The notes beneath the pieces are model-generated. The model made no database searches. It had not been told where the DNA came from and saw nothing but the letters and a program-made list of their open reading frames with translations. DNA of 64,000 nt, taken from the NCBI RefSeq assembly GCF_004917065.1, contig NZ_SSYA01000001.1:1134550-1198549 (forward strand), written 5' to 3'. A program made the position numbers and the translations under genes. Source of the stretch: Geomonas ferrireducens. Lineage in GTDB: Bacteria; Desulfobacterota; Desulfuromonadia; Geobacterales; Geobacteraceae. Shown piece by piece: positions 1 through 64,000 of this stretch; the first letter of the stretch is position 1; each line of letters starts with the position of its first letter.

Positions 1-572
1 ATCCAGAGAATCGAGGTCCAGAGCTCCTTCGCGGTCCAGAGCCAGTAGGTGCCCCAGGCGTAATACCCCCAGATGCCGCCGCAGACCATGGAGAGCGAGA
101 AAAAGCTGTAACCGACCAGCGCCGCCCGATACTGCAGATCGAGCGCAGGCCTCCCCGCGCCGCGCAGAAACAGCCCCCCAAGCAGCGCCGCTATGCCGAA
201 CAGGGCATAGGCGAAGAAGGCGAGCGCCACGTGCAGCTCGAACCAGTAGGTGTCAAGGACGGGGGGAAGCGGCATGTTCAGGGTCGGGAAGGGAAGCGCC
301 AGTACGGCAAAGAGCGCCGCGAGCCCCCCGCATCCCCAGCAAAACCAGCGCACGCCGGAGAGCCGGCGGTCGTAGATGAAGGGGAGCGCCATGAGGCCGA
401 TCGAGCCGGAGAAGAAGGCGAGGGTATCCTGCGGCCCGATGAGCGGCAGACGCCCCAGCGCCACGCCGCGCGAGGCAAGGTAGGCGAGGCTGCAGGCAAG
501 CGCCGCCACGAAAACCGGGCGTCGGACCGACGCGGCGAACAAAAGGGCCGATGCGATGAGAAGCGGTTTCAT
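1..572 (-). CDS. Cytochrome c assembly protein, CcsA/ResC-like (partial)
   Basis: The reading frame runs off the left edge of the window, so only the N-terminal ~190 residues are visible. They form a chain of hydrophobic segments ending in GIWGYYAWGTYWLWTAKELW, which matches the tryptophan-rich haem-handling motif (WGxxWxWDxKE) of the CcsA/CcmC/ResC family. These inner-membrane proteins deliver haem for cytochrome c maturation. The usual Asp of the motif is Thr here. The ATG shares one base with the stop codon of the deformylase gene upstream, which suggests translational coupling. The family assignment rests on this motif and the membrane pattern; a CcmC or CcmF relative cannot be excluded without the C-terminus. 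Confidence 0.72.
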   Translation of the reverse strand, partial: MKPLLIASALLFAASVRRPVFVAALACSLAYLASRGVALGRLPLIGPQDTLAFFSGSIGLMALPFIYDRRLSGVRWFCWGCGGLAALFAVLALPFPTLNMPLPPVLDTYWFELHVALAFFAYALFGIAALLGGLFLRGAGRPALDLQYRAALVGYSFFSLSMVCGGIWGYYAWGTYWLWTAKELWTSILW

Positions 573-1078
573 TATTTGTAGTTCTTGCGCCTGAACAGGC
601 CGGTCTTCAGCGAGGCGATACGGTCCAGGAACAAAAAGCCGTCCAGGTGATCCATCTCGTGCTGGATGGCGACCGCCTCGAAACCGGAGGCGTCGAACTC
701 GCGCACGTTGCCGTCAGGTTCGGTGAAGCGCAAGGTGAGCTCGGTGGCGCGCTCTACGTCGCCGGTGTAGTCCGGGACGCTCATGCACCCTTCCCTCATC
801 ACGGCGGCGCCGCTTTTCGCGACGATCTCCGGGTTGATCATCAGCAACAGGCCGTGGTTGTTCTCCTTGCCGTGCCGGTTCTTGGAGACGTCGATCACGC
901 AGACCCGCATCGACACGCCGATCTGCGGCGCGGCGACGCCGACCGAACCGGGTCCGGCGTGCATGGTGTCCACCAGGTCTTCGATGAGTTTTTTGACCTC
1001 ATCGTCTATGGCCTGCACCGGGGCGCAGACCTGCTTCAGAATGGGATCGGGGTAGGTAACTATCTCTTTGACTGCCAT
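572..1078 (-). CDS. def: Peptide deformylase
   Basis: This 168-residue protein removes the N-formyl group from the initiator methionine of nascent proteins. All three family motifs are present: GVAAPQIG (motif 1, with the usual Leu as Val), EGCMSVP (motif 2, metal-binding Cys) and QHEMDHLDG (motif 3, two metal-binding His and the catalytic Glu). Length is typical for a bacterial deformylase. It lies 7 bp downstream of the ACT-domain gene and overlaps the following ccsA-like gene by one base, so it is probably part of a leftward operon that starts at or before RNase J. No fmt gene is adjacent in the visible sequence. Confidence 0.95.
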   Translation of the reverse strand: MAVKEIVTYPDPILKQVCAPVQAIDDEVKKLIEDLVDTMHAGPGSVGVAAPQIGVSMRVCVIDVSKNRHGKENNHGLLLMINPEIVAKSGAAVMREGCMSVPDYTGDVERATELTLRFTEPDGNVREFDASGFEAVAIQHEMDHLDGFLFLDRIASLKTGLFRRKNYK

Positions 1079-1085
1079 ATAAAGA

Positions 1086-1652
1086 TCAGAGGGAGACCGG
1101 TGTTATGAGACGGACCGAGATCTCTACGCTCAACTCCTTTTTCAGTTTTTCCAGGAGGGCGGACGCATCCTCCACCGTGAGCCCCTGCGGGAGCGCGGCC
1201 TCGAGCACGAGCACGTAGACCGGGTCGGTGGGCTTGCCGATCAGCTTCGTGTTGAGGTCGGTGATGCTCACGCCACGGTCGGCAAGTTCACGGGTGACGC
1301 GGTAGACGATGCCCGTCTTGTCCGAGCCGTAGACCGAGATGAGGCAGAGCTCCCCTTCCGGCCCCTGGTAGCAGACCTCGTCATCCTTCAGCGCGCGGAC
1401 GAAGGCGGAAAGGCCGGTCCCCGCGGTCTTGAGGGCGAACTCCTCCTCGAGCTTCTTCTTGGAGAAGGGCTTCTCGTGGGCGACGATCAGGATCATGGCA
1501 AACTCGCCCCCCAGCATGGTGCAGCTGGAGTCCTCGACGTTGCAGCCGAGTTTGTACAACACCTCGGAGGTGTCCGCCACGATGCCGGTGCGGTCCTTGC
1601 CGATGATGGTGATGGCGAAATGAGCCAGGTTGGGCTTGCGACAAAGGTTCAT
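1086..1652 (-). CDS. Two-ACT-domain regulatory protein, GcvR-like
   Basis: The 188-residue product consists of two ACT domains in tandem. The first starts near FAITIIGKDRTGIVADTSEV (residues 12-31) and the second near LISVYGSDKTGIVYRVTREL (residues ~103-122). This layout matches the GcvR-like glycine-cleavage regulatory proteins and related amino-acid-sensing ACT proteins. There is no enzymatic domain, so a ligand-sensing or regulatory role is likely, but the ligand cannot be read from sequence. A good ribosome binding site (AAGGAGG) lies 6 bases before the ATG. The gene sits between ftsK and def in a same-strand run. GcvR itself is one of several possibilities. Confidence 0.8.
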   Translation of the reverse strand: MNLCRKPNLAHFAITIIGKDRTGIVADTSEVLYKLGCNVEDSSCTMLGGEFAMILIVAHEKPFSKKKLEEEFALKTAGTGLSAFVRALKDDEVCYQGPEGELCLISVYGSDKTGIVYRVTRELADRGVSITDLNTKLIGKPTDPVYVLVLEAALPQGLTVEDASALLEKLKKELSVEISVRLITPVSL

Positions 1653-1699
1653 TGGGCCTCCTTGTTAGGGGGACAGGCACCTGCGGAGCCGGCCCCCTG

Positions 1700-4027
1700 C
1701 TAGATCTTGTTGATGAAAACTTCGCGGGGCTTGCTGGTGCCGTCGGAGGGGCCGATCACCCCTTCCTGCTCCATCTTCTCGATGATGCGGGCGGCGCGGT
1801 TGTAGCCGATCCTCAGGCGGCGCTGGATCATGGAGATCGAGGCCTGCTTCGCCTCAGCCACCAGGGCCAGGGCGTCGTCGTAGCGCTCGTCCACCTCTTC
1901 CTCCTCGTCGCCCGCTCCCTTCTCGTCGGAGGCCTTCATCTCGAGGATCGACTTCTCGTAGACCGGCTTTCCCTGCTTCTTCAGGAACTCGACCACGCGC
2001 TGCACCTCGGAGTCGGAGACGAAGGCGCCGTGGGCGCGCTGCATCTTCGACGTCCCCGGCGGCAGGAAGAGCATGTCCCCCATGCCGAGCAGCGACTCGG
2101 CGCCGTTGCCGTCCAGGATGGTGCGCGAGTCGATCTTCGAGGAGACCTGGAAGGAGATCCTCGCCGGGAAGTTCGCCTTGATGAGGCCGGTGATGACGTC
2201 GACGGACGGGCGCTGCGTCGCGAGGATCAAATGGATGCCGGCGGCGCGGGCCATCTGGGCGAGCCGCGCGATGGACTCCTCGATCTCGCGCCCGGCGACC
2301 ATCATCAGGTCGGCGAGCTCGTCCACGATGACCACGATGTAGGGGAGATGGCCGTGCTCCAGCTGGTCTTCCTTGGCGAGGAAGGCCTGGATCGCCGCCT
2401 CGCGCGCTTCCATGTCTTCCGGATCCTCGTGTTCTTCCACCTCGTCCACGAGTTCCTCGACCACCACGGTCTCGCGCGCCAGGTTCTCCGCCTTTTCTTT
2501 CTCTTCCCGCTCCAACTCGCGGTTGTAGGAGTCGATGTTCCTGACCCCCTTGTCCGACATGAGCCGGTAGCGCCGCCCCATCTCCTCGACCGCCCACTTG
2601 AGGGCGAGCGCCGCCTTCTTCGGGTTGGTGACCACCGGGAGCAAAAGGTGCGGGATCCCCTCGTACACCGAGAGCTCCAGCATCTTCGGGTCGACCATGA
2701 TGATCCTCACGTCGGTCGGGGTCGAGGTGTAGAGAAGCGACAGGATCATCGTGTTGATGGCGACCGATTTACCCGAGCCGGTGGCCCCCGCGACCAGCAG
2801 GTGCGGCATCTTGGCGAGATCGGTGACGAGCGGGATGCCGGCGATGTCTTTTCCGAGCGCCATCGGGAGCTTCATCTTCCCCTTGTGGAACTGCTCGGAG
2901 TTGAAGATCTCCCGGAGCGACACCATCTCTCGCTCGCGGTTCGGGAGCTCGATGCCGACCACCCCCTTGCCAGGAATCGGGGCGACGATGCGGATCGAGT
3001 GGGCCTGCAGCGCCATGGTCAGGTCGTCGGAGAGGCCAGCGATGCGGCTTACCTTGATGCCGGGGCCCGGGGAGAACTCGTACATGGTGATGACCGGGCC
3101 GGGGCAGATCTCCACCACCTCCCCTTCCACACCGAAGTCCTTCAGCTTTTTCTCCATGAGCCGCGCGTTCATGGTGAGCGTTTCCTTGTCCTGGCGCTTC
3201 GCCCCCTCGGGCGGAGGATCAAGCAGGGAAAGCGGCGGGGTCTTGAAGTCCCCTTCGGCCTTGATGAAATCGAAGGCCTCCTGCACCGGCTCGCTCTTCT
3301 TCTCGTCCCTCTTCTTCTCCTTCTTGGCTACCGGCGCGGGAACCGGCGGCGGCACCACGGGGGGCTTGATGACCGGTGCCGCGTGCTGCCTCGGCTTCTC
3401 CTCTTTTGCCCCCTTCTCGGAGGCGAGCTCGCGCGCGAGTGCCCGGCGCTGCTTGCTCTTTTCCCAGCTATCCTTCAGCGCCGTCATCCACCAGTTGGCG
3501 AAGAGGACGAAGGAGAAGCGCGAAAGCAACATGGCGCTCGCCGCCAGCATCGGGAGGAGGATGAGGAGCGCCCCCACCGTGCCGAAGGCGCGCTTCAAGA
3601 GGGCGGAACTTTGGAAGCCGATGAAGCCGCCGGTCGGAACGCGCTGCCCCAGGAACTCGGTGAACTGCAGGTTGAAGGCGAAAAGCCCCGCGACCGAGAC
3701 CACCAGCAGGACGAAGCCTACGGCCTTGTAGCGCCGCCAGCGGACCGGGTCCGAGGTGAAGGAGCGGTAGGCCAGGTAGATCAGGTTGCAGGGGAAGATG
3801 TAGGAGGCAAGCCCGAAAAGCTGCAGAAAGAAGTCCGCCAGCTCGGCTCCGAAGCGTCCCCCGAGGTTCCGGGTCTGGGTGAGCGTGGAGACGCTGTTGA
3901 AGGAGAGGTCCTCGCCGTGGTAGGAGGCGAGCGCCACGAACAGGAAGATCCCGGCGGCGCCGAAGGCCATCCCCTTCACTTCCTTGGTAACCTTTTCCTT
4001 CTTTTCGATCTTCTCTTCAGTCGTCAT
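1700..4027 (-). CDS. ftsK: DNA translocase FtsK/SpoIIIE
   Basis: This 775-residue protein is the septal DNA pump that clears chromosome ends during division. It starts with about four hydrophobic membrane segments (residues ~20-185). A charged, proline-rich linker (~200-260) leads to the motor, with Walker A AGATGSGKS near residue 420 and Walker B YIVVIVDELADLMM near residue 568. The C-terminal gamma winged-helix domain (from DALALVAEAKQASISMIQRR) recognises KOPS-type sites. The linker is short compared with E. coli FtsK (1329 aa), as in many non-enteric bacteria. An acidic stretch (VEELVDEVEEHEDPEDMEA) interrupts the motor between the Walker motifs. It is 57 bp downstream of RNase J. Confidence 0.95.
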   Translation of the reverse strand: MTTEEKIEKKEKVTKEVKGMAFGAAGIFLFVALASYHGEDLSFNSVSTLTQTRNLGGRFGAELADFFLQLFGLASYIFPCNLIYLAYRSFTSDPVRWRRYKAVGFVLLVVSVAGLFAFNLQFTEFLGQRVPTGGFIGFQSSALLKRAFGTVGALLILLPMLAASAMLLSRFSFVLFANWWMTALKDSWEKSKQRRALARELASEKGAKEEKPRQHAAPVIKPPVVPPPVPAPVAKKEKKRDEKKSEPVQEAFDFIKAEGDFKTPPLSLLDPPPEGAKRQDKETLTMNARLMEKKLKDFGVEGEVVEICPGPVITMYEFSPGPGIKVSRIAGLSDDLTMALQAHSIRIVAPIPGKGVVGIELPNREREMVSLREIFNSEQFHKGKMKLPMALGKDIAGIPLVTDLAKMPHLLVAGATGSGKSVAINTMILSLLYTSTPTDVRIIMVDPKMLELSVYEGIPHLLLPVVTNPKKAALALKWAVEEMGRRYRLMSDKGVRNIDSYNRELEREEKEKAENLARETVVVEELVDEVEEHEDPEDMEAREAAIQAFLAKEDQLEHGHLPYIVVIVDELADLMMVAGREIEESIARLAQMARAAGIHLILATQRPSVDVITGLIKANFPARISFQVSSKIDSRTILDGNGAESLLGMGDMLFLPPGTSKMQRAHGAFVSDSEVQRVVEFLKKQGKPVYEKSILEMKASDEKGAGDEEEEVDERYDDALALVAEAKQASISMIQRRLRIGYNRAARIIEKMEQEGVIGPSDGTSKPREVFINKI

Positions 4028-4084
4028 GCGTTACCCGTGTTTTGGACTCCCTCCCCGGATGGGGGAAGGTTGGGGATGGGGTGA

Positions 4085-5761
4085 TTACATTTCCAAAACA
4101 AGCGGCAGGATCACCGGCCGCCTCTCTATGGTCTTGTTGAAGAAACGGCGCAGCACGCGGCGCACCTCGAGCTTCACCTCGCTCCAGTCGGTGAGCGCCT
4201 CGCAGCTCACCAGGGCGAGCGTGTCCAGCACCACCTTCTTAGCCTCGTCCAGGTACTGCTGGCTCTCGTCCTCGAAGATGAAGCCGCGCGACACGATGTC
4301 CGGACCGTAGATGATCTCGCCGCTCACCTGGTTGATGCCGACGATGACTACCACCATGCCGTCCTCGGAGAGATGCTTCCTGTCCTTTAAGACCACGTTG
4401 CCGACGTCGCCGACTCCCTTGCCGTCCACGAAGACCCGCCCCGTGTTCACGTGATCAACGACCGCAGCCTCGTCTCCCGAGAAGAGCACCACGTCGCCGT
4501 TCACCGCGAGGATGCAGCGCTTCTCAGGTGTGCCAAGTTTTTGGGCCAGTTGGGCGTGCTTCACGAGATGGCGGTACTCGCCGTGCACCGGGACGAAGAA
4601 GCGGGGCCGCACAAGGTTGTGCACAAGCTTAAGCTCCTCCTGGCTTGCGTGCCCCGAGACGTGCACCTCGGACACCTTCTCGTGGATCACCTCGGCGCCG
4701 CGCCGGTAGAGGTGGTTCATCAGATCCGAGATGGTCTTCTCGTTCCCCGGGATGAAACGCGAGGAGAGGATCACCGTGTCGCCCCGCTCCAGCTTGATCT
4801 GCTTGTGATCGTCCATCGCTATGCGGATCAGCGAGCTTCTGGGCTCCCCCTGGCTCCCGGTGGTGATCATGCAGACCTGCTCTTTAGGGAGCCTCGGGAG
4901 CTCCTTCAGATCCATCAGGACGTCGTCGGGGACCCTCAAGTAGCCTAGTTCGCGGGCGATCTGCACGTTGGCGATCATGGAACGGCCGTTCAAAAGCACC
5001 TTCCGGCCGCTCTTTCGTGCCGCGTCCACCACCTGCTGCACACGGTGGATATTGCTAGAGAAGGCGGCGACGATGACGCGCCCCGCGCAGCTCGGGAAAA
5101 TCTCGTCGAAAGCCTCACCCACCACCCGCTCCGAAAGGGTGTACCCCTCGCGCTCCACATTGGTGGAATCGGCGAAGAGCGCGAGCACACCTCTTTGGCC
5201 GTAACGGGCGAACGTGGTGAGATCGGTGAGCTCTCCGTCCACCGGGGTCTGGTCGATCTTGAAGTCGCCGGTGTGGATCACCACCCCCTCCGGGCAGGTG
5301 AGGGCCAGGGCGCAACCATCCACCGTGGAGTGGGCGACGCGGATGAACTCCACGATGAAATCGCCCAGCTCTATGACGTCCTTGGGCTTCACCACGCGGA
5401 GATCGACCTTCTCGTCCAGTTCGAACTCCTTGAGCTTCTCCTTCACAAAGCCGAGGGTGAGGGCGGTGCCATAGATGGGGGGATTGATATCGCGCAGCAC
5501 GTAGGGGAGCGCGCCGATGTGGTCCTCGTGGCCGTGCGTGAGCAGGATGGCCCGGATGCGGTCGGCCCGCTCCAGGAGGTAGCCGATGTCCGGGATCACC
5601 ACGTCGATCCCCAGCATGTACGGCTCCGGGAACATGAGGCCGCAGTCGACGATGACGATGTCCTCGCCGTACTCGAAGGCCGCCATGTTCAGGCCGATCT
5701 CGCCGAGTCCTCCGAGCGCCACGAACTTCAGGCCGGTACTCTCGATACTGGTTGCTTCCAA
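4085..5761 (-). CDS. rnj: Ribonuclease J
   Basis: This metallo-beta-lactamase/beta-CASP ribonuclease (558 aa) is an endo- and 5'-3' exonuclease in RNA decay and rRNA maturation. The zinc-binding signature LTHGHEDHIGALPY is near residue 75, HTGDFKIDQTP and the beta-CASP region follow, and the GHASQEELK and PVHGEYRHL motifs lie towards the C-terminus. The open frame extends about 65 codons further upstream, but that stretch is Arg-rich and unlike the family. I place the start at a TTG (base 5761), where AAAGGAG stands 4-5 bases upstream and the length fits the usual ~555 residues. It heads the leftward run into ftsK. Confidence 0.92.
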   Translation of the reverse strand: MEATSIESTGLKFVALGGLGEIGLNMAAFEYGEDIVIVDCGLMFPEPYMLGIDVVIPDIGYLLERADRIRAILLTHGHEDHIGALPYVLRDINPPIYGTALTLGFVKEKLKEFELDEKVDLRVVKPKDVIELGDFIVEFIRVAHSTVDGCALALTCPEGVVIHTGDFKIDQTPVDGELTDLTTFARYGQRGVLALFADSTNVEREGYTLSERVVGEAFDEIFPSCAGRVIVAAFSSNIHRVQQVVDAARKSGRKVLLNGRSMIANVQIARELGYLRVPDDVLMDLKELPRLPKEQVCMITTGSQGEPRSSLIRIAMDDHKQIKLERGDTVILSSRFIPGNEKTISDLMNHLYRRGAEVIHEKVSEVHVSGHASQEELKLVHNLVRPRFFVPVHGEYRHLVKHAQLAQKLGTPEKRCILAVNGDVVLFSGDEAAVVDHVNTGRVFVDGKGVGDVGNVVLKDRKHLSEDGMVVVIVGINQVSGEIIYGPDIVSRGFIFEDESQQYLDEAKKVVLDTLALVSCEALTDWSEVKLEVRRVLRRFFNKTIERRPVILPLVLEM

Positions 5762-5959
5762 AGTGCTCCTTTGTCGGGAGACGTCATCCCCCGCTCCCCG
5801 CCTGTCGCTCGTCGGCCGCTTCACGACCGGACCGCACCTTTGCGGGGTAAGTGTTAATCGGAAGTCCCCACAAAGGTGCAGCCTTCTCCTATTGCGCGGT
5901 TCTTCGGATAATTCCGTGGAACGATGTCTGTTCCCTGGAAGTAGTAAGTTGCCCAAGCG

Positions 5960-6030
5960 TTCCCCCCTTTGCGAAGGGGGAGCCCGCCCCCCGTAGCGCC
6001 TTTGCGAAGGGGGGACAGGGGGGATTTAGC
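5960..6030. repeat. Intergenic GC-rich palindromic repeat pair
   Basis: Two near-copies of a short element built on CCTTTGCGAAGGGGG lie about 30 bases apart between the RNase J start and the TPR-like gene. Each can fold into a small hairpin (CCCCCTT...AAGGGGG). The pattern resembles short dispersed intergenic repeats rather than a terminator, because no T-run follows. Whether it recurs elsewhere in the genome cannot be seen here. Confidence 0.45.
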
Positions 6031-6064
6031 CGAGGTAGCCGCTTCGGTTACCTAAACCCGTTAT

Positions 6065-6481
6065 CTAATTCCCCGAAGGCCCCGGCCGCCCCTTCTGCTG
6101 CAGCACGAGGTCCGCGATGCGGGCATCACAGCGCGCGATCCAGTCCTGTCCCGGCGCGTAGGCACCGGCCACGGCGTAGAAAGAGCTCCTCAGGGCGCGG
6201 TAGGCGATGAGCGCCCGCGCCGTGTCGTGCCTTCCCTCGGCCATCTGGCCGAGATCCCACAGTTTCTGCGCGGCGCGCGGCACCACCGAGCTTCCCGGGG
6301 TGTACATGTGGATGGCCGCCTCGTACCCCGCCACAGCGGCGGTGAAGTCCCCGGCGAGCAGAGCCTTCTCCCCCTTGTCGAACTGCACGTACTGCCGGTA
6401 CAGGGTGTTACCCCAGAGGAGGGCAAGGGAGATGGCGACTACTGCCGCCACGTTTATTGCTATGGTCTTGACCTTATCCAT
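6065..6481 (-). CDS. Single-pass membrane protein with TPR-like region
   Basis: The 138-residue product starts with one strong transmembrane helix (IAINVAAVVAISLALLWG, residues ~7-24). The rest is helical and resembles one or two tetratricopeptide-type units (GEKALLAGDFTAAVAGYEAAIHMY, then HDTARALIAYRALRSSFYAV). This suggests a membrane-anchored scaffold exposed on one face of the inner membrane. I do not recognise a named family. It follows the 60-residue membrane protein and plsC on the same strand and probably shares their transcript. AGGAACG lies just upstream of the ATG. Confidence 0.75.
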   Translation of the reverse strand: MDKVKTIAINVAAVVAISLALLWGNTLYRQYVQFDKGEKALLAGDFTAAVAGYEAAIHMYTPGSSVVPRAAQKLWDLGQMAEGRHDTARALIAYRALRSSFYAVAGAYAPGQDWIARCDARIADLVLQQKGRPGPSGN

Positions 6482-6507
6482 GTCGTTCCTGTTACGTCCC
6501 TAGCGCG

Positions 6508-6690
6508 TCATCCGCGGAAGAAGTTCGGGGCCACGGTGAGGAGCGTCCCCAGAAGGAGGAGCGCCACGCCCAAAAGCACGGCCGCCGCCGCGAGGACGTT
6601 CAAGGGGGAGCGCAGTCGGTGTGCGGCCGGCAGTCCCCAGAAGATGAGCGCGACGCCGAAGAGGGCCGGTACGAGGTACACGATCGACAT
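6508..6690 (-). CDS. Small two-helix membrane protein
   Basis: This 60-residue protein is almost entirely two hydrophobic helices (IVYLVPALFGVALIFWG and VLAAAAVLLGVALLLLGTLL) joined by a short basic loop (HRLRS). The start codon directly abuts the plsC stop codon (6690/6691), so co-translation is likely. The function is unknown. The protein lacks charged or cysteine motifs that would hint at a cofactor. Confidence 0.65.
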   Translation of the reverse strand: MSIVYLVPALFGVALIFWGLPAAHRLRSPLNVLAAAAVLLGVALLLLGTLLTVAPNFFRG

Positions 6691-7386
6691 CTAGTCAACC
6701 TCCAGCTTTGCCGCGATCGCCGCGCGCACCCGTTCCAGGAGCTCGGCCTCGGCGACGCCGGCGACCTCGATCGGCGCGCCGAAGCTCACCCTGATGGTGC
6801 CGGGGCGAAGCTCGATCCGGTTGCGAGGGTTGATGGCCCTGCTGCCGTTGATGGTGAAGGGGACGATGGGAACCCCGGCGCGCACCGCCAGCATGAAGGC
6901 GCCGCGTTTGAAGGGAAGGAGCGCACCGTCCTTCGTGCGGGTCCCCTCCGGGAAGATGACCACGCTCGCACCGGAGGCGATGCGCTGCGCCGCCTGGTTC
7001 ATGCTCTTCAGCGCCTTTCTGCCGTCGCTGCGGTCAAGCGGGATGTACCCGGCCCGGCGCATCGCGGCGCCGAAGACCGGCACCCGGAAGAGCTCCTCCT
7101 TGGCGACCCAGGAGAACAGGCGCGGTATGGCGCGGGTCAGGGCGAGGATGTCGAAGTTGCCCTGGTGGTTCCCCATGTAGATGACCGGCCCCTCGGTCGG
7201 GACCATTTCCAGCCCCTCCACTTCGACCTTGATCCCGGCCACCGGGAGCGAGACCAGGCTCCAGACCCTCGCGCAGGCGTGGCCCACCCGGCCGGAAGCG
7301 TCGAACAGACCGCCGATCACGGCGGCGAGGCTGCATAACAACGTGTACGGAACGAAGAAAAGAAGGTAGATACGAGCTCTCAGCAT
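6691..7386 (-). CDS. plsC: 1-acyl-sn-glycerol-3-phosphate acyltransferase
   Basis: The 231-residue protein transfers an acyl chain to lysophosphatidic acid, giving phosphatidic acid for membrane lipid synthesis. The catalytic block NHQGNFD (HX4D type) is near residues 73-79, and the substrate-binding motif [10 protein letters not shown] is near residues 145-154. An N-terminal hydrophobic segment anchors it in the inner membrane. Length and motif spacing are normal for PlsC. It heads a three-gene leftward cluster and diverges from ssb; no strong Shine-Dalgarno sequence precedes the ATG. Confidence 0.92.
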
Positions 7387-7433
7387 GACCGGTTACGTTA
7401 CTTTTTTTTACGATGAGAGTCAAACAATATCGC

Positions 7434-7460
7434 TTGCCATGAAGGCGCGTTTTCTATACA
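7434..7460 (+). promoter_or_regulatory. Possible sigma-70 promoter of ssb
   Basis: TTGCCA (7434-7439) and TATACA (7455-7460) resemble -35 and -10 boxes, but the 15-bp spacing is short. They lie in the divergent region between plsC and ssb, 35 bases before the ssb start. Confidence 0.3.
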
Positions 7461-7495
7461 CTTCCCCAATTCAAAACGCAAAGGAGAACACCCCC

Positions 7496-7936
7496 ATGGC
7501 AAGTCTGAACAAGGTGATGCTCATAGGCAACCTGGGCAAGGACCCCGAGGTCCGTTACACCGCCGGCGGCACCGCCGTAGCCTCCTTCTCCCTGGCCACC
7601 ACCGACCGGATCAAGGGCAAGGACGGCAACTGGGAAGACAAGACCGAATGGCACAACATCACCCTTTGGGCGCGTCTCGCCGAGATCGCCGGCGAATACC
7701 TCGCCAAGGGTAAGACCGTATATATCGAGGGGCGCCTGCAGACCCGCAAGTGGACCGACAAGGACGGCAAGGACCGCTACACCACCGAGATCGTGGGTGA
7801 GAAGATGCAGATGCTCTCCGCGAAGGGCGAGGGTGGCGCACCGCGCCAGGGCGGCGGCCGTCCCCAGCAGGACTACAACCAGGGTGGCGGTTACGAGGAG
7901 CCGGTATTCAACCCGGACGACGAGATCCCGTTCTAA
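7496..7936 (+). CDS. ssb: Single-stranded DNA-binding protein
   Basis: The 146-residue protein binds single-stranded DNA during replication, recombination and repair. The OB fold runs from [19 protein letters not shown] to about residue 108 and includes [21 protein letters not shown] Gly/Gln-rich flexible linker follows. The tail ends in DDEIPF, the acidic tip that recruits partner proteins. The frame is open upstream, but the ATG at 7496 has a good AAAGGAG site 9 bases before it and begins exactly where SSB proteins begin. A strong terminator follows, so it is probably a single-gene unit. Confidence 0.96.
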
Positions 7937-7959
7937 CCAGAACCTGGAATGTTCATGTA

Positions 7960-8003
7960 AAGAAAAGAGGCGCAACCCATCAGGTGTTGCGCCTCTTTTC
8001 TTT
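7960..8003. terminator. Bidirectional rho-independent terminator after ssb
   Basis: A near-perfect 17-bp stem (AAGAAAAGAGGCGCAAC pairing with GTTGCGCCTCTTTTCTT) surrounds a 5-6-base loop. T-rich flanks on both strands let it end ssb from the left and the glucoamylase gene from the right. Confidence 0.85.
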
Positions 8004-8089
8004 ATAATTTCCCAATTCCCTGTTTTTCAGGGTGGCAGTCGCGGCGCTCGGAGGACTAAGCCTGCAGAAAGGTCGGCCGCGGCGGCTTC

Positions 8090-10516
8090 TCAGCAAAAAA
8101 ACTGCTGCTGGGATTCGACGCCGACAACGAAGTCATTGCCTTCGTGATGATCCTGGTCCGGCCAATAAATGGTGAATTTGACCTCTTTTCCTGCCGGGAG
8201 CAATTCCGTTGCCAGATCCACGCTATGGACCGAAAGCCCGGTATCGCGCGTTTTATCATCATGCACCGTGTGCCATTCATCGTCGCTCCAGTGAATGACC
8301 GCCGGGGCCAGTGTCTCGATGCGCAGTATCTTGCCGGCTGGCAGGGAGCGGATCTTGTGGTTGAAACGCCACACCATGAACGGCGATTCCGTTTTCTCCA
8401 CCAGGTAGCGCTGCACGGTTTGCGGTGGCATGTCGAAGACCCGTCCATCGTGCAGAGAACGCAGCAACTTCACATACTCGGCGTGTGCCCATGCAAGCGG
8501 CATGGCGGAACCGGACGGCCGGCCCAAAAACAGCTCACGCTCCGGCAGGTCCGTTCCGTCCCAAATCTGCTCGGGAAACAGCCCTTCCGCGCCGGCAAAG
8601 GTTTCCATAGCCGCCTTAAGTTGCCGTGCGTCTCCGTCCCGGCCGGCCGCCAGTTCATAATGGGCTCGCTCCCCGGTCAGCAGAGGCCACCCCCGGCCTA
8701 TACCAGTACCGTCAAACGGTTCGCCATCCCCATGTTCGCCGTAGCCGTCGCCGTTGTAGCGACGCCAGGCGGAGCCCTGTCGCGTCTCCACCCTGAGCAG
8801 AGCATCGATGAGTTTGATCGTATCGAGGATGCGCGGGTCGTCGGCGCTGCGCAGGCCAAAACGAACAAGGGCCAGCGCGTCTGGGCTCACCAGATGGTAG
8901 GCAGGACTTTCGGCTTGGTCGGCGGCGACGTTTCTTATCGGAATACCCTTTTGAAAGCGAGACACCCCGCCTCCTGTCTCGACCGGTGCGATCCGGACAT
9001 AATACCCCGCAACCTCGAACTTACGGCACCAATCAGTACCTTTCACGTAGATCCAGCGGTCGATGGACGCGGTCCACACATCTGCAGTCTCGCGTAGATA
9101 CGTTGCGATTGACTGCTCCTGCTGCATTTCGGCCAGATCCGCCGCAGCCAGGAGCGCGGCGATTTCGGCGGCGACCGTGAATGGCGAATAGCCGGGATCT
9201 TCCTCCCAGCGGTCCTGCGGGCTCACCGGCCCGTTGCGGACCAGATATGCCACGGCTTGCCGCACCATAGGCCAGAACCGGGCCACATCGTCTGCGGCCA
9301 GTGCCTTTTCACGCCGGCTCAGGTCAACGAGCAGGACCGGCAGGGCTGTTTCGTCCATCTGGATGCCGTTCCAGTAGGGAGTGCCATCCAACCACATGTT
9401 CTGTGCCCAGTGTCCGTCGGCTTCTTGGGTCGCCTGCAAATAACAGAGTACGCGACGAACCTCCTCATGCCCCCCGGCAGCCAGAAGCCCCCCCGCCGAC
9501 TCCACCAGGTCGCGCGGCCAGGCGAGGTGATAACCGCCGAGATCGTTGTCCCCCTTGCTGAACCCCCACGGGATCGATAGGCTGGCGATTATTCCCCCGG
9601 GGAAATTGGAGGCCTCGTGGACACGCAAGACGGTCGTGCTCACCCGGTAAAAGTTTGGCCGGCCGGATGCCCGATCCGTGTCGAGTGGCACCAACAGCTC
9701 CTGCCATCTGTTCCACCCTTGAACATACTCCGATTGCGCAGCGTCAAAGCCGTCCTGAAGTGCCGCGCGCGCACGGTTCCCCGCTTCGGCCGCATTGCGC
9801 CCGAACCCCAAGGCTAACAGAAATCCACCATTACCCGATTCCAGGTCAACCTCTGCCGTCATGGCGATGTTTCCGTTCTCGGCCCGCGTATAGTCCCAGG
9901 TCATCTGTTTGTGAGAGAAGAGATCCTGCCATCCATCCGAAAACCCGACAAATCCGACGGAACGCTTGCGCCAGGGAACGGAGCAGGCCAAAGCGAGGGC
10001 GTTCCCGTCCCTTTCCGCGAACAACATGGAAATGCCTTTATATTCGCCAACCCAGGCGGTATTGCCGGCTCCGTGATTGCCCAGGTGCGGAGCAAGCAAT
10101 ACGTACAGGTGATAATTCGCAATCTCCCCTTCTTGGGCGAAGAATCGGGTTTGCTGCAACACCGTGTCCCGCTTGGAGTCGGTCAGAATCTTCTTTTCGA
10201 TACGGTAGCGACCCTTGCGGCATCTGTTCACTACACGAAAGGCCGGCACGCCGTCGGCCAGCCACTGAACCTCGCTGGCGGCGTCACGCTTTTCCTCTGA
10301 GAGGAAATCCGCTCCGTCGGTGACGATCAACCCCATGTCGCGCACGCAGGCCTGGTCTATCCGTGGATAATAGATCTCGTTGAAAATTCCGTGGCTCAGA
10401 GTGAACCAAACATGGCTCATGTCGCTCAGGGACACACCCACACCCGATTTGGCGCTGGAGGTCCAGCGTGCGGGGATGCCGGGCCATCCCGGCGCGTAAC
10501 GATCCGAGGGACTCAT
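8090..10516 (-). CDS. Glucan 1,4-alpha-glucosidase (GH15 glucoamylase)
   Basis: The 808-residue protein has the two-part layout of prokaryotic glucoamylases. A beta-sandwich N-terminal domain (~1-270, with SHVWFTLSHGIFNEIYYPRID) precedes an (alpha/alpha)6 barrel (~290-680). The barrel carries GGYHLAWPRDLVESAGGLLA, which includes the substrate-binding WPRD segment, and a conserved GIGRGWPLLTGERAHYEL block. A beta-rich C-terminal tail follows. The enzyme would release glucose from the ends of glycogen, starch or maltodextrin. No clear signal peptide is visible, so it is probably cytoplasmic and acts on storage glycogen. It stands alone on the minus strand, with the SDR and stress genes upstream. 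Confidence 0.9.
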   Translation of the reverse strand: MSPSDRYAPGWPGIPARWTSSAKSGVGVSLSDMSHVWFTLSHGIFNEIYYPRIDQACVRDMGLIVTDGADFLSEEKRDAASEVQWLADGVPAFRVVNRCRKGRYRIEKKILTDSKRDTVLQQTRFFAQEGEIANYHLYVLLAPHLGNHGAGNTAWVGEYKGISMLFAERDGNALALACSVPWRKRSVGFVGFSDGWQDLFSHKQMTWDYTRAENGNIAMTAEVDLESGNGGFLLALGFGRNAAEAGNRARAALQDGFDAAQSEYVQGWNRWQELLVPLDTDRASGRPNFYRVSTTVLRVHEASNFPGGIIASLSIPWGFSKGDNDLGGYHLAWPRDLVESAGGLLAAGGHEEVRRVLCYLQATQEADGHWAQNMWLDGTPYWNGIQMDETALPVLLVDLSRREKALAADDVARFWPMVRQAVAYLVRNGPVSPQDRWEEDPGYSPFTVAAEIAALLAAADLAEMQQEQSIATYLRETADVWTASIDRWIYVKGTDWCRKFEVAGYYVRIAPVETGGGVSRFQKGIPIRNVAADQAESPAYHLVSPDALALVRFGLRSADDPRILDTIKLIDALLRVETRQGSAWRRYNGDGYGEHGDGEPFDGTGIGRGWPLLTGERAHYELAAGRDGDARQLKAAMETFAGAEGLFPEQIWDGTDLPERELFLGRPSGSAMPLAWAHAEYVKLLRSLHDGRVFDMPPQTVQRYLVEKTESPFMVWRFNHKIRSLPAGKILRIETLAPAVIHWSDDEWHTVHDDKTRDTGLSVHSVDLATELLPAGKEVKFTIYWPDQDHHEGNDFVVGVESQQQFFC

Positions 10517-10587
10517 GATGTCTCCTTTCGTTTGGTTTCGGAGCGCAGCTCTTTTCAGCCGGTCAAAGGCCAGGCCACTTGCCGCGA

Positions 10588-11370
10588 CTAACCGCCATGG
10601 GCGAAGTCGGGATAGTCGGTCATGCCCCCGTCCACGAAGATGGTGCGACCGGTCACATAGGAGGCGATGTCAGAGGCGAGTACCACCACCATGCGGGCGA
10701 CTTCTTCGGGGGCTCCGATTCGCTTCAGCGGGATCTTCTCGACCAAGTCCTGCAAACTCCCGGCATCGCTCCAGACGGCGCGGTTGATCGGTGTCTTGAT
10801 CGCTCCGGGCGCAACAGCAAGCACGCGCACCCCGTGCGGCGCAGCTTCCTGGGCCAGGGTCTTGGTCAGCATGGATACGGCAGCCTTGCTTGCAGTGTAG
10901 GCGCTGTAACCGGACCAGGCAATTTCTTCATGCACCGAGCTGATGGAGAGAATGACGCCGCTTTTCTGCGGCACCATCCGCCGCAGGGCTTCTCGGGCGC
11001 AATAGAAGGCTCCTACCAGGTTCACCTCGATCACTTTTTGCCAGGCGGCGACATCCGTCTCCCAGGCCAAGGCGCGAACACCATCGATGCCCGCATTGTT
11101 GACCAGGATATCAACCCCACCCCAGGCAACCTGAACGCTTTCGAACATTTTCGCGATAGCCTCGGGATCGGATACGTCGGCCTGGATTGCCATGGCAAGG
11201 CCGCCTTGCTCCTGAATCCGCTGCACGAGCGAATGCGCGGCCTCAGGATGGGCGACATAGTTGATTGCCACTAGAGCGCCCGCTTCGGCGAGGCCCACTG
11301 AAATCGCCTCACCGATGCCGGAATTGCCGCCAGTGACGACGGCCCGTTTGCCGTCAAGCCGCACGTTCAT
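10588..11370 (-). CDS. Short-chain dehydrogenase/reductase (glucose 1-dehydrogenase-like)
   Basis: The 260-residue NAD(P)-dependent oxidoreductase has a complete classical SDR layout. It has the cofactor loop TGGNSGIGEAI (residues ~12-22), NNAGI (~90), the catalytic Ser in ILSISSVHE (~140), and YSAYTASKA with the catalytic Tyr and Lys (~155-161). The C-terminal GRTIFVDGGM motif is also present. The sequence is closest in feel to the glucose 1-dehydrogenase/3-oxoacyl-reductase group, but the substrate is not determined. I chose the ATG at 11370 because AGGAGG stands 6-8 bases before it; the frame is open 14 codons further. It lies 71 bp upstream of the glucoamylase gene on the same strand. Confidence 0.88.
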   Translation of the reverse strand: MNVRLDGKRAVVTGGNSGIGEAISVGLAEAGALVAINYVAHPEAAHSLVQRIQEQGGLAMAIQADVSDPEAIAKMFESVQVAWGGVDILVNNAGIDGVRALAWETDVAAWQKVIEVNLVGAFYCAREALRRMVPQKSGVILSISSVHEEIAWSGYSAYTASKAAVSMLTKTLAQEAAPHGVRVLAVAPGAIKTPINRAVWSDAGSLQDLVEKIPLKRIGAPEEVARMVVVLASDIASYVTGRTIFVDGGMTDYPDFAHGG

Positions 11371-11554
11371 GCTCGTCCTCCTCGCGATTGAGCCACAACA
11401 CAACGCTTCCACCGGAACACGCCTTAGCGGTCATGGCCGAAGTGATGGAGCGGCCCCGGAGATCACTGCTGGCCCAAGGCTGCGGGCCGGATTTCAATTT
11501 TAGCCCACCATAAACAGGATGAGGAAGCAAGTTTGGTCATTGTGCTCGTAACAG

Positions 11555-12022
11555 CTATCCTACCTGTCTCGGCTCATGTTTCACCAGCAGGATTGAGCAG
11601 GGAAGGTTCCTGATCAGGCCGTCGTTCTCACCGAACAGCATATGCTCCAGACGTCCCTCCTCGTGGGCGAGAATCACCAGCAGGTCAAATCGCTCCTCCC
11701 GCACCATTCTCGTGATCTCGGGAATCGGGTCCTTGTCCGTGACCACCCCCCGAACCCGAGCTTCCCCTTTGGTTTCGCCGCAAATCGCCCTGTCCAGATC
11801 CTCCTGATATTGCTCCTGCAAATCGCGGTAATCCCTGTACTTTTCCCCCTTCAGGAAGAGTCCGGGCGCGTTGACCGCTTCCATATCTACAGGATTCGAG
11901 ATGACGCGCAGGATGCAAAGCTCGGCTTCGAACCTCTTAGCCAAGACCATTCCGTAACGCAAAGCATCGTGAGTGTATTGCGACAGCCGATTAAGGACCA
12001 GTATGCGTTTGATGTCTGTCAT
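11555..12022 (-). CDS. Universal stress protein (UspA family)
   Basis: The 155-residue product has the UspA fold, beginning IKRILVLNRLSQYTHDALRYGMVLAKRF and ending LIRNLPCSILLVKHEPR. The usual ATP-binding pattern GxxGx9GS near the C-terminus is not clear (ENDGLIRNLPCS), so it may belong to the non-nucleotide-binding branch. An Asp/Glu-rich central insert (RDYRDLQEQYQEDLDRA) is somewhat unusual. The ATG at 12022 has AGGAGAG about 6 bases upstream. The gene is divergent from the H+-ATPase gene, with which it may share stress regulation. Confidence 0.85.
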   Translation of the reverse strand: MTDIKRILVLNRLSQYTHDALRYGMVLAKRFEAELCILRVISNPVDMEAVNAPGLFLKGEKYRDYRDLQEQYQEDLDRAICGETKGEARVRGVVTDKDPIPEITRMVREERFDLLVILAHEEGRLEHMLFGENDGLIRNLPCSILLVKHEPRQVG

Positions 12023-12236
12023 GGTATCTCTCCTCAATGGACATCTCCCTAGCTTAAGGGAACTAGATTTATAATACGCTTTTATTCGTCTTGGTTCCAC
12101 ATCGCGGCCGCTCAACGGGTATACTCAACGGATTGTTAGTATGTGAGTGGATCCGCCTAGCGGTACAGGCGTTCGGTTTTTTTATTCCAGGGCAGGTTAG
12201 GGTCTTCGGCAACAGCGAAATTACAGAGGCTCGGCG

Positions 12237-14873
12237 ATGGCTGATCGGATAATTGCGCAAGGCTCCCTGACTAAGAGCACCGAATCGTTTTCATCACTTT
12301 CGATCGAGGACGCTCTCGGGGAACTGAGAACAGACAGAGCAAACGGGCTTTCTGTAAGCGAGGCAGAGAAGCGGGTAAAGCTCTATGGACGCAACGAGAT
12401 CCCCGCGAAAGCTGAATCTCTTTTTCACAGGTTATTGCGGCGATTTTGGGGGCCTATCCCTTGGATGATCGAAGCCGCAGCCCTCCTTTCGGCGCTGGTC
12501 GGAAAGTGGGAGGACTTCACGATCATCACCATCCTGCTCATTACCAACGTATTGATAGATTTCTTGCATGAGTCGAAGGCGCTGAACGCGCTAAGAGTAC
12601 TCAAGGAAAAGCTGGCCAAAAACGCCCTTGTGCTCCGCGATGGCGAATTTCAGACCATCGATGCGAGGAACCTGGTGCCGGGAGACATTATAAAGGTCAA
12701 AATCGGTGACTTGATACCTGCGGACATAAAACTCATCGAAGGTGATTATATTCTGGTCGACCAATCGGCCCTGACAGGGGAGTCCCTTCCGACAAGCAAG
12801 AAATCTGGGGACATCGCCTACTCCAACTCGGTAGTGAAGCAGGGCGAGATGCTGGGTGTTGTCACCAACACCGCGCTCAATACCTTCTTCGGCAAGACAG
12901 TGGCGCTGGTCGCTAAAGCGCAGCGGGAAGAAAAGAGTCACTTCCAGAAGGCCGTCATCAATATCGGCAATTATCTGATCGCGATTACCGTCTTCCTGAC
13001 GGCGATCATTCTGATAACAGCCATGTTTCGGCACGAGAACATGCTGGAAATCCTCCGCTTCGTCCTGGTGTTGACGGTCGCTGCAATACCAGTGGCCATG
13101 CCAGCCATCCTTTCCGTGACCATGGCGGTGGGTGCGATGAACCTTGCGAAGAAGCAAGCGGTCGTCAATCGCCTGGTCGCCATCGAAGAGTTAGCCGGGG
13201 TCGACATTCTCTGTTCCGACAAGACCGGGACCCTTACACAGAACCGGATGACGGTAGCCGATCCGGTGCCCGCCAAAGGCCACGACACCGATGAACTTCT
13301 GCTCTGCGCTGCCCTCGCCTCCCGGGAGGAAAACGGTGACCCGATCGAAATCCCCATCTTCGAACGCCTCCGGGGCAGTGCCGGCGCCCCGGGAGCCGTT
13401 GACAATCGCCAGATTTCCTTCACCCCCTTCGATCCGGTGCGCAAGAGGACCGAGGCGCTGATCGAGTCCGAAGAGAGCAGATTCATCGTCACCAAAGGGG
13501 CACCTCAGGTCGTTTTCGGACTGTGCGACGAGCATTTCGAACAGCGTGAAATGGCCCTGCTCGTCGAGAAGTTTGCCGAGAAGGGCTACCGGACCCTTGG
13601 GGTGGCCCGGAAGCGGCTGGAGGACCAATTTTTCGACTTCGTCGGACTCATCCCTCTCTTCGATCCCCCCAGGGAAGACTCACGCAGCACCATCGATGAA
13701 GCTAAGCGTCTCGGCCTGAACATCAAGATGGTTACCGGGGACAACGTCGCCATCGCACGACATATCGCCGAAGTGCTCGGCATCGGTACGGAAATTTCTA
13801 ACGCCCGGGAGCTGAGCGGGGCAAGCACCCGGGAACTGGTCCTTTTGGGCGAGGTGATTGCGAAGGCCATATTCAGGCAGCTCTCTCCTGAGGTCGAGGC
13901 GGAGGAGGTGCGGCGGTTCGCCCACTCGGTGGTAAAAAACCTGGAAAACGAGTTCGAGAATCTCGCACTACCCAAGGGGTATGTCCAGAGTCATGAATCG
14001 GAGATCATCGCCCTCATTGAGAACGCCAACGGGTTCGCCCAGGTATTCCCCGAGGACAAGTACCTCATTGTGGACAGGCTGCAGAAGGGAACGCACATCG
14101 TCGGCATGACAGGCGACGGGGTAAACGACGCTCCCGCCCTGAAGAAGGCCGATGCGGGGATAGCCGTCTCTGGGGCTACGGATGCGGCCCGGGCTGCGGC
14201 CGACCTTATTCTCCTGGCACCCGGGCTGTCGGTCATCATCGACGCGATCAAGGGAGCAAGGGTCACCTTCGAAAGGATGAAGAGCTACAGCATCTACCGG
14301 ATCGCCGAGACCATCCGCGTGATACTCTTCATGACTGCGTCCATCCTCATTTTCAATTTTTACCCGGTCACAGCCATCATGATCATCATCCTGGCATTTC
14401 TCAACGACATCCCGATTCTCGCCATCGCCTTCGACAACACCAAGGTTGACGAGCGTCCAATTCGCTGGAACATGACTGAGGTGCTGGCCGTAGCAACCGT
14501 GCTTGGCGTCTTGGGCGTCATCGCAAGCTTTGGGATCTTCTACATTGCCAGAGTCTACCTCAAACTTCCCGACGGCGCGGTACAAAGCTTCGTCTTCCTG
14601 AAACTTGCAATAGCCGGGCATCTGACCATTTTCGCCACCCGCACCGAGCGCCGTTTCTGGCAGCCCCCGTACCCGGCGCCCCTGCTCTTCTGGGCGGCAA
14701 CCTCGACCAAGATCGCCGCTACACTCTTCGCTGTCTACGGCTGGTTCATAGCGCCCATCGGCTGGCAGTACGCACTGCTCGTCTGGGGCTACGCGCTCGC
14801 GTGGTTTGCAGTGAACGATTTCGTGAAAGTCGGGGTCTACAGGATCTTGCGCACGGAGCGGATCATCACCTGA
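12237..14873 (+). CDS. Plasma-membrane H+-type P-ATPase (type IIIA)
   Basis: The 878-residue protein pumps cations across the inner membrane using ATP and most resembles fungal/plant-type proton-efflux ATPases found in some bacteria. TGES (actuator domain) is at residues ~180-183. The phosphorylation motif CSDKTGTLTQN is near residue 325, and the hinge motif TGDGVNDAPALKKAD is near residue 623. About ten membrane helices flank these in the P3A pattern. Between the N/P-domain segment and the hinge lies an extra helical stretch of roughly 50 residues (RELVLLGEVIAKAIFRQL onward) not usual in this family. The Shine-Dalgarno sequence is weak. A role in pH homeostasis is inferred. Confidence 0.9.
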   Translation: MADRIIAQGSLTKSTESFSSLSIEDALGELRTDRANGLSVSEAEKRVKLYGRNEIPAKAESLFHRLLRRFWGPIPWMIEAAALLSALVGKWEDFTIITILLITNVLIDFLHESKALNALRVLKEKLAKNALVLRDGEFQTIDARNLVPGDIIKVKIGDLIPADIKLIEGDYILVDQSALTGESLPTSKKSGDIAYSNSVVKQGEMLGVVTNTALNTFFGKTVALVAKAQREEKSHFQKAVINIGNYLIAITVFLTAIILITAMFRHENMLEILRFVLVLTVAAIPVAMPAILSVTMAVGAMNLAKKQAVVNRLVAIEELAGVDILCSDKTGTLTQNRMTVADPVPAKGHDTDELLLCAALASREENGDPIEIPIFERLRGSAGAPGAVDNRQISFTPFDPVRKRTEALIESEESRFIVTKGAPQVVFGLCDEHFEQREMALLVEKFAEKGYRTLGVARKRLEDQFFDFVGLIPLFDPPREDSRSTIDEAKRLGLNIKMVTGDNVAIARHIAEVLGIGTEISNARELSGASTRELVLLGEVIAKAIFRQLSPEVEAEEVRRFAHSVVKNLENEFENLALPKGYVQSHESEIIALIENANGFAQVFPEDKYLIVDRLQKGTHIVGMTGDGVNDAPALKKADAGIAVSGATDAARAAADLILLAPGLSVIIDAIKGARVTFERMKSYSIYRIAETIRVILFMTASILIFNFYPVTAIMIIILAFLNDIPILAIAFDNTKVDERPIRWNMTEVLAVATVLGVLGVIASFGIFYIARVYLKLPDGAVQSFVFLKLAIAGHLTIFATRTERRFWQPPYPAPLLFWAATSTKIAATLFAVYGWFIAPIGWQYALLVWGYALAWFAVNDFVKVGVYRILRTERIIT

Positions 14874-15090
14874 TCGTGCAGGCGGCTTGAGGTCATTACC
14901 GGATGCCGCGATGTCCGAGCAGCAAAAAGTTATCCGACGGCGCACCAGAAATTTGAGATCTTGAAGTAGTAAGATGGCTAAGAACGTACGACGGTGGTAG
15001 CTTAAGTCGCAGAAAAACTTGCGGCCGCCGCCAGCGCATTCGCAAATTTTTTACAGATTTCATGGCCCAGGTACCGGCCTGAATCGTTTT
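14874..15090. other. Intergenic region without a supported gene
   Basis: Together with the small ORF at 15091-15246 this makes a ~390-bp gap between two unrelated transcription units. I see no tRNA, strong promoter or terminator after the ATPase gene. The sequence is moderately AT-richer than its neighbours. Confidence 0.5.
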
Positions 15091-15246
15091 TCAATAGATA
15101 ACTCGCCGTTCATAGCGCCACCGTTCCCGCGCCGAGCCGGTACGAGCAACCGTCCTCCCATATACCTCGTTCAGCACCTGCGCCAGTCCGGCGTAGACCG
15201 CTGACAGACCGCAGAAGATCCCCTCATATACGGCAAATATCTTCAC
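15091..15246 (-). CDS. Possible small protein, 51 residues
   Basis: A GTG-started frame encodes [20 protein letters not shown] followed by a basic tail rich in Arg. The first half is hydrophobic and protein-like, and the codon use fits the region. It lies downstream of the CoA-transferase terminator, so it would need its own promoter. Support is weak: the start has only a poor AGG before it. It may equally be the remnant of a longer gene. Confidence 0.28.
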
Positions 15247-15265
15247 CGCCTGGTTCTTATGGAAA

Positions 15266-15300
15266 CGCCCCCGACGGCAGTCGAACGGCCGCCGGGGGCG
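15266..15300 (-). terminator. Hairpin after the CoA-transferase gene
   Basis: A 13-bp inverted repeat with one mismatch (CGCCCCCGACGGC with GCCGCCGGGGGCG) lies 10 bases past the CoA-transferase stop. No strong T-run follows, so it is a likely but imperfect terminator of the methylcitrate operon. Confidence 0.6.
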
Positions 15301-15310
15301 CGGGCTCTCC

Positions 15311-16906
15311 CTATGCGCAGAGATCGATCTTTATGTCCCAGTTCTTTATCTTCATGGTCCCGTTCTGGGCGAGGTTCAGCTGCATCTTGAAGGCACGGTC
15401 CCACATCTGCGGCTCGTGCCCCACCTTCCGGGCCAGACACTCCTTGCTCGCCATCTCCAGGTACTCGGTGAGGATCGGCTTGTAGTCCGGATGGGCGCAT
15501 TTCTCGATGATCCTCTTCGCGCGTTCCTTCGGGGCAAGCCCCCTCAGGTCCGCGAGCCCCTGCTCGGTGACCACGCAATCGAGGTCATGCTCGGTATGGT
15601 CGATGTGCGAGCAATGCGGCACGACGCAGGTGATGCCGGTCGGGTCGGTCTTCGAGGGACGGCTCGACGGCGTGTGCATGATCTTCAGGAAGCCGTTACG
15701 CAGGAAATCACCGGAACCGCCGATCCCGTTGATCATGCGGGTCCCCCCCACGAGGGTCGAGTTTGCGTGGGCGTAGATGTCGATCTCGACCGGTGTGTTC
15801 ATCGCGATCACCCCGAGGCGCCGGATCGGTTCCGGGGCGTTCGAGATGGAAAGCGGACGCAGCAGGATCTTGTCGGAGTACTTGTCCATGTTCGCGAAGA
15901 AGCGCGGGAACCCTTCATCCTTCGAAAGCGACAGGGAGCAGGACGACGCGCAGTTCAGCTTGCCGGAATCGATCAGGTCGAGCATGGTGTCCTGCAGGAC
16001 CTCGGTGTAGACACTCAGGTCGCTGAAGGGCCCCTTGGCGAGCCCGCCGATGACCGCGTTGGCGATGGAACCGACCCCGGACTGCAGCGGCAGGAGGTTT
16101 TTCGGAAGGCGCCCCGCCTTCACCTCGTGGCTGAAGAAGTCGATGATGTTCCGCGCGATCGCCTCGGAGGTCTCGTCCTGTTCGGAGAAGGCCCTGCCGT
16201 TGTCTCGATGACGCGACTCGACGACGGCGACGATCTTCGCGGGGTCGCACGGAACGTACGTGGTCCCTATCCTCGAATCGGCGCGGGTGATGTCGAGGCT
16301 CTGCCGATTGGGAGGGTTCATGCAGGAGATGTTGTCGTGCATCCCTTCGAAGGAGGGCTGCCCCACGTTCACCTCGACGATGATCTTGTCGCACACCATG
16401 AGGATCTCCGGGATGACTCCGCACGACGAGGTGGGGACGAGGCCGCCGTCCTCGGTGATGGCCGAGACCTCGATGATGGCGATGTCCAGCCTGCCTGTTT
16501 CGGTGTCCTTGGTGTAGAAGCCGTAACCCAGGTCCTGGGCGAAGAGGGAGAGGTGCTTGTCGCCCATCCTGATCCTCCCCTCGTTGATGCCGGCCGCGAT
16601 ATTCTTGCCGGTCTGGTAGGGCCAGCGGCGATCCAGCATGTCGAGGCTCGCCCAGCGGTCCTCGGTCTCGGCTCCGACGGAGGCGCCGGTGAAAAGGTTG
16701 AAACGCATCTTCCCTTGGAGGTTGTTCTTCTCCACGTGATCGGCCAGGGCGATCGGCACCGCTTTCGGGTAGCCGGCCGGGGTGAAGCCCGACCAGCCTA
16801 GGTTCATACCGGGCTTGAAAAATTGGATGGTCTGTTCCGGCGTCATCACCTTTTTTAAGAGCGACTTGCAGCGGACGCGGTCCTGCAGTGTTCCATATTC
16901 GGACAT
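15311..16906 (-). CDS. Acetyl-CoA hydrolase/transferase family CoA-transferase
   Basis: The 531-residue enzyme belongs to the ACH1/succinyl:acetate CoA-transferase family. The segment [19 protein letters not shown] carries the Glu that forms the CoA thioester in this family, and [15 protein letters not shown] is the glycine-rich CoA-binding loop. Family members in Geobacter exchange CoA between acetate and succinyl-CoA. As the last gene of a methylcitrate operon, this one may activate propionate with CoA from succinyl-CoA; that substrate is inferred from context. The ATG at 16906 has an AAGGAG-type site and matches family N-termini, so I did not use the longer open frame. Confidence 0.88.
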
Positions 16907-16959
16907 GACGTTTTCTCCTTGTTTTATTTTGTCGTATACGTTGCGCGTTAAAAAAAAGG

Positions 16960-18276
16960 CTAGCTGCGGCCGCCTTCCGCGGCCCACTTCTCAAGCATCG
17001 AGGTGGTCACCGACTTCGGCCGCTCTATGGCGTATCCAAGCCCGCGATCCCAGGTGAGGTTGGCCATGCACCCGAGCGCGCGCCCTACTCCGAAGAGCAC
17101 GGTATAGAAGTCCCACTCCTTCACCCCGTAATGCCACTGGATGACGCCGGACTGTGCGTCCACGTTGGGCCAGGGGTTCTTGGTCTTGCCGTGCTCGGCG
17201 AGCACCCCCGGGGCCACCTCGAAGATCATGGAAACCAGCTTGAAAAGCGGGTCCTCCGGGAGGTGTTTCTGGCAGAACTCCCGCTGCGAGGTGTAGCGCG
17301 GGTCGGTTTTCCTGAGCACCGCGTGGCCGTACCCCGGGATGACTTGGCCGGAATTCAGGGTGTCCCAGAGCGCCTTGGTGATGAGCTCGCGGGTCGGCTC
17401 CTCGTTGCTGCAGTATTTCTTTTGGAACTTCAAGGTCCAGTCGAGCACCTCCTGATTGGCGCGGCCGTGGAGCGGACCTGCCAGCCCGTTCAGCCCGGCG
17501 GCATAGGAGAGGTACGGGTCGGAGAGCGCCGAGTGCACGAGATGGGTGGCATGAGCGGAAACGTTGCCGGACTCGTGGTCGGAGTGGAGGATGAAGTACA
17601 TGCGTGCCACATCCATGTACTCGTCACCCTGGCCGATCATGCGGGCGAAGTTCGCTCCCATGTCGAGCGACGGGTCGATCGCGAGCGGTGCGTCGTCACG
17701 GTACTTCAGGTTGTAGATGAAGGCTGCCAGCACCGGAATGCGGGCGACGATGTCGCACGCGTCCTCGTAGACGTACTCCCACGCGCCGAGCTTGTTGAAA
17801 CTCCCCGAGGTGTAGTAGGCGGCGAACTTCGATTCCCGCTGCATGGCACCGATACCGGTGGAAAGCATGGTCATCGGGTGGCTGTCGCGCGGCATGGCCC
17901 TGATGATGTCGAAAACGTACCCCGGCACCTCCTGGCGCTTCTTCCAATCCGCGAGCACCTCGTCCACCTGTGCCTGCGTCGGCACCTCGCCGGTAAGGAG
18001 GAAATACCAGAACGATTCCACGGTCGGGTACTCGGAACCGGGGGCCTTGGGGAGGGCCGCGAAGGTCTCCGGAATGGTCTTGCCGCGGAAACGGATCCCT
18101 TCCTGCGGGTCGAGATATGAAATGTCGGTTACCAGGCAGCGGATGTCCCGCGCCCCGCCGATGCACTGTTCGATGGTCACTTCGTCGATCTTCACCTTGC
18201 CGTACTCTTTCGCCAGCCGGGTGGTCCTCGGCCTGAACTCGTCGAGCTTTCGCCTGACGGCTTCCTTTAGAGCCAT
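16960..18276 (-). CDS. Citrate/2-methylcitrate synthase, eukaryote-like
   Basis: The 438-residue protein condenses an acyl-CoA with oxaloacetate. The active-site segments are present: GLAGPLHGRANQEV (His), VIPGYGHAVLRKTDPRYT (His) and KEWDFYTVLFGVGRALG (Asp). The length and the mitochondrial-like motifs point to the eukaryote-type citrate synthases known from Geobacter, not the shorter bacterial methylcitrate synthase PrpC. Its place between prpD and the CoA-transferase argues for 2-methylcitrate synthesis from propionyl-CoA, perhaps with citrate synthase activity as well. The ATG at 18276 sits 6 bases after AAGGAG; an ATG two codons earlier touches the ribosome site. Confidence 0.9.
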   Translation of the reverse strand: MALKEAVRRKLDEFRPRTTRLAKEYGKVKIDEVTIEQCIGGARDIRCLVTDISYLDPQEGIRFRGKTIPETFAALPKAPGSEYPTVESFWYFLLTGEVPTQAQVDEVLADWKKRQEVPGYVFDIIRAMPRDSHPMTMLSTGIGAMQRESKFAAYYTSGSFNKLGAWEYVYEDACDIVARIPVLAAFIYNLKYRDDAPLAIDPSLDMGANFARMIGQGDEYMDVARMYFILHSDHESGNVSAHATHLVHSALSDPYLSYAAGLNGLAGPLHGRANQEVLDWTLKFQKKYCSNEEPTRELITKALWDTLNSGQVIPGYGHAVLRKTDPRYTSQREFCQKHLPEDPLFKLVSMIFEVAPGVLAEHGKTKNPWPNVDAQSGVIQWHYGVKEWDFYTVLFGVGRALGCMANLTWDRGLGYAIERPKSVTTSMLEKWAAEGGRS

Positions 18277-18342
18277 GTTCATCTCCTTGTGGTTGTTGTT
18301 AAGCTGCGGATGAGTGCAAGCGCTTGCGGTTTCTGCAGCAGG

Positions 18343-19803
18343 TCAAACGGTAAAAAGTGCCATGAAGTCGTTGACGGGGGTCTCCTCGAGGCGCTGCCGG
18401 TCGCGGCTCAGTTCCATGACGCCTGCGGCCCGTTCCCCGGGAAGGGTGGCGAGGTTATCGTCGAGTTTCCTGAGGATGAGCGGCAAGGCCTCGGCGCGCC
18501 GACGCCGGTGACCGAGCGGGTACTCCACCTCCACCTCCTCGCTTTGCCCTCCGTCCCGGTAAAAGATCTGCACCGAACTCGCGATCGAGCGCTTCTGAGG
18601 GTCCAGATAGTCGAGGCTGTAACGCTCCTCCTCGGTAACCGCCATCTTCCGCCTGAGGTCGTCGATGCGAGGATCGGCAGCCCTTTCGTCCAGGTAGTCG
18701 GTCGCCGTGAGTCCGCCGAAGATGAGGCCGACCGCGGTGATGTACTGGAGGCAGTGGTCTCGGTCGGCGGGGTTATGCAGCTCTCCCGTCTTGCTGATGA
18801 TCCGGAGCGCCGCGCGATGGGTGCGGATCTCCACCCGCTCGATCTCGGAGAGCCGCCCCTTCACCTCAGGGTGCAGCCTGATCGCCGCCTCGAGCGCGCT
18901 CTGGGCATGGAACTCCGCGGGGTAGGCCACTTTGAAAAGGACGTTTTCCATCACGTAGCTTTCGTACGGGCGTTGGAAACGGAAAGGTTCTCCTCGGAAA
19001 CATACGTCGTAGAAGCCCCACCCCTTGGCAGAGAGCGCCCCCGGGTACCCGGCTTCACCCCGCATGGTCAAAAGCGCGAGCCACACGCCCCGGCTCGTTG
19101 CGTCCCCCGCCCCCCAGGATTTGCGCGATCCCGTGTTGGGCGCCTGGCGGTAGATCCTTAGGCTCTGGCCGTCCACCCACGCCTGGGAAACCGCGTCGAC
19201 CACCTGTTCGAGCGTTCCCCCCAAGAGATCGGTCACCACCGCGGCGGTCGCCACCTTCACAAGCGCCACGTGGTCGAGCCCGACGGCGTTCAAGCTGTTT
19301 TCCAGCGCGAGGCACCCCTGGATTTCATGCGCCTTGATCATCGCGGTCAAGACGTCGCGCATGGTGAGGGGGGCCATCCCTTCAGCTACCCTTCTCCGGC
19401 TCAGGTGATCGGCGACGGCCAGGATTCCTCCGAGGTTGTCGGACGGATGCCCCCATTCAGCGGCAAGCCAAGTGTCGTTGTAGTCGAGCCACCTGATCAA
19501 GGTGCCGATGTTGAAGGCGCCGCTCACGGGATCGAGTTCGAAGCGGGTTCCCGGCACACGGCATCCGTGCGGCACCACCGTATCCGGCGCCACCGGCCCG
19601 AGGAGCTTCGTGCAGTCGGAGAACCTTGACGCGAGGACGGCGCATCCCATGGCGTCCATCAGGCTAAGGGCCGCAGTCCGGTAGGCTTCCTCGCTGGTGA
19701 TGGTCGCCTCTTTGATGTAGCGGGCGATGGCGATCATTTCCAGGTCGGCCGAAGGCCGTACATTGATCTCAGCGGTGCTGTTGGTTTCCTCAGTTACCGT
19801 CAT
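18343..19803 (-). CDS. prpD: 2-methylcitrate dehydratase
   Basis: The 486-residue protein belongs to the MmgE/PrpD family and dehydrates 2-methylcitrate to 2-methyl-cis-aconitate. The conserved [20 protein letters not shown] segment (residues ~104-123) is typical of Prp[21 protein letters not shown] follows, and the length matches E. coli PrpD (483 aa). It overlaps the end of prpB by 14 bases, a strong sign of translational coupling in the methylcitrate operon. No aconitase-type isomerase gene is in the cluster, so hydration of the product may use an aconitase encoded elsewhere. Confidence 0.93.
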
Positions 19804-20686
19804 CTCCCCTCCCCTTCATGAGCCGGTCCAGCCTCTCCTCGTACTCCCGGTATCCGAGGACCCGGTACAGCTCCTCGCGTGACTGCATCAACCCGAGCAG
19901 ATCGCGCTGGGTACCGGTGCAATGGATGGTCTCGTAGACCAGCGAGGCTACCTTGCTCATGGCCCGGAAGGCACTGAGGGGGTAGAGAACCATGGCGACC
20001 CCGACCGCCGAGAGTTCCTTCGCCGTGAAGAGCGGCGTCCGCCCTCCCTCGGTGATGTTGGCGAGAATGGGCACCGGCACCGCTTCGGCGAACCTCCGGT
20101 ACTGTTCCAGGTCGGTCGCCGCCTCGGCGAAGATCGCGTCCGCGCCTGCCTCCACGTAAAGGGAGGCGCGCTCGATGGCTGAATCGATCCCCTCGCAGGC
20201 GAGGGCGTCGGTGCGCGCCATGATGATGAAGGAAGCATCCGCTTTGGCATCCACCGCCGCCTTGATCCGGTCGACCATCTTTTCCCTTTCGACCACGCTC
20301 TTGTTGGGGCGGTGTCCGCAGCGTTTGGGGAAGACCTGGTCCTCGATATGAATTGCGGCGACGCCCGCCCGGGTCATCTCTCTTACCGCACGAGCTATCG
20401 TGAAGGGCGACCCCCACCCCGTGTCGATGTCCACCAATAGCGGGAGTTCGCAGGCGCCGGTGATCCGGCGGGCGTCTTCCAGGACATCATCGAGGCAGGT
20501 TATTCCCAGATCGGGACAGCCGTAGGAGGCGTTGGCGACGCCCGCCCCAGAGAGGTAGAGGGCCCGGTGCCCCGCCGCCTCGGCGAGCATGGCGCAGTAG
20601 GCGTTGACGGCGCCAACGATCTGCAGCGGCCGCTCCTGCTCTATGGCCGCTCGAAGCTTCGTTCCCGCGGTGACGGATGCCGCCAT
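19790..20686 (-). CDS. prpB: 2-methylisocitrate lyase
   Basis: The 298-residue TIM-barrel enzyme splits 2-methylisocitrate into pyruvate and succinate, the last step of the methylcitrate cycle. The superfamily signature KRCGHRPNK carries the catalytic Cys near residue 120. It is preceded by [12 protein letters not shown] and by [19 protein letters not shown], which provides metal-binding Asp residues. Length is typical for PrpB (296 aa in E. coli) and shorter than isocitrate lyase. It begins 3 bases after the GntR gene stop and overlaps prpD, so all of these should be on one transcript. Confidence 0.94.
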
Positions 20687-20689
20687 CGG

Positions 20690-21385
20690 TTACCCCTTCT
20701 GTTCCAGTGACTGCCGGCGCCTTTCTTCGATGCTTTTGCGCGCCGCGCTGATGTGGCGTCTCATCAGGAGGTCGGCAAGCTCGGCGTCCCGCTCGGCGAG
20801 CGCCTCCACGATCCGGCGGTGTTCCTTGAGGGCCAGGAGGGGACGCGGGCTCGACGTGCTGAACTGGTAGCGATACATCCGCATCAGTTGGTAAAGCCCC
20901 CCTTCGAGGATGCTGATCACCTTGCGGTTGCGGCTCCCGAGGAGAATGCGGTAATGGAAGTCGAACTCCCCCTCCTGCTGGTAGTAGGAAAGCCCCTGGT
21001 CCTCCCGGATGCTCTTTTCGTGGTCGTCCAGCAGCCGCCCGAGGTCGGCGATCTCCTCGTCGGTCATGTTCACCGCCGCCAGCCCGCAGGCCATCCCCCC
21101 AAGCGCCTCGCGGACCTGATAGATGTCGATCAGTTCCTCGTACGACAGGGTCACCACCCGAGCCCCAAGGTTCGGAGACCGGACCACCAGGTACCTTTCC
21201 TCCAGCCTGCTGAGCGCCTCGCGCAGGGTCCCCCGGCTTATCCCGAACGTCTTTGCCAGTTCCGGTTCCGAAATCTTGCTCCCGGCAGGGATCGCCCCCT
21301 TCACGATGGCGGTCTGCAGTTGCTCGAAAATTCGATCCGATAACGAAAGCGACGAAGTTTCCGCCTCGGTTAGTGATTCATTCAT
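20690..21385 (-). CDS. GntR/FadR-family regulator of the methylcitrate operon
   Basis: The 231-residue protein has an N-terminal winged helix-turn-helix (ISEPELAKTFGISRGTLREA then LSRLEERYLVVRSPNLGARV) and a helical FCD ligand-binding domain (~90-215), as in the FadR subfamily. Such regulators usually sense an organic acid or acyl-CoA. As the first gene of the prp operon it probably controls its own transcript. Two copies of a TGTCGACA palindrome precede it. A GTG three codons upstream is also open, but the ATG at 21385 has AAAGGTG about 8 bases before it. Confidence 0.88.
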   Translation of the reverse strand: MNESLTEAETSSLSLSDRIFEQLQTAIVKGAIPAGSKISEPELAKTFGISRGTLREALSRLEERYLVVRSPNLGARVVTLSYEELIDIYQVREALGGMACGLAAVNMTDEEIADLGRLLDDHEKSIREDQGLSYYQQEGEFDFHYRILLGSRNRKVISILEGGLYQLMRMYRYQFSTSSPRPLLALKEHRRIVEALAERDAELADLLMRRHISAARKSIEERRRQSLEQKG

Positions 21386-21401
21386 TGTCGACACCTTTCA
21401 T
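21386..21401. promoter_or_regulatory. Candidate GntR operator overlapping the ribosome site
   Basis: The core TGTCGACA (21386-21393) is an exact palindrome lying between the Shine-Dalgarno sequence and the ATG of the gntR-like gene. The flank CCTT partly matches the full palindrome 63 bp upstream. Binding here would block the operon directly. Confidence 0.5.
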
Positions 21402-21455
21402 GCTAATGTTCGTTACGCGTGCCAAAATACGCCGATTGCTACCCATGTCAACATA

Positions 21456-21471
21456 AAAGTGTCGACACTTT
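21456..21471. promoter_or_regulatory. Candidate GntR operator, perfect 16-bp palindrome
   Basis: AAAGTGTCGACACTTT is a perfect 16-bp palindrome 71 bases upstream of the gntR-like start, sharing its TGTCGACA core with the second site. Its length and position suit a dimeric FadR-type regulator. The ligand and the direction of control are unknown. Confidence 0.65.
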
Positions 21472-21576
21472 ATCCAAAGAGGTTTCCGCCACGCGAGTAC
21501 CGCTCCTATGCAGCAACGTGAAACTACCAGCCACTTTGCGTTCCGTCGTGCGAAGTGCGATGGCCGGAATCGCTCA

Positions 21577-21614
21577 AAAAAAAGCGGCCGCTGTCCCAAG
21601 GACAACGGCCGCTT
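21577..21614 (-). terminator. Rho-independent terminator of the sensor kinase gene
   Basis: A GC-rich stem (AGCGGCCGCTGTCC with GGACAACGGCCGCT, loop ~3) is followed on the minus strand by eight T. It lies about 43 bases past the restored stop codon of the frameshifted kinase. Confidence 0.85.
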
Positions 21615-21656
21615 CATTTACCAATCACCGCATCGACCGGTTAAAGGCCTGACGCC

Positions 21657-22987
21657 TCACACCACCACGCGGAACCTCGCGCCACCCTCGGCGTTCTCGA
21701 CGGTGAGTGCTCCTTTCATGTTCCTCTCAATGATCATCTTCGCCATGTAAAGGCCGATCCCCGCCCCTTGCGGCCCTTTGGTGGTGAAGTAAGGATCGAA
21801 TACCTTTCGAGGATCTCCTCCGGCACCCCCCCGGCGTTGTCGGAGACGGTCACCACCGACCGGCCGTTCTCTTCGCCCACGTGGATCCGGATCGTCGGCT
21901 TTGGCGGCTTCGCCGCCACGAAAGCGTCCCGCGCGTTGATGAGAAGGTTCAAGAGCACCTGCGCGTACTCGTTGGGGTACCCCTCGATCTGCGGCTGCGC
22001 CGAGGAGGTGACCTCGATCCTGATCTGCACCTCGTGCAGGCTTATATCCACCAGGGAAACGGTTTTCTCCACCGCCTCCAGCACGGAGAACCTCGATTTT
22101 TCCGCTACGGGGGTGAAAAAGCTCCTGAACTTGTCGATGGTCTGCGACATCTGCATGATCGCATCCATCATCTTCTCCACCTTCGTGTCCAGGTATTCCT
22201 CGGTCAGCTCACCGAGCCGCAGGGTGATGGGAAGGTCCTGTGCCAGAAGGGCGAGCACGTTCAGCGGCTGGCGCCACTGGTGCGCGATGTTGCTGATCAG
22301 CTCCCCCATGGCCGCCAGGCGCCCCTGCTGGATCAGCATCCGGTCCATCTGTCTCAGGCGCTCCGCGACCTGCAACCGCTCGGCACTCTCGAGCTCCAGC
22401 TGTCCGTAAGCGGTACTGAGCTCGGCGTTTCTCTCCTTCATCTGCCGCTCGGCCAGGCGCCGGGTCACGATCTCCGACCTGAGCTGAATTTCTGTCATCA
22501 CGGCAGCGGCCAGATCCTCCACTACGGAGATCTGCTCGCCGGTCCACTCTCTGGGCTTCCCGTCAAGGACGCAGAAAGAGCCTAGGATGTAGCCGTCCGC
22601 ACTGGTTAGGGGGATGCCGAGGTAGGCAATCACGTTCAGGTCGCGAATGGCGAGGTTGTCCTTGAAAAGTGGATGCTCGCGCGCGTCCTTAATGATGAGT
22701 GGGGTCTTGGCGATGCGGTTGTACTGGCAGAAGGAATGGGAAAGAGGGGTCTCGCGCCGTGACTGCCACGGCTCTGGAAGTCCCAGGCAGCTTTTGAAGA
22801 ACTGGCGATCCGAATCGATTAGGGAGACCAGGGCGGCCGGGGCTCCGGTGAAGCGAGCCGCGAGCCTGGTCAGCCTGTCGAACGCCTCCTCGGCGGGTGT
22901 GTCGAGCAGGGCGACGGCACGCAAGGCCGCGAGCCTAGTCGGGTCTGCTACGTGTTCCTGAACGTCCCTAGCTTCTTTACCGTTCAT
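21657..22987 (-). pseudogene. GAF-domain histidine kinase with a 1-base frameshift
   Basis: The frame encodes an N-terminal GAF domain (~25-165), a coiled linker, an H-box of the NIAHQWRQPLN type (residue ~255) and a HATPase domain. After EEILER (near 21800-21810) the frame goes wrong and would stop at 21734. Adding one base, for example restoring GGG for GG, returns the expected text: VFDPYFTTKGPQGAGIGLYM, continuing to a natural TGA at 21657. The total length (1331) is one base short of a multiple of three. This is a recent loss of the ATP-binding C-terminus or a sequencing error. The start at 22987 has GAGGAGAG just before it. Confidence 0.8.
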
Positions 22988-23266
22988 CGCTCTCCTCTTC
23001 CATAAAGGCCGGATGTCTTGGTCGCCCTCTGACACAAGGGGATAAAGTATCAGATTTTCCGGCACTTTCAAGCCGCCTGCGCCGGCATGCCCTGTTTCGA
23101 CGCCGCCTGAAGGTTCGTGAGTTTTTCCTTTTTATTTCAGCGTTTACACGACAACCCCAAATAAAATAAGATATCTGTGGCCTCGCCGAGCGCCAAACAT
23201 CCACCGATGCGGCCGGCAGGAACGGGGTACGTCACCCCGGTTGAAACACATGCTGAAGGAAAAGGT

Positions 23267-23641
23267 ATGGCCAAGATCATTTCGTTCGAGAAGATGCAGC
23301 AGGCGATCAGGAAAAGAAGGGAAGCGGAAGCGCACCTGCAGAACACCGAGGACGACATCACCGCGATCCTCAACGACTACTCCCTCACCCCGGCCAACCG
23401 CCGCTGGAAACTGGAAAACATGCTGATGGATGTGGACGAGCAGTTGGAACAGTACCGCAGGGAGCTCGAAGCCGCGGAAAGGAAGCTGAACGCGCTGGTG
23501 GCGAACGCCGAGGGTGAGATCGCCCGCGCTTACGGCGAGTTTGAGGCAAAGGTGCGCGGCATGACGGTCGCGGTGCAAAAGCTCACCGGCGACAGCACAG
23601 CCCGCACGGCAGTGGGAAGCGCGAAACGCGGCGAGCCCTGA
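23267..23641 (+). CDS. Coiled-coil protein of unknown function
   Basis: The 124-residue protein (MAKIISFEKMQQAIRKRREA...) is nearly all helical and rich in Glu, Arg and Lys in heptad-like order from about residue 8 to 100. It has no membrane segment, signal peptide or cysteine. I do not recognise a family. The ATG at 23267 is preceded by AAGGAAAAGG, and 30 further upstream codons lack protein character. It lies ahead of the selenoprotein gene with about 105 bp between them. Confidence 0.7.
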   Translation: MAKIISFEKMQQAIRKRREAEAHLQNTEDDITAILNDYSLTPANRRWKLENMLMDVDEQLEQYRRELEAAERKLNALVANAEGEIARAYGEFEAKVRGMTVAVQKLTGDSTARTAVGSAKRGEP

Positions 23642-23746
23642 GCGCCTACCCCTTCCTTCTTTTTTCAGGTTATGGTTTTCAGCCCCACCTGTTTGTGCTA
23701 GTTATGTAGGCGTTCAACGCCACAGCAACGCACAGGGAGGTTGACC

Positions 23747-24001
23747 ATGAAGATCCGCAAGAAGATTCTCGATTTCGAGTACGAGGAAGTCCTCGAGGAG
23801 AAGTACCGCGAGCTGATCCGCGTGGCATGCGCCGTAGCGGTCGGCTGCCCGGACTGACTCAAGAAGCATTTCGCGGTCGCGAAAAATGCAGGCGCCACCG
23901 AGGCGGAGCTGAACGAGGCCATGGCCTACGGCATCATCGCCCCTTCCGGAAGGGCGAAGAACTTCGTGCGCAGCCAGGAAGAAGCCCTGAAGGAACTGTA
24001 A
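23747..24001 (+). CDS. AhpD-like/carboxymuconolactone decarboxylase-fold selenoprotein
   Basis: Reading through the in-frame TGA at 23855-23857 as selenocysteine gives an 84-residue protein. Around codon 37 it reads VACAVAVGCPDU-LKKHFAV, and it ends at a TAA. The CxxU pair replaces the CxxC redox pair of AhpD-type proteins, and the following KKH keeps the usual nearby His. Downstream text (AKNAGATEAELNEAMAYGII) fits the family, which argues that the stop codon is read through. GGGAGG precedes the ATG. A SECIS-like hairpin begins 9 bases after the TGA, and a terminator follows the TAA. The role is probably peroxide or thiol redox chemistry. A standard gene caller would miss it or split it. Confidence 0.85.
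23866..23889 (+). promoter_or_regulatory. Bacterial SECIS-like hairpin
   Basis: The hairpin has a GCATTT/AAATGC lower stem, an AA bulge, a CGC/GCG upper stem and a GGTC apical loop. The GGU of the loop begins 17 bases after the TGA, close to the 18 in E. coli fdhF mRNA, whose loop also contains GGU. SelB recognises such loops. Pairing was done by eye. Confidence 0.7.
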
Positions 24002-24016
24002 CCTCCACCCATCCCC

Positions 24017-24045
24017 GCCGGGACCGTACTGGTCCCGGCTTTTTG
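24017..24045 (+). terminator. Rho-independent terminator of the selenoprotein gene
   Basis: A perfect 9-bp stem (GCCGGGACC with GGTCCCGGC), a 5-base loop and TTTTT follow 15 bases after the selenoprotein stop. Confidence 0.88.
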
Positions 24046-24070
24046 CCTTTTGAAGGAAACGCCTGTCGTC

Positions 24071-25414
24071 TTGAAACGTCTCATCTCTTCCAAAAACAGC
24101 AAGCGCATCTCGATCCGTCGTGATGTCGCCGCCCTCTCCATGCCGGTGCTTTTGTCCTCGCTTTTCCAGCGCCTGGTCTCAATCGTGGACATCTTCATGG
24201 TCGGCGGGCTCGGTGCCGCGGCGATCGCCGCCACCGGTCTCGGACAGCTCCTCATTTTCGTCACCATGACCGTCTTCTGGGGGCTCTCCACGGGAACCAA
24301 CGTGGTCATCGCCCACCTCTGGGGCGCGGGCAGGCGCGTCGAGGCGAAGAGAGCCGCCTTCGCGTCGCTTCTCTTCTGCGTCCTTCTCGCCGTTGCCGCG
24401 AGTCTCCTCGGCATCTCCTTCGGCAAGGAGATCGCCGTCTTCATGGGGGCACAGCCCGAGGTGCTCTCCTACGCCTCCGAGTACATCCGCCTCGTCTTTC
24501 TATACTTCGGCTTCACCGCCGGGCTGAACATCCTCTCCGCCATCATGCAGGGGACCGGCAACACACGCACCCCGATGGAGGGGATCCTCCTGGTGAACGT
24601 CCTGCACGTGGCGATCGCCTACCCCCTCATCTACGGCCACTTCGGCTTTCCCCGCTTCGGCGTCGTCGGCGCGGCCTACGCCATCAACCTATCCGAGGCG
24701 GCGGGCTTTTGCTACCTCCTCGTCCAGGCGTTCCGCGGTGGTTACCTGAAGGTCGGGAAACCGGACCTGGTGCTGCTGAAGAAGGTGCTCGGCATCGGCT
24801 ACCCGGTCGCCCTCGAGCGCATCGCCCAGCAGTCCGGCCAGCTCTTCTATTCAAAGTTCATCATTGGCTTCGGAACCGCCGCGTACGCCGCGCACCAGAT
24901 CGGTCTCTCCATCGAGTCGCTCTCCTTCATGCCCGGCGCCGGGATGGGTATCGCGGCGGCGACCCTCATGGGGCAGGCGCTCGGGGCGAGGAAGCTAAGG
25001 CGGGCCCACATGAGCCACACCGAGGCGTTGAGACTCGCCGTCCTGGTCATGGCCTTCATGGCGCTGCTCTTTTTCTTCCTGCCGCACCAGTTGATCGCCC
25101 TCTTCACCACCGACCCCGACGTCATCGAGAAAGGGAGCGTCTTCCTCCGGCTGGTCGCCTTCGCGCAGGTACCGCTAGCACTCTCCTTCGTCTACGCCGG
25201 CAGCCTGCGCGGCACCGGCGACACCCACTTCGTCTTCCTGATCACCCTGGCCTCCATGTGGGGGGTCCGGGTGCTTTTCTCCTACATCGCCGCCGTCCCT
25301 CTCAAACTCTCGCTTTATGCGGTCTGGAGCGTCTTCGTAGTCGACTGGTTCGTCCGCGCTGCTGCCTTCTGGTGGCGCTACCAGCGCCGCGACCTGCACC
25401 AGGTGATCATCTAG
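24071..25414 (+). CDS. MATE-family multidrug/Na+ efflux transporter
   Basis: The 447-residue protein has twelve hydrophobic segments in two similar halves, the layout of MATE exporters. It begins IRRDVAALSMPVLLSSLFQR and VDIFMVGGLGAAAIAATGLG, typical of the NorM/DinF branch, and repeats the pattern in the second half (GIGYPVALERIAQQSGQLFY). It would expel cationic compounds or metabolites in exchange for Na+ or H+. The start is uncertain: no ATG fits. A TTG at 24071, with AAGGAA 12-13 bases upstream, is favoured over a TTG at 24050 that lies against the preceding terminator. The methyltransferase gene begins 3 bases after the stop, so they are co-transcribed. Confidence 0.88.
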   Translation: MKRLISSKNSKRISIRRDVAALSMPVLLSSLFQRLVSIVDIFMVGGLGAAAIAATGLGQLLIFVTMTVFWGLSTGTNVVIAHLWGAGRRVEAKRAAFASLLFCVLLAVAASLLGISFGKEIAVFMGAQPEVLSYASEYIRLVFLYFGFTAGLNILSAIMQGTGNTRTPMEGILLVNVLHVAIAYPLIYGHFGFPRFGVVGAAYAINLSEAAGFCYLLVQAFRGGYLKVGKPDLVLLKKVLGIGYPVALERIAQQSGQLFYSKFIIGFGTAAYAAHQIGLSIESLSFMPGAGMGIAAATLMGQALGARKLRRAHMSHTEALRLAVLVMAFMALLFFFLPHQLIALFTTDPDVIEKGSVFLRLVAFAQVPLALSFVYAGSLRGTGDTHFVFLITLASMWGVRVLFSYIAAVPLKLSLYAVWSVFVVDWFVRAAAFWWRYQRRDLHQVII

Positions 25415-25417
25415 CCG

Positions 25418-26476
25418 ATGCGGCTCTCATTCGTCCCCACGGCAGAGCCACACGCGATCCGGGAGCGCCTGGGGCGGCTTCTTACGCCCGGCTCCCTTCT
25501 CGACGACCGGCTGGAACGGCGCATCTCGCGCCTTGGAGGCCGCTTCGTAAGTTACGCTGCGAGCTATCCCTTACCCCTTTGGGCACCCGGCCTCGAGATC
25601 ACCCCGGAGATGCGCGGCATGACCGAGGCGCTCTTTCCGCTCGCCGAACCGCGCACTCTGTTCGAAAAGGTGCTGCGGCGCGGCTGCCGGTTCGCCCCTT
25701 TGCTCTCCGGCACCTACCTTGAGAGCTCTGCGAGCTGGCTCGACCTGCTGCAGAGGCTTTCGCCGCAGCTTCCATGCGCCGATCCCGCGCCGTCCCTGCG
25801 CCGGCTCGCCTGCGACGACGCCGCACGCACCGCGTTTCTTTTCGCGCTCATGCTTCCGCAGCATTTCGGCGGCGGCTTCGACCGCTATCCGCATCAGCTC
25901 TCGTGGATTTCAGTGTGGATGAAAGAAAAAGGGGCATGCCGAGCAGACAGCATCCGCGTGCTGGACGCCGCCTGCGGCAGCGGTGAAGGGACCTACCAGG
26001 TGGCGCAACTCCTTTTAGAGGCCGGGATGGGGAAAGGAAGCTCCGTGCACGGCTCCACGCTGGAGCCGATCGAGCTCTTCGCCGGCGCCCACATGTACTT
26101 CCCGCACGCCCCGGAACGCGGGCGTGAGTACCGCAACCGGGCGGGGTCGCTCCTCGGGCCGGGTGCCGACGCCCCGGCGCTGGAATTCTACCTGGACCGC
26201 GTCGACGCCCCTCCTTCGCGCGAGCCCTACGACCTGGTCCTTTGCAACGGGCTTCTGGGCGGTCCCCTGCTGCACGAGCCCGAGGAACTCGCTTCCGCCT
26301 TCGCCGGGCTATCCGCGCGGCTGGCCCCCGGCGGGTTGTTGCTCGCCGCCGACCGCTTCCACGCCGGTTGGCGCCAACGCGTTCCCGAGGAGGACCTTAT
26401 CGCCCTGATGCGGATCCACGGCCTCACCCCGGTCGAGGTCCCCGAAGGGATCGCGGGGAAAAAGGGAGATCCCTGA
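25418..26476 (+). CDS. SAM-dependent methyltransferase, CheR-like
   Basis: The 352-residue protein has a class I methyltransferase core in its second half: motif I RVLDAACGSGEGTYQVAQLL (residues ~180-199), then an acidic strand end, and YDLVLCNGLLGGPLLHEPEE (~270). The order CGSGEGTY...LCNGLL resembles CheR-type methyltransferases, but the CheR helical N-terminal domain is not evident. The N-terminal ~170 residues are unassigned. The substrate is unknown. It is coupled to the MATE gene and followed by a bidirectional terminator. Confidence 0.72.
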   Translation: MRLSFVPTAEPHAIRERLGRLLTPGSLLDDRLERRISRLGGRFVSYAASYPLPLWAPGLEITPEMRGMTEALFPLAEPRTLFEKVLRRGCRFAPLLSGTYLESSASWLDLLQRLSPQLPCADPAPSLRRLACDDAARTAFLFALMLPQHFGGGFDRYPHQLSWISVWMKEKGACRADSIRVLDAACGSGEGTYQVAQLLLEAGMGKGSSVHGSTLEPIELFAGAHMYFPHAPERGREYRNRAGSLLGPGADAPALEFYLDRVDAPPSREPYDLVLCNGLLGGPLLHEPEELASAFAGLSARLAPGGLLLAADRFHAGWRQRVPEEDLIALMRIHGLTPVEVPEGIAGKKGDP

Positions 26477-26488
26477 TCATCCGGTAAA

Positions 26489-26526
26489 GAAAAAGGGGAC
26501 GGAGCCGTATAGCCCCATCCCCTTTC
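26489..26526. terminator. Bidirectional terminator between convergent genes
   Basis: An 8-bp stem (AAAGGGGA with TCCCCTTT) with A/T-rich flanks on both sides lies between the methyltransferase and fabH genes, which converge here. Confidence 0.75.
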
Positions 26527-26554
26527 TTATTGCCGCATTATGCTGACCAGGCTT

Positions 26555-27535
26555 TTACGCCTTCAGCAGCACTCCGCCCCAGGAAAGCCCGCCGCCGAAG
26601 CCCATCATCAGCACCAGCTCGCCCGGCTTGATCTTACCGTTTCTGCGATTCTCGTCCAGGGCAAGCCCCACCGAGCCCGCCGCCGTATTGCCGTAGCGGT
26701 CCAGGTTGAGCAGGAACTTCTCCTTGGGTATCCCGGTCTTCTTGGAGATGAAATCGATGATGCGCACGTTCGCCTGGTGCGGGATGATGTGGTCGATCTC
26801 CTCGGGACGCACACCGCCGCGCTCGGCGAGATCGGTGATGATGCGCGGAATGACGTCCACCGCGAAGGTGAAAACGCTTTTACCGGCCATCTTGAAGGTG
26901 TTTTCCTTTGCCGCGATGCTCTCGGCGCTGACCGGTTTTCTCGATCCCGAAGAGGGGACCTGAATCAGCTCCCATCCGCTGCCGTCGCTCTGCATCATGC
27001 TGTGCAGGATGCCCTTGCCGGACCCCCCGGCTCCGAGGATCACCGCACCGGCGCCGTCGCCGAAAAGTGGCGCCGTCCCGCGGTCGTCGAAGTCGAGGAT
27101 CTTCGAATACGTGTCGGCCCCGATCAGGAGCACCTTCTTGTACTTTCCCGACCGGATCAGGTTGTCCGCCATCTCCATGCCGTAGATGTAGCTGCTGCAG
27201 ACCGCGTTCATATCGAAGGCGAAGGCCCTCGCCGCCCCGATGTTCTTTTGCACCATGCAGGCCGTGGCGGGAAGGATCATGTCGGGGGTGGAGGTGGCGA
27301 CGATGATGCAGTCGATGTCGATGGGGTCGACGCCCGCGTTTTCGAGGGCGAGGAGGGCGGCGCTGGTGGCGAGGTCAGAGGTCGCCTCTTCCGCTGCCGA
27401 GAAACGCCGTTCACGGATACCGGTGCGGGAATGGATCCAGTGATCCGCGTCATCCACGAGGTAGTTGAAATAGGCGTTGGGGACAACCCGCGCCGGAACG
27501 TAGCCGCCGGTCCCCAGAATTTCCGAACGTATCAT
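26555..27535 (-). CDS. fabH: 3-oxoacyl-ACP synthase III
   Basis: The 326-residue enzyme starts fatty acid chains by condensing acetyl-CoA with malonyl-ACP. The full Cys-His-Asn triad is visible: MNAVCSSYIYGM (Cys ~113), IIPHQANVRII (His ~253) and DRYGNTAAGS (Asn ~283). The C-terminus GGGLSWGGVLLKA is the standard family ending. It is not in a fab operon here, so it may be a paralogue. AGGAGG lies about 10 bases before the ATG. Confidence 0.92.
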   Translation of the reverse strand: MIRSEILGTGGYVPARVVPNAYFNYLVDDADHWIHSRTGIRERRFSAAEEATSDLATSAALLALENAGVDPIDIDCIIVATSTPDMILPATACMVQKNIGAARAFAFDMNAVCSSYIYGMEMADNLIRSGKYKKVLLIGADTYSKILDFDDRGTAPLFGDGAGAVILGAGGSGKGILHSMMQSDGSGWELIQVPSSGSRKPVSAESIAAKENTFKMAGKSVFTFAVDVIPRIITDLAERGGVRPEEIDHIIPHQANVRIIDFISKKTGIPKEKFLLNLDRYGNTAAGSVGLALDENRRNGKIKPGELVLMMGFGGGLSWGGVLLKA

Positions 27536-27612
27536 GTAGAGAGCGCCTCCTGGCTTCCCGCGTGGACACAGCAGGAAGCACTCTCGTATATCTCATAATA
27601 AAATATTGTTTG

Positions 27613-27927
27613 TCAATTGTTCCCTTTATAAAAAACGGCATCCACCACGCTGTAGGCCCAAACTATCATGAATCCTCCCAAAAGGTATTTTGCGTAAGGG
27701 GCATCCACCTGGATCGCCGACACCACCTGCTCCGGCGTGAGTCCCCCTTCGCGCCCGGCCACCATGAGCTTGCCGGCACTTCTGAGGGCTACGAACAGCG
27801 CGCCGAGGATGAAGATGTTGTCCAGCAGGATCATCACCCCACCCTTTAGGCGGCTTCCACGGTAGAGTTGTCCAAGCCCAGGAAGCACAAGGGCGGAAAG
27901 TGCCACGGATTTGATCCGGTTCGTCAT
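27613..27927 (-). CDS. Small membrane protein, TM2/DUF5683-like
   Basis: The 104-residue protein has two or three hydrophobic helices. An N-terminal LSALVLPGLGQLYRGSRLKG block resembles the P-G-x-GQ-x-Y turn of TM2 and DUF5683-type proteins. The C-terminal helix is GGFMIVWAYSVVDAVFY. Function is unknown. The ATG at 27927 stands 9 bases after AAGGAG; an upstream GTG is less likely. It follows fabH's start region on the same strand but may have its own promoter. Confidence 0.7.
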   Translation of the reverse strand: MTNRIKSVALSALVLPGLGQLYRGSRLKGGVMILLDNIFILGALFVALRSAGKLMVAGREGGLTPEQVVSAIQVDAPYAKYLLGGFMIVWAYSVVDAVFYKGNN

Positions 27928-28028
27928 CGGTTCGTTCTCCTTGTCGGCCACCTTAACGGTGAACCGGTATTAAGCAATCTGTTGTTTTGTGTTGTACAGC
28001 CGACGGAATTTTGTTAGTTTTCCTCGCT

Positions 28029-28604
28029 ATGGACCGAGCCGAACGCACCAAAAGACGCGACGCCATCATGCCGCTGCTCAAGGACCCCGACACCGAGGTT
28101 CGTCAGGCGGCTTCGCGGGCACTGGAGACCCTGGAAGCGGCGGAGAGCCTCGAGGAGGTTTTCGACCGCTTGAAGCGGGGTGACCGGGCCACCAAGGTAG
28201 CCGCGATCTACGCTTTGGGGCGTATCCCCGACGACCGCGTGCTGCAGATCCTGAACTACTGCGCCGCGAGGCCCGAGGAGGACATCCGGTGCGCCGCGGT
28301 CAGTGTTCTCGGTGAACTGGCGCGCCCCGAGGCACTCACCACGCTGATCGAGAAGCTTAAGGACCCTTCCACCCCGGTGCGCGCCCTGGCAATCGCCGCG
28401 CTCTCCCGCTACCGGGATCGCTCGCTCATCCCGAGGCTCGTGCCGTTTCTGGAGGCGAGCGACGGCTTCCTCGACGCCGAGGCGGCCCTCACCTTAGGAA
28501 GGATCGGTGACGCCTCGCTTGCCGAAGCCATCACCAGGCTGCTCAGCTCACCCCACGACAAAACCCGCGCCGCAGCGGCCACCGCGCTGGCGCAGCTTCC
28601 CTAG
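28029..28604 (+). CDS. HEAT-repeat protein
   Basis: The 191-residue protein is built of about five HEAT/PBS-lyase-like repeats, each of the form LLKDPDTEVRQAASRALETL, AAVSVLGELARPEAL or LRKxxRxxAAxAL. These form a helical solenoid used for protein binding. No catalytic motif or membrane segment is seen. The ATG at 28029 begins the repeat pattern cleanly; the ~14 codons before it are hydrophobic and non-homologous. Partners are unknown. It precedes radA but is separated by a 200-bp region with its own promoter. Confidence 0.8.
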   Translation: MDRAERTKRRDAIMPLLKDPDTEVRQAASRALETLEAAESLEEVFDRLKRGDRATKVAAIYALGRIPDDRVLQILNYCAARPEEDIRCAAVSVLGELARPEALTTLIEKLKDPSTPVRALAIAALSRYRDRSLIPRLVPFLEASDGFLDAEAALTLGRIGDASLAEAITRLLSSPHDKTRAAAATALAQLP

Positions 28605-28738
28605 CCACCCGCAACGTCTCCCCACCCAGGCAGTTCTCCCCTTCGGAACACGTCAGACCAAAACGAGCGACCGATTCTATCTTAGCCAAGGAAAGCTTGT
28701 CAAACGCATACCGTACCGCGCATGTAAACGCGCCGCTG

Positions 28739-28767
28739 TTGACACTCTTTGGCAAAAAGCTTAGTAT
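28739..28767 (+). promoter_or_regulatory. Sigma-70 promoter of radA
   Basis: TTGACA (28739-28744), a 17-bp spacer and TAGTAT (28762-28767) form a near-consensus promoter about 40 bases before the radA start. Confidence 0.75.
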
Positions 28768-28807
28768 TACGTAGTTTTTCGGCCCGCCGCTGCGCGTCTG
28801 GAGTGAT

Positions 28808-30169
28808 ATGGCAAAAGTAAAGGTAAAGACCGGGTTCGTCTGCTCCGACTGCGGTGCAACTTATCCGAAATGGCAGGGGCATTGCTCCGCCTGCGACGCC
28901 TGGAGCACCATCAAGGAAGTACGCCTGGGGCCGGAACCACGTCCCGGGCGGCGCGACGGTTTCGCCGGAACCACCTCGCCGGTCACCCTCCTTAAAGATG
29001 TGCAACTCACCGATGAGCATCGCTTCTCAAGCGGCAGCGAAGAGTTCGACCGGGTACTCGGGGGAGGCTTCGTCCCCGGCTCGGTTATCCTGATCGGCGG
29101 AGACCCCGGCGCGGGGAAAAGCACCATCCTGCTGCAGACCATGTGTCACGCTGCTGAGAGCAGAGAGGTCCTCTACGTCTCCGGCGAGGAGTCCCTGCAA
29201 CAGATCGCCGGGCGGGCCAGGAGGCTGCAGCTCCCCCTCGACCGGGTCAAGATGCTCGCGGAAAGCTCCGTGGAACGGGTGCTGGAAGCCGCCGAGAGCG
29301 AACGCCCCGCGGTGGTGGTGATCGACTCGATCCAGGTGATGCAGTCGGCCGTGGTCGACGCGGCGCCGGGCGGCATCTCCCAGGTAAGGGAATCGGCCGC
29401 CGCATTCACCTGCTTCGCCAAGACTTCCGGAGTGGTCCTCATCATGGTAGGGCACGTCACCAAGGACCAGTCCCTCGCCGGTCCGATGACGCTCTCCCAC
29501 ATGGTGGACACCCAGGTGATGCTCTCCTCGACCGAGGACGCGCGCTACCGGCTCATGCGCACCACCAAGAACCGCTTCGGCCCGGTGAACGAGCTCGGCG
29601 TCTTTGCCATGACCGAGAAGGGGCTGCGGGAGGTGAAAAACCCCTCCGCGATCTTCCTCTCGCGCACCGAAAACGCCGCACCCGGGAGTCTTATCAGCGT
29701 CCTTTGGGAAGGGACGCGACCGCTTCTGGTCGAGATCCAGTCGCTCGTGGTCTCCGCTCAATACGGCTCGCCCCGGCGCCTCGGGATCGGACTCGACCAG
29801 AACCGCATCGCCATGGTCCTCGCCGTCATCAACAAGCACGGGGGCCTCGTGCTCGCGGACCAGGACGTCTTCGTCAACGTCGTCGGCGGCATCCGGGTGC
29901 TGGAAACCAGCGCCGACCTGGCGGTGGCCCTGGCCATCGTCTCGAGCTTCAGGAACTCCGTCCTGCCACAGGACCTCCTCGTTTTCGGAGAAGTCGGGCT
30001 TTCCGGCGAGATAAGGCCGGTATCGAACGGTGAATCAAGACTCAAGGAAGGGGTGAAACACGGCTTTACCCGCGCCATCGTGCCGAAGGGTAACGCCCCC
30101 AAGAAGGAGATACCGGGAATGAAGGTGGTGGGAGTCACTTCGCTCTCCGAAGCCCTCGACGCCATCTAA
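28808..30169 (+). CDS. radA: DNA repair protein RadA
   Basis: The 453-residue protein is a RecA-like ATPase that drives branch migration in recombinational repair. It has the N-terminal zinc finger (FVCSDCGATYPKWQGHCSAC, residues ~11-30), Walker A GGDPGAGKST (~97-106), the RadA-specific KNRFG motif (TTKNRFGPVNELGVF, ~255) and a C-terminal Lon-protease-like domain (from ~290). Length matches E. coli RadA (460 aa). GGAG stands just before the ATG. A strong promoter precedes it, and a DksA-family gene follows. Confidence 0.95.
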   Translation: MAKVKVKTGFVCSDCGATYPKWQGHCSACDAWSTIKEVRLGPEPRPGRRDGFAGTTSPVTLLKDVQLTDEHRFSSGSEEFDRVLGGGFVPGSVILIGGDPGAGKSTILLQTMCHAAESREVLYVSGEESLQQIAGRARRLQLPLDRVKMLAESSVERVLEAAESERPAVVVIDSIQVMQSAVVDAAPGGISQVRESAAAFTCFAKTSGVVLIMVGHVTKDQSLAGPMTLSHMVDTQVMLSSTEDARYRLMRTTKNRFGPVNELGVFAMTEKGLREVKNPSAIFLSRTENAAPGSLISVLWEGTRPLLVEIQSLVVSAQYGSPRRLGIGLDQNRIAMVLAVINKHGGLVLADQDVFVNVVGGIRVLETSADLAVALAIVSSFRNSVLPQDLLVFGEVGLSGEIRPVSNGESRLKEGVKHGFTRAIVPKGNAPKKEIPGMKVVGVTSLSEALDAI

Positions 30170-30293
30170 GCGGTTAGTGGAGCCCCGGCGGTTGAGATTT
30201 CGACTCCCTGATCTTTGGTTAAGAGGAAAATTTCACTTTACTAATTTAGAAAAATCCTCTTTAATGTCGTATTGATTAGAAAGGGTAGGTGTC

Positions 30294-30650
30294 ATGAATT
30301 CGGAAAAGCTCGAGTACTTCAGAGGAATCCTGCAGGAAGAGAAACGAACGCTCCTGGAAGAAGCTGGCCGGACCGTTATGGAGATGAACTCCGACACGAC
30401 CAACTTCCCCGACCCGACCGACCGCGCCACCCAGGAGTCGGACCGCACCTTCGAACTGCGTATCCGTGACCGCGAGCGCAAGCTCATCAACAAGATCCAG
30501 GAGGCGCTCAACCGTATTGATAACGGCACCTTCGGGATCTGCGAGGTCTGTGAAGAGGACATCAGCGAAGCGCGCCTGAAGGCCCGCCCGGTGACCACCC
30601 TCTGCATCGACTGCAAGATGGAGCAGGAAAAGAAAGAAAGATTCCGCTAG
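30294..30650 (+). CDS. dksA: DksA/TraR-family zinc-finger regulator
   Basis: The 118-residue protein binds RNA polymerase through its secondary channel and, with ppGpp, adjusts transcription in starvation. It has a long coiled coil (residues ~5-80, with the DRATQESDRTFELRIRDRER segment) and a C-terminal four-Cys zinc finger (FGICEVCEEDI ... TLCIDCK). Length fits the shorter DksA proteins of non-enteric bacteria. At the expected coiled-coil tip the sequence reads NFPDPTDRA, as in DksA. GGTAGGTG lies before the ATG. It is 34 bases upstream of the sensor kinase gene. Confidence 0.9.
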   Translation: MNSEKLEYFRGILQEEKRTLLEEAGRTVMEMNSDTTNFPDPTDRATQESDRTFELRIRDRERKLINKIQEALNRIDNGTFGICEVCEEDISEARLKARPVTTLCIDCKMEQEKKERFR

Positions 30651-30684
30651 ATCTCCAATTCACCGCTCGTCTCTCGGAGTTCGC

Positions 30685-32988
30685 ATGGCTGCCCGGAAGG
30701 TAGACAACCTGCTGGAGCAAGCGTTGGTCATTGCCCAGTCTTCCGGTCGCTCCCACCAGGCCCGGCTCGGCAGCTTGCTCCGCTTGGCGGCCCGCTCCTT
30801 CGGCCTCGCCTCCGCCTCACTTTTTATCCCCGACCCCTCGGAACCGATTCTCACCCAGCGATACCTTGCCGGCGCCTCCGGCATCGCGCAGCGTTGCGCC
30901 ATTCCTTTCGATATAGGTTGTGCCGGTCGCGCCGCGTCACAGCGGACCGACGTCTTCTGCACCCATGCCGATCTCCATCCGGAGGAACGAGGCGGTGCCG
31001 AAGCGATAGGCTATCATTCCCTTCCCGTCCTGGAAGGTGACCGACTGGTCGGCGTACTCGTGCTCGGGAGCGCTGACGCCTCCCTTTCTCCTGAAAGCCT
31101 CGCCCTTTGCAGAAAGTTACTCCCCGTTTTCAGCCTGACGCTCGCCGCCCTCGCCGCCGCCGAACAGGCACAGGCCTCAGGGCGCATCATGTCGCTCCTC
31201 TCCGGCTTGGGGCACCTTCTGGGATCCCCCTCCGCCGCCGGCACCCTGCTTCCCAGGATTGCCAGGCTCTGCACCGGCTCAGGACTCGCAGGGCTCGCCG
31301 TCATCCGCCTGACCCCGAACGGCAGGAGCAGGGGCAGGGTTTTCAAGAGCTGCCAAAGCGGCTTCCGACAGGATCTTGAAGCGCTCCTCGATGCTGAACA
31401 AAAGCTTTCCGCCTGCGCCCTCGCTGCCGGGGCCACCCGCACCGAGCAGGTTGTGCTCGCCGGATCAGGTTACCGTGCGCTCAGCGCACCATTGGGCAGC
31501 AACGGCAGCACCACGGGTGCGCTCACCCTCTTCGGCGGACCCGAACTCCTCTCACCTGAGCAGATCGATGCCGCGGAGACGCTTGCCCGCCTCCTCTCCG
31601 GCACCCTTGCCGAAGCCATTTGCAAGGAAAAGGTGGCGAGTCTCGACAGCGAGAACGAGAAAAAGCTGAAGGAACTCTCGCTGTTGTACCGGCTCAGCAA
31701 CACCATGCTCTCCACCATCAAGCTGAACAAGCTGATCCATCTAACCCTTACCGCGCTCACCTCCGGGCCCACCCCGTTCTTCGACCGCGCCATGCTCTTT
31801 CTAACCAACGAACGTTCCGGTTCGCTGGTCGGCATGCTCGGCGTCACCGCCGAAACCTCCCCTCCCCTCTCGATCCCGCAGGGAGGAAGCGAGGATATCC
31901 TTTCCAGCCGCTGGGACATCACCGAAGATGAGATGGCGGCACAGCGCGACTCCGACTTTTGCCGGAAGGTGCAAGGGAAAAGGCTCCAGTTGGACGGCAC
32001 CCTCAACATCGCCTCCCAGGCCGTCCTGGAAAAACGCCTGATCTACATTCCAGACGAAGCCGTGATCGGTGCCGACCCCGCCACCGCGCCGCGCACCGCC
32101 CTCGCCGCCTCCCCTCTCATCGCCCACGGCCAGACCGTCGGGGTGGTGCTCGTCGACAACGCGCTCACCCAGTCACCGATCGCCCAGGAGCACCTCCGCT
32201 TCCTGCAACTTTTCACCAACCAGGCAGGAATGGCGATCGAAAACTCGATGCTCTACAACAAGATCGAGGATGCCCACCGCCAGTTGAGCGAAGCGCAGGA
32301 GAGCCTGCTCCAGAAGGAGCGTCTCGCCGCCATCGGCGAGATGGCCGCCGGCATCGCCCATGAACTGAAAGGGCCGCTCGTATCCATCGGCGGCTTCGCC
32401 GGCCGTCTCGCACGGAAGCTCCCCAAGGAAAGCACGGAATGGGCCCATGCCGACCTGATTGTGCGCGAGGTGGTTCGTCTGGAAGGGATCCTTTCCGAGA
32501 TCCTGCTCTTTTCCAAGAAGACGACCATCTGCTATACCCGCTGCAACATGGTCGATGTCGTCAAGGAAACGCTGGCGGTTGTGACGCCGCCGCTCGAAGA
32601 GAAGCAGATCCGCATCAGCACCAAGTTTCCGCGCCAGAAGCAGGTGCTTCTAGGCGACAGCCAGCAACTGAAGCAGGTGTTCATCAATATCATCCTGAAC
32701 TCCCTGGACGCCATGGGGACCGGTGGAGAGTTGATGATTCAGGTTCTTCCCTGCGATCTCGACGGCAAGGACGCCGTCACGGTGAAGATAGCCGACACCG
32801 GTGGCGGCATCCCGCTCGAGCAACTGAACAGTATCTTCACCCCCTTTTTCACCACCAAGGGGAGTGGTACCGGACTCGGGCTACCCATCGCCAACCGGAT
32901 CATAACGAACCACGGCGGCAAGATCCAGATCACGAACCAGCCCGGCCAGGGTGTCGAGTTCCGCATCATCCTACCCAAACACTGGTGA
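30685..32988 (+). CDS. Multi-GAF sensor histidine kinase
   Basis: The 767-residue protein appears soluble, with no strong membrane helix. It has two or three GAF-like sensory regions (~20-150, ~165-310, ~340-510) and a coiled linker. The transmitter follows: H-box AAGIAHELKGPLVSIGGF (His near residue 558), N-box FINIILNSLDAM, DTGGGIP and TTKGSGTGLGLPIANRI. It lacks a receiver domain, and no response regulator is adjacent, so its partner is elsewhere. The GAF domains suggest sensing of a small ligand or redox state. It is the last gene before the tRNA-Ala. Confidence 0.87.
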   Translation: MAARKVDNLLEQALVIAQSSGRSHQARLGSLLRLAARSFGLASASLFIPDPSEPILTQRYLAGASGIAQRCAIPFDIGCAGRAASQRTDVFCTHADLHPEERGGAEAIGYHSLPVLEGDRLVGVLVLGSADASLSPESLALCRKLLPVFSLTLAALAAAEQAQASGRIMSLLSGLGHLLGSPSAAGTLLPRIARLCTGSGLAGLAVIRLTPNGRSRGRVFKSCQSGFRQDLEALLDAEQKLSACALAAGATRTEQVVLAGSGYRALSAPLGSNGSTTGALTLFGGPELLSPEQIDAAETLARLLSGTLAEAICKEKVASLDSENEKKLKELSLLYRLSNTMLSTIKLNKLIHLTLTALTSGPTPFFDRAMLFLTNERSGSLVGMLGVTAETSPPLSIPQGGSEDILSSRWDITEDEMAAQRDSDFCRKVQGKRLQLDGTLNIASQAVLEKRLIYIPDEAVIGADPATAPRTALAASPLIAHGQTVGVVLVDNALTQSPIAQEHLRFLQLFTNQAGMAIENSMLYNKIEDAHRQLSEAQESLLQKERLAAIGEMAAGIAHELKGPLVSIGGFAGRLARKLPKESTEWAHADLIVREVVRLEGILSEILLFSKKTTICYTRCNMVDVVKETLAVVTPPLEEKQIRISTKFPRQKQVLLGDSQQLKQVFINIILNSLDAMGTGGELMIQVLPCDLDGKDAVTVKIADTGGGIPLEQLNSIFTPFFTTKGSGTGLGLPIANRIITNHGGKIQITNQPGQGVEFRIILPKHW

Positions 32989-33003
32989 GTGGGTTATAGA
33001 CAA

Positions 33004-33034
33004 AATGACCGCCCGCCACCTGCGAGCGGTCATT
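33004..33034 (+). terminator. Hairpin after the sensor kinase gene
   Basis: A 9-bp perfect stem (AATGACCGC with GCGGTCATT) with a 13-base loop lies 16 bases past the kinase stop. There is no T-run, so it may be a weak terminator. Confidence 0.5.
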
Positions 33035-33047
33035 CCTGCACCATAAT

Positions 33048-33123
33048 GGGGGTGTAGCTCAGCTGGGAGAGCGATGCGTTCGCAACGCATAGGTCGTCGG
33101 TTCGATCCCGATCATCTCCACCA
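33048..33123 (+). tRNA. tRNA-Ala (anticodon CGC)
   Basis: A 76-base cloverleaf is readable, with encoded CCA. The acceptor stem GGGGGTG pairs with CATCTCC and includes the G3-U70 pair that defines alanine tRNAs. The anticodon stem ATGCG/CGCAT encloses loop TTCGCAA with anticodon CGC (33081-33083), reading GCG codons. The T-loop is GGTTCGATCC. Its 3' end is the integration site of the adjacent genomic island, and it remains intact. Confidence 0.93.
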
Positions 33124-33125
33124 AT
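33107..33125 (+). repeat. Left attachment site (attL) of the genomic island
   Basis: The 19 bases CCCGATCATCTCCACCAAT at the 3' end of the tRNA-Ala recur exactly at 60178-60196. Such a direct repeat of a tRNA end is the footprint of tyrosine-integrase insertion. Confidence 0.88.
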
Positions 33126-33184
33126 CTCTTGTAACTAGCGGTTTTTGTGTCAGTTATTTTTCGTAAAATGGGCTGTTTCCTAGT

Positions 33185-33203
33185 GGTACACGCGGTGGTA
33201 CAC
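33185..33203 (+). promoter_or_regulatory. Paired GGTACAC repeats, candidate integrase arm sites
   Basis: Two GGTACAC heptamers start 12 bp apart (33185 and 33197), 60 bp inside attL. The same pair with the same spacing lies inside attR. They sit in an imperfect palindrome (CCTAGTG...CACTAGG, 33179-33218) just ahead of the integrase start, so they could also regulate it. Confidence 0.5.
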
Positions 33204-33228
33204 GCGCTATACACTAGGAGAACGGCCC

Positions 33229-35151
33229 ATGTCTTTTTTTACCGCAGGACTTGTCAAAAGAGGGACCATGTACTACATTCGGGTCCGCGTTCCTGATGAC
33301 CTGAGACGGTATATTTCTTCCCGGGAAATCAAACAGTCACTCCGGACTGCACGCTATTGCGAAGCTGTGAAACTAGCCAGAGCGTGGCGCACCGCGTTAG
33401 ACCATTTCTTCGGCGATCTGAGGAGGGCGCAATTGACTGACAACGAGATTTTTCAGCTTCGAGATAAATATCTGCATGAAACAACAGAATCCCATCAACG
33501 CGCACTGGCGGCAGAAAAATTCTCCGAGAAGCACGCGGCTTGGATGATCAGACAGTATGAGCTGCTCATAGAGATTGATCGAAAGGCGCTGAGAACGCAT
33601 GACTACTCCTTGATAGAGCAAGCTGTCGACCGTTTTCTCAATAAGCAAAACATCGTAATCGATAAGGATTCCACCGACTACCCCTACCTCTGTAAGGAGT
33701 TTCTCAAGGCCCGGATCATCGCGTTTGAGACGAAGATCAACCGGGCCCACGGCAATTTCACACTCACCCCTGCAGCGTCTTCACCTCCAGTTGACCCCTC
33801 AGCAGTTACTATGGTTGAGCCACTTGCTTCTGATTCATCCCCTACTCAGGACATAGGGCAGCAGTTATCAGAAATCAAAACATTTTTGAGCAAACACAAG
33901 GGATCTGGAGGAATGTTCTCGGTGGTCGCCGGGAAGTACATAAAAAGTAAGGAAACTGAAGAAGCGTGGACAGATGGGACCGAAGATGCAATGATGGAAA
34001 CGTACGATCTTTTCAAAGAAGTCATTGACGACAAGGATATGAACGAGTACGACAATGATGATTTTCTCAAGTTCAAGGAACTTCTTACGCGGTTACCCAA
34101 GAACCGTAATAAGAACCCCATATTTCGCACCATGAGTATCTCCGAGATGCTTCAAATCCCCATTGAAGAGGCCGACAAGTTCAGTCGAGAGACCCGAGAC
34201 AAACATCTCAGACGCATCTCCCAGTTGTTTGCCTGGGCGAAGGTTCGAAAAATCATCAGTGAAAATTATGCAGCAGGCATAGTCGGCAAAAATCGCCGCA
34301 ACAGAAAGGACTCTAGAAAACCGTATGATGTTGAGGATCTGCAAAAGATCGTCAGGACAATGAAAGCGAAGCAGGCAATCCCAACCCAGTTTTGGATACC
34401 GCTTTTTGGGCTTTATACGGGCATGCGTGCTGATGAAATTTGTCAGCTCTATCTCGATGACATCTACCAAATCGGTGCAATCCTCTGCATAGACTGCACG
34501 GCCAGGCGCCCAGATCAAAGCCTCAAAAACGAACAGAGTAGCCGGAAAATCCCTGTCCATCCGTTTCTGCTAGAGCTTGGGTTTATGAACTATCACCAGT
34601 CGATCATGGATGCAGGGCATGAACGACTTTGGCCGAACCTTAAAATGCGAGTAGCCAAAGAAGGTAAAGGCAAGAAGGTTGGGAGTGCGAGAACAAAACC
34701 GGCAACGGCAGTTGGCACTCCGCAACGGGGAAAAGGCGGATACGGAGCTGGTTGGTCAAATTGGTACAATGAACACTTTAACCGGAAGTTTATAACAGAA
34801 GACCCAGAGAAGGTTTTCCATTCGTTCAGGCACAACCTATCCAATGCGCTGGAGAAAATTCCGTCCGTCAAGAGTTCAACAGCCAACATGATTACAGGAC
34901 ACGCCGGCGAGAATGAGAGAGAGAGGACATATCTCGAGGCTGATATTGAGATGATGTATGCAGCCCTAGCGCAAGTCCAGTATCCAATCGACCTGGATCT
35001 TCTTCGCGCAAAATCCCTTTGGAATAAAGAAGGGATGGCTGTGTTGCCAAAGGCGCCTCGTGTAAAGGTTTTTAGACCCGCTTCTCCTGAGAAAAAAGCT
35101 CGCAGGAAAGACTCTGTTCCGGTTGCTGGGGCGGCTAAAAGGGCAAAATGA
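33229..35151 (+). CDS. Site-specific tyrosine integrase, long form
   Basis: The 640-residue recombinase is probably responsible for island integration. The N-terminus (GLVKRGTMYYIRVRVPDDLR) is the DUF6538-like/arm-binding region common to large proteobacterial integrases. A core-binding helical domain follows (~240-355), and the catalytic domain comes after it. Visible catalytic segments are TGMRADEICQLYLDD (first Arg), SSRKIPVHPFL (Lys), VFHSFRHNLSNAL (His-x-x-Arg), ITGHAGENERERTYLEAD (His and likely nucleophile Tyr). An insert rich in Lys/Gly (~475-505) separates the Lys and HxxR segments. The gene looks intact. Codon use is less GC-rich than the core genes. Confidence 0.93.
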   Translation: MSFFTAGLVKRGTMYYIRVRVPDDLRRYISSREIKQSLRTARYCEAVKLARAWRTALDHFFGDLRRAQLTDNEIFQLRDKYLHETTESHQRALAAEKFSEKHAAWMIRQYELLIEIDRKALRTHDYSLIEQAVDRFLNKQNIVIDKDSTDYPYLCKEFLKARIIAFETKINRAHGNFTLTPAASSPPVDPSAVTMVEPLASDSSPTQDIGQQLSEIKTFLSKHKGSGGMFSVVAGKYIKSKETEEAWTDGTEDAMMETYDLFKEVIDDKDMNEYDNDDFLKFKELLTRLPKNRNKNPIFRTMSISEMLQIPIEEADKFSRETRDKHLRRISQLFAWAKVRKIISENYAAGIVGKNRRNRKDSRKPYDVEDLQKIVRTMKAKQAIPTQFWIPLFGLYTGMRADEICQLYLDDIYQIGAILCIDCTARRPDQSLKNEQSSRKIPVHPFLLELGFMNYHQSIMDAGHERLWPNLKMRVAKEGKGKKVGSARTKPATAVGTPQRGKGGYGAGWSNWYNEHFNRKFITEDPEKVFHSFRHNLSNALEKIPSVKSSTANMITGHAGENERERTYLEADIEMMYAALAQVQYPIDLDLLRAKSLWNKEGMAVLPKAPRVKVFRPASPEKKARRKDSVPVAGAAKRAK

Positions 35152-35446
35152 ACATGGCGCTCTCAAGGCCGAGGGCCAAGTTGCAGTACTGGCTATAATC
35201 GGCTTTGGCTCCGAACTTTGGGATGCCCAACATCAAGCAGTTATGGCATTTAGTGAGTAAGGAGACTACTTTCGTGAGGCATTACCACGACGTCAACCTT
35301 GATCGCCTGCGCCGAGCGATGGTTGTCTCTCTCCCAAATGCCCAGTGCCCATGTCGCCTTCGTCACACTATTATAGCAGGATGGGGTTTAGCAAGGTTTA
35401 TGATCCATTCCAACTGTTTGCGTCCGATGCTGCAGATCGCCTCGAG

Positions 35447-35803
35447 TCAACCCCAATGGTTCGGCACTCGACATTGCCGGTAGATCGGCAACACGATTGC
35501 CGTAATCTGGACAGGGCATTTAATCCTGAGGGCAATCGAAGCCCTGACCGGAGGCTCCGTCATGTTTATCGGTCGGCCTTGAATGACCCTTTCCTTCGAT
35601 ACACCTTCAAATTTTCGGTGATACATCCGGTAGACGTCGTCATATGTGCCACTGCCGGCATCGCGAGTATGATAGTTCGAGTTGTTCAAAATGTTCAGCA
35701 GACCCAAAGGAGAGCCGGTGATTTCAACGCCGGGGAACGCCTGTGCCAACTGCCTGAGCGTGCCTGTCTCAGCCACCTTCTTGGGTCCGATTGAGACCCT
35801 CAT
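35447..35803 (-). CDS. Hypothetical protein, uncertain
   Basis: A 118-residue frame starts MRVSIGPKKVAETGTLRQLA, with AGAGAGG close before the ATG. The first ~80 residues look protein-like, and the end is less convincing. I do not recognise it, and it may be a decayed gene. The remainder of 35152-35941 holds no other supported gene. Confidence 0.35.
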   Translation of the reverse strand: MRVSIGPKKVAETGTLRQLAQAFPGVEITGSPLGLLNILNNSNYHTRDAGSGTYDDVYRMYHRKFEGVSKERVIQGRPINMTEPPVRASIALRIKCPVQITAIVLPIYRQCRVPNHWG

Positions 35804-35941
35804 TTCCTCTCTCTGCTTTATCCATTACGACACAGTTTTACCTTGCGCTGCCATAACATGTGCTATATTGTAATCGTATTTTAATCTGGCCTGTTTTTGT
35901 CTTGGCGGCACCCCCGGTGTGTGGCCGGAAAGGACTGGACA

Positions 35942-36166
35942 ATGCCGATTGATCATCAGCGGCGGAAAATGATCAAGGACGTGCGTGTGCAACTCGGGTT
36001 GAACCAGGATGAGCTTGCCCGCGCGCTGGGGATGAGCTTCGCTTCCGTCAACCGCTGGGAAAACTGGAAAACGATCCCTTCGCAGTTGGCTTGGGCGCAG
36101 TTCAATGCCTTTTGCCGGGAGATGGTAAGTCAGGGCAGACTGAAAGCGCGGGAGGACGCCGCGTGA
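35942..36166 (+). CDS. XRE-family helix-turn-helix regulator
   Basis: The 74-residue protein is essentially one HTH domain: IKDVRVQLGLNQDELARALGMSFASVNRWENWKTIPS, with the recognition helix in SFASVNRWE. It resembles small XRE regulators that accompany restriction or defence loci. GGAAAGGA precedes the ATG. It overlaps the broken hsdR start by a GTGA junction, which suggests that it once controlled a type I restriction gene. Its present target may be the large helicase gene ~290 bp downstream. Confidence 0.82.
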   Translation: MPIDHQRRKMIKDVRVQLGLNQDELARALGMSFASVNRWENWKTIPSQLAWAQFNAFCREMVSQGRLKAREDAA

Positions 36167-36414
36167 ACAAAAAAAGACCTCTCCGAACGTGACCTCTGCA
36201 CGAAATTCGTCACACCCGTCGTCACCCGGGCGGGGTGGACCTCCTGACACAGATTCGCGAGGAGGTCAGCTTGACCAGGGGGCGGATCACTGTTCGCGGC
36301 AGACTTGTCACTCGCGGCAAAGTAAAGCGTGCCGACTACATCCTTTATTACCAGCCCAATATCCCCATCGCGATAATCGAGTCCAAAGACAACAACCACT
36401 TGATGCTACTTTGA
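36163..36414 (+). pseudogene. Truncated, frameshifted hsdR (type I restriction subunit R) 5' end
   Basis: Only the first ~80 codons of an HsdR-type gene remain. In pieces the text reads KKDLSERDLCTKFVTPVVTR AGW, then LLTQIREEVSLTRGRITVRG, then KRADYILYYQPNIPIAIIES KDNN, which is the conserved N-terminal nuclease region of HsdR (the catalytic Glu of AIIES/K is kept). One base is missing after AGW, where TGGACC should be TGGGACC. Another is out of register in the A-run after the GTG. The frame then stops after NNHLMLL. hsdM, hsdS and the hsdR motor are absent, so this is a scar of a replaced system. Confidence 0.8.
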
Positions 36415-36458
36415 ATTAGGCACTTTGTCGTAATTAATGCTGACCGAGGGGGCTTGTG

Positions 36459-39400
36459 ATGGGAGAAGCGAACCAAGAGACTACTCCGAACGGTGACTTT
36501 CGACCGATCTTTGTCGATCTGGACTATGACCGGACTGTCAATTATGCGATGCAGCAAAACGACGTGCCGGTGGTCAAGTCCCTGCGAATCCGCAACGAGA
36601 GCAAAGACGCTCTCCGGGACCTGAATGTCCGCATCTCTACAGAGCCTCCCTTTGCCGCTCTGTGGGAGGGCCGTATCACTGCCATCAATCCCGGTGAAAC
36701 TTTCAACCTGGGAGTTGTCGACCTGCGTCTGTCCCACGATCTTCTCGCGGGCCTCACTGAAAGAGTGGCCGGATCTCTTCTTGTTGATATATTGCAAGAG
36801 GACGCCGTACTCTCATCATGCAATGAGCGGATCGACGTGCTGGCCTACGACGAGTGGAACGGCCTGCAATCGATCCCGGAAATCCTCGCAGCGTTTGTCA
36901 CTCCCAACCACCCCGTTGTTGAAGCCGTGCTGTCAGATACCGCTGGAATCCTTGGCGCCTGGAGTGGAAACTCGGCCATCTCCGGATACCAGTCCCGCGA
37001 TCCGCAGCGCGTTGCCCTTACCGCCGCCGCAATTTACTCTGCTCTCCAAAAGCGCAATATCCGCTATATCAACCCGCCGGCAAGCTTTGAGGAGTCCGGC
37101 CAGAAGATCCGTCTGCCTGATCGGATACAGGAAAGCCGGCTGGCAACCTGCCTCGACCTCACGGTACTGGCTGCCTCGTGCCTAGAACAAGCAGGGCTTC
37201 ACCCTCTTGTTGTCATAACCGCCGGACATGCCTTTGTCGGTGTCTGGCTTGAAGATGAGACCTTTGCCGACGTCGCCACCGATGACCTGCTGCGACTGCG
37301 GAAGCGGGTAGAACTAGGGCAGATCACGCTCTTTGAAACTACCCTCATTGCCAACGAGCCAGCTGTCGCTTTTGAGCAGGCAGTGAAAGAAGGCATGAAG
37401 CATCTGGAGAACGAGGCGGCGTTTCGGTGCGTGGTCGACGTTCGCCGGGCGAGGAAGAGCAAAATCCGCCCCCTGCCGCTACGTATTGAGCTCGCTTCAG
37501 CCCCAGCCGCCGCGCCGACGGACCAAGAGGGGGATTCCACGGGCGTTCCGACGATCAATCTCCCGCAATTCACCACCCAGCCTGAATCTGCACCGGAGGT
37601 CGTTGCCGAGACACCGGCGACCCGCCTTGACCGATGGAAACGCAAGCTCCTCGATCTTACCCTGAATAACCGACAGCTAAATTTCCGGGACTCCAAAAAG
37701 AATCTACCCCTGCTCTGTCCCGACCTAGCCTCGCTGGAAGATGCTCTGGCTGACGGGAAGACCTTTAAGATCTTTCCTCGCCTCCAGGGGCTGGGTGAGG
37801 GCAATTCCCGCAATGCTGAGGTCCATCGCAGCCGTACCGGAAACGACTCCTTGGACGAGATGCTCAAGGAAGAACTGCTTGCGCGCCGTCTCCACGCCGA
37901 TGTAAGCGAGGCGGAGATAGATCGGCGTCTGCTGGAGATATACCGGGAAGCAAAGCTCAGCATCGAGGAGAATGGCGCCAACACACTCTACCTGGCTCTG
38001 GGTTTTCTGGCTTGGTACGAAACGAAAACGTCGCCGAAACAGAGGCTGGCCCCGATCATCCTGATTCCGCTGGTTATCGAGCGAAGGTCCGTTCAAGAGG
38101 GGTTCAGCATAAAGCTGGGAGATGACGAGCCGATGGTCAACGTCACCCTGTTGGCCCACCTGGCAGCGGACTTTGAGCTCAATATTCCCGGGCTTGACCC
38201 GATTCCCATGGACGAGCATGGGATCGATGTGTTGCTCATACTCCGGAAGTTCAGGGAGGCTGTCGTCGGCATCGATAGATGGGAGGTCCTGGAATCGGCC
38301 TATATCGGCCACTTCTCGTTCACCAAATTCCTTATGTGGCGTGACCTTGAGGTCCGAGCCGATGAGCTGCAGAAAAACTCCGTTGTAAGGCACCTGATCC
38401 ACACCCCCACTGAAGAGTATCCCGATGACGGGGTATTCCCCGATCCAGACCGGCTGGATGAAACTCACACCCCGCAGGAGACCTTCTGCCCACTCAGCTC
38501 CGACTCGTCGCAACTTGCGGCCGTTCATGCATCCGCAGTCGGGAAAAGCTTCGTATTGCACGGGCCGCCCGGCACGGGGAAATCCCAAACGATTACCAAC
38601 ATCATCGCCCATAACCTAGCGTTGGGAAAAACCGTCCTGTTCGTCTCTGAAAAACGCGCTGCGCTTGAGGTGGTCCACCGTCGCCTGACGGAATCCGGCT
38701 TGGGGCCGTTTTGTCTGGAGCTCCATTCAAACAAGAGCCACAAAAAAGGTGTGCTGAGCCAACTGGAGCAGGCGCTTAATGCCCATTCCAATCGTTCGAC
38801 GGAAGAATGGCAGGAGGAGGCCCAAAAACTCGCCGCGGCCCGGAAAGAGTTAAACGCCTATGTTACCGCACTTCACGCGGTTCGCGAATCGGGGGAAACA
38901 GTCTTTCACGGCATCTCGCAGCTCATAGGCCATCGTGACGTGCCTCTGGTCAAGCTACAATGGAATTCCGTGCTCAATATTGGTCGCCAGCGGCTGAACA
39001 ACCTGCGCGAAGCTGTCCGCCAACTGCAACTTGCCGGCACGCAAATCGGCCATCCAGGGACCAACCCCTGGGCGCCCTCCGCGTGCGAAGCTTGGACCCC
39101 AGAATTCCGCAATAGCGTCGAGCGTGCGGTGGATGAACTTCAAGATGCTGCTGCGTCGGTGGAAAAGGCCGCAGGCGGGGTTGCATCGATTGTCGGCATG
39201 ACACACGCTTCTTGGAGCCGCCTGGACCTCGACAACCTGGCTGCGATCGCGGCGGCCCTGCTCAACTGCCCCTCTGTGCCGCCGGCGCTCCTTTCGTCTT
39301 CTGACTGGGAGCCGCTCAAGGCGGCCATCCAGGAAATCACCAGCCATGGCCTGCAGCGTAATCTATACCGGGAAAGGCTCTATAAGCGGTTCAAGCCAGC

Positions 39401-42392
39401 AATCCTCGACATGGATCTTGATGGACTGCTCCAGCAATGGTCGGTCGCCCAGGATTCCTGGTTCTTGCCGCGGTGGTTGGGTAGCCGAAAGGTTCGTCAA
39501 TCCCTTGGGACCGCCGCTTGCCCGGAGTACGGCCCACAAAATGCGGAGGTCGTCGCCGACATAAAGCAGGCGCTGGCCTTGCGGCAGGAGGAGCAGTTCA
39601 TCAAGACGGCAGCTGCTCGCGCCGAAGTGGCCTTGGGCATCTATTGGCAGGGGGGCGAGGCTGACTGGAGCGTTGTCGGAGACTACATCGAGCGGGCGGA
39701 GTCCTTGCGTAAGGTCGCTGGCCGTGTGGCGGGTGTTGATTTTGAACGCGCCATCCAGTTACGGGCAAAATGGGCGCAACTGATTTCGGAGGGCAGGGAG
39801 CAACTTGGCAGCGAGGGCGCTATTGGTCAGCGCCTTCAGGTGTATCTGGAAGCGTTCGAAAATTTTGCCAAAGTAGAAAGCGCCCTGTCATCCTTGTTGG
39901 TGTTAGACCAGCAAACCGTGTGGGGTGCAGCCACTTCCAATGACTTTATTACGGCTCTGAGAGAATGTTGCAGCCACTGGCAACAACAGCTGAATGGCCT
40001 GAAAGCTTGGTGCTACTGGCGAACAGCGCGTAGGGAAGCTCTTGCCCTTGAGCTGAAGCCGCTAATTGATGCCTACGAGAATCATGGTCTGCCCACCGAA
40101 AACCTTCAGGTAGCCTTCACCAGAGGCTATTACCAATGGTGGTGCGACGCGATCATCAGTGCAGAGCCGGCCTTGTGCGGCTTCTTCAGTAGCACCTTCG
40201 AGGACAAGATCAATCAATTCAAGGAAATCGACGACAAGTACACCCTGCTTTCCCGTAAGGAAATACAGGTCCGCATCGCCGCAAAGGTCCCCAAGGGGCA
40301 GGCAAGCAATCCCAACTCCGAGATGGGGCTGCTCCGTCATCAGATGCAACGGAAGGTTGGCCACCTGCCGGTTCGCGCACTGATCCAGAAGATTCCCAAC
40401 CTGTTGCCTCGGCTGAAACCCTGCCTGCTGATGAGCCCCATTTCGGTCGCCCAGTATCTCGACCCGAGCCATCCCTCCTTCGACATCGTGGTCTTCGACG
40501 AGGCCTCGCAGATTCCGGTCTGGGACGCGGTCGGAGCCATCGCGCGCGGCAAAGAGGCGGTCATCGTCGGCGATCCGAAGCAACTGCCTCCCACTAATTT
40601 CTTCTCGCGGGCCGATGGCGGGGATGGTGCCGATGCTGACGACAATCTGGTGGACGACTTGGAAAGCATCCTCGACGACTGCATAGCTGCCCAGCTTCCG
40701 GAGAGGCACCTCAACTGGCATTACCGCAGCAGGCACGAAAGCCTGATCGCCTTCAGCAATTACCATTATTATGGCAATCGGTTGCTCACCTTTCCATCGC
40801 CTCACCAGGAGCTCGGAGTTTCGTACCGGAATGTCGTTGGCGAATACGACAAAGGAAAGAGCCGGACCAATCGCGCCGAGGCCAACGCTGTCGTGGCCGA
40901 GGTGTTACGCCGACTGCTCGATCCTCACCTGTCAACTTTCAGTATCGGAATCGTCACTTTCAGCCAAGCTCAGCAACAGTTGATCGACGACCTGCTGGAG
41001 GAGACGCGCAGGCAAAACCCGTCTATTGAACCGTATTTTGCCGATGGCGCAGTGGAGCCGGTCTTCATAAAAAATCTGGAAAACGTCCAAGGTGACGAGC
41101 GGGACGTTATCTTCTTCTCCATCTGCTACGGCCCTGATGCCGCTGGCAGGGTATCGATGAACTTCGGCCCTATGAACCGTGACGGCGGCGAGCGTCGGCT
41201 CAATGTCGCCATCACCAGGGCCCGCCAAGAAGTGGTGGTCTTTTCTACCCTCCGGGCCGAGCATATAGACCTCTCGAAAACCAGATCACAAGGGGTAGCC
41301 GACCTCAAATGTTTCCTCGATTATGCCGAACGAGGTCCGGTGGCCATCACGGAACGGCGTTCAGCTGACGGTGAGGGGGAATGTGAATCTCCCTTTGAGG
41401 CTCAGGTCTGTGATGCATTGCGGGACAAGGGATATATCGTGCATCCGCAGGTCGGCTGTTCCGGGTATAGGATCGATCTCGGAATCGTCGATCCGGAACG
41501 ACCGGGGCGCTACCTGTTGGGGGTAGAGTGTGATGGTGCAAATTATCATCGTTCCAAAACCGCTCGCGATCGGGACAAGCTGCGTGAAAGTATACTGATC
41601 GGCCTCGGCTGGAGCATTCATCGGGTGTGGTCCACCGATTGGTGGGAAAGGCCGGCCGAGGAGTTGGCCCGGATCGAAGTTGCTATCGAAGCGGCGATCA
41701 AAGCGAGCAAGGCACCGAATGCGGCCGCTGAATTCGCGGCGCAATTAATTGCCGCTGCGCCATCGAATGCGGCAAACACCTCGCTGACTGAAGCTCCTCT
41801 ATCGGTACCGCTGCCAGCGCATGAACCGGTCCTGCCTGTATATGAACCGTTTGTCGTAAGGGAAATCAAGGGCACTCCTGATGATTTCTATGATGCGAAG
41901 TCGGACGCCAGCATTCGCTCGCTCATAGAGGCTGTGGTCAGGCTGGAAGGACCGGTGAGCCACGAGCTGGTTGCTCGAAGGGTTGCGGAACACTGGGAAG
42001 TTGGGAGGATCACCTCGCGGACGATTAAGCGGATAGAGGGCTTGACCGGGAAGGCTGACGTTAAGGTTGTTCGGGGGGCTGAAGGCACCTTCCTCTGGGC
42101 ACCCAGTCAAGATTCCAGATCGTTCACTCTATTTCGCATCGCAGGGGAGAGTGAAGGCTCGAAAAGGGACGCGGAGGACCTGCCGCCACAAGAGGTCGCC
42201 AATGCCGCTTTACATGTTCTTGAGCAGCATGTGAGCTTGCCGGTCGCTGACCTGGTGCGCGAGACCGCGCGGCTGCTTGGTTATCAGCGAACCGGTCCTG
42301 CGGTTGATAAAGCGATAAGAGGCGGGATAGGCGTTTTGGTGAAGAACCGGAGGGCGAAAGAAGAAGGCGGGAATGTCGTCCATCTGAGGTAG
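36459..42392 (+). CDS. Giant DUF4011-type SF1 helicase/nuclease, putative defence protein
   Basis: The 1977-residue protein has several domains. Residues ~200-310 contain LATCLDLTVLAASCLEQAG and ITAGHAFVGVWLEDE, a Cys/His pattern like transglutaminase-type cysteine peptidases. The DUF4011 segment RLDRWKRKLLDLTLNNRQLN starts at ~388. A superfamily 1 helicase follows: Walker A GPPGTGKSQT (~703), Walker B VVFDEASQ (~1344), GDPKQLPPT (~1371), NVQGDERDVIF (~1541) and NVAITRARQEV (~1582). A PD-(D/E)XK/Vsr-like endonuclease (ESPFEAQVCDAL, YRIDLGIVDP, GVECDG; ~1640-1730) and a DUF3320-like tail (~1794) complete it. Related helicases occur in phage-defence islands; activity here is inferred. The ATG at 36459 has GAGGGGG upstream. 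Confidence 0.87.
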   Translation: MGEANQETTPNGDFRPIFVDLDYDRTVNYAMQQNDVPVVKSLRIRNESKDALRDLNVRISTEPPFAALWEGRITAINPGETFNLGVVDLRLSHDLLAGLTERVAGSLLVDILQEDAVLSSCNERIDVLAYDEWNGLQSIPEILAAFVTPNHPVVEAVLSDTAGILGAWSGNSAISGYQSRDPQRVALTAAAIYSALQKRNIRYINPPASFEESGQKIRLPDRIQESRLATCLDLTVLAASCLEQAGLHPLVVITAGHAFVGVWLEDETFADVATDDLLRLRKRVELGQITLFETTLIANEPAVAFEQAVKEGMKHLENEAAFRCVVDVRRARKSKIRPLPLRIELASAPAAAPTDQEGDSTGVPTINLPQFTTQPESAPEVVAETPATRLDRWKRKLLDLTLNNRQLNFRDSKKNLPLLCPDLASLEDALADGKTFKIFPRLQGLGEGNSRNAEVHRSRTGNDSLDEMLKEELLARRLHADVSEAEIDRRLLEIYREAKLSIEENGANTLYLALGFLAWYETKTSPKQRLAPIILIPLVIERRSVQEGFSIKLGDDEPMVNVTLLAHLAADFELNIPGLDPIPMDEHGIDVLLILRKFREAVVGIDRWEVLESAYIGHFSFTKFLMWRDLEVRADELQKNSVVRHLIHTPTEEYPDDGVFPDPDRLDETHTPQETFCPLSSDSSQLAAVHASAVGKSFVLHGPPGTGKSQTITNIIAHNLALGKTVLFVSEKRAALEVVHRRLTESGLGPFCLELHSNKSHKKGVLSQLEQALNAHSNRSTEEWQEEAQKLAAARKELNAYVTALHAVRESGETVFHGISQLIGHRDVPLVKLQWNSVLNIGRQRLNNLREAVRQLQLAGTQIGHPGTNPWAPSACEAWTPEFRNSVERAVDELQDAAASVEKAAGGVASIVGMTHASWSRLDLDNLAAIAAALLNCPSVPPALLSSSDWEPLKAAIQEITSHGLQRNLYRERLYKRFKPAILDMDLDGLLQQWSVAQDSWFLPRWLGSRKVRQSLGTAACPEYGPQNAEVVADIKQALALRQEEQFIKTAAARAEVALGIYWQGGEADWSVVGDYIERAESLRKVAGRVAGVDFERAIQLRAKWAQLISEGREQLGSEGAIGQRLQVYLEAFENFAKVESALSSLLVLDQQTVWGAATSNDFITALRECCSHWQQQLNGLKAWCYWRTARREALALELKPLIDAYENHGLPTENLQVAFTRGYYQWWCDAIISAEPALCGFFSSTFEDKINQFKEIDDKYTLLSRKEIQVRIAAKVPKGQASNPNSEMGLLRHQMQRKVGHLPVRALIQKIPNLLPRLKPCLLMSPISVAQYLDPSHPSFDIVVFDEASQIPVWDAVGAIARGKEAVIVGDPKQLPPTNFFSRADGGDGADADDNLVDDLESILDDCIAAQLPERHLNWHYRSRHESLIAFSNYHYYGNRLLTFPSPHQELGVSYRNVVGEYDKGKSRTNRAEANAVVAEVLRRLLDPHLSTFSIGIVTFSQAQQQLIDDLLEETRRQNPSIEPYFADGAVEPVFIKNLENVQGDERDVIFFSICYGPDAAGRVSMNFGPMNRDGGERRLNVAITRARQEVVVFSTLRAEHIDLSKTRSQGVADLKCFLDYAERGPVAITERRSADGEGECESPFEAQVCDALRDKGYIVHPQVGCSGYRIDLGIVDPERPGRYLLGVECDGANYHRSKTARDRDKLRESILIGLGWSIHRVWSTDWWERPAEELARIEVAIEAAIKASKAPNAAAEFAAQLIAAAPSNAANTSLTEAPLSVPLPAHEPVLPVYEPFVVREIKGTPDDFYDAKSDASIRSLIEAVVRLEGPVSHELVARRVAEHWEVGRITSRTIKRIEGLTGKADVKVVRGAEGTFLWAPSQDSRSFTLFRIAGESEGSKRDAEDLPPQEVANAALHVLEQHVSLPVADLVRETARLLGYQRTGPAVDKAIRGGIGVLVKNRRAKEEGGNVVHLR

Positions 42393-42696
42393 AGCACTAA
42401 ACATTTTCGACTATGTTGTCACGCCACTTGAAGGCCAAGGTTCACCTGCCTCAGCGCCTTGGGTAATCGCTTGGTACCTAAGGCGACGCCCTGATCCGGC
42501 CTGCAGCATAGTAGCCTGAATGCTACGCCAAAACCTGGTAAATCCCCAATGGGCTTTTCGCCTTTATCGACCTGCAGCGGTAATCGGGTGCAAGTAGTCC
42601 CACCTTAACCCATTCGTCGGTTGTGAACTTCGTTAACATCGCTGTCTGGAGTCGGCGAGAACACCGTCTCGTTGAAGTAGCTAAAGGAGTCAGTAC
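42393..42696. other. Intergenic region between the two giant defence genes
   Basis: No gene is supported in these ~300 bases. They should contain the promoter of the STAND gene, whose ribosome site AAAGGAG is at 42683-42689. I see no strong -35/-10 pair, terminator or tRNA. The separation suggests that the two large genes are independent units. Confidence 0.5.
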
Positions 42697-45600
42697 TTGA
42701 CCGAAATACCTACAAGCAGTCCGGCCTCCACGGGCGGAGCCGGCATGTTCTTCGAGCAGCACGTCGCTGCATACTGGCTCGCACAGTTGCTCGTGCGTGG
42801 TATTCCGCCGATACTGATCGAGACGATCGTGACTGAGGTCCACTTCCAGACAGAGCACCTCGGCTGGCATACGGACGACTTTTTAATTGTTTGCGAAGGC
42901 CCAGCAGCAGTTCTCCAGAAACTGGTCGGCCAGGTAAAACGCAGCTTTACTGTCAGTGCCGGAGACGAGGAATGCAAGAAAGCCATCCGGGATTTCTGGC
43001 AGGATTTCAATAATCCGGCCAGCTTCACTCCGGCACAGGATCGCTTGGTACTGGTTACACTACGAGGTACCAACACGCTGCTCCAGCATTTTGTGGGTCT
43101 ACTGGACTGTGCCCGCGCGGCGCGAGATGGCGGGGAGTTTGAGCATCGGCTGGCAACAAAAGGCTTTATTTCTAACAAGGCAGTGCAATATTGCGGAGAA
43201 CTCTGCAAGATCATAGGCGCATTTGAGGGGACAGCTATAGCGGCGGCAGACCTCTGGCCGTTCTTACGACGACTCCATGTCCTTAGCCTGGACCTGAATT
43301 CATCCACACGACAGACAGAAGCCCTTATCAAATACCTCCTGGCCCACACAACAACCGACGGTAACGCCGCTGGCCTCGCAAGCGCCTCCTGGAATGCCTT
43401 GCTTGCTCTTGCAAGCACTGCGATGTCGGAGGCAATCAGTCTACGCCGCGCTGATCTGCCAGAAGAGCTGCAACATCGTCATGGGTCCGTCGGGGCGAAG
43501 GAGCAACACATCTTACGCGCCCTGAAGGATCATACCGCACCGGTCATCCGCAGAATCCGTTCAACGATCGGGCAGGACTTTCACCTGCAACGCGCTGCTC
43601 TCGTGCAGCAGGTTCTCTGCGAGTTGGAGACCGCCCAGGTAGTACTGGTGTCCGGACCCGCAGGTAGCGGGAAATCTGCCATCGGTAAGGACGTTGTTTC
43701 CCATCTCTCGCAAGAATGCTTTATCTTTGGGTTTCGGGTGGAAGAATTCGCTCAGGCACATATCGACGCAACGCTGCATGTGGCTCAGATTCCGACTAAT
43801 GCCGAGGTTCTCGCAGCGATTCTTGCCACGCAAGGCCGCAAGGTGGTTTTGATCGAAAGTGTCGAGCGCCTACTCGAGAAATCAACGCGTGATGCCTTCA
43901 GCGATCTCATGACAATGGCGGCAGCTGACCGTGGTATGTGCATCATCCTCACATGCCGTGACTATTCGACTGAGCAGGTGCGCACGAGCTTCCTGCAGCC
44001 TGTAGGGATCAATCATGCGGTGGTGAGCGTGCCACCGCTGGAGGACGCTGAGCTAGCAGAGATTGAAATGGCGCTTCCGCAGCTTGTTTACCCCCTGAAG
44101 AATCCAGCCTTACGCGACATCCTGCGTAACCCCTACTTACTCGACAAGGCGTTAGAGATACCGTGGTCGGCGGAGCGACCGGTTCCGGTCAGCGAGCGGG
44201 AATTCCGGACACTCTTCTGGCGACAGGTCGTTCGGTCTGACCAAGGTGGGGCGACAGGAATGGCACGAAGGCGTGAAGAGGTCTTTCAAAAAATTGCTGT
44301 GCGCCGTGCCCGGGCACTTTCCGCCTTCGTGGTGTGCAATGATTTGGACCCTGCAGTCGTAGCGTCCCTAAGACAAGACTCCCTCATCGTCCAATCCGAC
44401 GAGAACCCGTCCCTATTGGCAACATCGCACGACGTCTTAGAAGACTGGGCGATCTTGCAGTGGTTGGATGAACAACATCTAACCGACAAGGGAGCCTTCC
44501 AAGCTCTGTCCGTTGCAGTCGGCGCACACCCTGCCATTCGTCGCTCCTACCGAAAGTGGGTTGCCGAGCTTGTAGAGCGCGAACCTCCTGCCGCAGACCG
44601 TCTGTTCCTTGCTGCGATCACTGAAACCGAAATCACTGCGCAGTTTCGCGATGATACACTCATATCACTTCTAAAAGCACCATCAGCGCCGGAGTTCCTC
44701 GTACGACATGAACCCCAGCTCCTGGCTAACAACCTGATCATCTTCAAGCGGGTGATTCATTTACTCCGCGTCGCCTGCGTGGCAAGTCCCACCTGGCTGC
44801 CACCTGGAACCGGGCACGGGTCAGTGTTCAATGTGCCGGACGGCCCCGCGTGGGTGACGGTCCTGATGTTGGTGCATCGCAACATTCGCAGTTTCACCCA
44901 AAAGGAGCGCCCACTTCTTCTCGGACTGATCGAGGATTCTGTCCGCAATGTCAGTTGGTGGTCGCCGGAAATGGACGGCGCAGAATTCGCCGCTGGCATT
45001 GGTCATTGGCTCCTGGCCGGTTTCGACGGCTACCGATCCGCAGAAGCGCGAAAGCGCGTGCTCAAAGTGCTAGCAAAGATCCCTAAAGCCGATGCAGCTC
45101 GCTTCGAGGCTCTTCTGCGCGGGGTAGTTGAACTAGGACAGCGGCGGGATTGGACTGCAGAAGATCTTCGCCAAATCGTGTTCACCGGGCCGGATGGCAT
45201 GCCCGCCGCGCGTGACCTACCGGATGTTTTTGTCTCCGTCGCGGCCGACCACTTCCTCGCCACAGATGAAGGAGTCCGGGATCGATCCTTCCGAGGCTCT
45301 CTCATGCTTGAAACGCACTTCGGCATCAAGGACGGCCTGCGGCACGATTTCTTTCCTGCCAGCGCTCTTCGCGGCCCTTGGCTACCTTTTCTGCGCCATC
45401 ATGCCCGCCAAGGTCTCGACTTTTTGATCAAAGTCTTCAACCACAGTGCAGACTGGTACATCCACCCGCGGGTGCACGACCCACTTGAGCCCGCATGGGA
45501 GATTGAACTGACCTTTGCCGATGGGACCACCAAGAAACACTTCGGTAACCCACGGTTCTGGAACCTGTACCGGGGCACGTCGGTCGGCCCTTATGTTCTT

Positions 45601-47757
45601 CAGTCACTACTGATGGCCCTCGAGACCTGGTTGCTCGAGTACGCAGGAAAGTACCCTGAGCAACTTGATGCAGCGCTGGTGTACATCTTGTCCGAGAGCG
45701 ACTCGGCCGCGCTGGCCGCAGTCGTTGCCAGTGTCGCCACGGCCTATCCGCATGTATCAGAGGAGGCGATTCTAGTTCTCCTCAGCGCTTCCGATTACAT
45801 TATGTTTGATCGCGCCAGAATGGCAGGAGAGCAGCAAGCCTCTGCACTATTAGGAATATTCCCGCAATTCAATGCAGACAACAAATTGCACGTTGAGGAT
45901 CGCAAGGTAGCCAATGCCCTGCCGCATCGCAGCAAGGATCTGGAAACTGCAGTTGCCAATCTCCAGCTGGGTCCGCTTGCCACGCGTGTGCACGCGATCC
46001 TTGACCGACACATCGCCGCTCTCCCCCCGAAATCAGAACAGGACAAGTCAGATTTAATCTGGCAACTAGCGATTCATCGGATGGACTTCCGCCAGTACAC
46101 CGTCTCCGAAACGAGCGAAGAAGAGGCTCTTGCTGATGCTACTACCGAAGGGGAGTCTCCGCGCTATCTGAAGCTTGAACCTAAGGCACCGGAACCGGAG
46201 GTGCAGGCAATGGTCGAGGAAAGTGCGGCCCAACACGCCGCAATGGGCGCGAGACTTGGTGTCCTTATGTGGGGGATTGAGTCGTTCGAGCGCAAAAGCG
46301 GAAACTTTGACCCGTCACGATGGCACGAAAACCTCGAAAAATCCCGGATAATGGACCTAGAGTGTGAGCTACCTGACGGCAGCCGTAACGGTCCCGGTGT
46401 TGTCGCTGCCGTCTGTGTCCGCGACCACTGGGACGACATGTCTGCCGAGCAGCGGGACTGGTGCGTTGATATCGTTTGCTTCGAAATATTGCGCCACGCC
46501 AACCGGTGGAATCAGATGGAGCGGACACAACGATTCTCCATGGCGGCGGACCGCCCGAGCGCAGCGGTAGTCCCATTGCTTCTGGGCAAGCCACTGACAG
46601 AACAGCAAATGCTTAATGTCCGCCGAGCTTTCGTGGCAGCGCTGACTTACCCCAACGATGAAGTCCGGTGGTACGCAACGTGGGCCATCGACCGATCTTT
46701 TTGGGACATCCACCGCGCCTTAGCACTACGCTGCGCGAATGCGATCGCTACGGAGGCCGCCCTCATCAGCAAGGCTTGGGAGGTGGAAGAAAAAAAATCG
46801 TACGAACAGAGACGTAACTTCGACCAGGTTACCGCAGAGGCTGCGTCTACCGTGCGCCAACGATTCTGGGAGGACGGTGCAATCGCAGAGGATGCACACA
46901 GAACGGTGGACATGTCCGAAGGATTCGGGGCAGAGGCGATAGGGAGGATGCTTGCGATCCTTGGGCAAGTCCCGGAGGATCCTATGGCGGTGGACGCGTT
47001 CGCCCGTGCCAGCAGAACCCTAGTCCAATGGCGGAACACTGACGACGGCGAGCGCCGTAACGACCGCAATTTCGAAGCGGAATCAACTTTGGCGACGATT
47101 CTGCAGCAATTCGTCATGCGTGCCACGCCGGCAGCCGCGCTGGAAGTGTTACAGCCTGTGCTAGACGCAGTTGACAGTCATCCTCGCGAAATCTACTCCA
47201 TAGTTGAAGGTTTGACGGTGATCGAGGACAGCAACCCGAACACGGCACAATACTGGTATCTGTGGGGGCTTTTTGCCAATCGCGTAGAACGTGCGAGCTG
47301 GGTCGCTTGGCTTGACAGGGAGCATCCGGTTGGCCGTGAGATGTTGTCGGCAATATTTCTTACATCTTGGTGGAAGGAAAACGTCAGGCATTGGAGAAGT
47401 CTGGAAGGCTACGCAGATAAAGTACACGCTCTTTTCGAAGCGTTACCAGCTTCGTGGATAGTCCTCGATGATTACCTGCGCTTCCTCTATCACATAGGCG
47501 AGCGGTCGCTTCCGGGAGCGTTCATTCGCGTCGCCAAGTCCATCAAGAGTGGAAATGCCCAAGCAATGCTCGCGAAGGACAATACCGTCTTTCTTCTCGA
47601 AGTGCTGCTGCAAAGGCATGTATATGGAAGGCCCCTAGAGCTGAAGCGCGAGCCTGATCTCCGGGGAGCGATCCTCCTTCTGCTCGACATCCTCGTTGAA
47701 AACGGATCGTCTGCGGGGTTCCGCATGAGGGACGACTTTGTGACACCAGCATCTTAA
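42697..47757 (+). CDS. STAND-type NTPase with N-terminal putative nuclease domain (Avs-like)
   Basis: The 1686-residue protein has three parts. The N-terminus reads GGAGMFFEQHVAAYWLAQLL (E20), HTDDFLIVCE (D60, D61) and LVGQVKRSF (Q79, K81), an E...D...QxK pattern like PD-(D/E)XK nucleases of the Cap4/Mrr type. A P-loop NTPase follows: Walker A GPAGSGKS (320-327), a strand VVLIESVE (383-390) in the Walker B place, CIILTCRDY (~415-423) and NPYLLDKAL. The last ~1000 residues are helical and repeat-like, as in sensor regions of STAND proteins. This matches the plan of Avs antiphage proteins, in which target binding triggers a nuclease. The TTG start has AAAGGAG 7 bases upstream. Confidence 0.8.
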   Translation: MTEIPTSSPASTGGAGMFFEQHVAAYWLAQLLVRGIPPILIETIVTEVHFQTEHLGWHTDDFLIVCEGPAAVLQKLVGQVKRSFTVSAGDEECKKAIRDFWQDFNNPASFTPAQDRLVLVTLRGTNTLLQHFVGLLDCARAARDGGEFEHRLATKGFISNKAVQYCGELCKIIGAFEGTAIAAADLWPFLRRLHVLSLDLNSSTRQTEALIKYLLAHTTTDGNAAGLASASWNALLALASTAMSEAISLRRADLPEELQHRHGSVGAKEQHILRALKDHTAPVIRRIRSTIGQDFHLQRAALVQQVLCELETAQVVLVSGPAGSGKSAIGKDVVSHLSQECFIFGFRVEEFAQAHIDATLHVAQIPTNAEVLAAILATQGRKVVLIESVERLLEKSTRDAFSDLMTMAAADRGMCIILTCRDYSTEQVRTSFLQPVGINHAVVSVPPLEDAELAEIEMALPQLVYPLKNPALRDILRNPYLLDKALEIPWSAERPVPVSEREFRTLFWRQVVRSDQGGATGMARRREEVFQKIAVRRARALSAFVVCNDLDPAVVASLRQDSLIVQSDENPSLLATSHDVLEDWAILQWLDEQHLTDKGAFQALSVAVGAHPAIRRSYRKWVAELVEREPPAADRLFLAAITETEITAQFRDDTLISLLKAPSAPEFLVRHEPQLLANNLIIFKRVIHLLRVACVASPTWLPPGTGHGSVFNVPDGPAWVTVLMLVHRNIRSFTQKERPLLLGLIEDSVRNVSWWSPEMDGAEFAAGIGHWLLAGFDGYRSAEARKRVLKVLAKIPKADAARFEALLRGVVELGQRRDWTAEDLRQIVFTGPDGMPAARDLPDVFVSVAADHFLATDEGVRDRSFRGSLMLETHFGIKDGLRHDFFPASALRGPWLPFLRHHARQGLDFLIKVFNHSADWYIHPRVHDPLEPAWEIELTFADGTTKKHFGNPRFWNLYRGTSVGPYVLQSLLMALETWLLEYAGKYPEQLDAALVYILSESDSAALAAVVASVATAYPHVSEEAILVLLSASDYIMFDRARMAGEQQASALLGIFPQFNADNKLHVEDRKVANALPHRSKDLETAVANLQLGPLATRVHAILDRHIAALPPKSEQDKSDLIWQLAIHRMDFRQYTVSETSEEEALADATTEGESPRYLKLEPKAPEPEVQAMVEESAAQHAAMGARLGVLMWGIESFERKSGNFDPSRWHENLEKSRIMDLECELPDGSRNGPGVVAAVCVRDHWDDMSAEQRDWCVDIVCFEILRHANRWNQMERTQRFSMAADRPSAAVVPLLLGKPLTEQQMLNVRRAFVAALTYPNDEVRWYATWAIDRSFWDIHRALALRCANAIATEAALISKAWEVEEKKSYEQRRNFDQVTAEAASTVRQRFWEDGAIAEDAHRTVDMSEGFGAEAIGRMLAILGQVPEDPMAVDAFARASRTLVQWRNTDDGERRNDRNFEAESTLATILQQFVMRATPAAALEVLQPVLDAVDSHPREIYSIVEGLTVIEDSNPNTAQYWYLWGLFANRVERASWVAWLDREHPVGREMLSAIFLTSWWKENVRHWRSLEGYADKVHALFEALPASWIVLDDYLRFLYHIGERSLPGAFIRVAKSIKSGNAQAMLAKDNTVFLLEVLLQRHVYGRPLELKREPDLRGAILLLLDILVENGSSAGFRMRDDFVTPAS

Positions 47758-47816
47758 GAGGGCAGGAGCATCCTTTGGCATTTCTCGCCCACCTTGGCTC
47801 CGATGCGTGGTGTTCA

Positions 47817-48404
47817 TCAATCGAGCGGCTTCGCTTCAGCCTGTGTTTTTCGTCTTTCTTCCAGATACCTAAAAAAAGTGCGACGCCCGATTCCGAGTGG
47901 CTTGCAGGCCTCATCTGCAGAATAATCTGATGTTTCGTAAAGTATCCGCGCCCTTTCCAGCGTCGCGTGGTCGGTCTTGGGTCTGCCTCCAGACCGCCCA
48001 CGGGCCTTAGCAGCAGCGCGGCCCGCAGCTGCGCGCTCGGCTTTTAATTCACGCTCCATCTGATTGATGGCACCCATGATCGCCAGGAAAGCCCTGCCAG
48101 TGGCAGTCGTAGTGTCAATGGCCTCTCGGAGTGAGGTGAGATTGATTTTCTTCGTTTCAAGTACCTGCGCTAACTGCAGCAGGTGAGACAGTGACCTGGT
48201 CATCCTACTCAGCTCAGCGACCACGATGGTGTCCCCAGGTCTGACGTAGGCCATCAGGTCGTCCCAACCAGGCCGATGCTGCGTAATCCCGCTTGTCTTG
48301 TCGGTGAATAACCTTTCGCACCCAACCTGATTCAACATGTCGACCTGACCATCCAGGTTCTGCTCCCTCGTGCTTACCCTGGCATATCCGATTTTCAAAC
48401 CCAC
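47817..48404 (-). CDS. Serine recombinase (Tn3-type resolvase/invertase)
   Basis: The 195-residue protein has the catalytic N-terminus GYARVSTREQNLDGQVDML (Ser nucleophile), then TIVVAELSRMTRSLSHLLQL, and a C-terminal HTH DNA-binding region (SADEACKPLGIGRRTFFRYL). Length and motifs are those of Tn3-family resolvases and DNA invertases. The GTG start is 7 bases after AAAGGAG. No transposase is nearby, so it is an orphan that may act on sites in the island. A perfect 10-bp inverted repeat lies 130 bp upstream. Confidence 0.88.
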   Translation of the reverse strand: MGLKIGYARVSTREQNLDGQVDMLNQVGCERLFTDKTSGITQHRPGWDDLMAYVRPGDTIVVAELSRMTRSLSHLLQLAQVLETKKINLTSLREAIDTTTATGRAFLAIMGAINQMERELKAERAAAGRAAAKARGRSGGRPKTDHATLERARILYETSDYSADEACKPLGIGRRTFFRYLEERRKTQAEAKPLD

Positions 48405-48830
48405 TGGCTAGCTCCTTTGTAAATTTGCGCCATATCTCGTCGGGCACCAACAGTAATGTCACTTTGTTTTTGGCATTGGGCTTTGTCGCTGGTTAGAGGG
48501 GAAGGTTGAGGTTGCCGACCATCGTGGGTGGCCGGGTGCCAAAAGTCTACTTTTGGCACTGATGATGCGCTTAGTGTTTGACGTTATCAATATTGATTCA
48601 GATAACTCATGATTTGATAGACAGAATTCAAATTTGCTTCGTGATATATTTCGCATTGTGTTAGCAACGTACTACGCAATGCTAAACTGACAAATATGGA
48701 GCAATAAACAACTAACAACAGCTATATTGTATCATATCTTATAACCTGTATCAATCAAAAATTAGCCTATGCTATTACTGTGTTTATGCTATAATAGTGT
48801 CCACACAAAACACAACCACAGGAGGGCCAG
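48405..48830. other. AT-rich non-coding region upstream of the resolvase
   Basis: These ~425 bases contain no supported gene and are the most AT-rich stretch of the window. They hold the inverted repeat at 48536-48559 and a TATAAT at 48790-48795 before the next rightward gene. Crossover sites for the resolvase would be expected here. Confidence 0.5.
48536..48559. repeat. Perfect 10-bp inverted repeat, 4-base spacer
   Basis: GTGCCAAAAG and CTTTTGGCAC flank TCTA. There is no adjacent T-run, so it fits a protein-binding or recombination site better than a terminator. It may be a resolvase crossover or operator site. Confidence 0.55.
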
Positions 48831-49070
48831 ATGGAACATTATCTACAGTCGCCGCTTGAGCACCACTGCCATGTAGTCCGTACCATAACGGAAATGTTGA
48901 TCGTTCCTATTCATTACCTCGTGATACTCGATCTGCACCTCATTGCGTCCTGGATCGGTGCTGCAACGTTGTTGGCCTATACACTGGCTACCTATGGACT
49001 GCATACCGTCCGGGCGACTGCTCTGGTGGTTGCGCCCCTGCTCAATCCGAGCGACACCGACAGGCATTAA
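48831..49070 (+). CDS. Small membrane protein of unknown function
   Basis: The 79-residue product begins with a His-rich polar segment (HYLQSPLEHHCHVVR). It continues into one or two hydrophobic helices (LIVPIHYLVILDLHLIASW and IGAATLLAYTLATYG). An excellent AGGAGGG site lies 6 bases before the ATG, and a TATAAT box lies 36 bases upstream, so it is probably expressed. I do not recognise a family. The small size and island location leave open an antitoxin, toxin or membrane-effector role, but nothing proves one. Confidence 0.6.
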   Translation: MEHYLQSPLEHHCHVVRTITEMLIVPIHYLVILDLHLIASWIGAATLLAYTLATYGLHTVRATALVVAPLLNPSDTDRH

Positions 49071-49162
49071 CACCCCCAGAGACAAGTGCACCCTGGCGGC
49101 CAAAGGGCAATGCCCGGATGTTATAGCTGAATGGCCCCAAGGCCATTTTACAAGCTCTTCGC

Positions 49163-49855
49163 TTGTTGGGCATACTGCAGACAAACGATCAGCCTCCAGA
49201 ACGAGTGCAACCGACGGGTGACCGCTTGAAAGGCTATGATTGGCAAGAATTTATCACCAGCGACACTGTCGCATATTTTCGCCGTTTCCCGGTTGAGCGC
49301 ATCCGCCGCAACACACTCCAGTTTGAAAGTGTTGTCGTGCTGGTAAACCACGTTGGTGTGTGGCTGTATCCACCGGAGAAGGCCAACACTTTTATAGCAG
49401 AACAGGGCTCGGAGTTGATCGTGCTCAAAGCCGCATCAGTGACCATCGAGCGATTAACCCCCTTCGTTTCCCCGGCGAGTGCAGCAAATATCGTTGCTAT
49501 GTATGGTAGATGCCAGAGTGCCCGCGGTGAAATCCAGACTGCATGGCGCTTTTACCGTTTGTATAACTCGGAACTGGTGCTGGCCAGGGATCTCAGTTTC
49601 ATAGACTCGCTGCACCACAGGGCAAGACTCACTGCGGTGCTTGTGCACCGAAACGGGGTAAGCATACACCAAGGGGCACTGCAGGATGGAAGAGCGCCAC
49701 ATGAGAGCGACTGCATCATGTTCATTCCGGCAAGGGCTCTCAGCCCAGAGATCCTGCGACGGCATTTCTCGTTAGTTGTGGCCGCGGAAATCATGGCCAT
49801 TTTCCGAATGAACCGAGATCAGTTGCTGCATTGTCTCCGAGGGGGTAAACCGTGA
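49163..49855 (+). CDS. Hypothetical protein, 230 residues
   Basis: The frame encodes a soluble, protein-like sequence (YDWQEFITSDTVAYFRRFPV...). I recognise no domain. The start is unclear: only a TTG without a good ribosome site opens it, and the frame is blocked by a stop ~40 bases upstream. It may therefore have lost its original beginning. Its stop overlaps a following GTG in a GTGA junction. AT/GC content is intermediate between the two island halves. Confidence 0.45.
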   Translation: MLGILQTNDQPPERVQPTGDRLKGYDWQEFITSDTVAYFRRFPVERIRRNTLQFESVVVLVNHVGVWLYPPEKANTFIAEQGSELIVLKAASVTIERLTPFVSPASAANIVAMYGRCQSARGEIQTAWRFYRLYNSELVLARDLSFIDSLHHRARLTAVLVHRNGVSIHQGALQDGRAPHESDCIMFIPARALSPEILRRHFSLVVAAEIMAIFRMNRDQLLHCLRGGKP

Positions 49856-50004
49856 AGAGGTTTAAGTCGTTAGATACCCGGGTGCATCCTGGTACCGAAC
49901 ATAGATTGGGTATCCCGTCAATGCTCTTTAACGCGTCCTTTCCGGGAAGTATATGCAGTAATCTGATTGAGGTGGGTGCCGGTTGCCGGGCGAATTGGGG
50001 ATAA
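49852..50004 (+). CDS. Possible coupled small protein, 50 residues
   Basis: A GTG overlaps the previous stop (GTGA), with GAGGGGG 6 bases before it, giving VKRFKSLDTRVHPGTEHRLG and onward. The signals are good, but the sequence matches nothing I know and may be chance. No other gene is supported between it and 50246. Confidence 0.35.
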   Translation: MKRFKSLDTRVHPGTEHRLGIPSMLFNASFPGSICSNLIEVGAGCRANWG

Positions 50005-50245
50005 GTGATTCGGAAGCTGCATTGGCGGGAAGATGTGAAAATTAGCCCCCGCACGCGTTTTATAACCGGCCTGATCTTACCAGATCGCACCATTTCAAAT
50101 AACTATGTTATTTATCCATACCACAAAAACCCTGCTCCATCTCTGCGAGCGCTGGCATGGGGTTAGCGCGAATGAGGAACCTCTTAAGGGACACAATCCG
50201 CCATGCTACAGAGGTGCCGGGCAGCACACCATTAATAGGAGAAAG

Positions 50246-50662
50246 ATGGAGGAGGGCCTGATTTAGCGCTTCGTCGGGCTCATCCTTTCTGCATTTCATG
50301 ACACCTCGGATTACGTGTTCGCCTCCGCAGCCCATGCGGCAGCGGTCATGAAAATCAACTAGGCGTTGGACATCTTTCTGGATATGTTCGCAGATGCCTG
50401 GCCCAATGCAGAGGCACCGCATTTCGGTTCACGTGTTGTGGCGGCAGAGGCGCTCTTAAAGCTGGGGGACGCCAGTAAGTGGCGTATTCTCGAGCAGGCA
50501 ATGGATATTGCCGCCATCAGCTTGCAGTCGTACTCAGACGAATTCCCCGTTTTCCAGGGCTACCCTGAGAAACTTCAGGATGGCAGCCTCATCGTCCGCC
50601 ATAAGGAGCCGCAACTTGCTGCTGTCGCTTTTGGTGTTGGGCATGAGCTAGATCCCCCCTGA
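50246..50662 (+). pseudogene. Decayed ORF with two in-frame TAG codons
   Basis: An ATG with AGGAGAA just before it opens a frame reading MEEGLI-TAG-RFVGLILSAFHD, continuing to VMKIN-TAG-ALDIFLDMFADAWP and on to a TGA at 50660-50662. The amber codons are at 50264-50266 and 50360-50362. Protein-like text on both sides of each stop suggests a gene inactivated by point mutations. I cannot name it. Its end overlaps the kdpD end by 15 bases. Confidence 0.4.
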
Positions 50663-53332
50663 CCTGCTTTCGGTCACCGGCAGTGTCACCAGCGACCTCA
50701 GCCCGCCGCCGGCGAGGTTCTCGGCCCTGATGCTCCCTCCGTGCGCCTCAACGATCCCCTTGCAGATGGAGAGTCCCAAGCCTGTCCCGCCCGCTCCCTC
50801 GGGCACCGGCACTCGATAGAACTTGTTGAAGATGCGCCCTAGCTCCTGGTCGGGGACCCCGGCCCCGTGGTCGGTCACTTCTATGGTGACCCGGTCTCCG
50901 GAGACGGCGGCGGAGACCTCCACAGGGGTCTCCCGGGGCGAGTACTTCAGGGCGTTGTCCAGGAGGTTTACCAGCACCTGGGTCATAAGCACCATGTCCA
51001 ACCTCACCAAGGGGAGTTCTCCCGGCACCAGCACCTCGATGCTGCGCCTGCCGAGTTGCGGTTCCAGCGCGGCCAAGGCGCATCCGACCAGGTCCTGCAG
51101 GTCGCAGGGGGCCAGCTTGAGCTTGAGCGCGCCCGCCTCCAGGCGGGTCATGTCGAGCAGGTTCCCCACAAAGCGGTTCAGCCTCCCCGCCTCCTCCCAA
51201 GCTGCGTCAAGGAGGTCCTGCCGCGCTTCCTCCAGGAGCTCAGTGGAGCGGTCCCTGAGCACTCCAAGGGCTCCGGAGATGGAAACCAGCGGCGTGCGCA
51301 GGTCGTGGGAGATGGAGTTCAGAAGGGCTCGCTCCAGACTTTCCCGGGCCTGGAGAATCTGGGCCTGCTCGGCCTGCTTGGCGAACTGCACCCGCTCGAC
51401 GGCGAGCGCCACCTGCGTGACGAAGGCCTGAACCAGGCGCCGGCTCAAGGGGGAGCTGAACTCGTGCTGGTGCCGGAATTTCAGCCCGACGACACCGAGA
51501 ACATCCCCTGAGGTCTGCAGCGGAAGGTAGAGAAGCTCCGCAGACCCCAGGGTCTCGGTCCCCCGGCCCGCCGGTGCGCAGTTGCAGAAGGCCCAGTCGG
51601 CGACAGCGGTTTCTTTCAGCCCGAGGCTGAAGCCAGTGCTGGCGGCGCTGGTAACCAGCCGCTCCCCCTCCGGCAGTAGCACGGCCAGGTTGGCCCCCAG
51701 GCTCTCCTCAATGTTCTTCACCATGGCGTCGAGTATGCCGGCGAGATCGGAGGCAACCGCCAGGTCGCGGCTCAGGTAGTACAGGCTCGCGGTCTGCACC
51801 TCGCGCTCCCGAATCGCCTCGGCGCGCTCCTTCGCCTGCGAGACCAGGGTGCTGATCACCACGCCGACCGTGAACAGGGCGGCGAAGGTGATGAAATACT
51901 GGGTGTCGGCTACCACGAAGGTCAGGCGCGGCGGGACGAAGAAGAAATCAAAGGCGAGCACACTCAGGAAGGCGGTGCAGATCGCCTCCTGGCGCCCGAG
52001 CCGGGTGGCGGCCAGCACCACCGCGAGGAGGTAGAACATTACTAGGTTAGTGGGGGCGAGGTAGTGCCGCGCCGGTTCGCACAAAAGCGAGATGACCAGC
52101 ACCAGGACCAGGCTCTTCAGGTAGCCAGGCCAAGGGTGCTTCCCCTTTTCCTGCGCCGGGGCGGCCTTGGCACTCTGCGGTTCGGCGGAAATGCTCACCA
52201 CGTAAATGTCGATGGTGCCGGAGAGGCGGATCACCTGGTCCACCAAGGGGGGGCGCAGAAACTCCCGCCAGCGGGGCTTGGCCGGCTTGCCTACCACGAT
52301 CTTGGTGACGTGGTTGCGCACCGCGTAATCGATGAGCGCCTCGGAAACGGAGGTGCCGGTGAGGTTGGCGACCTGCGCGCCCAGGCTCTCGGCAAGGCGC
52401 AAATCCTTCCAGACCCGCTCGCGGTTCTCCTGGGCGTGTTTCCCCCCGCCGGGGGTCTCGACGTAGGCCGTGTGCCAGGGGGCCTTCAGCTCGTCGGCTA
52501 GGCGCCTGGTGGTCCGGATCAGCCGCTCGCTAAAAGGGCTGCCGCTGACGCAGACCAGGACCCGGTCCGCCACCGGCCAGGGCCCCGCGATGGAGCGGGA
52601 TTCCATGTAGGCGCGCATCTGGTCGTCGACCCGCGAGGCGGCGCGGCGCAGGGAGAGCTCGCGCAGCGCCATCAGGTTCCCCGGCTTGAAGAACTTCTCC
52701 GCAGCCAGGGCCGCCTTCTCCGGGATGTAGACCTTCCCTTCCTTAAGCCGCTGCAGCAGGTCCTCGGGGGGGATGTCCACCAGGCGGATCTCCACGGCGA
52801 GGTCGAGCAGCGCATCGGGGACCGTCTCCCGGACCACCACGCCGGTGATCTGGGCCACCACGTCGTTGAGGCTCTCGAAGTGCTGGATGTTGACTGTCGT
52901 GTAGACGTCAATCGCGGCGGCGAGAAGTTCCTCCACGTCCTGCCAGCGCTTTTCGTGGCGAGAGCCGGGGGCGTTGCTGTGGGCCAGTTCGTCCACCAGG
53001 GCGATCTGGGGGCGGCGCGCCAGGACCCGGTCGAGGTCCAGCTCGGGGAGCTTTACCCCGAGGTATTCGATCTCGGCCTTGGGGATGGCCTCGAGCCCCT
53101 CGAGGAGCAGATCGGTCTCGCTACGGCCGTGGGACTCCACGTACCCGACCACCACGTCCAGCCCGTCGCGCTTTCTCAGCCGCGCCGCCTCGAGCATGGC
53201 GTAGGTCTTGCCCACCCCTGCGGCGTACCCGAGGAATATTTTCAGCTTCCCACTCCCCTTCAGGGCATCCTCTGCCTGGGCCACCTTAAGTAAGGTTTCG
53301 GGCGACGGCCTGGATTCTTCATCGGTTCTCAT
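50648..53332 (-). CDS. kdpD: Osmosensitive K+ channel sensor histidine kinase KdpD
   Basis: The 894-residue kinase has the full KdpD layout. The KdpD domain with Walker A GYAAGVGKTYAM (~34-45) and TTVNIQHFESLND (~143) comes first. A Usp-like domain (~250-375), four closely spaced membrane helices (DUF4118, ~410-500), a GAF domain (~520-640), the H-box ISHDLRTPLVSISG (~665) and the HATPase domain (NLLDNALKYS, FNKFYRVPVPEGAGGTGLGL) follow. It senses low K+ or turgor and phosphorylates KdpE. It lies 34 bases downstream of kdpC, the normal kdp order, but kdpA and kdpB are absent upstream. A kdpE-like gene is ~6 kb away on the other strand. Confidence 0.94.
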   Translation of the reverse strand: MRTDEESRPSPETLLKVAQAEDALKGSGKLKIFLGYAAGVGKTYAMLEAARLRKRDGLDVVVGYVESHGRSETDLLLEGLEAIPKAEIEYLGVKLPELDLDRVLARRPQIALVDELAHSNAPGSRHEKRWQDVEELLAAAIDVYTTVNIQHFESLNDVVAQITGVVVRETVPDALLDLAVEIRLVDIPPEDLLQRLKEGKVYIPEKAALAAEKFFKPGNLMALRELSLRRAASRVDDQMRAYMESRSIAGPWPVADRVLVCVSGSPFSERLIRTTRRLADELKAPWHTAYVETPGGGKHAQENRERVWKDLRLAESLGAQVANLTGTSVSEALIDYAVRNHVTKIVVGKPAKPRWREFLRPPLVDQVIRLSGTIDIYVVSISAEPQSAKAAPAQEKGKHPWPGYLKSLVLVLVISLLCEPARHYLAPTNLVMFYLLAVVLAATRLGRQEAICTAFLSVLAFDFFFVPPRLTFVVADTQYFITFAALFTVGVVISTLVSQAKERAEAIREREVQTASLYYLSRDLAVASDLAGILDAMVKNIEESLGANLAVLLPEGERLVTSAASTGFSLGLKETAVADWAFCNCAPAGRGTETLGSAELLYLPLQTSGDVLGVVGLKFRHQHEFSSPLSRRLVQAFVTQVALAVERVQFAKQAEQAQILQARESLERALLNSISHDLRTPLVSISGALGVLRDRSTELLEEARQDLLDAAWEEAGRLNRFVGNLLDMTRLEAGALKLKLAPCDLQDLVGCALAALEPQLGRRSIEVLVPGELPLVRLDMVLMTQVLVNLLDNALKYSPRETPVEVSAAVSGDRVTIEVTDHGAGVPDQELGRIFNKFYRVPVPEGAGGTGLGLSICKGIVEAHGGSIRAENLAGGGLRSLVTLPVTESRSGGI

Positions 53333-53366
53333 AAGCCCCTCTGTAGGCGCAGCGGGCAGCGTTTTT

Positions 53367-53945
53367 TCACTTCGCCGCGTCCAAGGCCAAGTTCAGCTCC
53401 AGCACGTTCACCCGCGGCTCGCCCAAAAAGCCAAACTGGCGTCCCTCGGTGTGCTCCCGGACCACCTTTCCCACCCTTTCTCTGCCCATTCCCCGCGCCT
53501 TGGCCACCCGCGCGACCTGCACCAGCGCGCTCTGGGGGGAGATCTGCGGATCAAGCCCGCTGCCGGAGGCCTGCACCAGGTCCGCGGGGAGTTCCCAGGT
53601 GACACCGGCCTCCCTGAGCCCTTGCACCCGGCCCGCCACCGTCTTCAGGTAGTCGGGGTTGGTGAGACCCGCATTGGAGCCGCTGGACCCCATCGGGTAA
53701 TACCCGAAGTCGCTGGTTGCCGGGGGACGGGGCCAGAAGTACTTATCATCAGAGAAGGGCTGGCCGAGCAACCGGGAACCCACCTCGCGTCTGGTTCCGT
53801 CGGTGATGAAGCTTCCCGCCGCCTGTTTCGAGAAGACTGCCTGGGCGATGCCGGTAACCAGCAGGGGGTAGATTCCCCCGCAGATGACGGTGAAGGCGAT
53901 GAACAGGAGTAGGGCCGGTGGGGATGTTTCTCTGACCCTGACCAA
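53367..53945 (-). CDS. kdpC: K+-transporting ATPase subunit C (orphan)
   Basis: The ~192-residue protein matches KdpC over its length. It has one N-terminal membrane helix (ALLLFIAFTVICGGIYPLLV), YFWPRPPATSDFGYYPMGSS GSN, VQASGSGLDPQISPQSALVQ, and ends NVLELNLALDAAK. KdpC needs KdpA (channel) and KdpB (ATPase), but neither is present in the window, so it cannot build a pump from local genes. The start is a poor TTG without a clear ribosome site, which fits loss of the normal upstream kdpB junction. It lies between a small hypothetical gene and kdpD. Confidence 0.9.
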   Translation of the reverse strand: MVRVRETSPPALLLFIAFTVICGGIYPLLVTGIAQAVFSKQAAGSFITDGTRREVGSRLLGQPFSDDKYFWPRPPATSDFGYYPMGSSGSNAGLTNPDYLKTVAGRVQGLREAGVTWELPADLVQASGSGLDPQISPQSALVQVARVAKARGMGRERVGKVVREHTEGRQFGFLGEPRVNVLELNLALDAAK

Positions 53946-53993
53946 TAGTCCAGTTCCGAGGAAAGAACCCGGTGGCGCTGGTTCAGCCGGTCC

Positions 53994-54203
53994 TCAGGTT
54001 CTGGTCTTGAGCGTCCAGACGCTTTCCAGCTCCCAACGCTGCTTGGTGTGCTTGAAAACAGGAACCACCCCCGGTGCGTAGGGGGGCGGTGCGACGGTGG
54101 TGCTGCAAGAGGTTGCCGCTGGGCTGTCGCTCAGCAGCGGAGCATCGGTGAAATCCTCGCCTTGGTAGCAGCCGGTTTCGGGGTCGTAGAGATAGACTTT
54201 CAT
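53994..54203 (-). CDS. Small hypothetical protein (tail-associated-like)
   Basis: The 69-residue product begins MKVYLYDPETGCYQGEDFTD and contains a Pro-rich centre (VAPPPYAPG) before VFKHTKQRWELESVW. This plan resembles short phage tail-fibre or assembly-associated proteins, in which a sugar/side-chain-like motif is followed by APP and RWE. The assignment is tentative. AAGGTG precedes the ATG. It sits in the place kdpA/kdpB would occupy between the promoter element and kdpC. Confidence 0.6.
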   Translation of the reverse strand: MKVYLYDPETGCYQGEDFTDAPLLSDSPAATSCSTTVAPPPYAPGVVPVFKHTKQRWELESVWTLKTRT

Positions 54204-54585
54204 GTGTGACACCTTCGAACTTCGATGTGACTTCTCAAGTGTCACGATATCTCTCTCCGCGTAAAGACGGTGTTAAAATGCCCGGCAAAGGCGTAAAGAA
54301 CGCATTAAATCGTTCGGCTGACCGATGTTTTTATCTCTTTTTATTGAGGGATGGTCAGGACGCCCATAAATTTCCTGATGGTGAAGTGCCGTACCGGCGC
54401 CGCCGCCACAAGTGATCTGACGCCGAATAATAGCTGCGCGGTTATTGTAACGCTCTTTTAATGCATCATCCGGGAGTGGATCGAAAAGCGGACCGGCTCA
54501 GGCAGGGGCCGCAGCAGTCGGCGCCACAGAGCGGTGTTGGGTCGCGTCATGGCGGTTCACCCTGCGACCTAACTCAACCGCGCTG
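54204..54585. other. Intergenic region with the orphan promoter element
   Basis: No gene is supported in these ~380 bases. They contain the first copy of the 43-bp element (54266-54308). Beyond it there is no further structure that I can defend. Confidence 0.5.
54266..54308 (-). promoter_or_regulatory. 43-bp promoter-like element, copy 1
   Basis: On the minus strand it runs from TTAATGCG to TTAACACCGTC and matches copy 2 at 32 of 43 positions. TTAACA could be a -35 box. It lies ~63 bases upstream of the start at 54203, leading into kdpC and kdpD. Imperfect 8-base half-sites about 10 bases apart suit an OmpR/KdpE-type regulator. Confidence 0.5.
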
Positions 54586-54744
54586 TCATGCGAGCCAGGC
54601 AGCCAGGGCAAGAAGCGCTGATCTGGCGAGCGCAGCGGACAAAATGAAGGTCAACATGAACGTGGCGAAGAATCTGATCGACTGCCTCACTTTGTCGCTG
54701 TACTGAATAATTCTCTGACTGTAGATACCGGAAGTCGCTACCAT
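54586..54744 (-). CDS. Small single-pass membrane protein, 52 residues
   Basis: The frame encodes MVATSGIYSQRIIQYSDKVR followed by one long hydrophobic helix (FFATFMLTFILSAALA and ALLALAAWLA). GAGGAG lies 8 bases before the ATG. Size and topology recall small accessory subunits such as KdpF, but the sequence is not KdpF and is about twice as long. It lies between the signal-peptide protein and kdpC on the same strand, so it could share the copy 2 promoter. It is short enough to be missed by gene callers. Confidence 0.5.
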   Translation of the reverse strand: MVATSGIYSQRIIQYSDKVRQSIRFFATFMLTFILSAALARSALLALAAWLA

Positions 54745-54884
54745 CTGCTCTTCTCCTCATTTCGATGTGTCGTGTCCTCGCTACCTTGCCCCGACTACTG
54801 CCCCTATCATAGCCGACTCCATTTTCAGCCGGTGACAAAACCAGCTCGAAAGGGATCAAGAAGTCGTTAAGGAGCTCTTTTCGA

Positions 54885-55274
54885 TCACTTCGTTTTTACC
54901 CGTGTCGTGACCAGGCAGCCGATTGCTCCCTTCAGGGCGATGCTTCCCGGCCGCACGAACCCCTCGATCACCTCGGCCTCAAAGTAATACGGGCCTAGCG
55001 TCGTTATCACCCGAACTTTGCCGGTCTCTTTGGTGGTGTCCGACAGATCGGGAGGGTATTCGCGGTAGCCTGTGAGCACCTGGCCCGGCTTGATGGCGCC
55101 AAGCACATCCTGGGTCCCGCTGTGGAAAAGGTACAGCTTGACACCGCTCCTCATGACATCTTCGTCCTTCAGGTAATTCGGCTCGACGGCAGTCGGAGGA
55201 TAGGACACTGCCCAGGCGACCGACGCCAGAAGCAAAACGGTTAACTGGACCAAAAGCCACGCTGTCTTTTTCAT
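54885..55274 (-). CDS. Exported protein of unknown function
   Basis: The 129-residue product begins with a clear signal peptide (MKKTAWLLVQLTVLLLASVA, cleavage likely after AWA). The mature part is a small beta-rich domain (VKLYLFHSGTQDVLGAIKPG, VRVITTLGPYYFEAEVIEGF, GSIALKGAIGCLVTTRVK). A single Cys is near the end. An ATG 8 codons earlier has a good AAGGAA site and could also be used. The 43-bp element copy 2 is ~67 bases upstream, which links it to kdp regulation. No family is recognised. Confidence 0.7.
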   Translation of the reverse strand: MKKTAWLLVQLTVLLLASVAWAVSYPPTAVEPNYLKDEDVMRSGVKLYLFHSGTQDVLGAIKPGQVLTGYREYPPDLSDTTKETGKVRVITTLGPYYFEAEVIEGFVRPGSIALKGAIGCLVTTRVKTK

Positions 55275-55340
55275 TTTCCCATCCCCTTGTGCTGGCATGA
55301 TCTTCCTTCCTGTGTATCACCTTACACCTACGCGCCTTAG

Positions 55341-55383
55341 GACGGTGTCAAGATGCCGCTAAAATCCGTTAAAATCGCATTAA
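55341..55383 (-). promoter_or_regulatory. 43-bp promoter-like element, copy 2
   Basis: On the minus strand it runs from TTAATGCG through TTTTAACG and TTTTAGCG, 10 bases apart, to TTGACACCGTC. TTGACA is a perfect -35 box for the exported-protein gene. It is the partner of the element at 54266-54308. Confidence 0.55.
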
Positions 55384-55412
55384 GGCAGCTAGGAAGGATA
55401 GATTCGGGCGTC

Positions 55413-55460
55413 TTGATACTTTCTTGATGCGACAGGTTCTGATCTTGATACTCCCTTGAT
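55413..55460 (+). promoter_or_regulatory. Four TTGAT half-sites upstream of the K+ transporter gene
   Basis: TTGAT occurs at 55413, 55424, 55445 and 55456, that is two pairs each 11 bp apart and 21 bp between pairs, all on one helix face. Paired direct repeats of this kind are typical of OmpR-family regulators such as KdpE. A TATGAT (-10-like) is at 55483-55488. Confidence 0.6.
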
Positions 55461-55547
55461 GCGGGAAGAGGTAACATACGAGTATGATCGCCGCCGAGGC
55501 CGCCGCGGCGGATATGAGAACCCTGCATGATCTGAAAAGGATGGTTT

Positions 55548-57530
55548 ATGGAGCAGAACTTAAGTGCTGCCAAGGGCAGCATGTTCACCCGCATCGTCAG
55601 AGCCGTCTTCGGGGCTCCGAAGCACCTGAAGGACCCCCAACTGTTCCACAAGATGTCGCTCATTCCGGTGCTCGCCTGGGTAGGGCTGGGGGCGGACGGC
55701 CTCTCCTCGTCGTCCTACGGTCCCGAGGAGGCCTATCGGGCGCTCGGCTCCCACACCTACCTGGCCATCCTCTTGGGGATCGCCACGGCGCTCACCGTCT
55801 TCATCATCTCCTATGCCTATTCGCGCATCATCGAACACTTCCCTCACGGAGGGGGTGGCTACATCGTCGCGACGCACATGCTGGGGGAAAAGGCAGGGGT
55901 TGTCTCCGGGGCTGCGCTTCTGGTTGACTATGTCCTGACCATCACCATCTCCATTGCGGCTTGTACCGACGCCCTCTTCAGCTATGTACCTGCTCATCTG
56001 CAGCACGCAAAGATTGCCTTCTCCTGCATACTGGCGGTCATTCTCATCGTGATGAACATCCGCGGCATCAAGGAATCGGTAACGGTAATGGCCCCGATAT
56101 TCCTGGTTTTCGTGATCACCCACCTAATCCTCCTGGTGGATGGCGTCTTCACTCACGCCGACCGTATCGGCCCCCTTACCCAGAACTTCCATGCCGGCAT
56201 CACCCACGACATCTCCAGCATCGGACTCTTCGGCATTCTGATGCTATTTCTGCGGGCCTACTCCCTAGGGGGCGGTACCTACACCGGGATCGAGGCGGTT
56301 TCCAACGGTCTAATGATAATGCGGGAGCCGCGGGTGCAAACCGGCAAACGTACCATGGTTTACATGGCAACCTCACTCGCCTTCACCGCGGGGATGCTCT
56401 TTCTTTGCTACTCATTGATGGGAGTAAAACCGGTGGAGGGGAAGACGCTCAACGCAGTGCTGGCTGACGGCCTTTTCGCCCACTGGCCCATGGGGGGCAG
56501 TCTCGCCTTCATCACCATCTTCTCGGAGGGCGCCCTTCTGATCCTGGCAGCCCAGGCCGGGTTCGTGGACGGGCCCCGGGTCATGTCCAACATGGCGGTG
56601 GATTCCTGGTTTCCACATCGATTCGCCGCACTGTCGGTTCGACTCACCATGCGCAACGGAATCATCCTGATGGGGTCGGCCGCCATTACGCTCCTTTTGT
56701 ACACGGGTGGGTCGGTATCCGCGCTGGTGGTCATGTACTCCATCAACGTGTTCCTGACCTTCTCGCTGTCGCAGCTCGGGATGTCCAAGTTCTACATCCA
56801 GCGCCGCAGCGAGGATCCGCAATGGGTGCGGCACCTCTCTGTGCATTTGGTGGGTCTCATCCTCTGCGCCACCATCCTAATGATCACCACGATCGAAAAA
56901 TTCACCGAGGGAGGATGGCTCACGCTGCTCATCACGTCGGTCGTGATCGCGTGCTGCTATGTCATCAAGGGGCACTATCTGTCGGTGCGCCGCGGCATGG
57001 CCCAGCTCGACGAGGCGCTGCTCGACTTCCCGACCACCGGTCCGGTAAACGAGGCGGCTCCGGCCCGCAACGACCCCACGGCCATCCAGTTGGTCTCGGC
57101 TTATAGCGGCTTCGGGATCCACACCCTACTCTCTATCGTCACCACCTTCCCCAAGACGTACAAGAACGTCATCTTCGTGTCCGTGGCGGTCATCGATTCC
57201 GGTTCCTTCAAGGGAGCGGAGGAGATGGAGGCGCTGGAGAGCTCCGCACGGGACGGGTTGGCGAAGTACGTGGACCTGGCCCGCAGGCTCGGCTTCGCCG
57301 CGGACTACCGGATGGTGGTGGCGACCGACGTGGTGGAGAGCGTGGTCGAGGCCTGCAAGGAGATCGGGGAGGAGTATCCCCGCTCCACCGTCTTCACCGG
57401 GCAACTCACCTTCCGGCTGGAGAAGTTCTACCACCGCATGCTGCACAACGAGACCGCCTTCGCCATCCAGCGCCGCCTGCAGTGGGATGGGCTCACTACC
57501 GTGATCCTCCCGATACGGGTGAGCATCTAA
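55548..57530 (+). CDS. KimA-like APC-superfamily potassium transporter
   Basis: The 660-residue protein has 12 or so membrane helices of the APC fold, beginning WVGLGADGLSSSSYGPEEAY and GGGGYIVATHMLGEKAGVVS. GGTYTGIEAVSNGLMIMREP lies in the middle. A soluble C-terminal domain of ~150 residues follows (FVSVAVIDSGSFKGAEEMEA). This plan matches KimA (YdaO), a K+/H+ symporter with a cytoplasmic regulatory domain. It would give the island a K+ uptake route in place of KdpFABC. AAAAGG lies 7 bases before the ATG. The promoter region has four TTGAT half-sites, and kinase and regulator genes follow. K+ specificity is inferred. Confidence 0.85.
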   Translation: MEQNLSAAKGSMFTRIVRAVFGAPKHLKDPQLFHKMSLIPVLAWVGLGADGLSSSSYGPEEAYRALGSHTYLAILLGIATALTVFIISYAYSRIIEHFPHGGGGYIVATHMLGEKAGVVSGAALLVDYVLTITISIAACTDALFSYVPAHLQHAKIAFSCILAVILIVMNIRGIKESVTVMAPIFLVFVITHLILLVDGVFTHADRIGPLTQNFHAGITHDISSIGLFGILMLFLRAYSLGGGTYTGIEAVSNGLMIMREPRVQTGKRTMVYMATSLAFTAGMLFLCYSLMGVKPVEGKTLNAVLADGLFAHWPMGGSLAFITIFSEGALLILAAQAGFVDGPRVMSNMAVDSWFPHRFAALSVRLTMRNGIILMGSAAITLLLYTGGSVSALVVMYSINVFLTFSLSQLGMSKFYIQRRSEDPQWVRHLSVHLVGLILCATILMITTIEKFTEGGWLTLLITSVVIACCYVIKGHYLSVRRGMAQLDEALLDFPTTGPVNEAAPARNDPTAIQLVSAYSGFGIHTLLSIVTTFPKTYKNVIFVSVAVIDSGSFKGAEEMEALESSARDGLAKYVDLARRLGFAADYRMVVATDVVESVVEACKEIGEEYPRSTVFTGQLTFRLEKFYHRMLHNETAFAIQRRLQWDGLTTVILPIRVSI

Positions 57531-57605
57531 ATTGCCGGTCCCTGCCTCACCCCAAGCCCGGGATGTTTTCCTTGTGTTATGCGACACTTTTGATAAAGTC
57601 GGGGC

Positions 57606-59180
57606 ATGAGCAGCGTAGGTTCCTCATCTCATGATACGCCCGCCGGCCGGCGCTCCGTCATCTTCCGGCGGCCTCCCTCCCGAGGACTCCCCGGTTATCT
57701 GGCTGCCCTGGTACTGGTGGGGGTAGCGACCCTCGTTTGCGAGCAGGCCCGCCCGTACCTTTCACCGGTCAACATGGTTATGGCCTACCTCCTCGTGGTG
57801 GTGCTGGCGGCGCTCTTTCTGGGGCGCCGTCCCGCTGTCGTGAGCGCTCTTCTCGGGGTACTCGCTTTCGATTTCTTTTTCGTCCCCCCTCGATTTTCCT
57901 TCCAGATCGCTGACAAGGAGTACCTCCTCACCTTTCTGGCCCTCTTCACGGTCGGAGTGGTGATCAGTTCGCTGGTGGCTCGGGCCCGCGAGAGCTTGCA
58001 GGCACTGCAGATCCGAGAGCGACAGACGGCTGCACTGTACCAGTTAAGCCGCGATCTCACCATCGCCACCGACAGAGGGGCCGTGCTGGAAGCGGTGGTG
58101 AAGAACATCGAGCAGAGCCTCGGGGGAGAGCTCGCGGTTCTCCTCCCGGAGGAGGGGGTGCTGGCGCCGGCCGCCGCGAGTGCCGGGATCGAGCTGGACC
58201 GGGAGGATTTGGGCATAGCCGAATGGACCCTGCACAGCCGGCGCACGGCTGGGCGTGGTACCGGGTCCCACAACGACAGCGCCTGGAGCTTCATTCCGCT
58301 GAAGACCCTGGCTGACACCCTGGGGGTGCTTGCCATCAGTCTCGGTGCCGCGGAGCGCCCGGAGTCACCCCAGCTGCGCAAATTCCTGAACGCGTTCGCT
58401 GCCCAAAGCGCCCTCGCGCTGGAGCGGGTGCGTCTCATCGCAGAGGCGCAGGAGGCGCAGTTTTTTAAGGCCCGGGAGAACCTGGAGCGGGCATTGTTGA
58501 ACTCCATATCGCATGACCTGCGCACCCCCCTTGCCGCCATTACCGGCGCCCTGAGCGCGGTGCTCGATGAGGGGGAGAAGCTTCCGGCCGGCTCGAAGGA
58601 AGAGCTCCTCCAGACCGCCAGGGAAGAGGCGGCTCGCCTGAACCGTTTCGTCGGCAACCTGCTCGACATGACCCGTCTGGAGGCGGGAGCGCTTCAGTTG
58701 AGGCTGGAACTGGGGGACGTCGAAGACCTGGTCGGCTGCGCCCTCTCCGCCTTGGAGCAGCGCCTGGAGGGGCGGGAGATTATGGTGCGCCTGGCTTCGG
58801 AGCTGCCGCTGGTGACGTTCGACCTGGTGCTGATGATCCAGGTCCTGGTGAATCTTCTCGATAATGCCCTGAAGCACACCCCAGCCGGCGGAGCAGTGGA
58901 ATTGGCCGCCACTGTCGGGGAGGGGGAACTCCTCATCACGGTGAGTGACCGCGGGCCGGGGGTGCCACCGCAGGACCTGGAGCGCATCTTCGAGAAGTTT
59001 TACCGCACGCCGGTGCCGGAGGTGGTGGGGGGGACCGGGCTGGGGCTGTCGATCTGCAAGGGAATCGTGGAGGCTCACGGCGGGACGATCAAGGCGGAGA
59101 ATCGCAAGGGCGGCGGGCTTCGAGTGGTCGTCGCACTGCCGCTGGCATCAGAGAAAAAAGGGGTGGATGATGGTAGCTGA
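57606..59180 (+). CDS. KdpD-like histidine kinase lacking the N-terminal sensor half
   Basis: The 524-residue protein corresponds to the C-terminal half of KdpD. It has four membrane helices (DUF4118, ~30-125, with GVLAFDFFFVPPRFSF), a GAF domain (~150-270), the H-box NSISHDLRTPLAAITGALSA (~298) and a HATPase domain (NLLDNALKHT, FEKFYRTPVPEVVGGTGLGL). Stretches such as SLLARARE, NRFVGNLLDMTRLEAGAL and YRxPVPExxGGTGLGLSICK are nearly the same as in the full kdpD at 50648-53332, so the two are close paralogues. The Walker A and Usp domains are missing. It overlaps the kdpE start by 11 bases. Confidence 0.88.
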   Translation: MSSVGSSSHDTPAGRRSVIFRRPPSRGLPGYLAALVLVGVATLVCEQARPYLSPVNMVMAYLLVVVLAALFLGRRPAVVSALLGVLAFDFFFVPPRFSFQIADKEYLLTFLALFTVGVVISSLVARARESLQALQIRERQTAALYQLSRDLTIATDRGAVLEAVVKNIEQSLGGELAVLLPEEGVLAPAAASAGIELDREDLGIAEWTLHSRRTAGRGTGSHNDSAWSFIPLKTLADTLGVLAISLGAAERPESPQLRKFLNAFAAQSALALERVRLIAEAQEAQFFKARENLERALLNSISHDLRTPLAAITGALSAVLDEGEKLPAGSKEELLQTAREEAARLNRFVGNLLDMTRLEAGALQLRLELGDVEDLVGCALSALEQRLEGREIMVRLASELPLVTFDLVLMIQVLVNLLDNALKHTPAGGAVELAATVGEGELLITVSDRGPGVPPQDLERIFEKFYRTPVPEVVGGTGLGLSICKGIVEAHGGTIKAENRKGGGLRVVVALPLASEKKGVDDGS

Positions 59181-59877
59181 GACCGGCGGAGGGAACCTGC
59201 CGCGCATCCTGGTGATCGACGACGAGATCGCCATCCAACGCTTTTTGAAGACAGCGCTCGACGCGGTGGAGTTCTCGGTGCACCAGGCGACAACCGGACA
59301 TGCGGGGCTTGCGGCGGCAATCGCGGTGCGCCCCGACGTCATCCTGCTCGACCTGGGGCTGCCGGACCTGGACGGGATGGAGATGATCAGGCGCATCCGG
59401 GAGTGGTCCCAGGTGCCGATCATCGTGGTTTCGGTCCGGGAGCGGGAAGACGACAAGGTACGGGCGCTGAACATCGGTGCCGACGACTATCTCACCAAGC
59501 CGTTTGGAATAGGGGAGCTTTTGGCGCGTGTCAAGGTGGCACTCAGGCGCACCCTTCAACAGGCATCGGAACCTGTGTTTCACTGTAATGGACTGCAGGT
59601 CGATCTGTCGCACCGCAGGGTCACCCTGCACGGAGAGGAGGTCCAACTCACGCCGACGGAGTACGAGCTTTTGCGCCTGCTGGTGGCTTACGCCGGGAAA
59701 GTGCTGACCCACAGCCAGATCCTCAAGCAGATCTGGGGAATGGCCTACATGGAGCAGCCACATGTCTTGAGGGTGAATATCAGCAACCTGAGGAGGAAGA
59801 TAGAGACAGACTCCTCGCGCCCGCGCTACATCCTCACTGAGCCAGGGGTGGGGTACCGCCTGCGAGAGTGTGACTGA
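59170..59877 (+). CDS. kdpE: KdpE-like response regulator
   Basis: The 235-residue OmpR-family regulator has a receiver domain (ILVIDDEIAIQRFLKTALDA, phosphorylated Asp in VILLDLGLPDLDGM, Lys in DYLTKPFG) and a winged-helix DNA-binding domain (HGEEVQLTPTEYELLRLLVA ... VNISNLRRKIE ... TEPGVGYRL). It is the natural partner of KdpD and of the overlapping short kinase. The ATG at 59170 stands 6 bases after AAGGGG; an ATG one codon earlier is possible. Likely targets are the repeat elements in front of the kimA-like and kdpC genes. Confidence 0.9.
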   Translation: MVAETGGGNLPRILVIDDEIAIQRFLKTALDAVEFSVHQATTGHAGLAAAIAVRPDVILLDLGLPDLDGMEMIRRIREWSQVPIIVVSVREREDDKVRALNIGADDYLTKPFGIGELLARVKVALRRTLQQASEPVFHCNGLQVDLSHRRVTLHGEEVQLTPTEYELLRLLVAYAGKVLTHSQILKQIWGMAYMEQPHVLRVNISNLRRKIETDSSRPRYILTEPGVGYRLRECD

Positions 59878-60177
59878 GGGCTGCAGTTCTGCTGACACAG
59901 TGCCACAAAACAATCGACCTTCCCTGAACCAAAGTCCTTCTTTCTGCTATATTAGTATCCCTGTTCGTGGCAGGGGACCTGTTAGCGCGAGTTTACGTAT
60001 TCAAACCGCCGGCTTGGCCTTCGGGCATCATTTGTTCACTTTCACGAGCTATTGTGGTACACAAACTGGTACACTCAACATGCGCTTTCATGCGATGTCA
60101 CTAGAATAAAACATCCAGGAAAAATGCTGGTATAACAGCTGGTTACGGACACGAATGAACTGGGGGCCAGGTTCTTC
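59878..60177. other. Non-coding right end of the island
   Basis: These 300 bases between kdpE and attR contain no supported gene. They hold the second pair of GGTACAC repeats and are lower in GC than the kdp module. Confidence 0.55.
60056..60074 (+). promoter_or_regulatory. Paired GGTACAC repeats near attR, candidate arm sites
   Basis: GGTACAC occurs at 60056 and 60068, with the same 12-bp spacing as the pair near attL. The pair ends 104 bp inside attR. Matching pairs at both ends are expected of integrase arm sites. Confidence 0.5.
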
Positions 60178-60196
60178 CCCGATCATCTCCACCAAT
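60178..60196 (+). repeat. Right attachment site (attR) of the genomic island
   Basis: This is an exact 19-bp copy of the tRNA-Ala 3' end (CCCGATCATCTCCACCAAT). No other part of a tRNA precedes it, so it is a site and not a gene. Confidence 0.88.
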
Positions 60197-60236
60197 AAAA
60201 ACGAGGACTTGTGATATCATCACGAGTCCTCGTTTT
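60197..60236 (+). terminator. Terminator, probably displaced from tRNA-Ala
   Basis: AAAACGAGGACT and AGTCCTCGTTTT form a perfect outer stem, extended by GTGAT/ATCAC-like pairs, and end in T-rich sequence. It begins right after attR, so before insertion it would have followed the tRNA gene directly. Confidence 0.8.
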
Positions 60237-60533
60237 GTTCATGCCGTAGTATATGCCGTAGTAAATTTCACAACGGCGCGAGGTGACCGGCGGAGCGCCT
60301 GGCTCCTACCAGCTTTCACCAGCACTCATGAGCCGCGGAGACCTGGTCCACCCGCTTGGTTGGCAACTCGTCATCGTCAACTACTTACACAACTTACCAC
60401 TGTCCCCTCATGCTTCTAGCCCAATTTGCCTCCGGCCAATGCAAACCGCTATAACCCATCAGCCCTCCCCTTCCTGACTTCTCGCCTCCTGCATTCTTTC
60501 TACTTAGTCAAATCAACCAACCATATATAGGCC
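60237..60533. other. Non-coding region right of the island
   Basis: I see no supported gene in these ~300 bases. Frames present are short, lack ribosome sites and do not look like protein. Confidence 0.5.
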
Positions 60534-60851
60534 TTACAAGATCCTTTGTAGGGCTTTCACGAAAGCGACAACCTCGCCGCCCCCTAGATGTTTCTTCTCG
60601 CGGCCTACATGCTGTTGCCATAGATCGAGAATACGAAGCTCTATTTCGTTTGCCTGGAGCCCTCCGCCGCCACCAGAGGACGGACAACCAGGAGATCGAA
60701 GCCTCAAGTGGATATCTCGAGATTCGATAATCACCTGTACACATACATCGCCCAGATCATGCTGTTGATCTTTGATCAGATCAATGATCCAATGTTCGTC
60801 AGCCTGCCTTAGATCACGTTCTTGTGCGCCTATTTGTATTCTAATAGACAT
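60534..60851 (-). CDS. Hypothetical protein, 105 residues
   Basis: The product (MSIRIQIGAQERDLRQADEH...) is polar and has no signal peptide or membrane helix. A glycine run SSGGGGGLQ near the middle separates two halves; the second is helical (IELRILDLWQQHVGREKKHL). GGAGGAGC stands 2-8 bases before the ATG, a good site. No family is recognised. It lies 71 bp downstream of the exported-protein gene start region on the same strand but seems a separate unit. Confidence 0.6.
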   Translation of the reverse strand: MSIRIQIGAQERDLRQADEHWIIDLIKDQQHDLGDVCVQVIIESRDIHLRLRSPGCPSSGGGGGLQANEIELRILDLWQQHVGREKKHLGGGEVVAFVKALQRIL

Positions 60852-60922
60852 TTGCTCCTCCGCCTTATCAATTTAAAAGTTTTCAGGGGACCTTCCTAAT
60901 TTGCTTATGAAACGGGTGGCGC

Positions 60923-61243
60923 TCATTCAAGATCACCTTTGATCGGCATCTCTCTAAGGCGTTTTTGTCTTTCCGATTTCTTTTTATCGGTTATGCATTT
61001 GAATACAGTCGTCCACGTATGAATGTCAAAGCTAGTAGACAAATGGTAGTAGTACTTATTACGTTTAGCGCAAAAAGTTTCGGCTTCTATTGACGTGGAG
61101 TCTCCAAAATCCACCAATCTAGTTATTGAGTACGAACCATTGGGGTTCGTTACCACTCCAGCGTCGTCCGTGCCGACTGTTGCATGCGCGAGCAAGGGCC
61201 AGAAGATACATGCCAAGGTTACGAATTTCGTCAATGCCGTCAT
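60923..61243 (-). CDS. Small exported protein of unknown function
   Basis: The 106-residue product starts with a signal peptide (MTALTKFVTLACIFWPLLAH, cleavage likely after AHA). The mature part has two Cys (ETFCAKR and FKCITDKK), which could form a disulphide in the periplasm, and a basic C-terminus. AAAGGAGG lies 5-6 bases before the ATG, an excellent site. GC is low relative to the core genes, which suggests accessory origin. No family is recognised. Confidence 0.68.
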   Translation of the reverse strand: MTALTKFVTLACIFWPLLAHATVGTDDAGVVTNPNGSYSITRLVDFGDSTSIEAETFCAKRNKYYYHLSTSFDIHTWTTVFKCITDKKKSERQKRLREMPIKGDLE

Positions 61244-61537
61244 GTTGGCCTCCTTTACGAGCTTACAACTTCATGTTTCCTTCAGCATGTGGGCATCCCG
61301 GTCTTGGATGGTTCGGCGCGCAGCAGGTTACCACGCCGGTTAGACTTGATCAATTTAATTTTTCTATTTTAAGCTGAAAGATCACCGACTTGTCGTAGCC
61401 GATCACGTAGTCGATACGCGACCGCCAAGCCTACCGCGCCAGGGGGCTTACCTCCGATGCTGGAAATTAATTGCTTGCAGTTCGCCAGTGAGTGTGTAGG
61501 CTTTGGCAGGCTTAAAATTTCTTAAGGAGGTGCCGCG
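61244..61537. other. Intergenic region between divergent small genes
   Basis: About 294 bases with no supported gene. The strong AAGGAGGTG ribosome site of the following gene lies at its right end. Confidence 0.5.
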
Positions 61538-62152
61538 ATGCCGTATGACGACACGAACGATCCGGACTTGATCATCCTATCTGAAGCAGTGCTGCAATCG
61601 TTCACCCCGGAGATGTACAACCACATGATTTCACTCTTGCCCACCCCCGAAATCTACGCTGCAACTCATGGCCAGTTCGCCAACGGATATCCCGCTTATT
61701 TGAAAGGTGACCCCGACGGAATCAAAGCCTTCGAAGAGGCCCGCAACGCCATCAAGCAGTTCCTCACGATGCTTTCGGGTTTATCCAAAACTGCCGCCAT
61801 CAAAGATCCGACTGTCCCCCAAAGACTGCCTTTGCCTCAAACTCATGCAAGGACCACCGGCAGCAACGCCGCCCTAGACGCCGCCCGCGACCTCAAGGTA
61901 TATTTTGATCGCAATGGCAACATGTATGCGACTTTCACCAGAATTCCGGGGGCGAAAGGATTTCAGATATGGGTTTGCGATGGTGACCCCAATGTGGAGA
62001 GCAACTGGAGGTTGGCAGCGTCGTCAAATAACTGCAGGAAAATAGGTATTGGGGGCCTGGATCGATCGAAAAATAACTGGATAAAGGTAAGGGCTACCCG
62101 TGGCTCAGAAGTAGGGCCTTGGTCTAACCTGGTCTTGATAACGCCTGCTTAA
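61538..62152 (+). CDS. Hypothetical protein with fibronectin III-like C-terminus
   Basis: The 204-residue product has a helical N-terminal region (~10-90, SEAVLQSFTPEMYNHMISLL). Its C-terminal ~95 residues have the rhythm of a fibronectin type III domain (VYFDRNGNMYATFTRIPGAK GFQIWV ... WIKVRATRGSEVGPWSNLVL). No signal peptide is visible. AAGGAGGTG precedes the ATG by 5-6 bases, so translation should be strong. The role may be protein or surface binding; this is inferred from the domain type only. Confidence 0.72.
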   Translation: MPYDDTNDPDLIILSEAVLQSFTPEMYNHMISLLPTPEIYAATHGQFANGYPAYLKGDPDGIKAFEEARNAIKQFLTMLSGLSKTAAIKDPTVPQRLPLPQTHARTTGSNAALDAARDLKVYFDRNGNMYATFTRIPGAKGFQIWVCDGDPNVESNWRLAASSNNCRKIGIGGLDRSKNNWIKVRATRGSEVGPWSNLVLITPA

Positions 62153-62380
62153 TTTCTCCATCGGTGGCCCTCCGGGCAAACGACGGGGGGCCACCACCCA
62201 CCTAATCTCCCTCGTCAATGGGTTTCCTCTTCCTCCTTCACTCGATTTCTCCGCCTCACCGGATCGAACGGCACTCCAATAGACTGAAAGTTCGACTCGG
62301 ACACTTTGATTCCAGCCCCGCACAGGACTTTTCAGTTCGGACACCGAAACTATCACTTCGCTGAAAGATCCTCCATTTTC
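62153..62380. other. Intergenic region before the repeat array
   Basis: No gene or clear signal is supported here. Some TTCG/CGAA-rich words like those in the following array already occur near 62280-62360. Confidence 0.45.
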
Positions 62381-62550
62381 GTGTGACGAACCTTCACTTC
62401 GTTCAGCGAACCTTCAATTCGTTCAACGAACCTTCAATTCGTTCAACGAACCTTCAATTCGTTCAGCAAACCTTCAATTCGTTCAGCGAACCTACCATTT
62501 CGTCAGCGAACCAACCATTTCGTCAGCGAACCAACCGCTTCGGATTCGAA
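62381..62550. repeat. 20-bp-period palindromic tandem repeat array
   Basis: About eight units of 20 bp with consensus GTTCAGCGAACCTTCAATTC run head to tail. The middle units are nearly identical and the outer ones degenerate to CGTCAGCGAACCAACCATTT. Unit junctions form the palindrome TTCGTTCAACGAA. The period is not a multiple of three, so it is not a coding repeat. There are no unique spacers, so it is not CRISPR. Confidence 0.9.
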
Positions 62551-62749
62551 ACGTATCTTGGGCGCGTAAGCGTGCCGGCTAAGGACGTCAATTTCCGTCC
62601 TAGCTAAGACCCTAGGTTTCTTCGCGGGTACTATGGCACCAAAATGTTCGTACTATCCAAGAAAGCCTCCATGTTCTATGCTGCCGGAACCGATGCCGCG
62701 AGTGCGGCTCTGCGGGAACTAACAATCATTCTATGGACAGGAGGCCATC

Positions 62750-63397
62750 GTGAAAGTTATCGCAATCAACGGCAGCCCGAGGAAGAACTTCAATACCGCA
62801 CAGGTGCTACAAAAGGCGCTGGACGGGGCGGCTGCAAAAGGGGCGGAGACGGAACTGATTCATCTGTACGACCTCGATTTCAAGGGGTGCACGAGCTGCT
62901 TTGCCTGCAAGCTGAAGGACGGGAAGAGCTACGGGAAGTGCGCCATGAGGGACGGGCTTACGCCGGTTTTGGAGAGGATCGCACAGGCGGATGCCTTGGT
63001 GCTCGGTTCGCCCATCTACTTCGGAAGGGTTACCGGTGAGATGAGCTCTTTTATGGAAAGGCTCCTCTTCCAGTACTTCGTCTACTCGCAGCCGCCGGCG
63101 TCCCTATTCGGCAGGAAGATCCGCACCGGGTTCATCTACACGATGAACGTATCGGAGGAACTCATGCAGCAGTGGAACTACCAGGTCCATATGTCGGGAA
63201 ATGAGAACTACCTGCGGGCCATCTTCGGCGAGTGCGAGTCGCTTTACTGTAACGAGACGCTTCAGTTGGAGGACTACAGCAAATACGTCTTCAGCTACTA
63301 CGACCCCGAGCAGCGGCGGGAAAGGCACAGCGTGCTCTTCCCGGAGAACTGCCGCAAGGCGTTCGAGATGGGAGAGCGGCTGGCAACAAAAGCATAG
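62750..63397 (+). CDS. Flavodoxin-like NAD(P)H-dependent FMN reductase
   Basis: The 215-residue protein starts MKVIAINGSPRKNFNTAQVL, the phosphate-binding loop of the NADPH-dependent FMN reductase family. LVLGSPIYFGRVTGEMSSFM follows at ~85-104, typical of the iron-sulphur/multimeric flavodoxin branch. Cysteines in CTSCFACKLKDGKSYGKC (residues ~48-65) could bind a cluster or form disulphides. It would move electrons between a nicotinamide and a small acceptor; the acceptor is unknown. The GTG start has GGAGG 5-6 bases before it. A GC-rich hairpin follows. Confidence 0.85.
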   Translation: MKVIAINGSPRKNFNTAQVLQKALDGAAAKGAETELIHLYDLDFKGCTSCFACKLKDGKSYGKCAMRDGLTPVLERIAQADALVLGSPIYFGRVTGEMSSFMERLLFQYFVYSQPPASLFGRKIRTGFIYTMNVSEELMQQWNYQVHMSGNENYLRAIFGECESLYCNETLQLEDYSKYVFSYYDPEQRRERHSVLFPENCRKAFEMGERLATKA

Positions 63398-63419
63398 GAA
63401 GTGCCCCCCCCCTCCCCGG

Positions 63420-63440
63420 CCCCTCCCCTCAGGGGAGGGG
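63420..63440 (+). terminator. GC-rich hairpin after the flavoprotein gene
   Basis: CCCCTCCCC and GGGGAGGGG form a perfect 9-bp stem with a 3-base loop, 23 bases after the stop. There is no T-run, so termination is only likely. Confidence 0.5.
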
Positions 63441-63611
63441 TGCCCACGCCCTAAAGCGACACGAAATCCGCACGGCCGGTCGCCGCGCTCTTTTATAGGT
63501 ATTTATCACCCCTCACCTTACGCTTTTTCCTTCCTGCTTTACTTAAAGTTTCCTTGGAAGGCTCCCGATGAATGGATCAGTGAGATGTGTAACTGGAAAA
63601 AGGGAGGAACC

Positions 63612-64000
63612 ATGCCGATTGTAACTTGGGACGGAAGCTTGGCGGTCGGGCACGAAATGATAGATGAACACCACGAACACCTCGTTGAACTGCTCAATAA
63701 GGCGTATGACGAGTTCTGTGAAAAGAAAGCCGATCAACAGATCGCAGCCGTACTCGACGAACTGGCGGACTACGCGACGTACCACTTCGCCCAGGAGGAG
63801 CTCCTCATGGAGGAGACGGATTACCCCCGCAAGGAAGAACACCTGCTGGATCACGCCTATTTCGTGAAAAGGATCGGTGAAATTCAGAGGGATTTTGCCA
63901 CCGGCGGGGTTCCTATCTCTCTCGAGATCATCTCATTCCTCAGGGGATGGCTCGTAAGGCATATATCGCACAGCGATACAGATCTCGGGGCTCACGCCGC
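63612..64000 (+). CDS. Bacteriohemerythrin (partial, runs off the window)
   Basis: At least 129 codons are present from the ATG, with GGGAGG upstream. The sequence begins MPIVTWDGSLAVGHEMIDEH, the start of most bacteriohemerythrins. Iron ligands of the di-iron site are visible: H14 and the HH of IDEHHEHL, HFAQEE (His and Glu), EHLLDHAYF, and HISHSDTDL (His and Asp) near the end. These proteins bind oxygen for delivery or sensing and are abundant in Geobacteraceae. Only the last few residues are likely to be missing. Confidence 0.93.
   Translation, partial: MPIVTWDGSLAVGHEMIDEHHEHLVELLNKAYDEFCEKKADQQIAAVLDELADYATYHFAQEELLMEETDYPRKEEHLLDHAYFVKRIGEIQRDFATGGVPISLEIISFLRGWLVRHISHSDTDLGAHA

Follow-up and report, generated by a model that had tools for sequence, protein, structure and literature searches.

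A "distant AhpD homolog" was listed in 2006 among the selenoproteins of Geobacter sulfurreducens and G. uraniumreducens (PMC1794560). It was listed again in 2022 as a CxxU protein, AAR36519.2 (PMC9312934), and a 2026 review lists the profile NF041047, the "GSU3128 family (seleno)protein," as CxxU (PMC13188914). Searching the available literature for GSU3128 returned nothing. In the AhpD protein of M. tuberculosis, a proton relay is formed by Glu118, Cys130, Cys133, and His137, with a fifth relay place that is not absolutely conserved (PMC3141380). For the RNA signal that specifies selenocysteine in bacteria, the bSECIS model has limits of 3 to 9 nt for the loop, 4 to 16 bp for the upper stem, a G in loop places 1-2, a spacing of 16 to 37 nt, and an energy at or below -7.5 kcal/mol, although not every bSECIS element conforms to it (PMC13188914).

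A predicted AhpD-type selenoprotein gene and its family

The window, by which we mean the whole stretch of 64,000 nucleotides that was analyzed, contains a gene that belongs to this family (Table 1). On the plus strand, an ATG that lies 6 bases past a ribosome-binding site opens a frame of 84 residues in which the only TGA is codon 37. The frame ends at codon 85 with a TAA (23999-24001), 48 codons past the TGA, and is followed by a rho-independent terminator. All of these signals had been proposed from the nucleotide letters, and each was recovered at its place. We consider it very probable that the product is a stand-alone oxidoreductase of the AhpD type, with the CMD fold, in which the UGA would be decoded by SelB as Sec37 by way of a hairpin within the gene, and that it would carry out selenol/thiol redox chemistry.

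Table 1. Features of the selenoprotein locus, in window coordinates
Feature	Position	Strand	Basis
Ribosome-binding site GGGAGG	23735..23740	+	Sequence reading
GSU3128-family selenoprotein gene (predicted), 84 residues, Sec at 37, stop TAA	23747..24001	+	Sequence, profile matches, relatives
In-frame TGA, predicted selenocysteine (Sec37 of Cys34-Pro-Asp-Sec37)	23855..23857	+	Sequence; kept in 137/137 over-cut-off matches
SECIS hairpin (predicted), 6 possible stem pairs, loop GGUC at 23875-23878	23869..23884	+	Sequence, folding, silent sites
Rho-independent terminator, 10-pair stem (24017-24039) then TTTTT	24017..24044	+	Terminator search

When read through the TGA, the protein scored 160.6 bits against NF041047, an NCBIfam equivalog with a curated cut-off of 110. 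The match was full length, covering positions 1-82 of the 84 in the profile and residues 1-81 of the protein, and Cys34-Pro-Asp-Sec37 corresponds to the CxxU motif of the family. The protein also scored 52.2 bits against Pfam CMD (cut-off, 23). Together with fold and sequence matches that agree, these scores bear out the assignment to AhpD/CMD proteins with a CxxU motif that the sequence-only reading had made. A profile search recovered one NF041047 match in the whole genome, and the nearest named relatives, from Geomonas edaphica and G. oryzae, were 99% identical. Compared with NF041047 and the "distant AhpD homolog," nothing essential differs in the window protein, which is a Geomonas-like member. 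The finding is correct and well supported, and it is already known at the family level; the earlier description of the gene as hidden was too strong for a family that has long been in print and that is represented in NCBI's annotation library.

A sister branch of the family (L068-L072, 39 to 42% identity) falls below the cut-off and keeps both the TGA and the stem. After NF041047, the nearest families for the three of its five proteins that were scanned are the AhpD parts of the ArsM_AhpD_UU and MduS selenoproteins.

Fold, active site, and genomic surroundings

The AlphaFold model, which was built as a monomer from 27 rows with Cys at position 37, had a pLDDT of 95.9 and predicted three helices and two short strands. 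In a Foldseek search, the best PDB match was 3bey (rmsd of 1.1 over 61 columns). This protein, O27018 of Methanobacterium thermoautotrophicum, was the top PDB match by both sequence and fold, but it has Cys at both redox places and Leu at the place of Glu22. RclX was second (7y4r; TM of 0.75, 34% identity), and AhpD of M. tuberculosis matched weakly and ranked much lower, with an E value of about 0.4 or more. Alignments put a Glu at the Glu22 place in 7y4r and 5dik.

Conservation at the predicted active site was strict. Specifically, Glu22, Cys34, residue 37, and His41 were invariant in all 27 aligned rows, and the Glu-x11-Cys-x2-Sec-x3-His spacing of the window protein equals that of the AhpD relay described in PMC3141380. 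The window protein thus has the CMD fold and the Glu/Cys/Cys-or-Sec/His spacing in common with AhpD of M. tuberculosis and with the AhpD-like protein PA0269. It differs from them in being just 84 residues long, in having Sec in place of the second Cys, and in having Asp36 at the fifth relay place (His132/Tyr50), where the family rows have Asp or Thr. Sec37 would act as the nucleophile, and Cys34 would resolve the intermediate. The selenolate of Sec37, which occupies the place of Cys133 in the M. tuberculosis protein, would attack an oxidized substrate (a peroxide, a disulfide, or another oxidant) and would form a selenenylsulfide with Cys34 that a cellular thiol donor could reset. Glu22 and His41 may act as the proton relay.

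The genomic surroundings were variable. Downstream of the selenoprotein gene is a MATE transporter gene (TIGR00797, 268.7 bits). In 21 of the 36 loci compared, a MATE gene comes next; the remaining 15, some of which are short contigs, have other genes there. Gene clusters F8 and F6 adjoin in 8 and 9 other loci, and no neighboring gene was constant across all 36 loci, several of which are short contigs. We claim no operon partner, because a terminator lies between the selenoprotein gene and the MATE gene, and the substrate is not readable from context, because no partner gene is fixed across loci. Upstream, an ORF at 23177-23641 (+) had no Pfam or NCBIfam match and clusters with ORFs in 8 of the 36 loci, itself included. 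Farther away, on the minus strand at 16960-21394, genes for citrate synthase, PrpD, PrpB, and a GntR-type regulator stand in a row and are probably a 2-methylcitrate-cycle cluster.

An argument can be made that the gene encodes a selenoprotein whose role is not that of a peroxidase-type redox enzyme. Instead, the protein could work in the manner of RclX or some other protein with the CMD fold, or it could be a free version of the AhpD domain that is fused to a methyltransferase in ArsM_AhpD_UU and MduS. The rank of RclX among the PDB matches is consistent with the former; since RclX matches the fold better than AhpD of M. tuberculosis does, structure alone leaves the choice of role undecided. 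The affinities of the sister branch point to the latter, as do weak ArsM_AhpD_UU and MduS matches of the window protein itself and a weak, below-cut-off methyltransferase match in the second gene downstream. Nevertheless, the eight neighbors scanned with NCBIfam included no name related to arsenic, methyl-metal, or chlorine defense, and the neighboring genes vary between lineages. We regard such a role as unlikely, though deserving of some weight, and we favor an AhpD-type redox enzyme.

A hairpin with constrained silent sites

The hairpin (TTTCGC-GGTC-GCGAAA) starts 11 bases past the TGA and its loop 17 bases past it. In the best fold, which extends over 23866-23889, a 4-bp upper stem is joined through an AA bulge on the 3' side to a 5-bp lower stem, with an energy of -9.3 kcal/mol. 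With a loop of 4 nt that begins with GG, this fold lies within all of the bSECIS limits. The bare 6-bp hairpin, at -5.4 kcal/mol, is weaker than the energy limit. The likeness to fdhF of E. coli that had been suggested for this hairpin is a close one: in the MG1655 record of strain K-12, a GGTC loop stands 18 bases past the TGA. The fdhF fold differs in having a one-base U bulge in its 5' arm, which the window hairpin is without, and in the sequence of its stem. Similarly, the SelD gene of the same genome has a hairpin with a GGC loop, again starting with GG and 17 bases past the TGA, on a stem of different sequence. An Rfam scan of 22000-26000 returned no SECIS and one chance match far below the gathering score.

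Across the family, 57 of 62 distinct sequences fell within the four bSECIS limits that were compared, those on energy, spacing, the size of the loop, and its G, stem length not being among them. The best folds of the other five (L009, L010, L054, L107, and L115) were outside; L009 and L010 are the closest relatives of the window gene.

In a single genome, such a hairpin is only modest evidence against chance. Perfect stems of at least 6 bp occurred at that distance from 43 of the 2697 codon positions in seven ORFs of the window. When the hairpin stretch was recoded with local codon usage while keeping its amino acids, 20,912 of 100,000 synonymous versions (21%) had a similarly placed perfect stem of at least 6 bp, and exactly the hairpin core of the window arose in 3,176 of them. 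The hairpin stands well above chance because of comparative evidence, namely, conservation of the TGA and the freezing of silent sites.

For the silent-site comparison, we assembled 84 loci, of which 67 were distinct: the window, L009-L043, L053-L072, and L088-L115, the last being 28 loci added from the 137 over-cut-off matches of the class sample. The window's own copy (L052) and plain CMD proteins without the stop (L073-L081) were left out. Setting aside the sister rows L068-L072 left 62 distinct sequences, window included, whose own codons other than 41-46 supplied the expected codon use. Because the rows were picked by the motif Cys-x-x-TGA-x3-His, they cannot count losses of the TGA, and our TGA counts come from the named relatives, the phylum sample, and the class sample.

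Comparison of these sequences revealed a sharp constraint on the hairpin. Silent-site entropies relative to expectation were 0.28, 0, 0.28, 0, 0.07, and 0.29 for codons 41-46 (mean, 0.15), which is the lowest silent variation among 71 six-codon windows. The 62 codons outside the hairpin had a mean of 0.88 of expectation, with 0.37 as the lowest single codon. Furthermore, the freeze persists while residue 44 varies among Val, Gly, Ala, and Leu and the loop among GGTC, GGGC, GGCC, and AGGT. The same stem is shared by the sister proteins.

Covariation was dropped as main evidence. The alignment comprised 25 chosen rows without four sequences that have exceptional loops (L054, L061, L107, and L115), and the signal was one pair in one clade, that of the window, where CAC..AAG is replaced by CAT..AAA, a compensated change from C-G to U-A found in 3 of the 62 sequences. 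This was reached by 13 of 500 shuffles, and controls slid by +2, +3, and -3 scored higher, so that the controls do not favor it. It is the silent-site result, not covariation, that carries the argument for the predicted SECIS.

The freeze might in principle reflect another RNA function, such as an antisense RNA or a processing site, with no SECIS involved. On the opposite strand the hairpin is terminator-like, being one of two such sites where shuffling leads one to expect 0.9, and relatives in genus g4 keep the TGA even though their loop has changed. On the other hand, both the place and the loop of the hairpin fit the bSECIS model, fdhF of E. coli, and SelD of the same genome, and the lowest silent variation is restricted to the hairpin codons. 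We therefore find another RNA function very improbable and retain the reading of the hairpin as a SECIS.

Predicted decoding of the UGA and loop exceptions in genus g4

Conservation of the TGA was complete among the family members sampled. In the 35 named relatives, the TGA was at the matching codon in every case (one codon later in L042, because of an inserted codon), and the frame continued through it in all. The named-genome search finds close relatives only. In the class sample, which represents genomes of one class, 136 of 277 genomes had a match over the cut-off, and an in-frame TGA was present in 137 of 137 such matches, as counted from the printed rows. A second family copy in another genome (G520:C112:13813-14040) has an additional in-frame TAG and is perhaps a decaying duplicate. 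In the phylum sample, over-cut-off matches occurred in 16 of 395 genomes, all with one TGA, and the next-best five matches, which were below the cut-off, each had one TGA at the matching codon. Cys homologs at position 37, which had been proposed as something to look for, exist among broader CMD/AhpD proteins, and none occurred among the over-cut-off members in either the class sample (137 matches) or the phylum sample. Homologs ending at the TGA, frameshifts in related strains, and missing selenocysteine machinery had been named beforehand as grounds for rejecting a selenoprotein. None of the 35 named relatives and none of the 137 class matches ended at the TGA, and no frameshift was seen in the named relatives.

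The machinery for selenocysteine is encoded in the genome. All four components were present, with scores of 74.9 bits for tRNA-Sec (cut-off, 47), 395.9 bits for SelB (cut-off, 242.25), 609.9 bits for SelA (cut-off, 267.9), and 359.2 bits for SelD (cut-off, 125). The SelD gene (L083 1501-2418) has one in-frame TGA of its own and by that sign is itself a selenoprotein gene. SelA was found in all 16 phylum-sample genomes that have the family, but because SelA is over the cut-off in 355 of the 395 genomes overall, its co-occurrence is uninformative. With this machinery, the UGA at codon 37 would be decoded as selenocysteine by SelB and Sec-tRNA, as directed by the coding-region hairpin.

Two other fates of the UGA are scarcely credible. 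If it were a true stop, the product would be a 36-residue peptide, with the remainder decayed or an untranslated remnant; a plain list of ORFs of at least 80 residues indeed has no ORF in the frame of the gene at 23747-24001, where it gives an overlapping out-of-frame ORF of 98 residues (+) and another of 172 residues (-), but past the TGA the residues are kept while their codons vary silently, the TGA is unchanged in every over-cut-off match, and the four sel components are in place. Reading by an ordinary tRNA (e.g., Trp or a suppressor) would likewise give an open frame, and we found nothing else in its favor; the Sec tRNA, SelA, and SelB of the genome, the position of residue 37 at the place of the catalytic Cys of AhpD proteins, and the frozen hairpin at bSECIS spacing all argue for selenocysteine.

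The exceptions to the loop rule came from a single genus. L054, L061, L107, and L115 (4 of the 62 sequences) have CCTG or CTTG at the loop place, with no G in the first two positions, and all are from genomes of genus g4, whose loops are known from these four sequences rather than from all g4 genomes of the class sample. Each has kept the TGA. L061 can form no more than 3 of the 6 pairs at the usual stem place, and an alternative hairpin (GCAGCC...GGCTGC) can be seen by eye. As a tentative reading, which we hold with low confidence, the family may be obligately Sec-containing and the SECIS may have dictated protein sequence across the class, with g4 having swapped the leading loop G while keeping the UGA; SelB of g4 may then recognize another loop sequence or a hairpin that has moved.

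The biology of this protein looks ordinary for Sec-using bacteria of the class. Our findings highlight a gene that a plain ORF listing truncates at its active-site codon and that comparison indicates is a real selenoprotein gene. They also give a clear view, by comparison across relatives, of a predicted bacterial SECIS whose silent sites have barely changed. Finally, the loop-changed genus g4 represents a natural experiment on which loop bases SelB needs.
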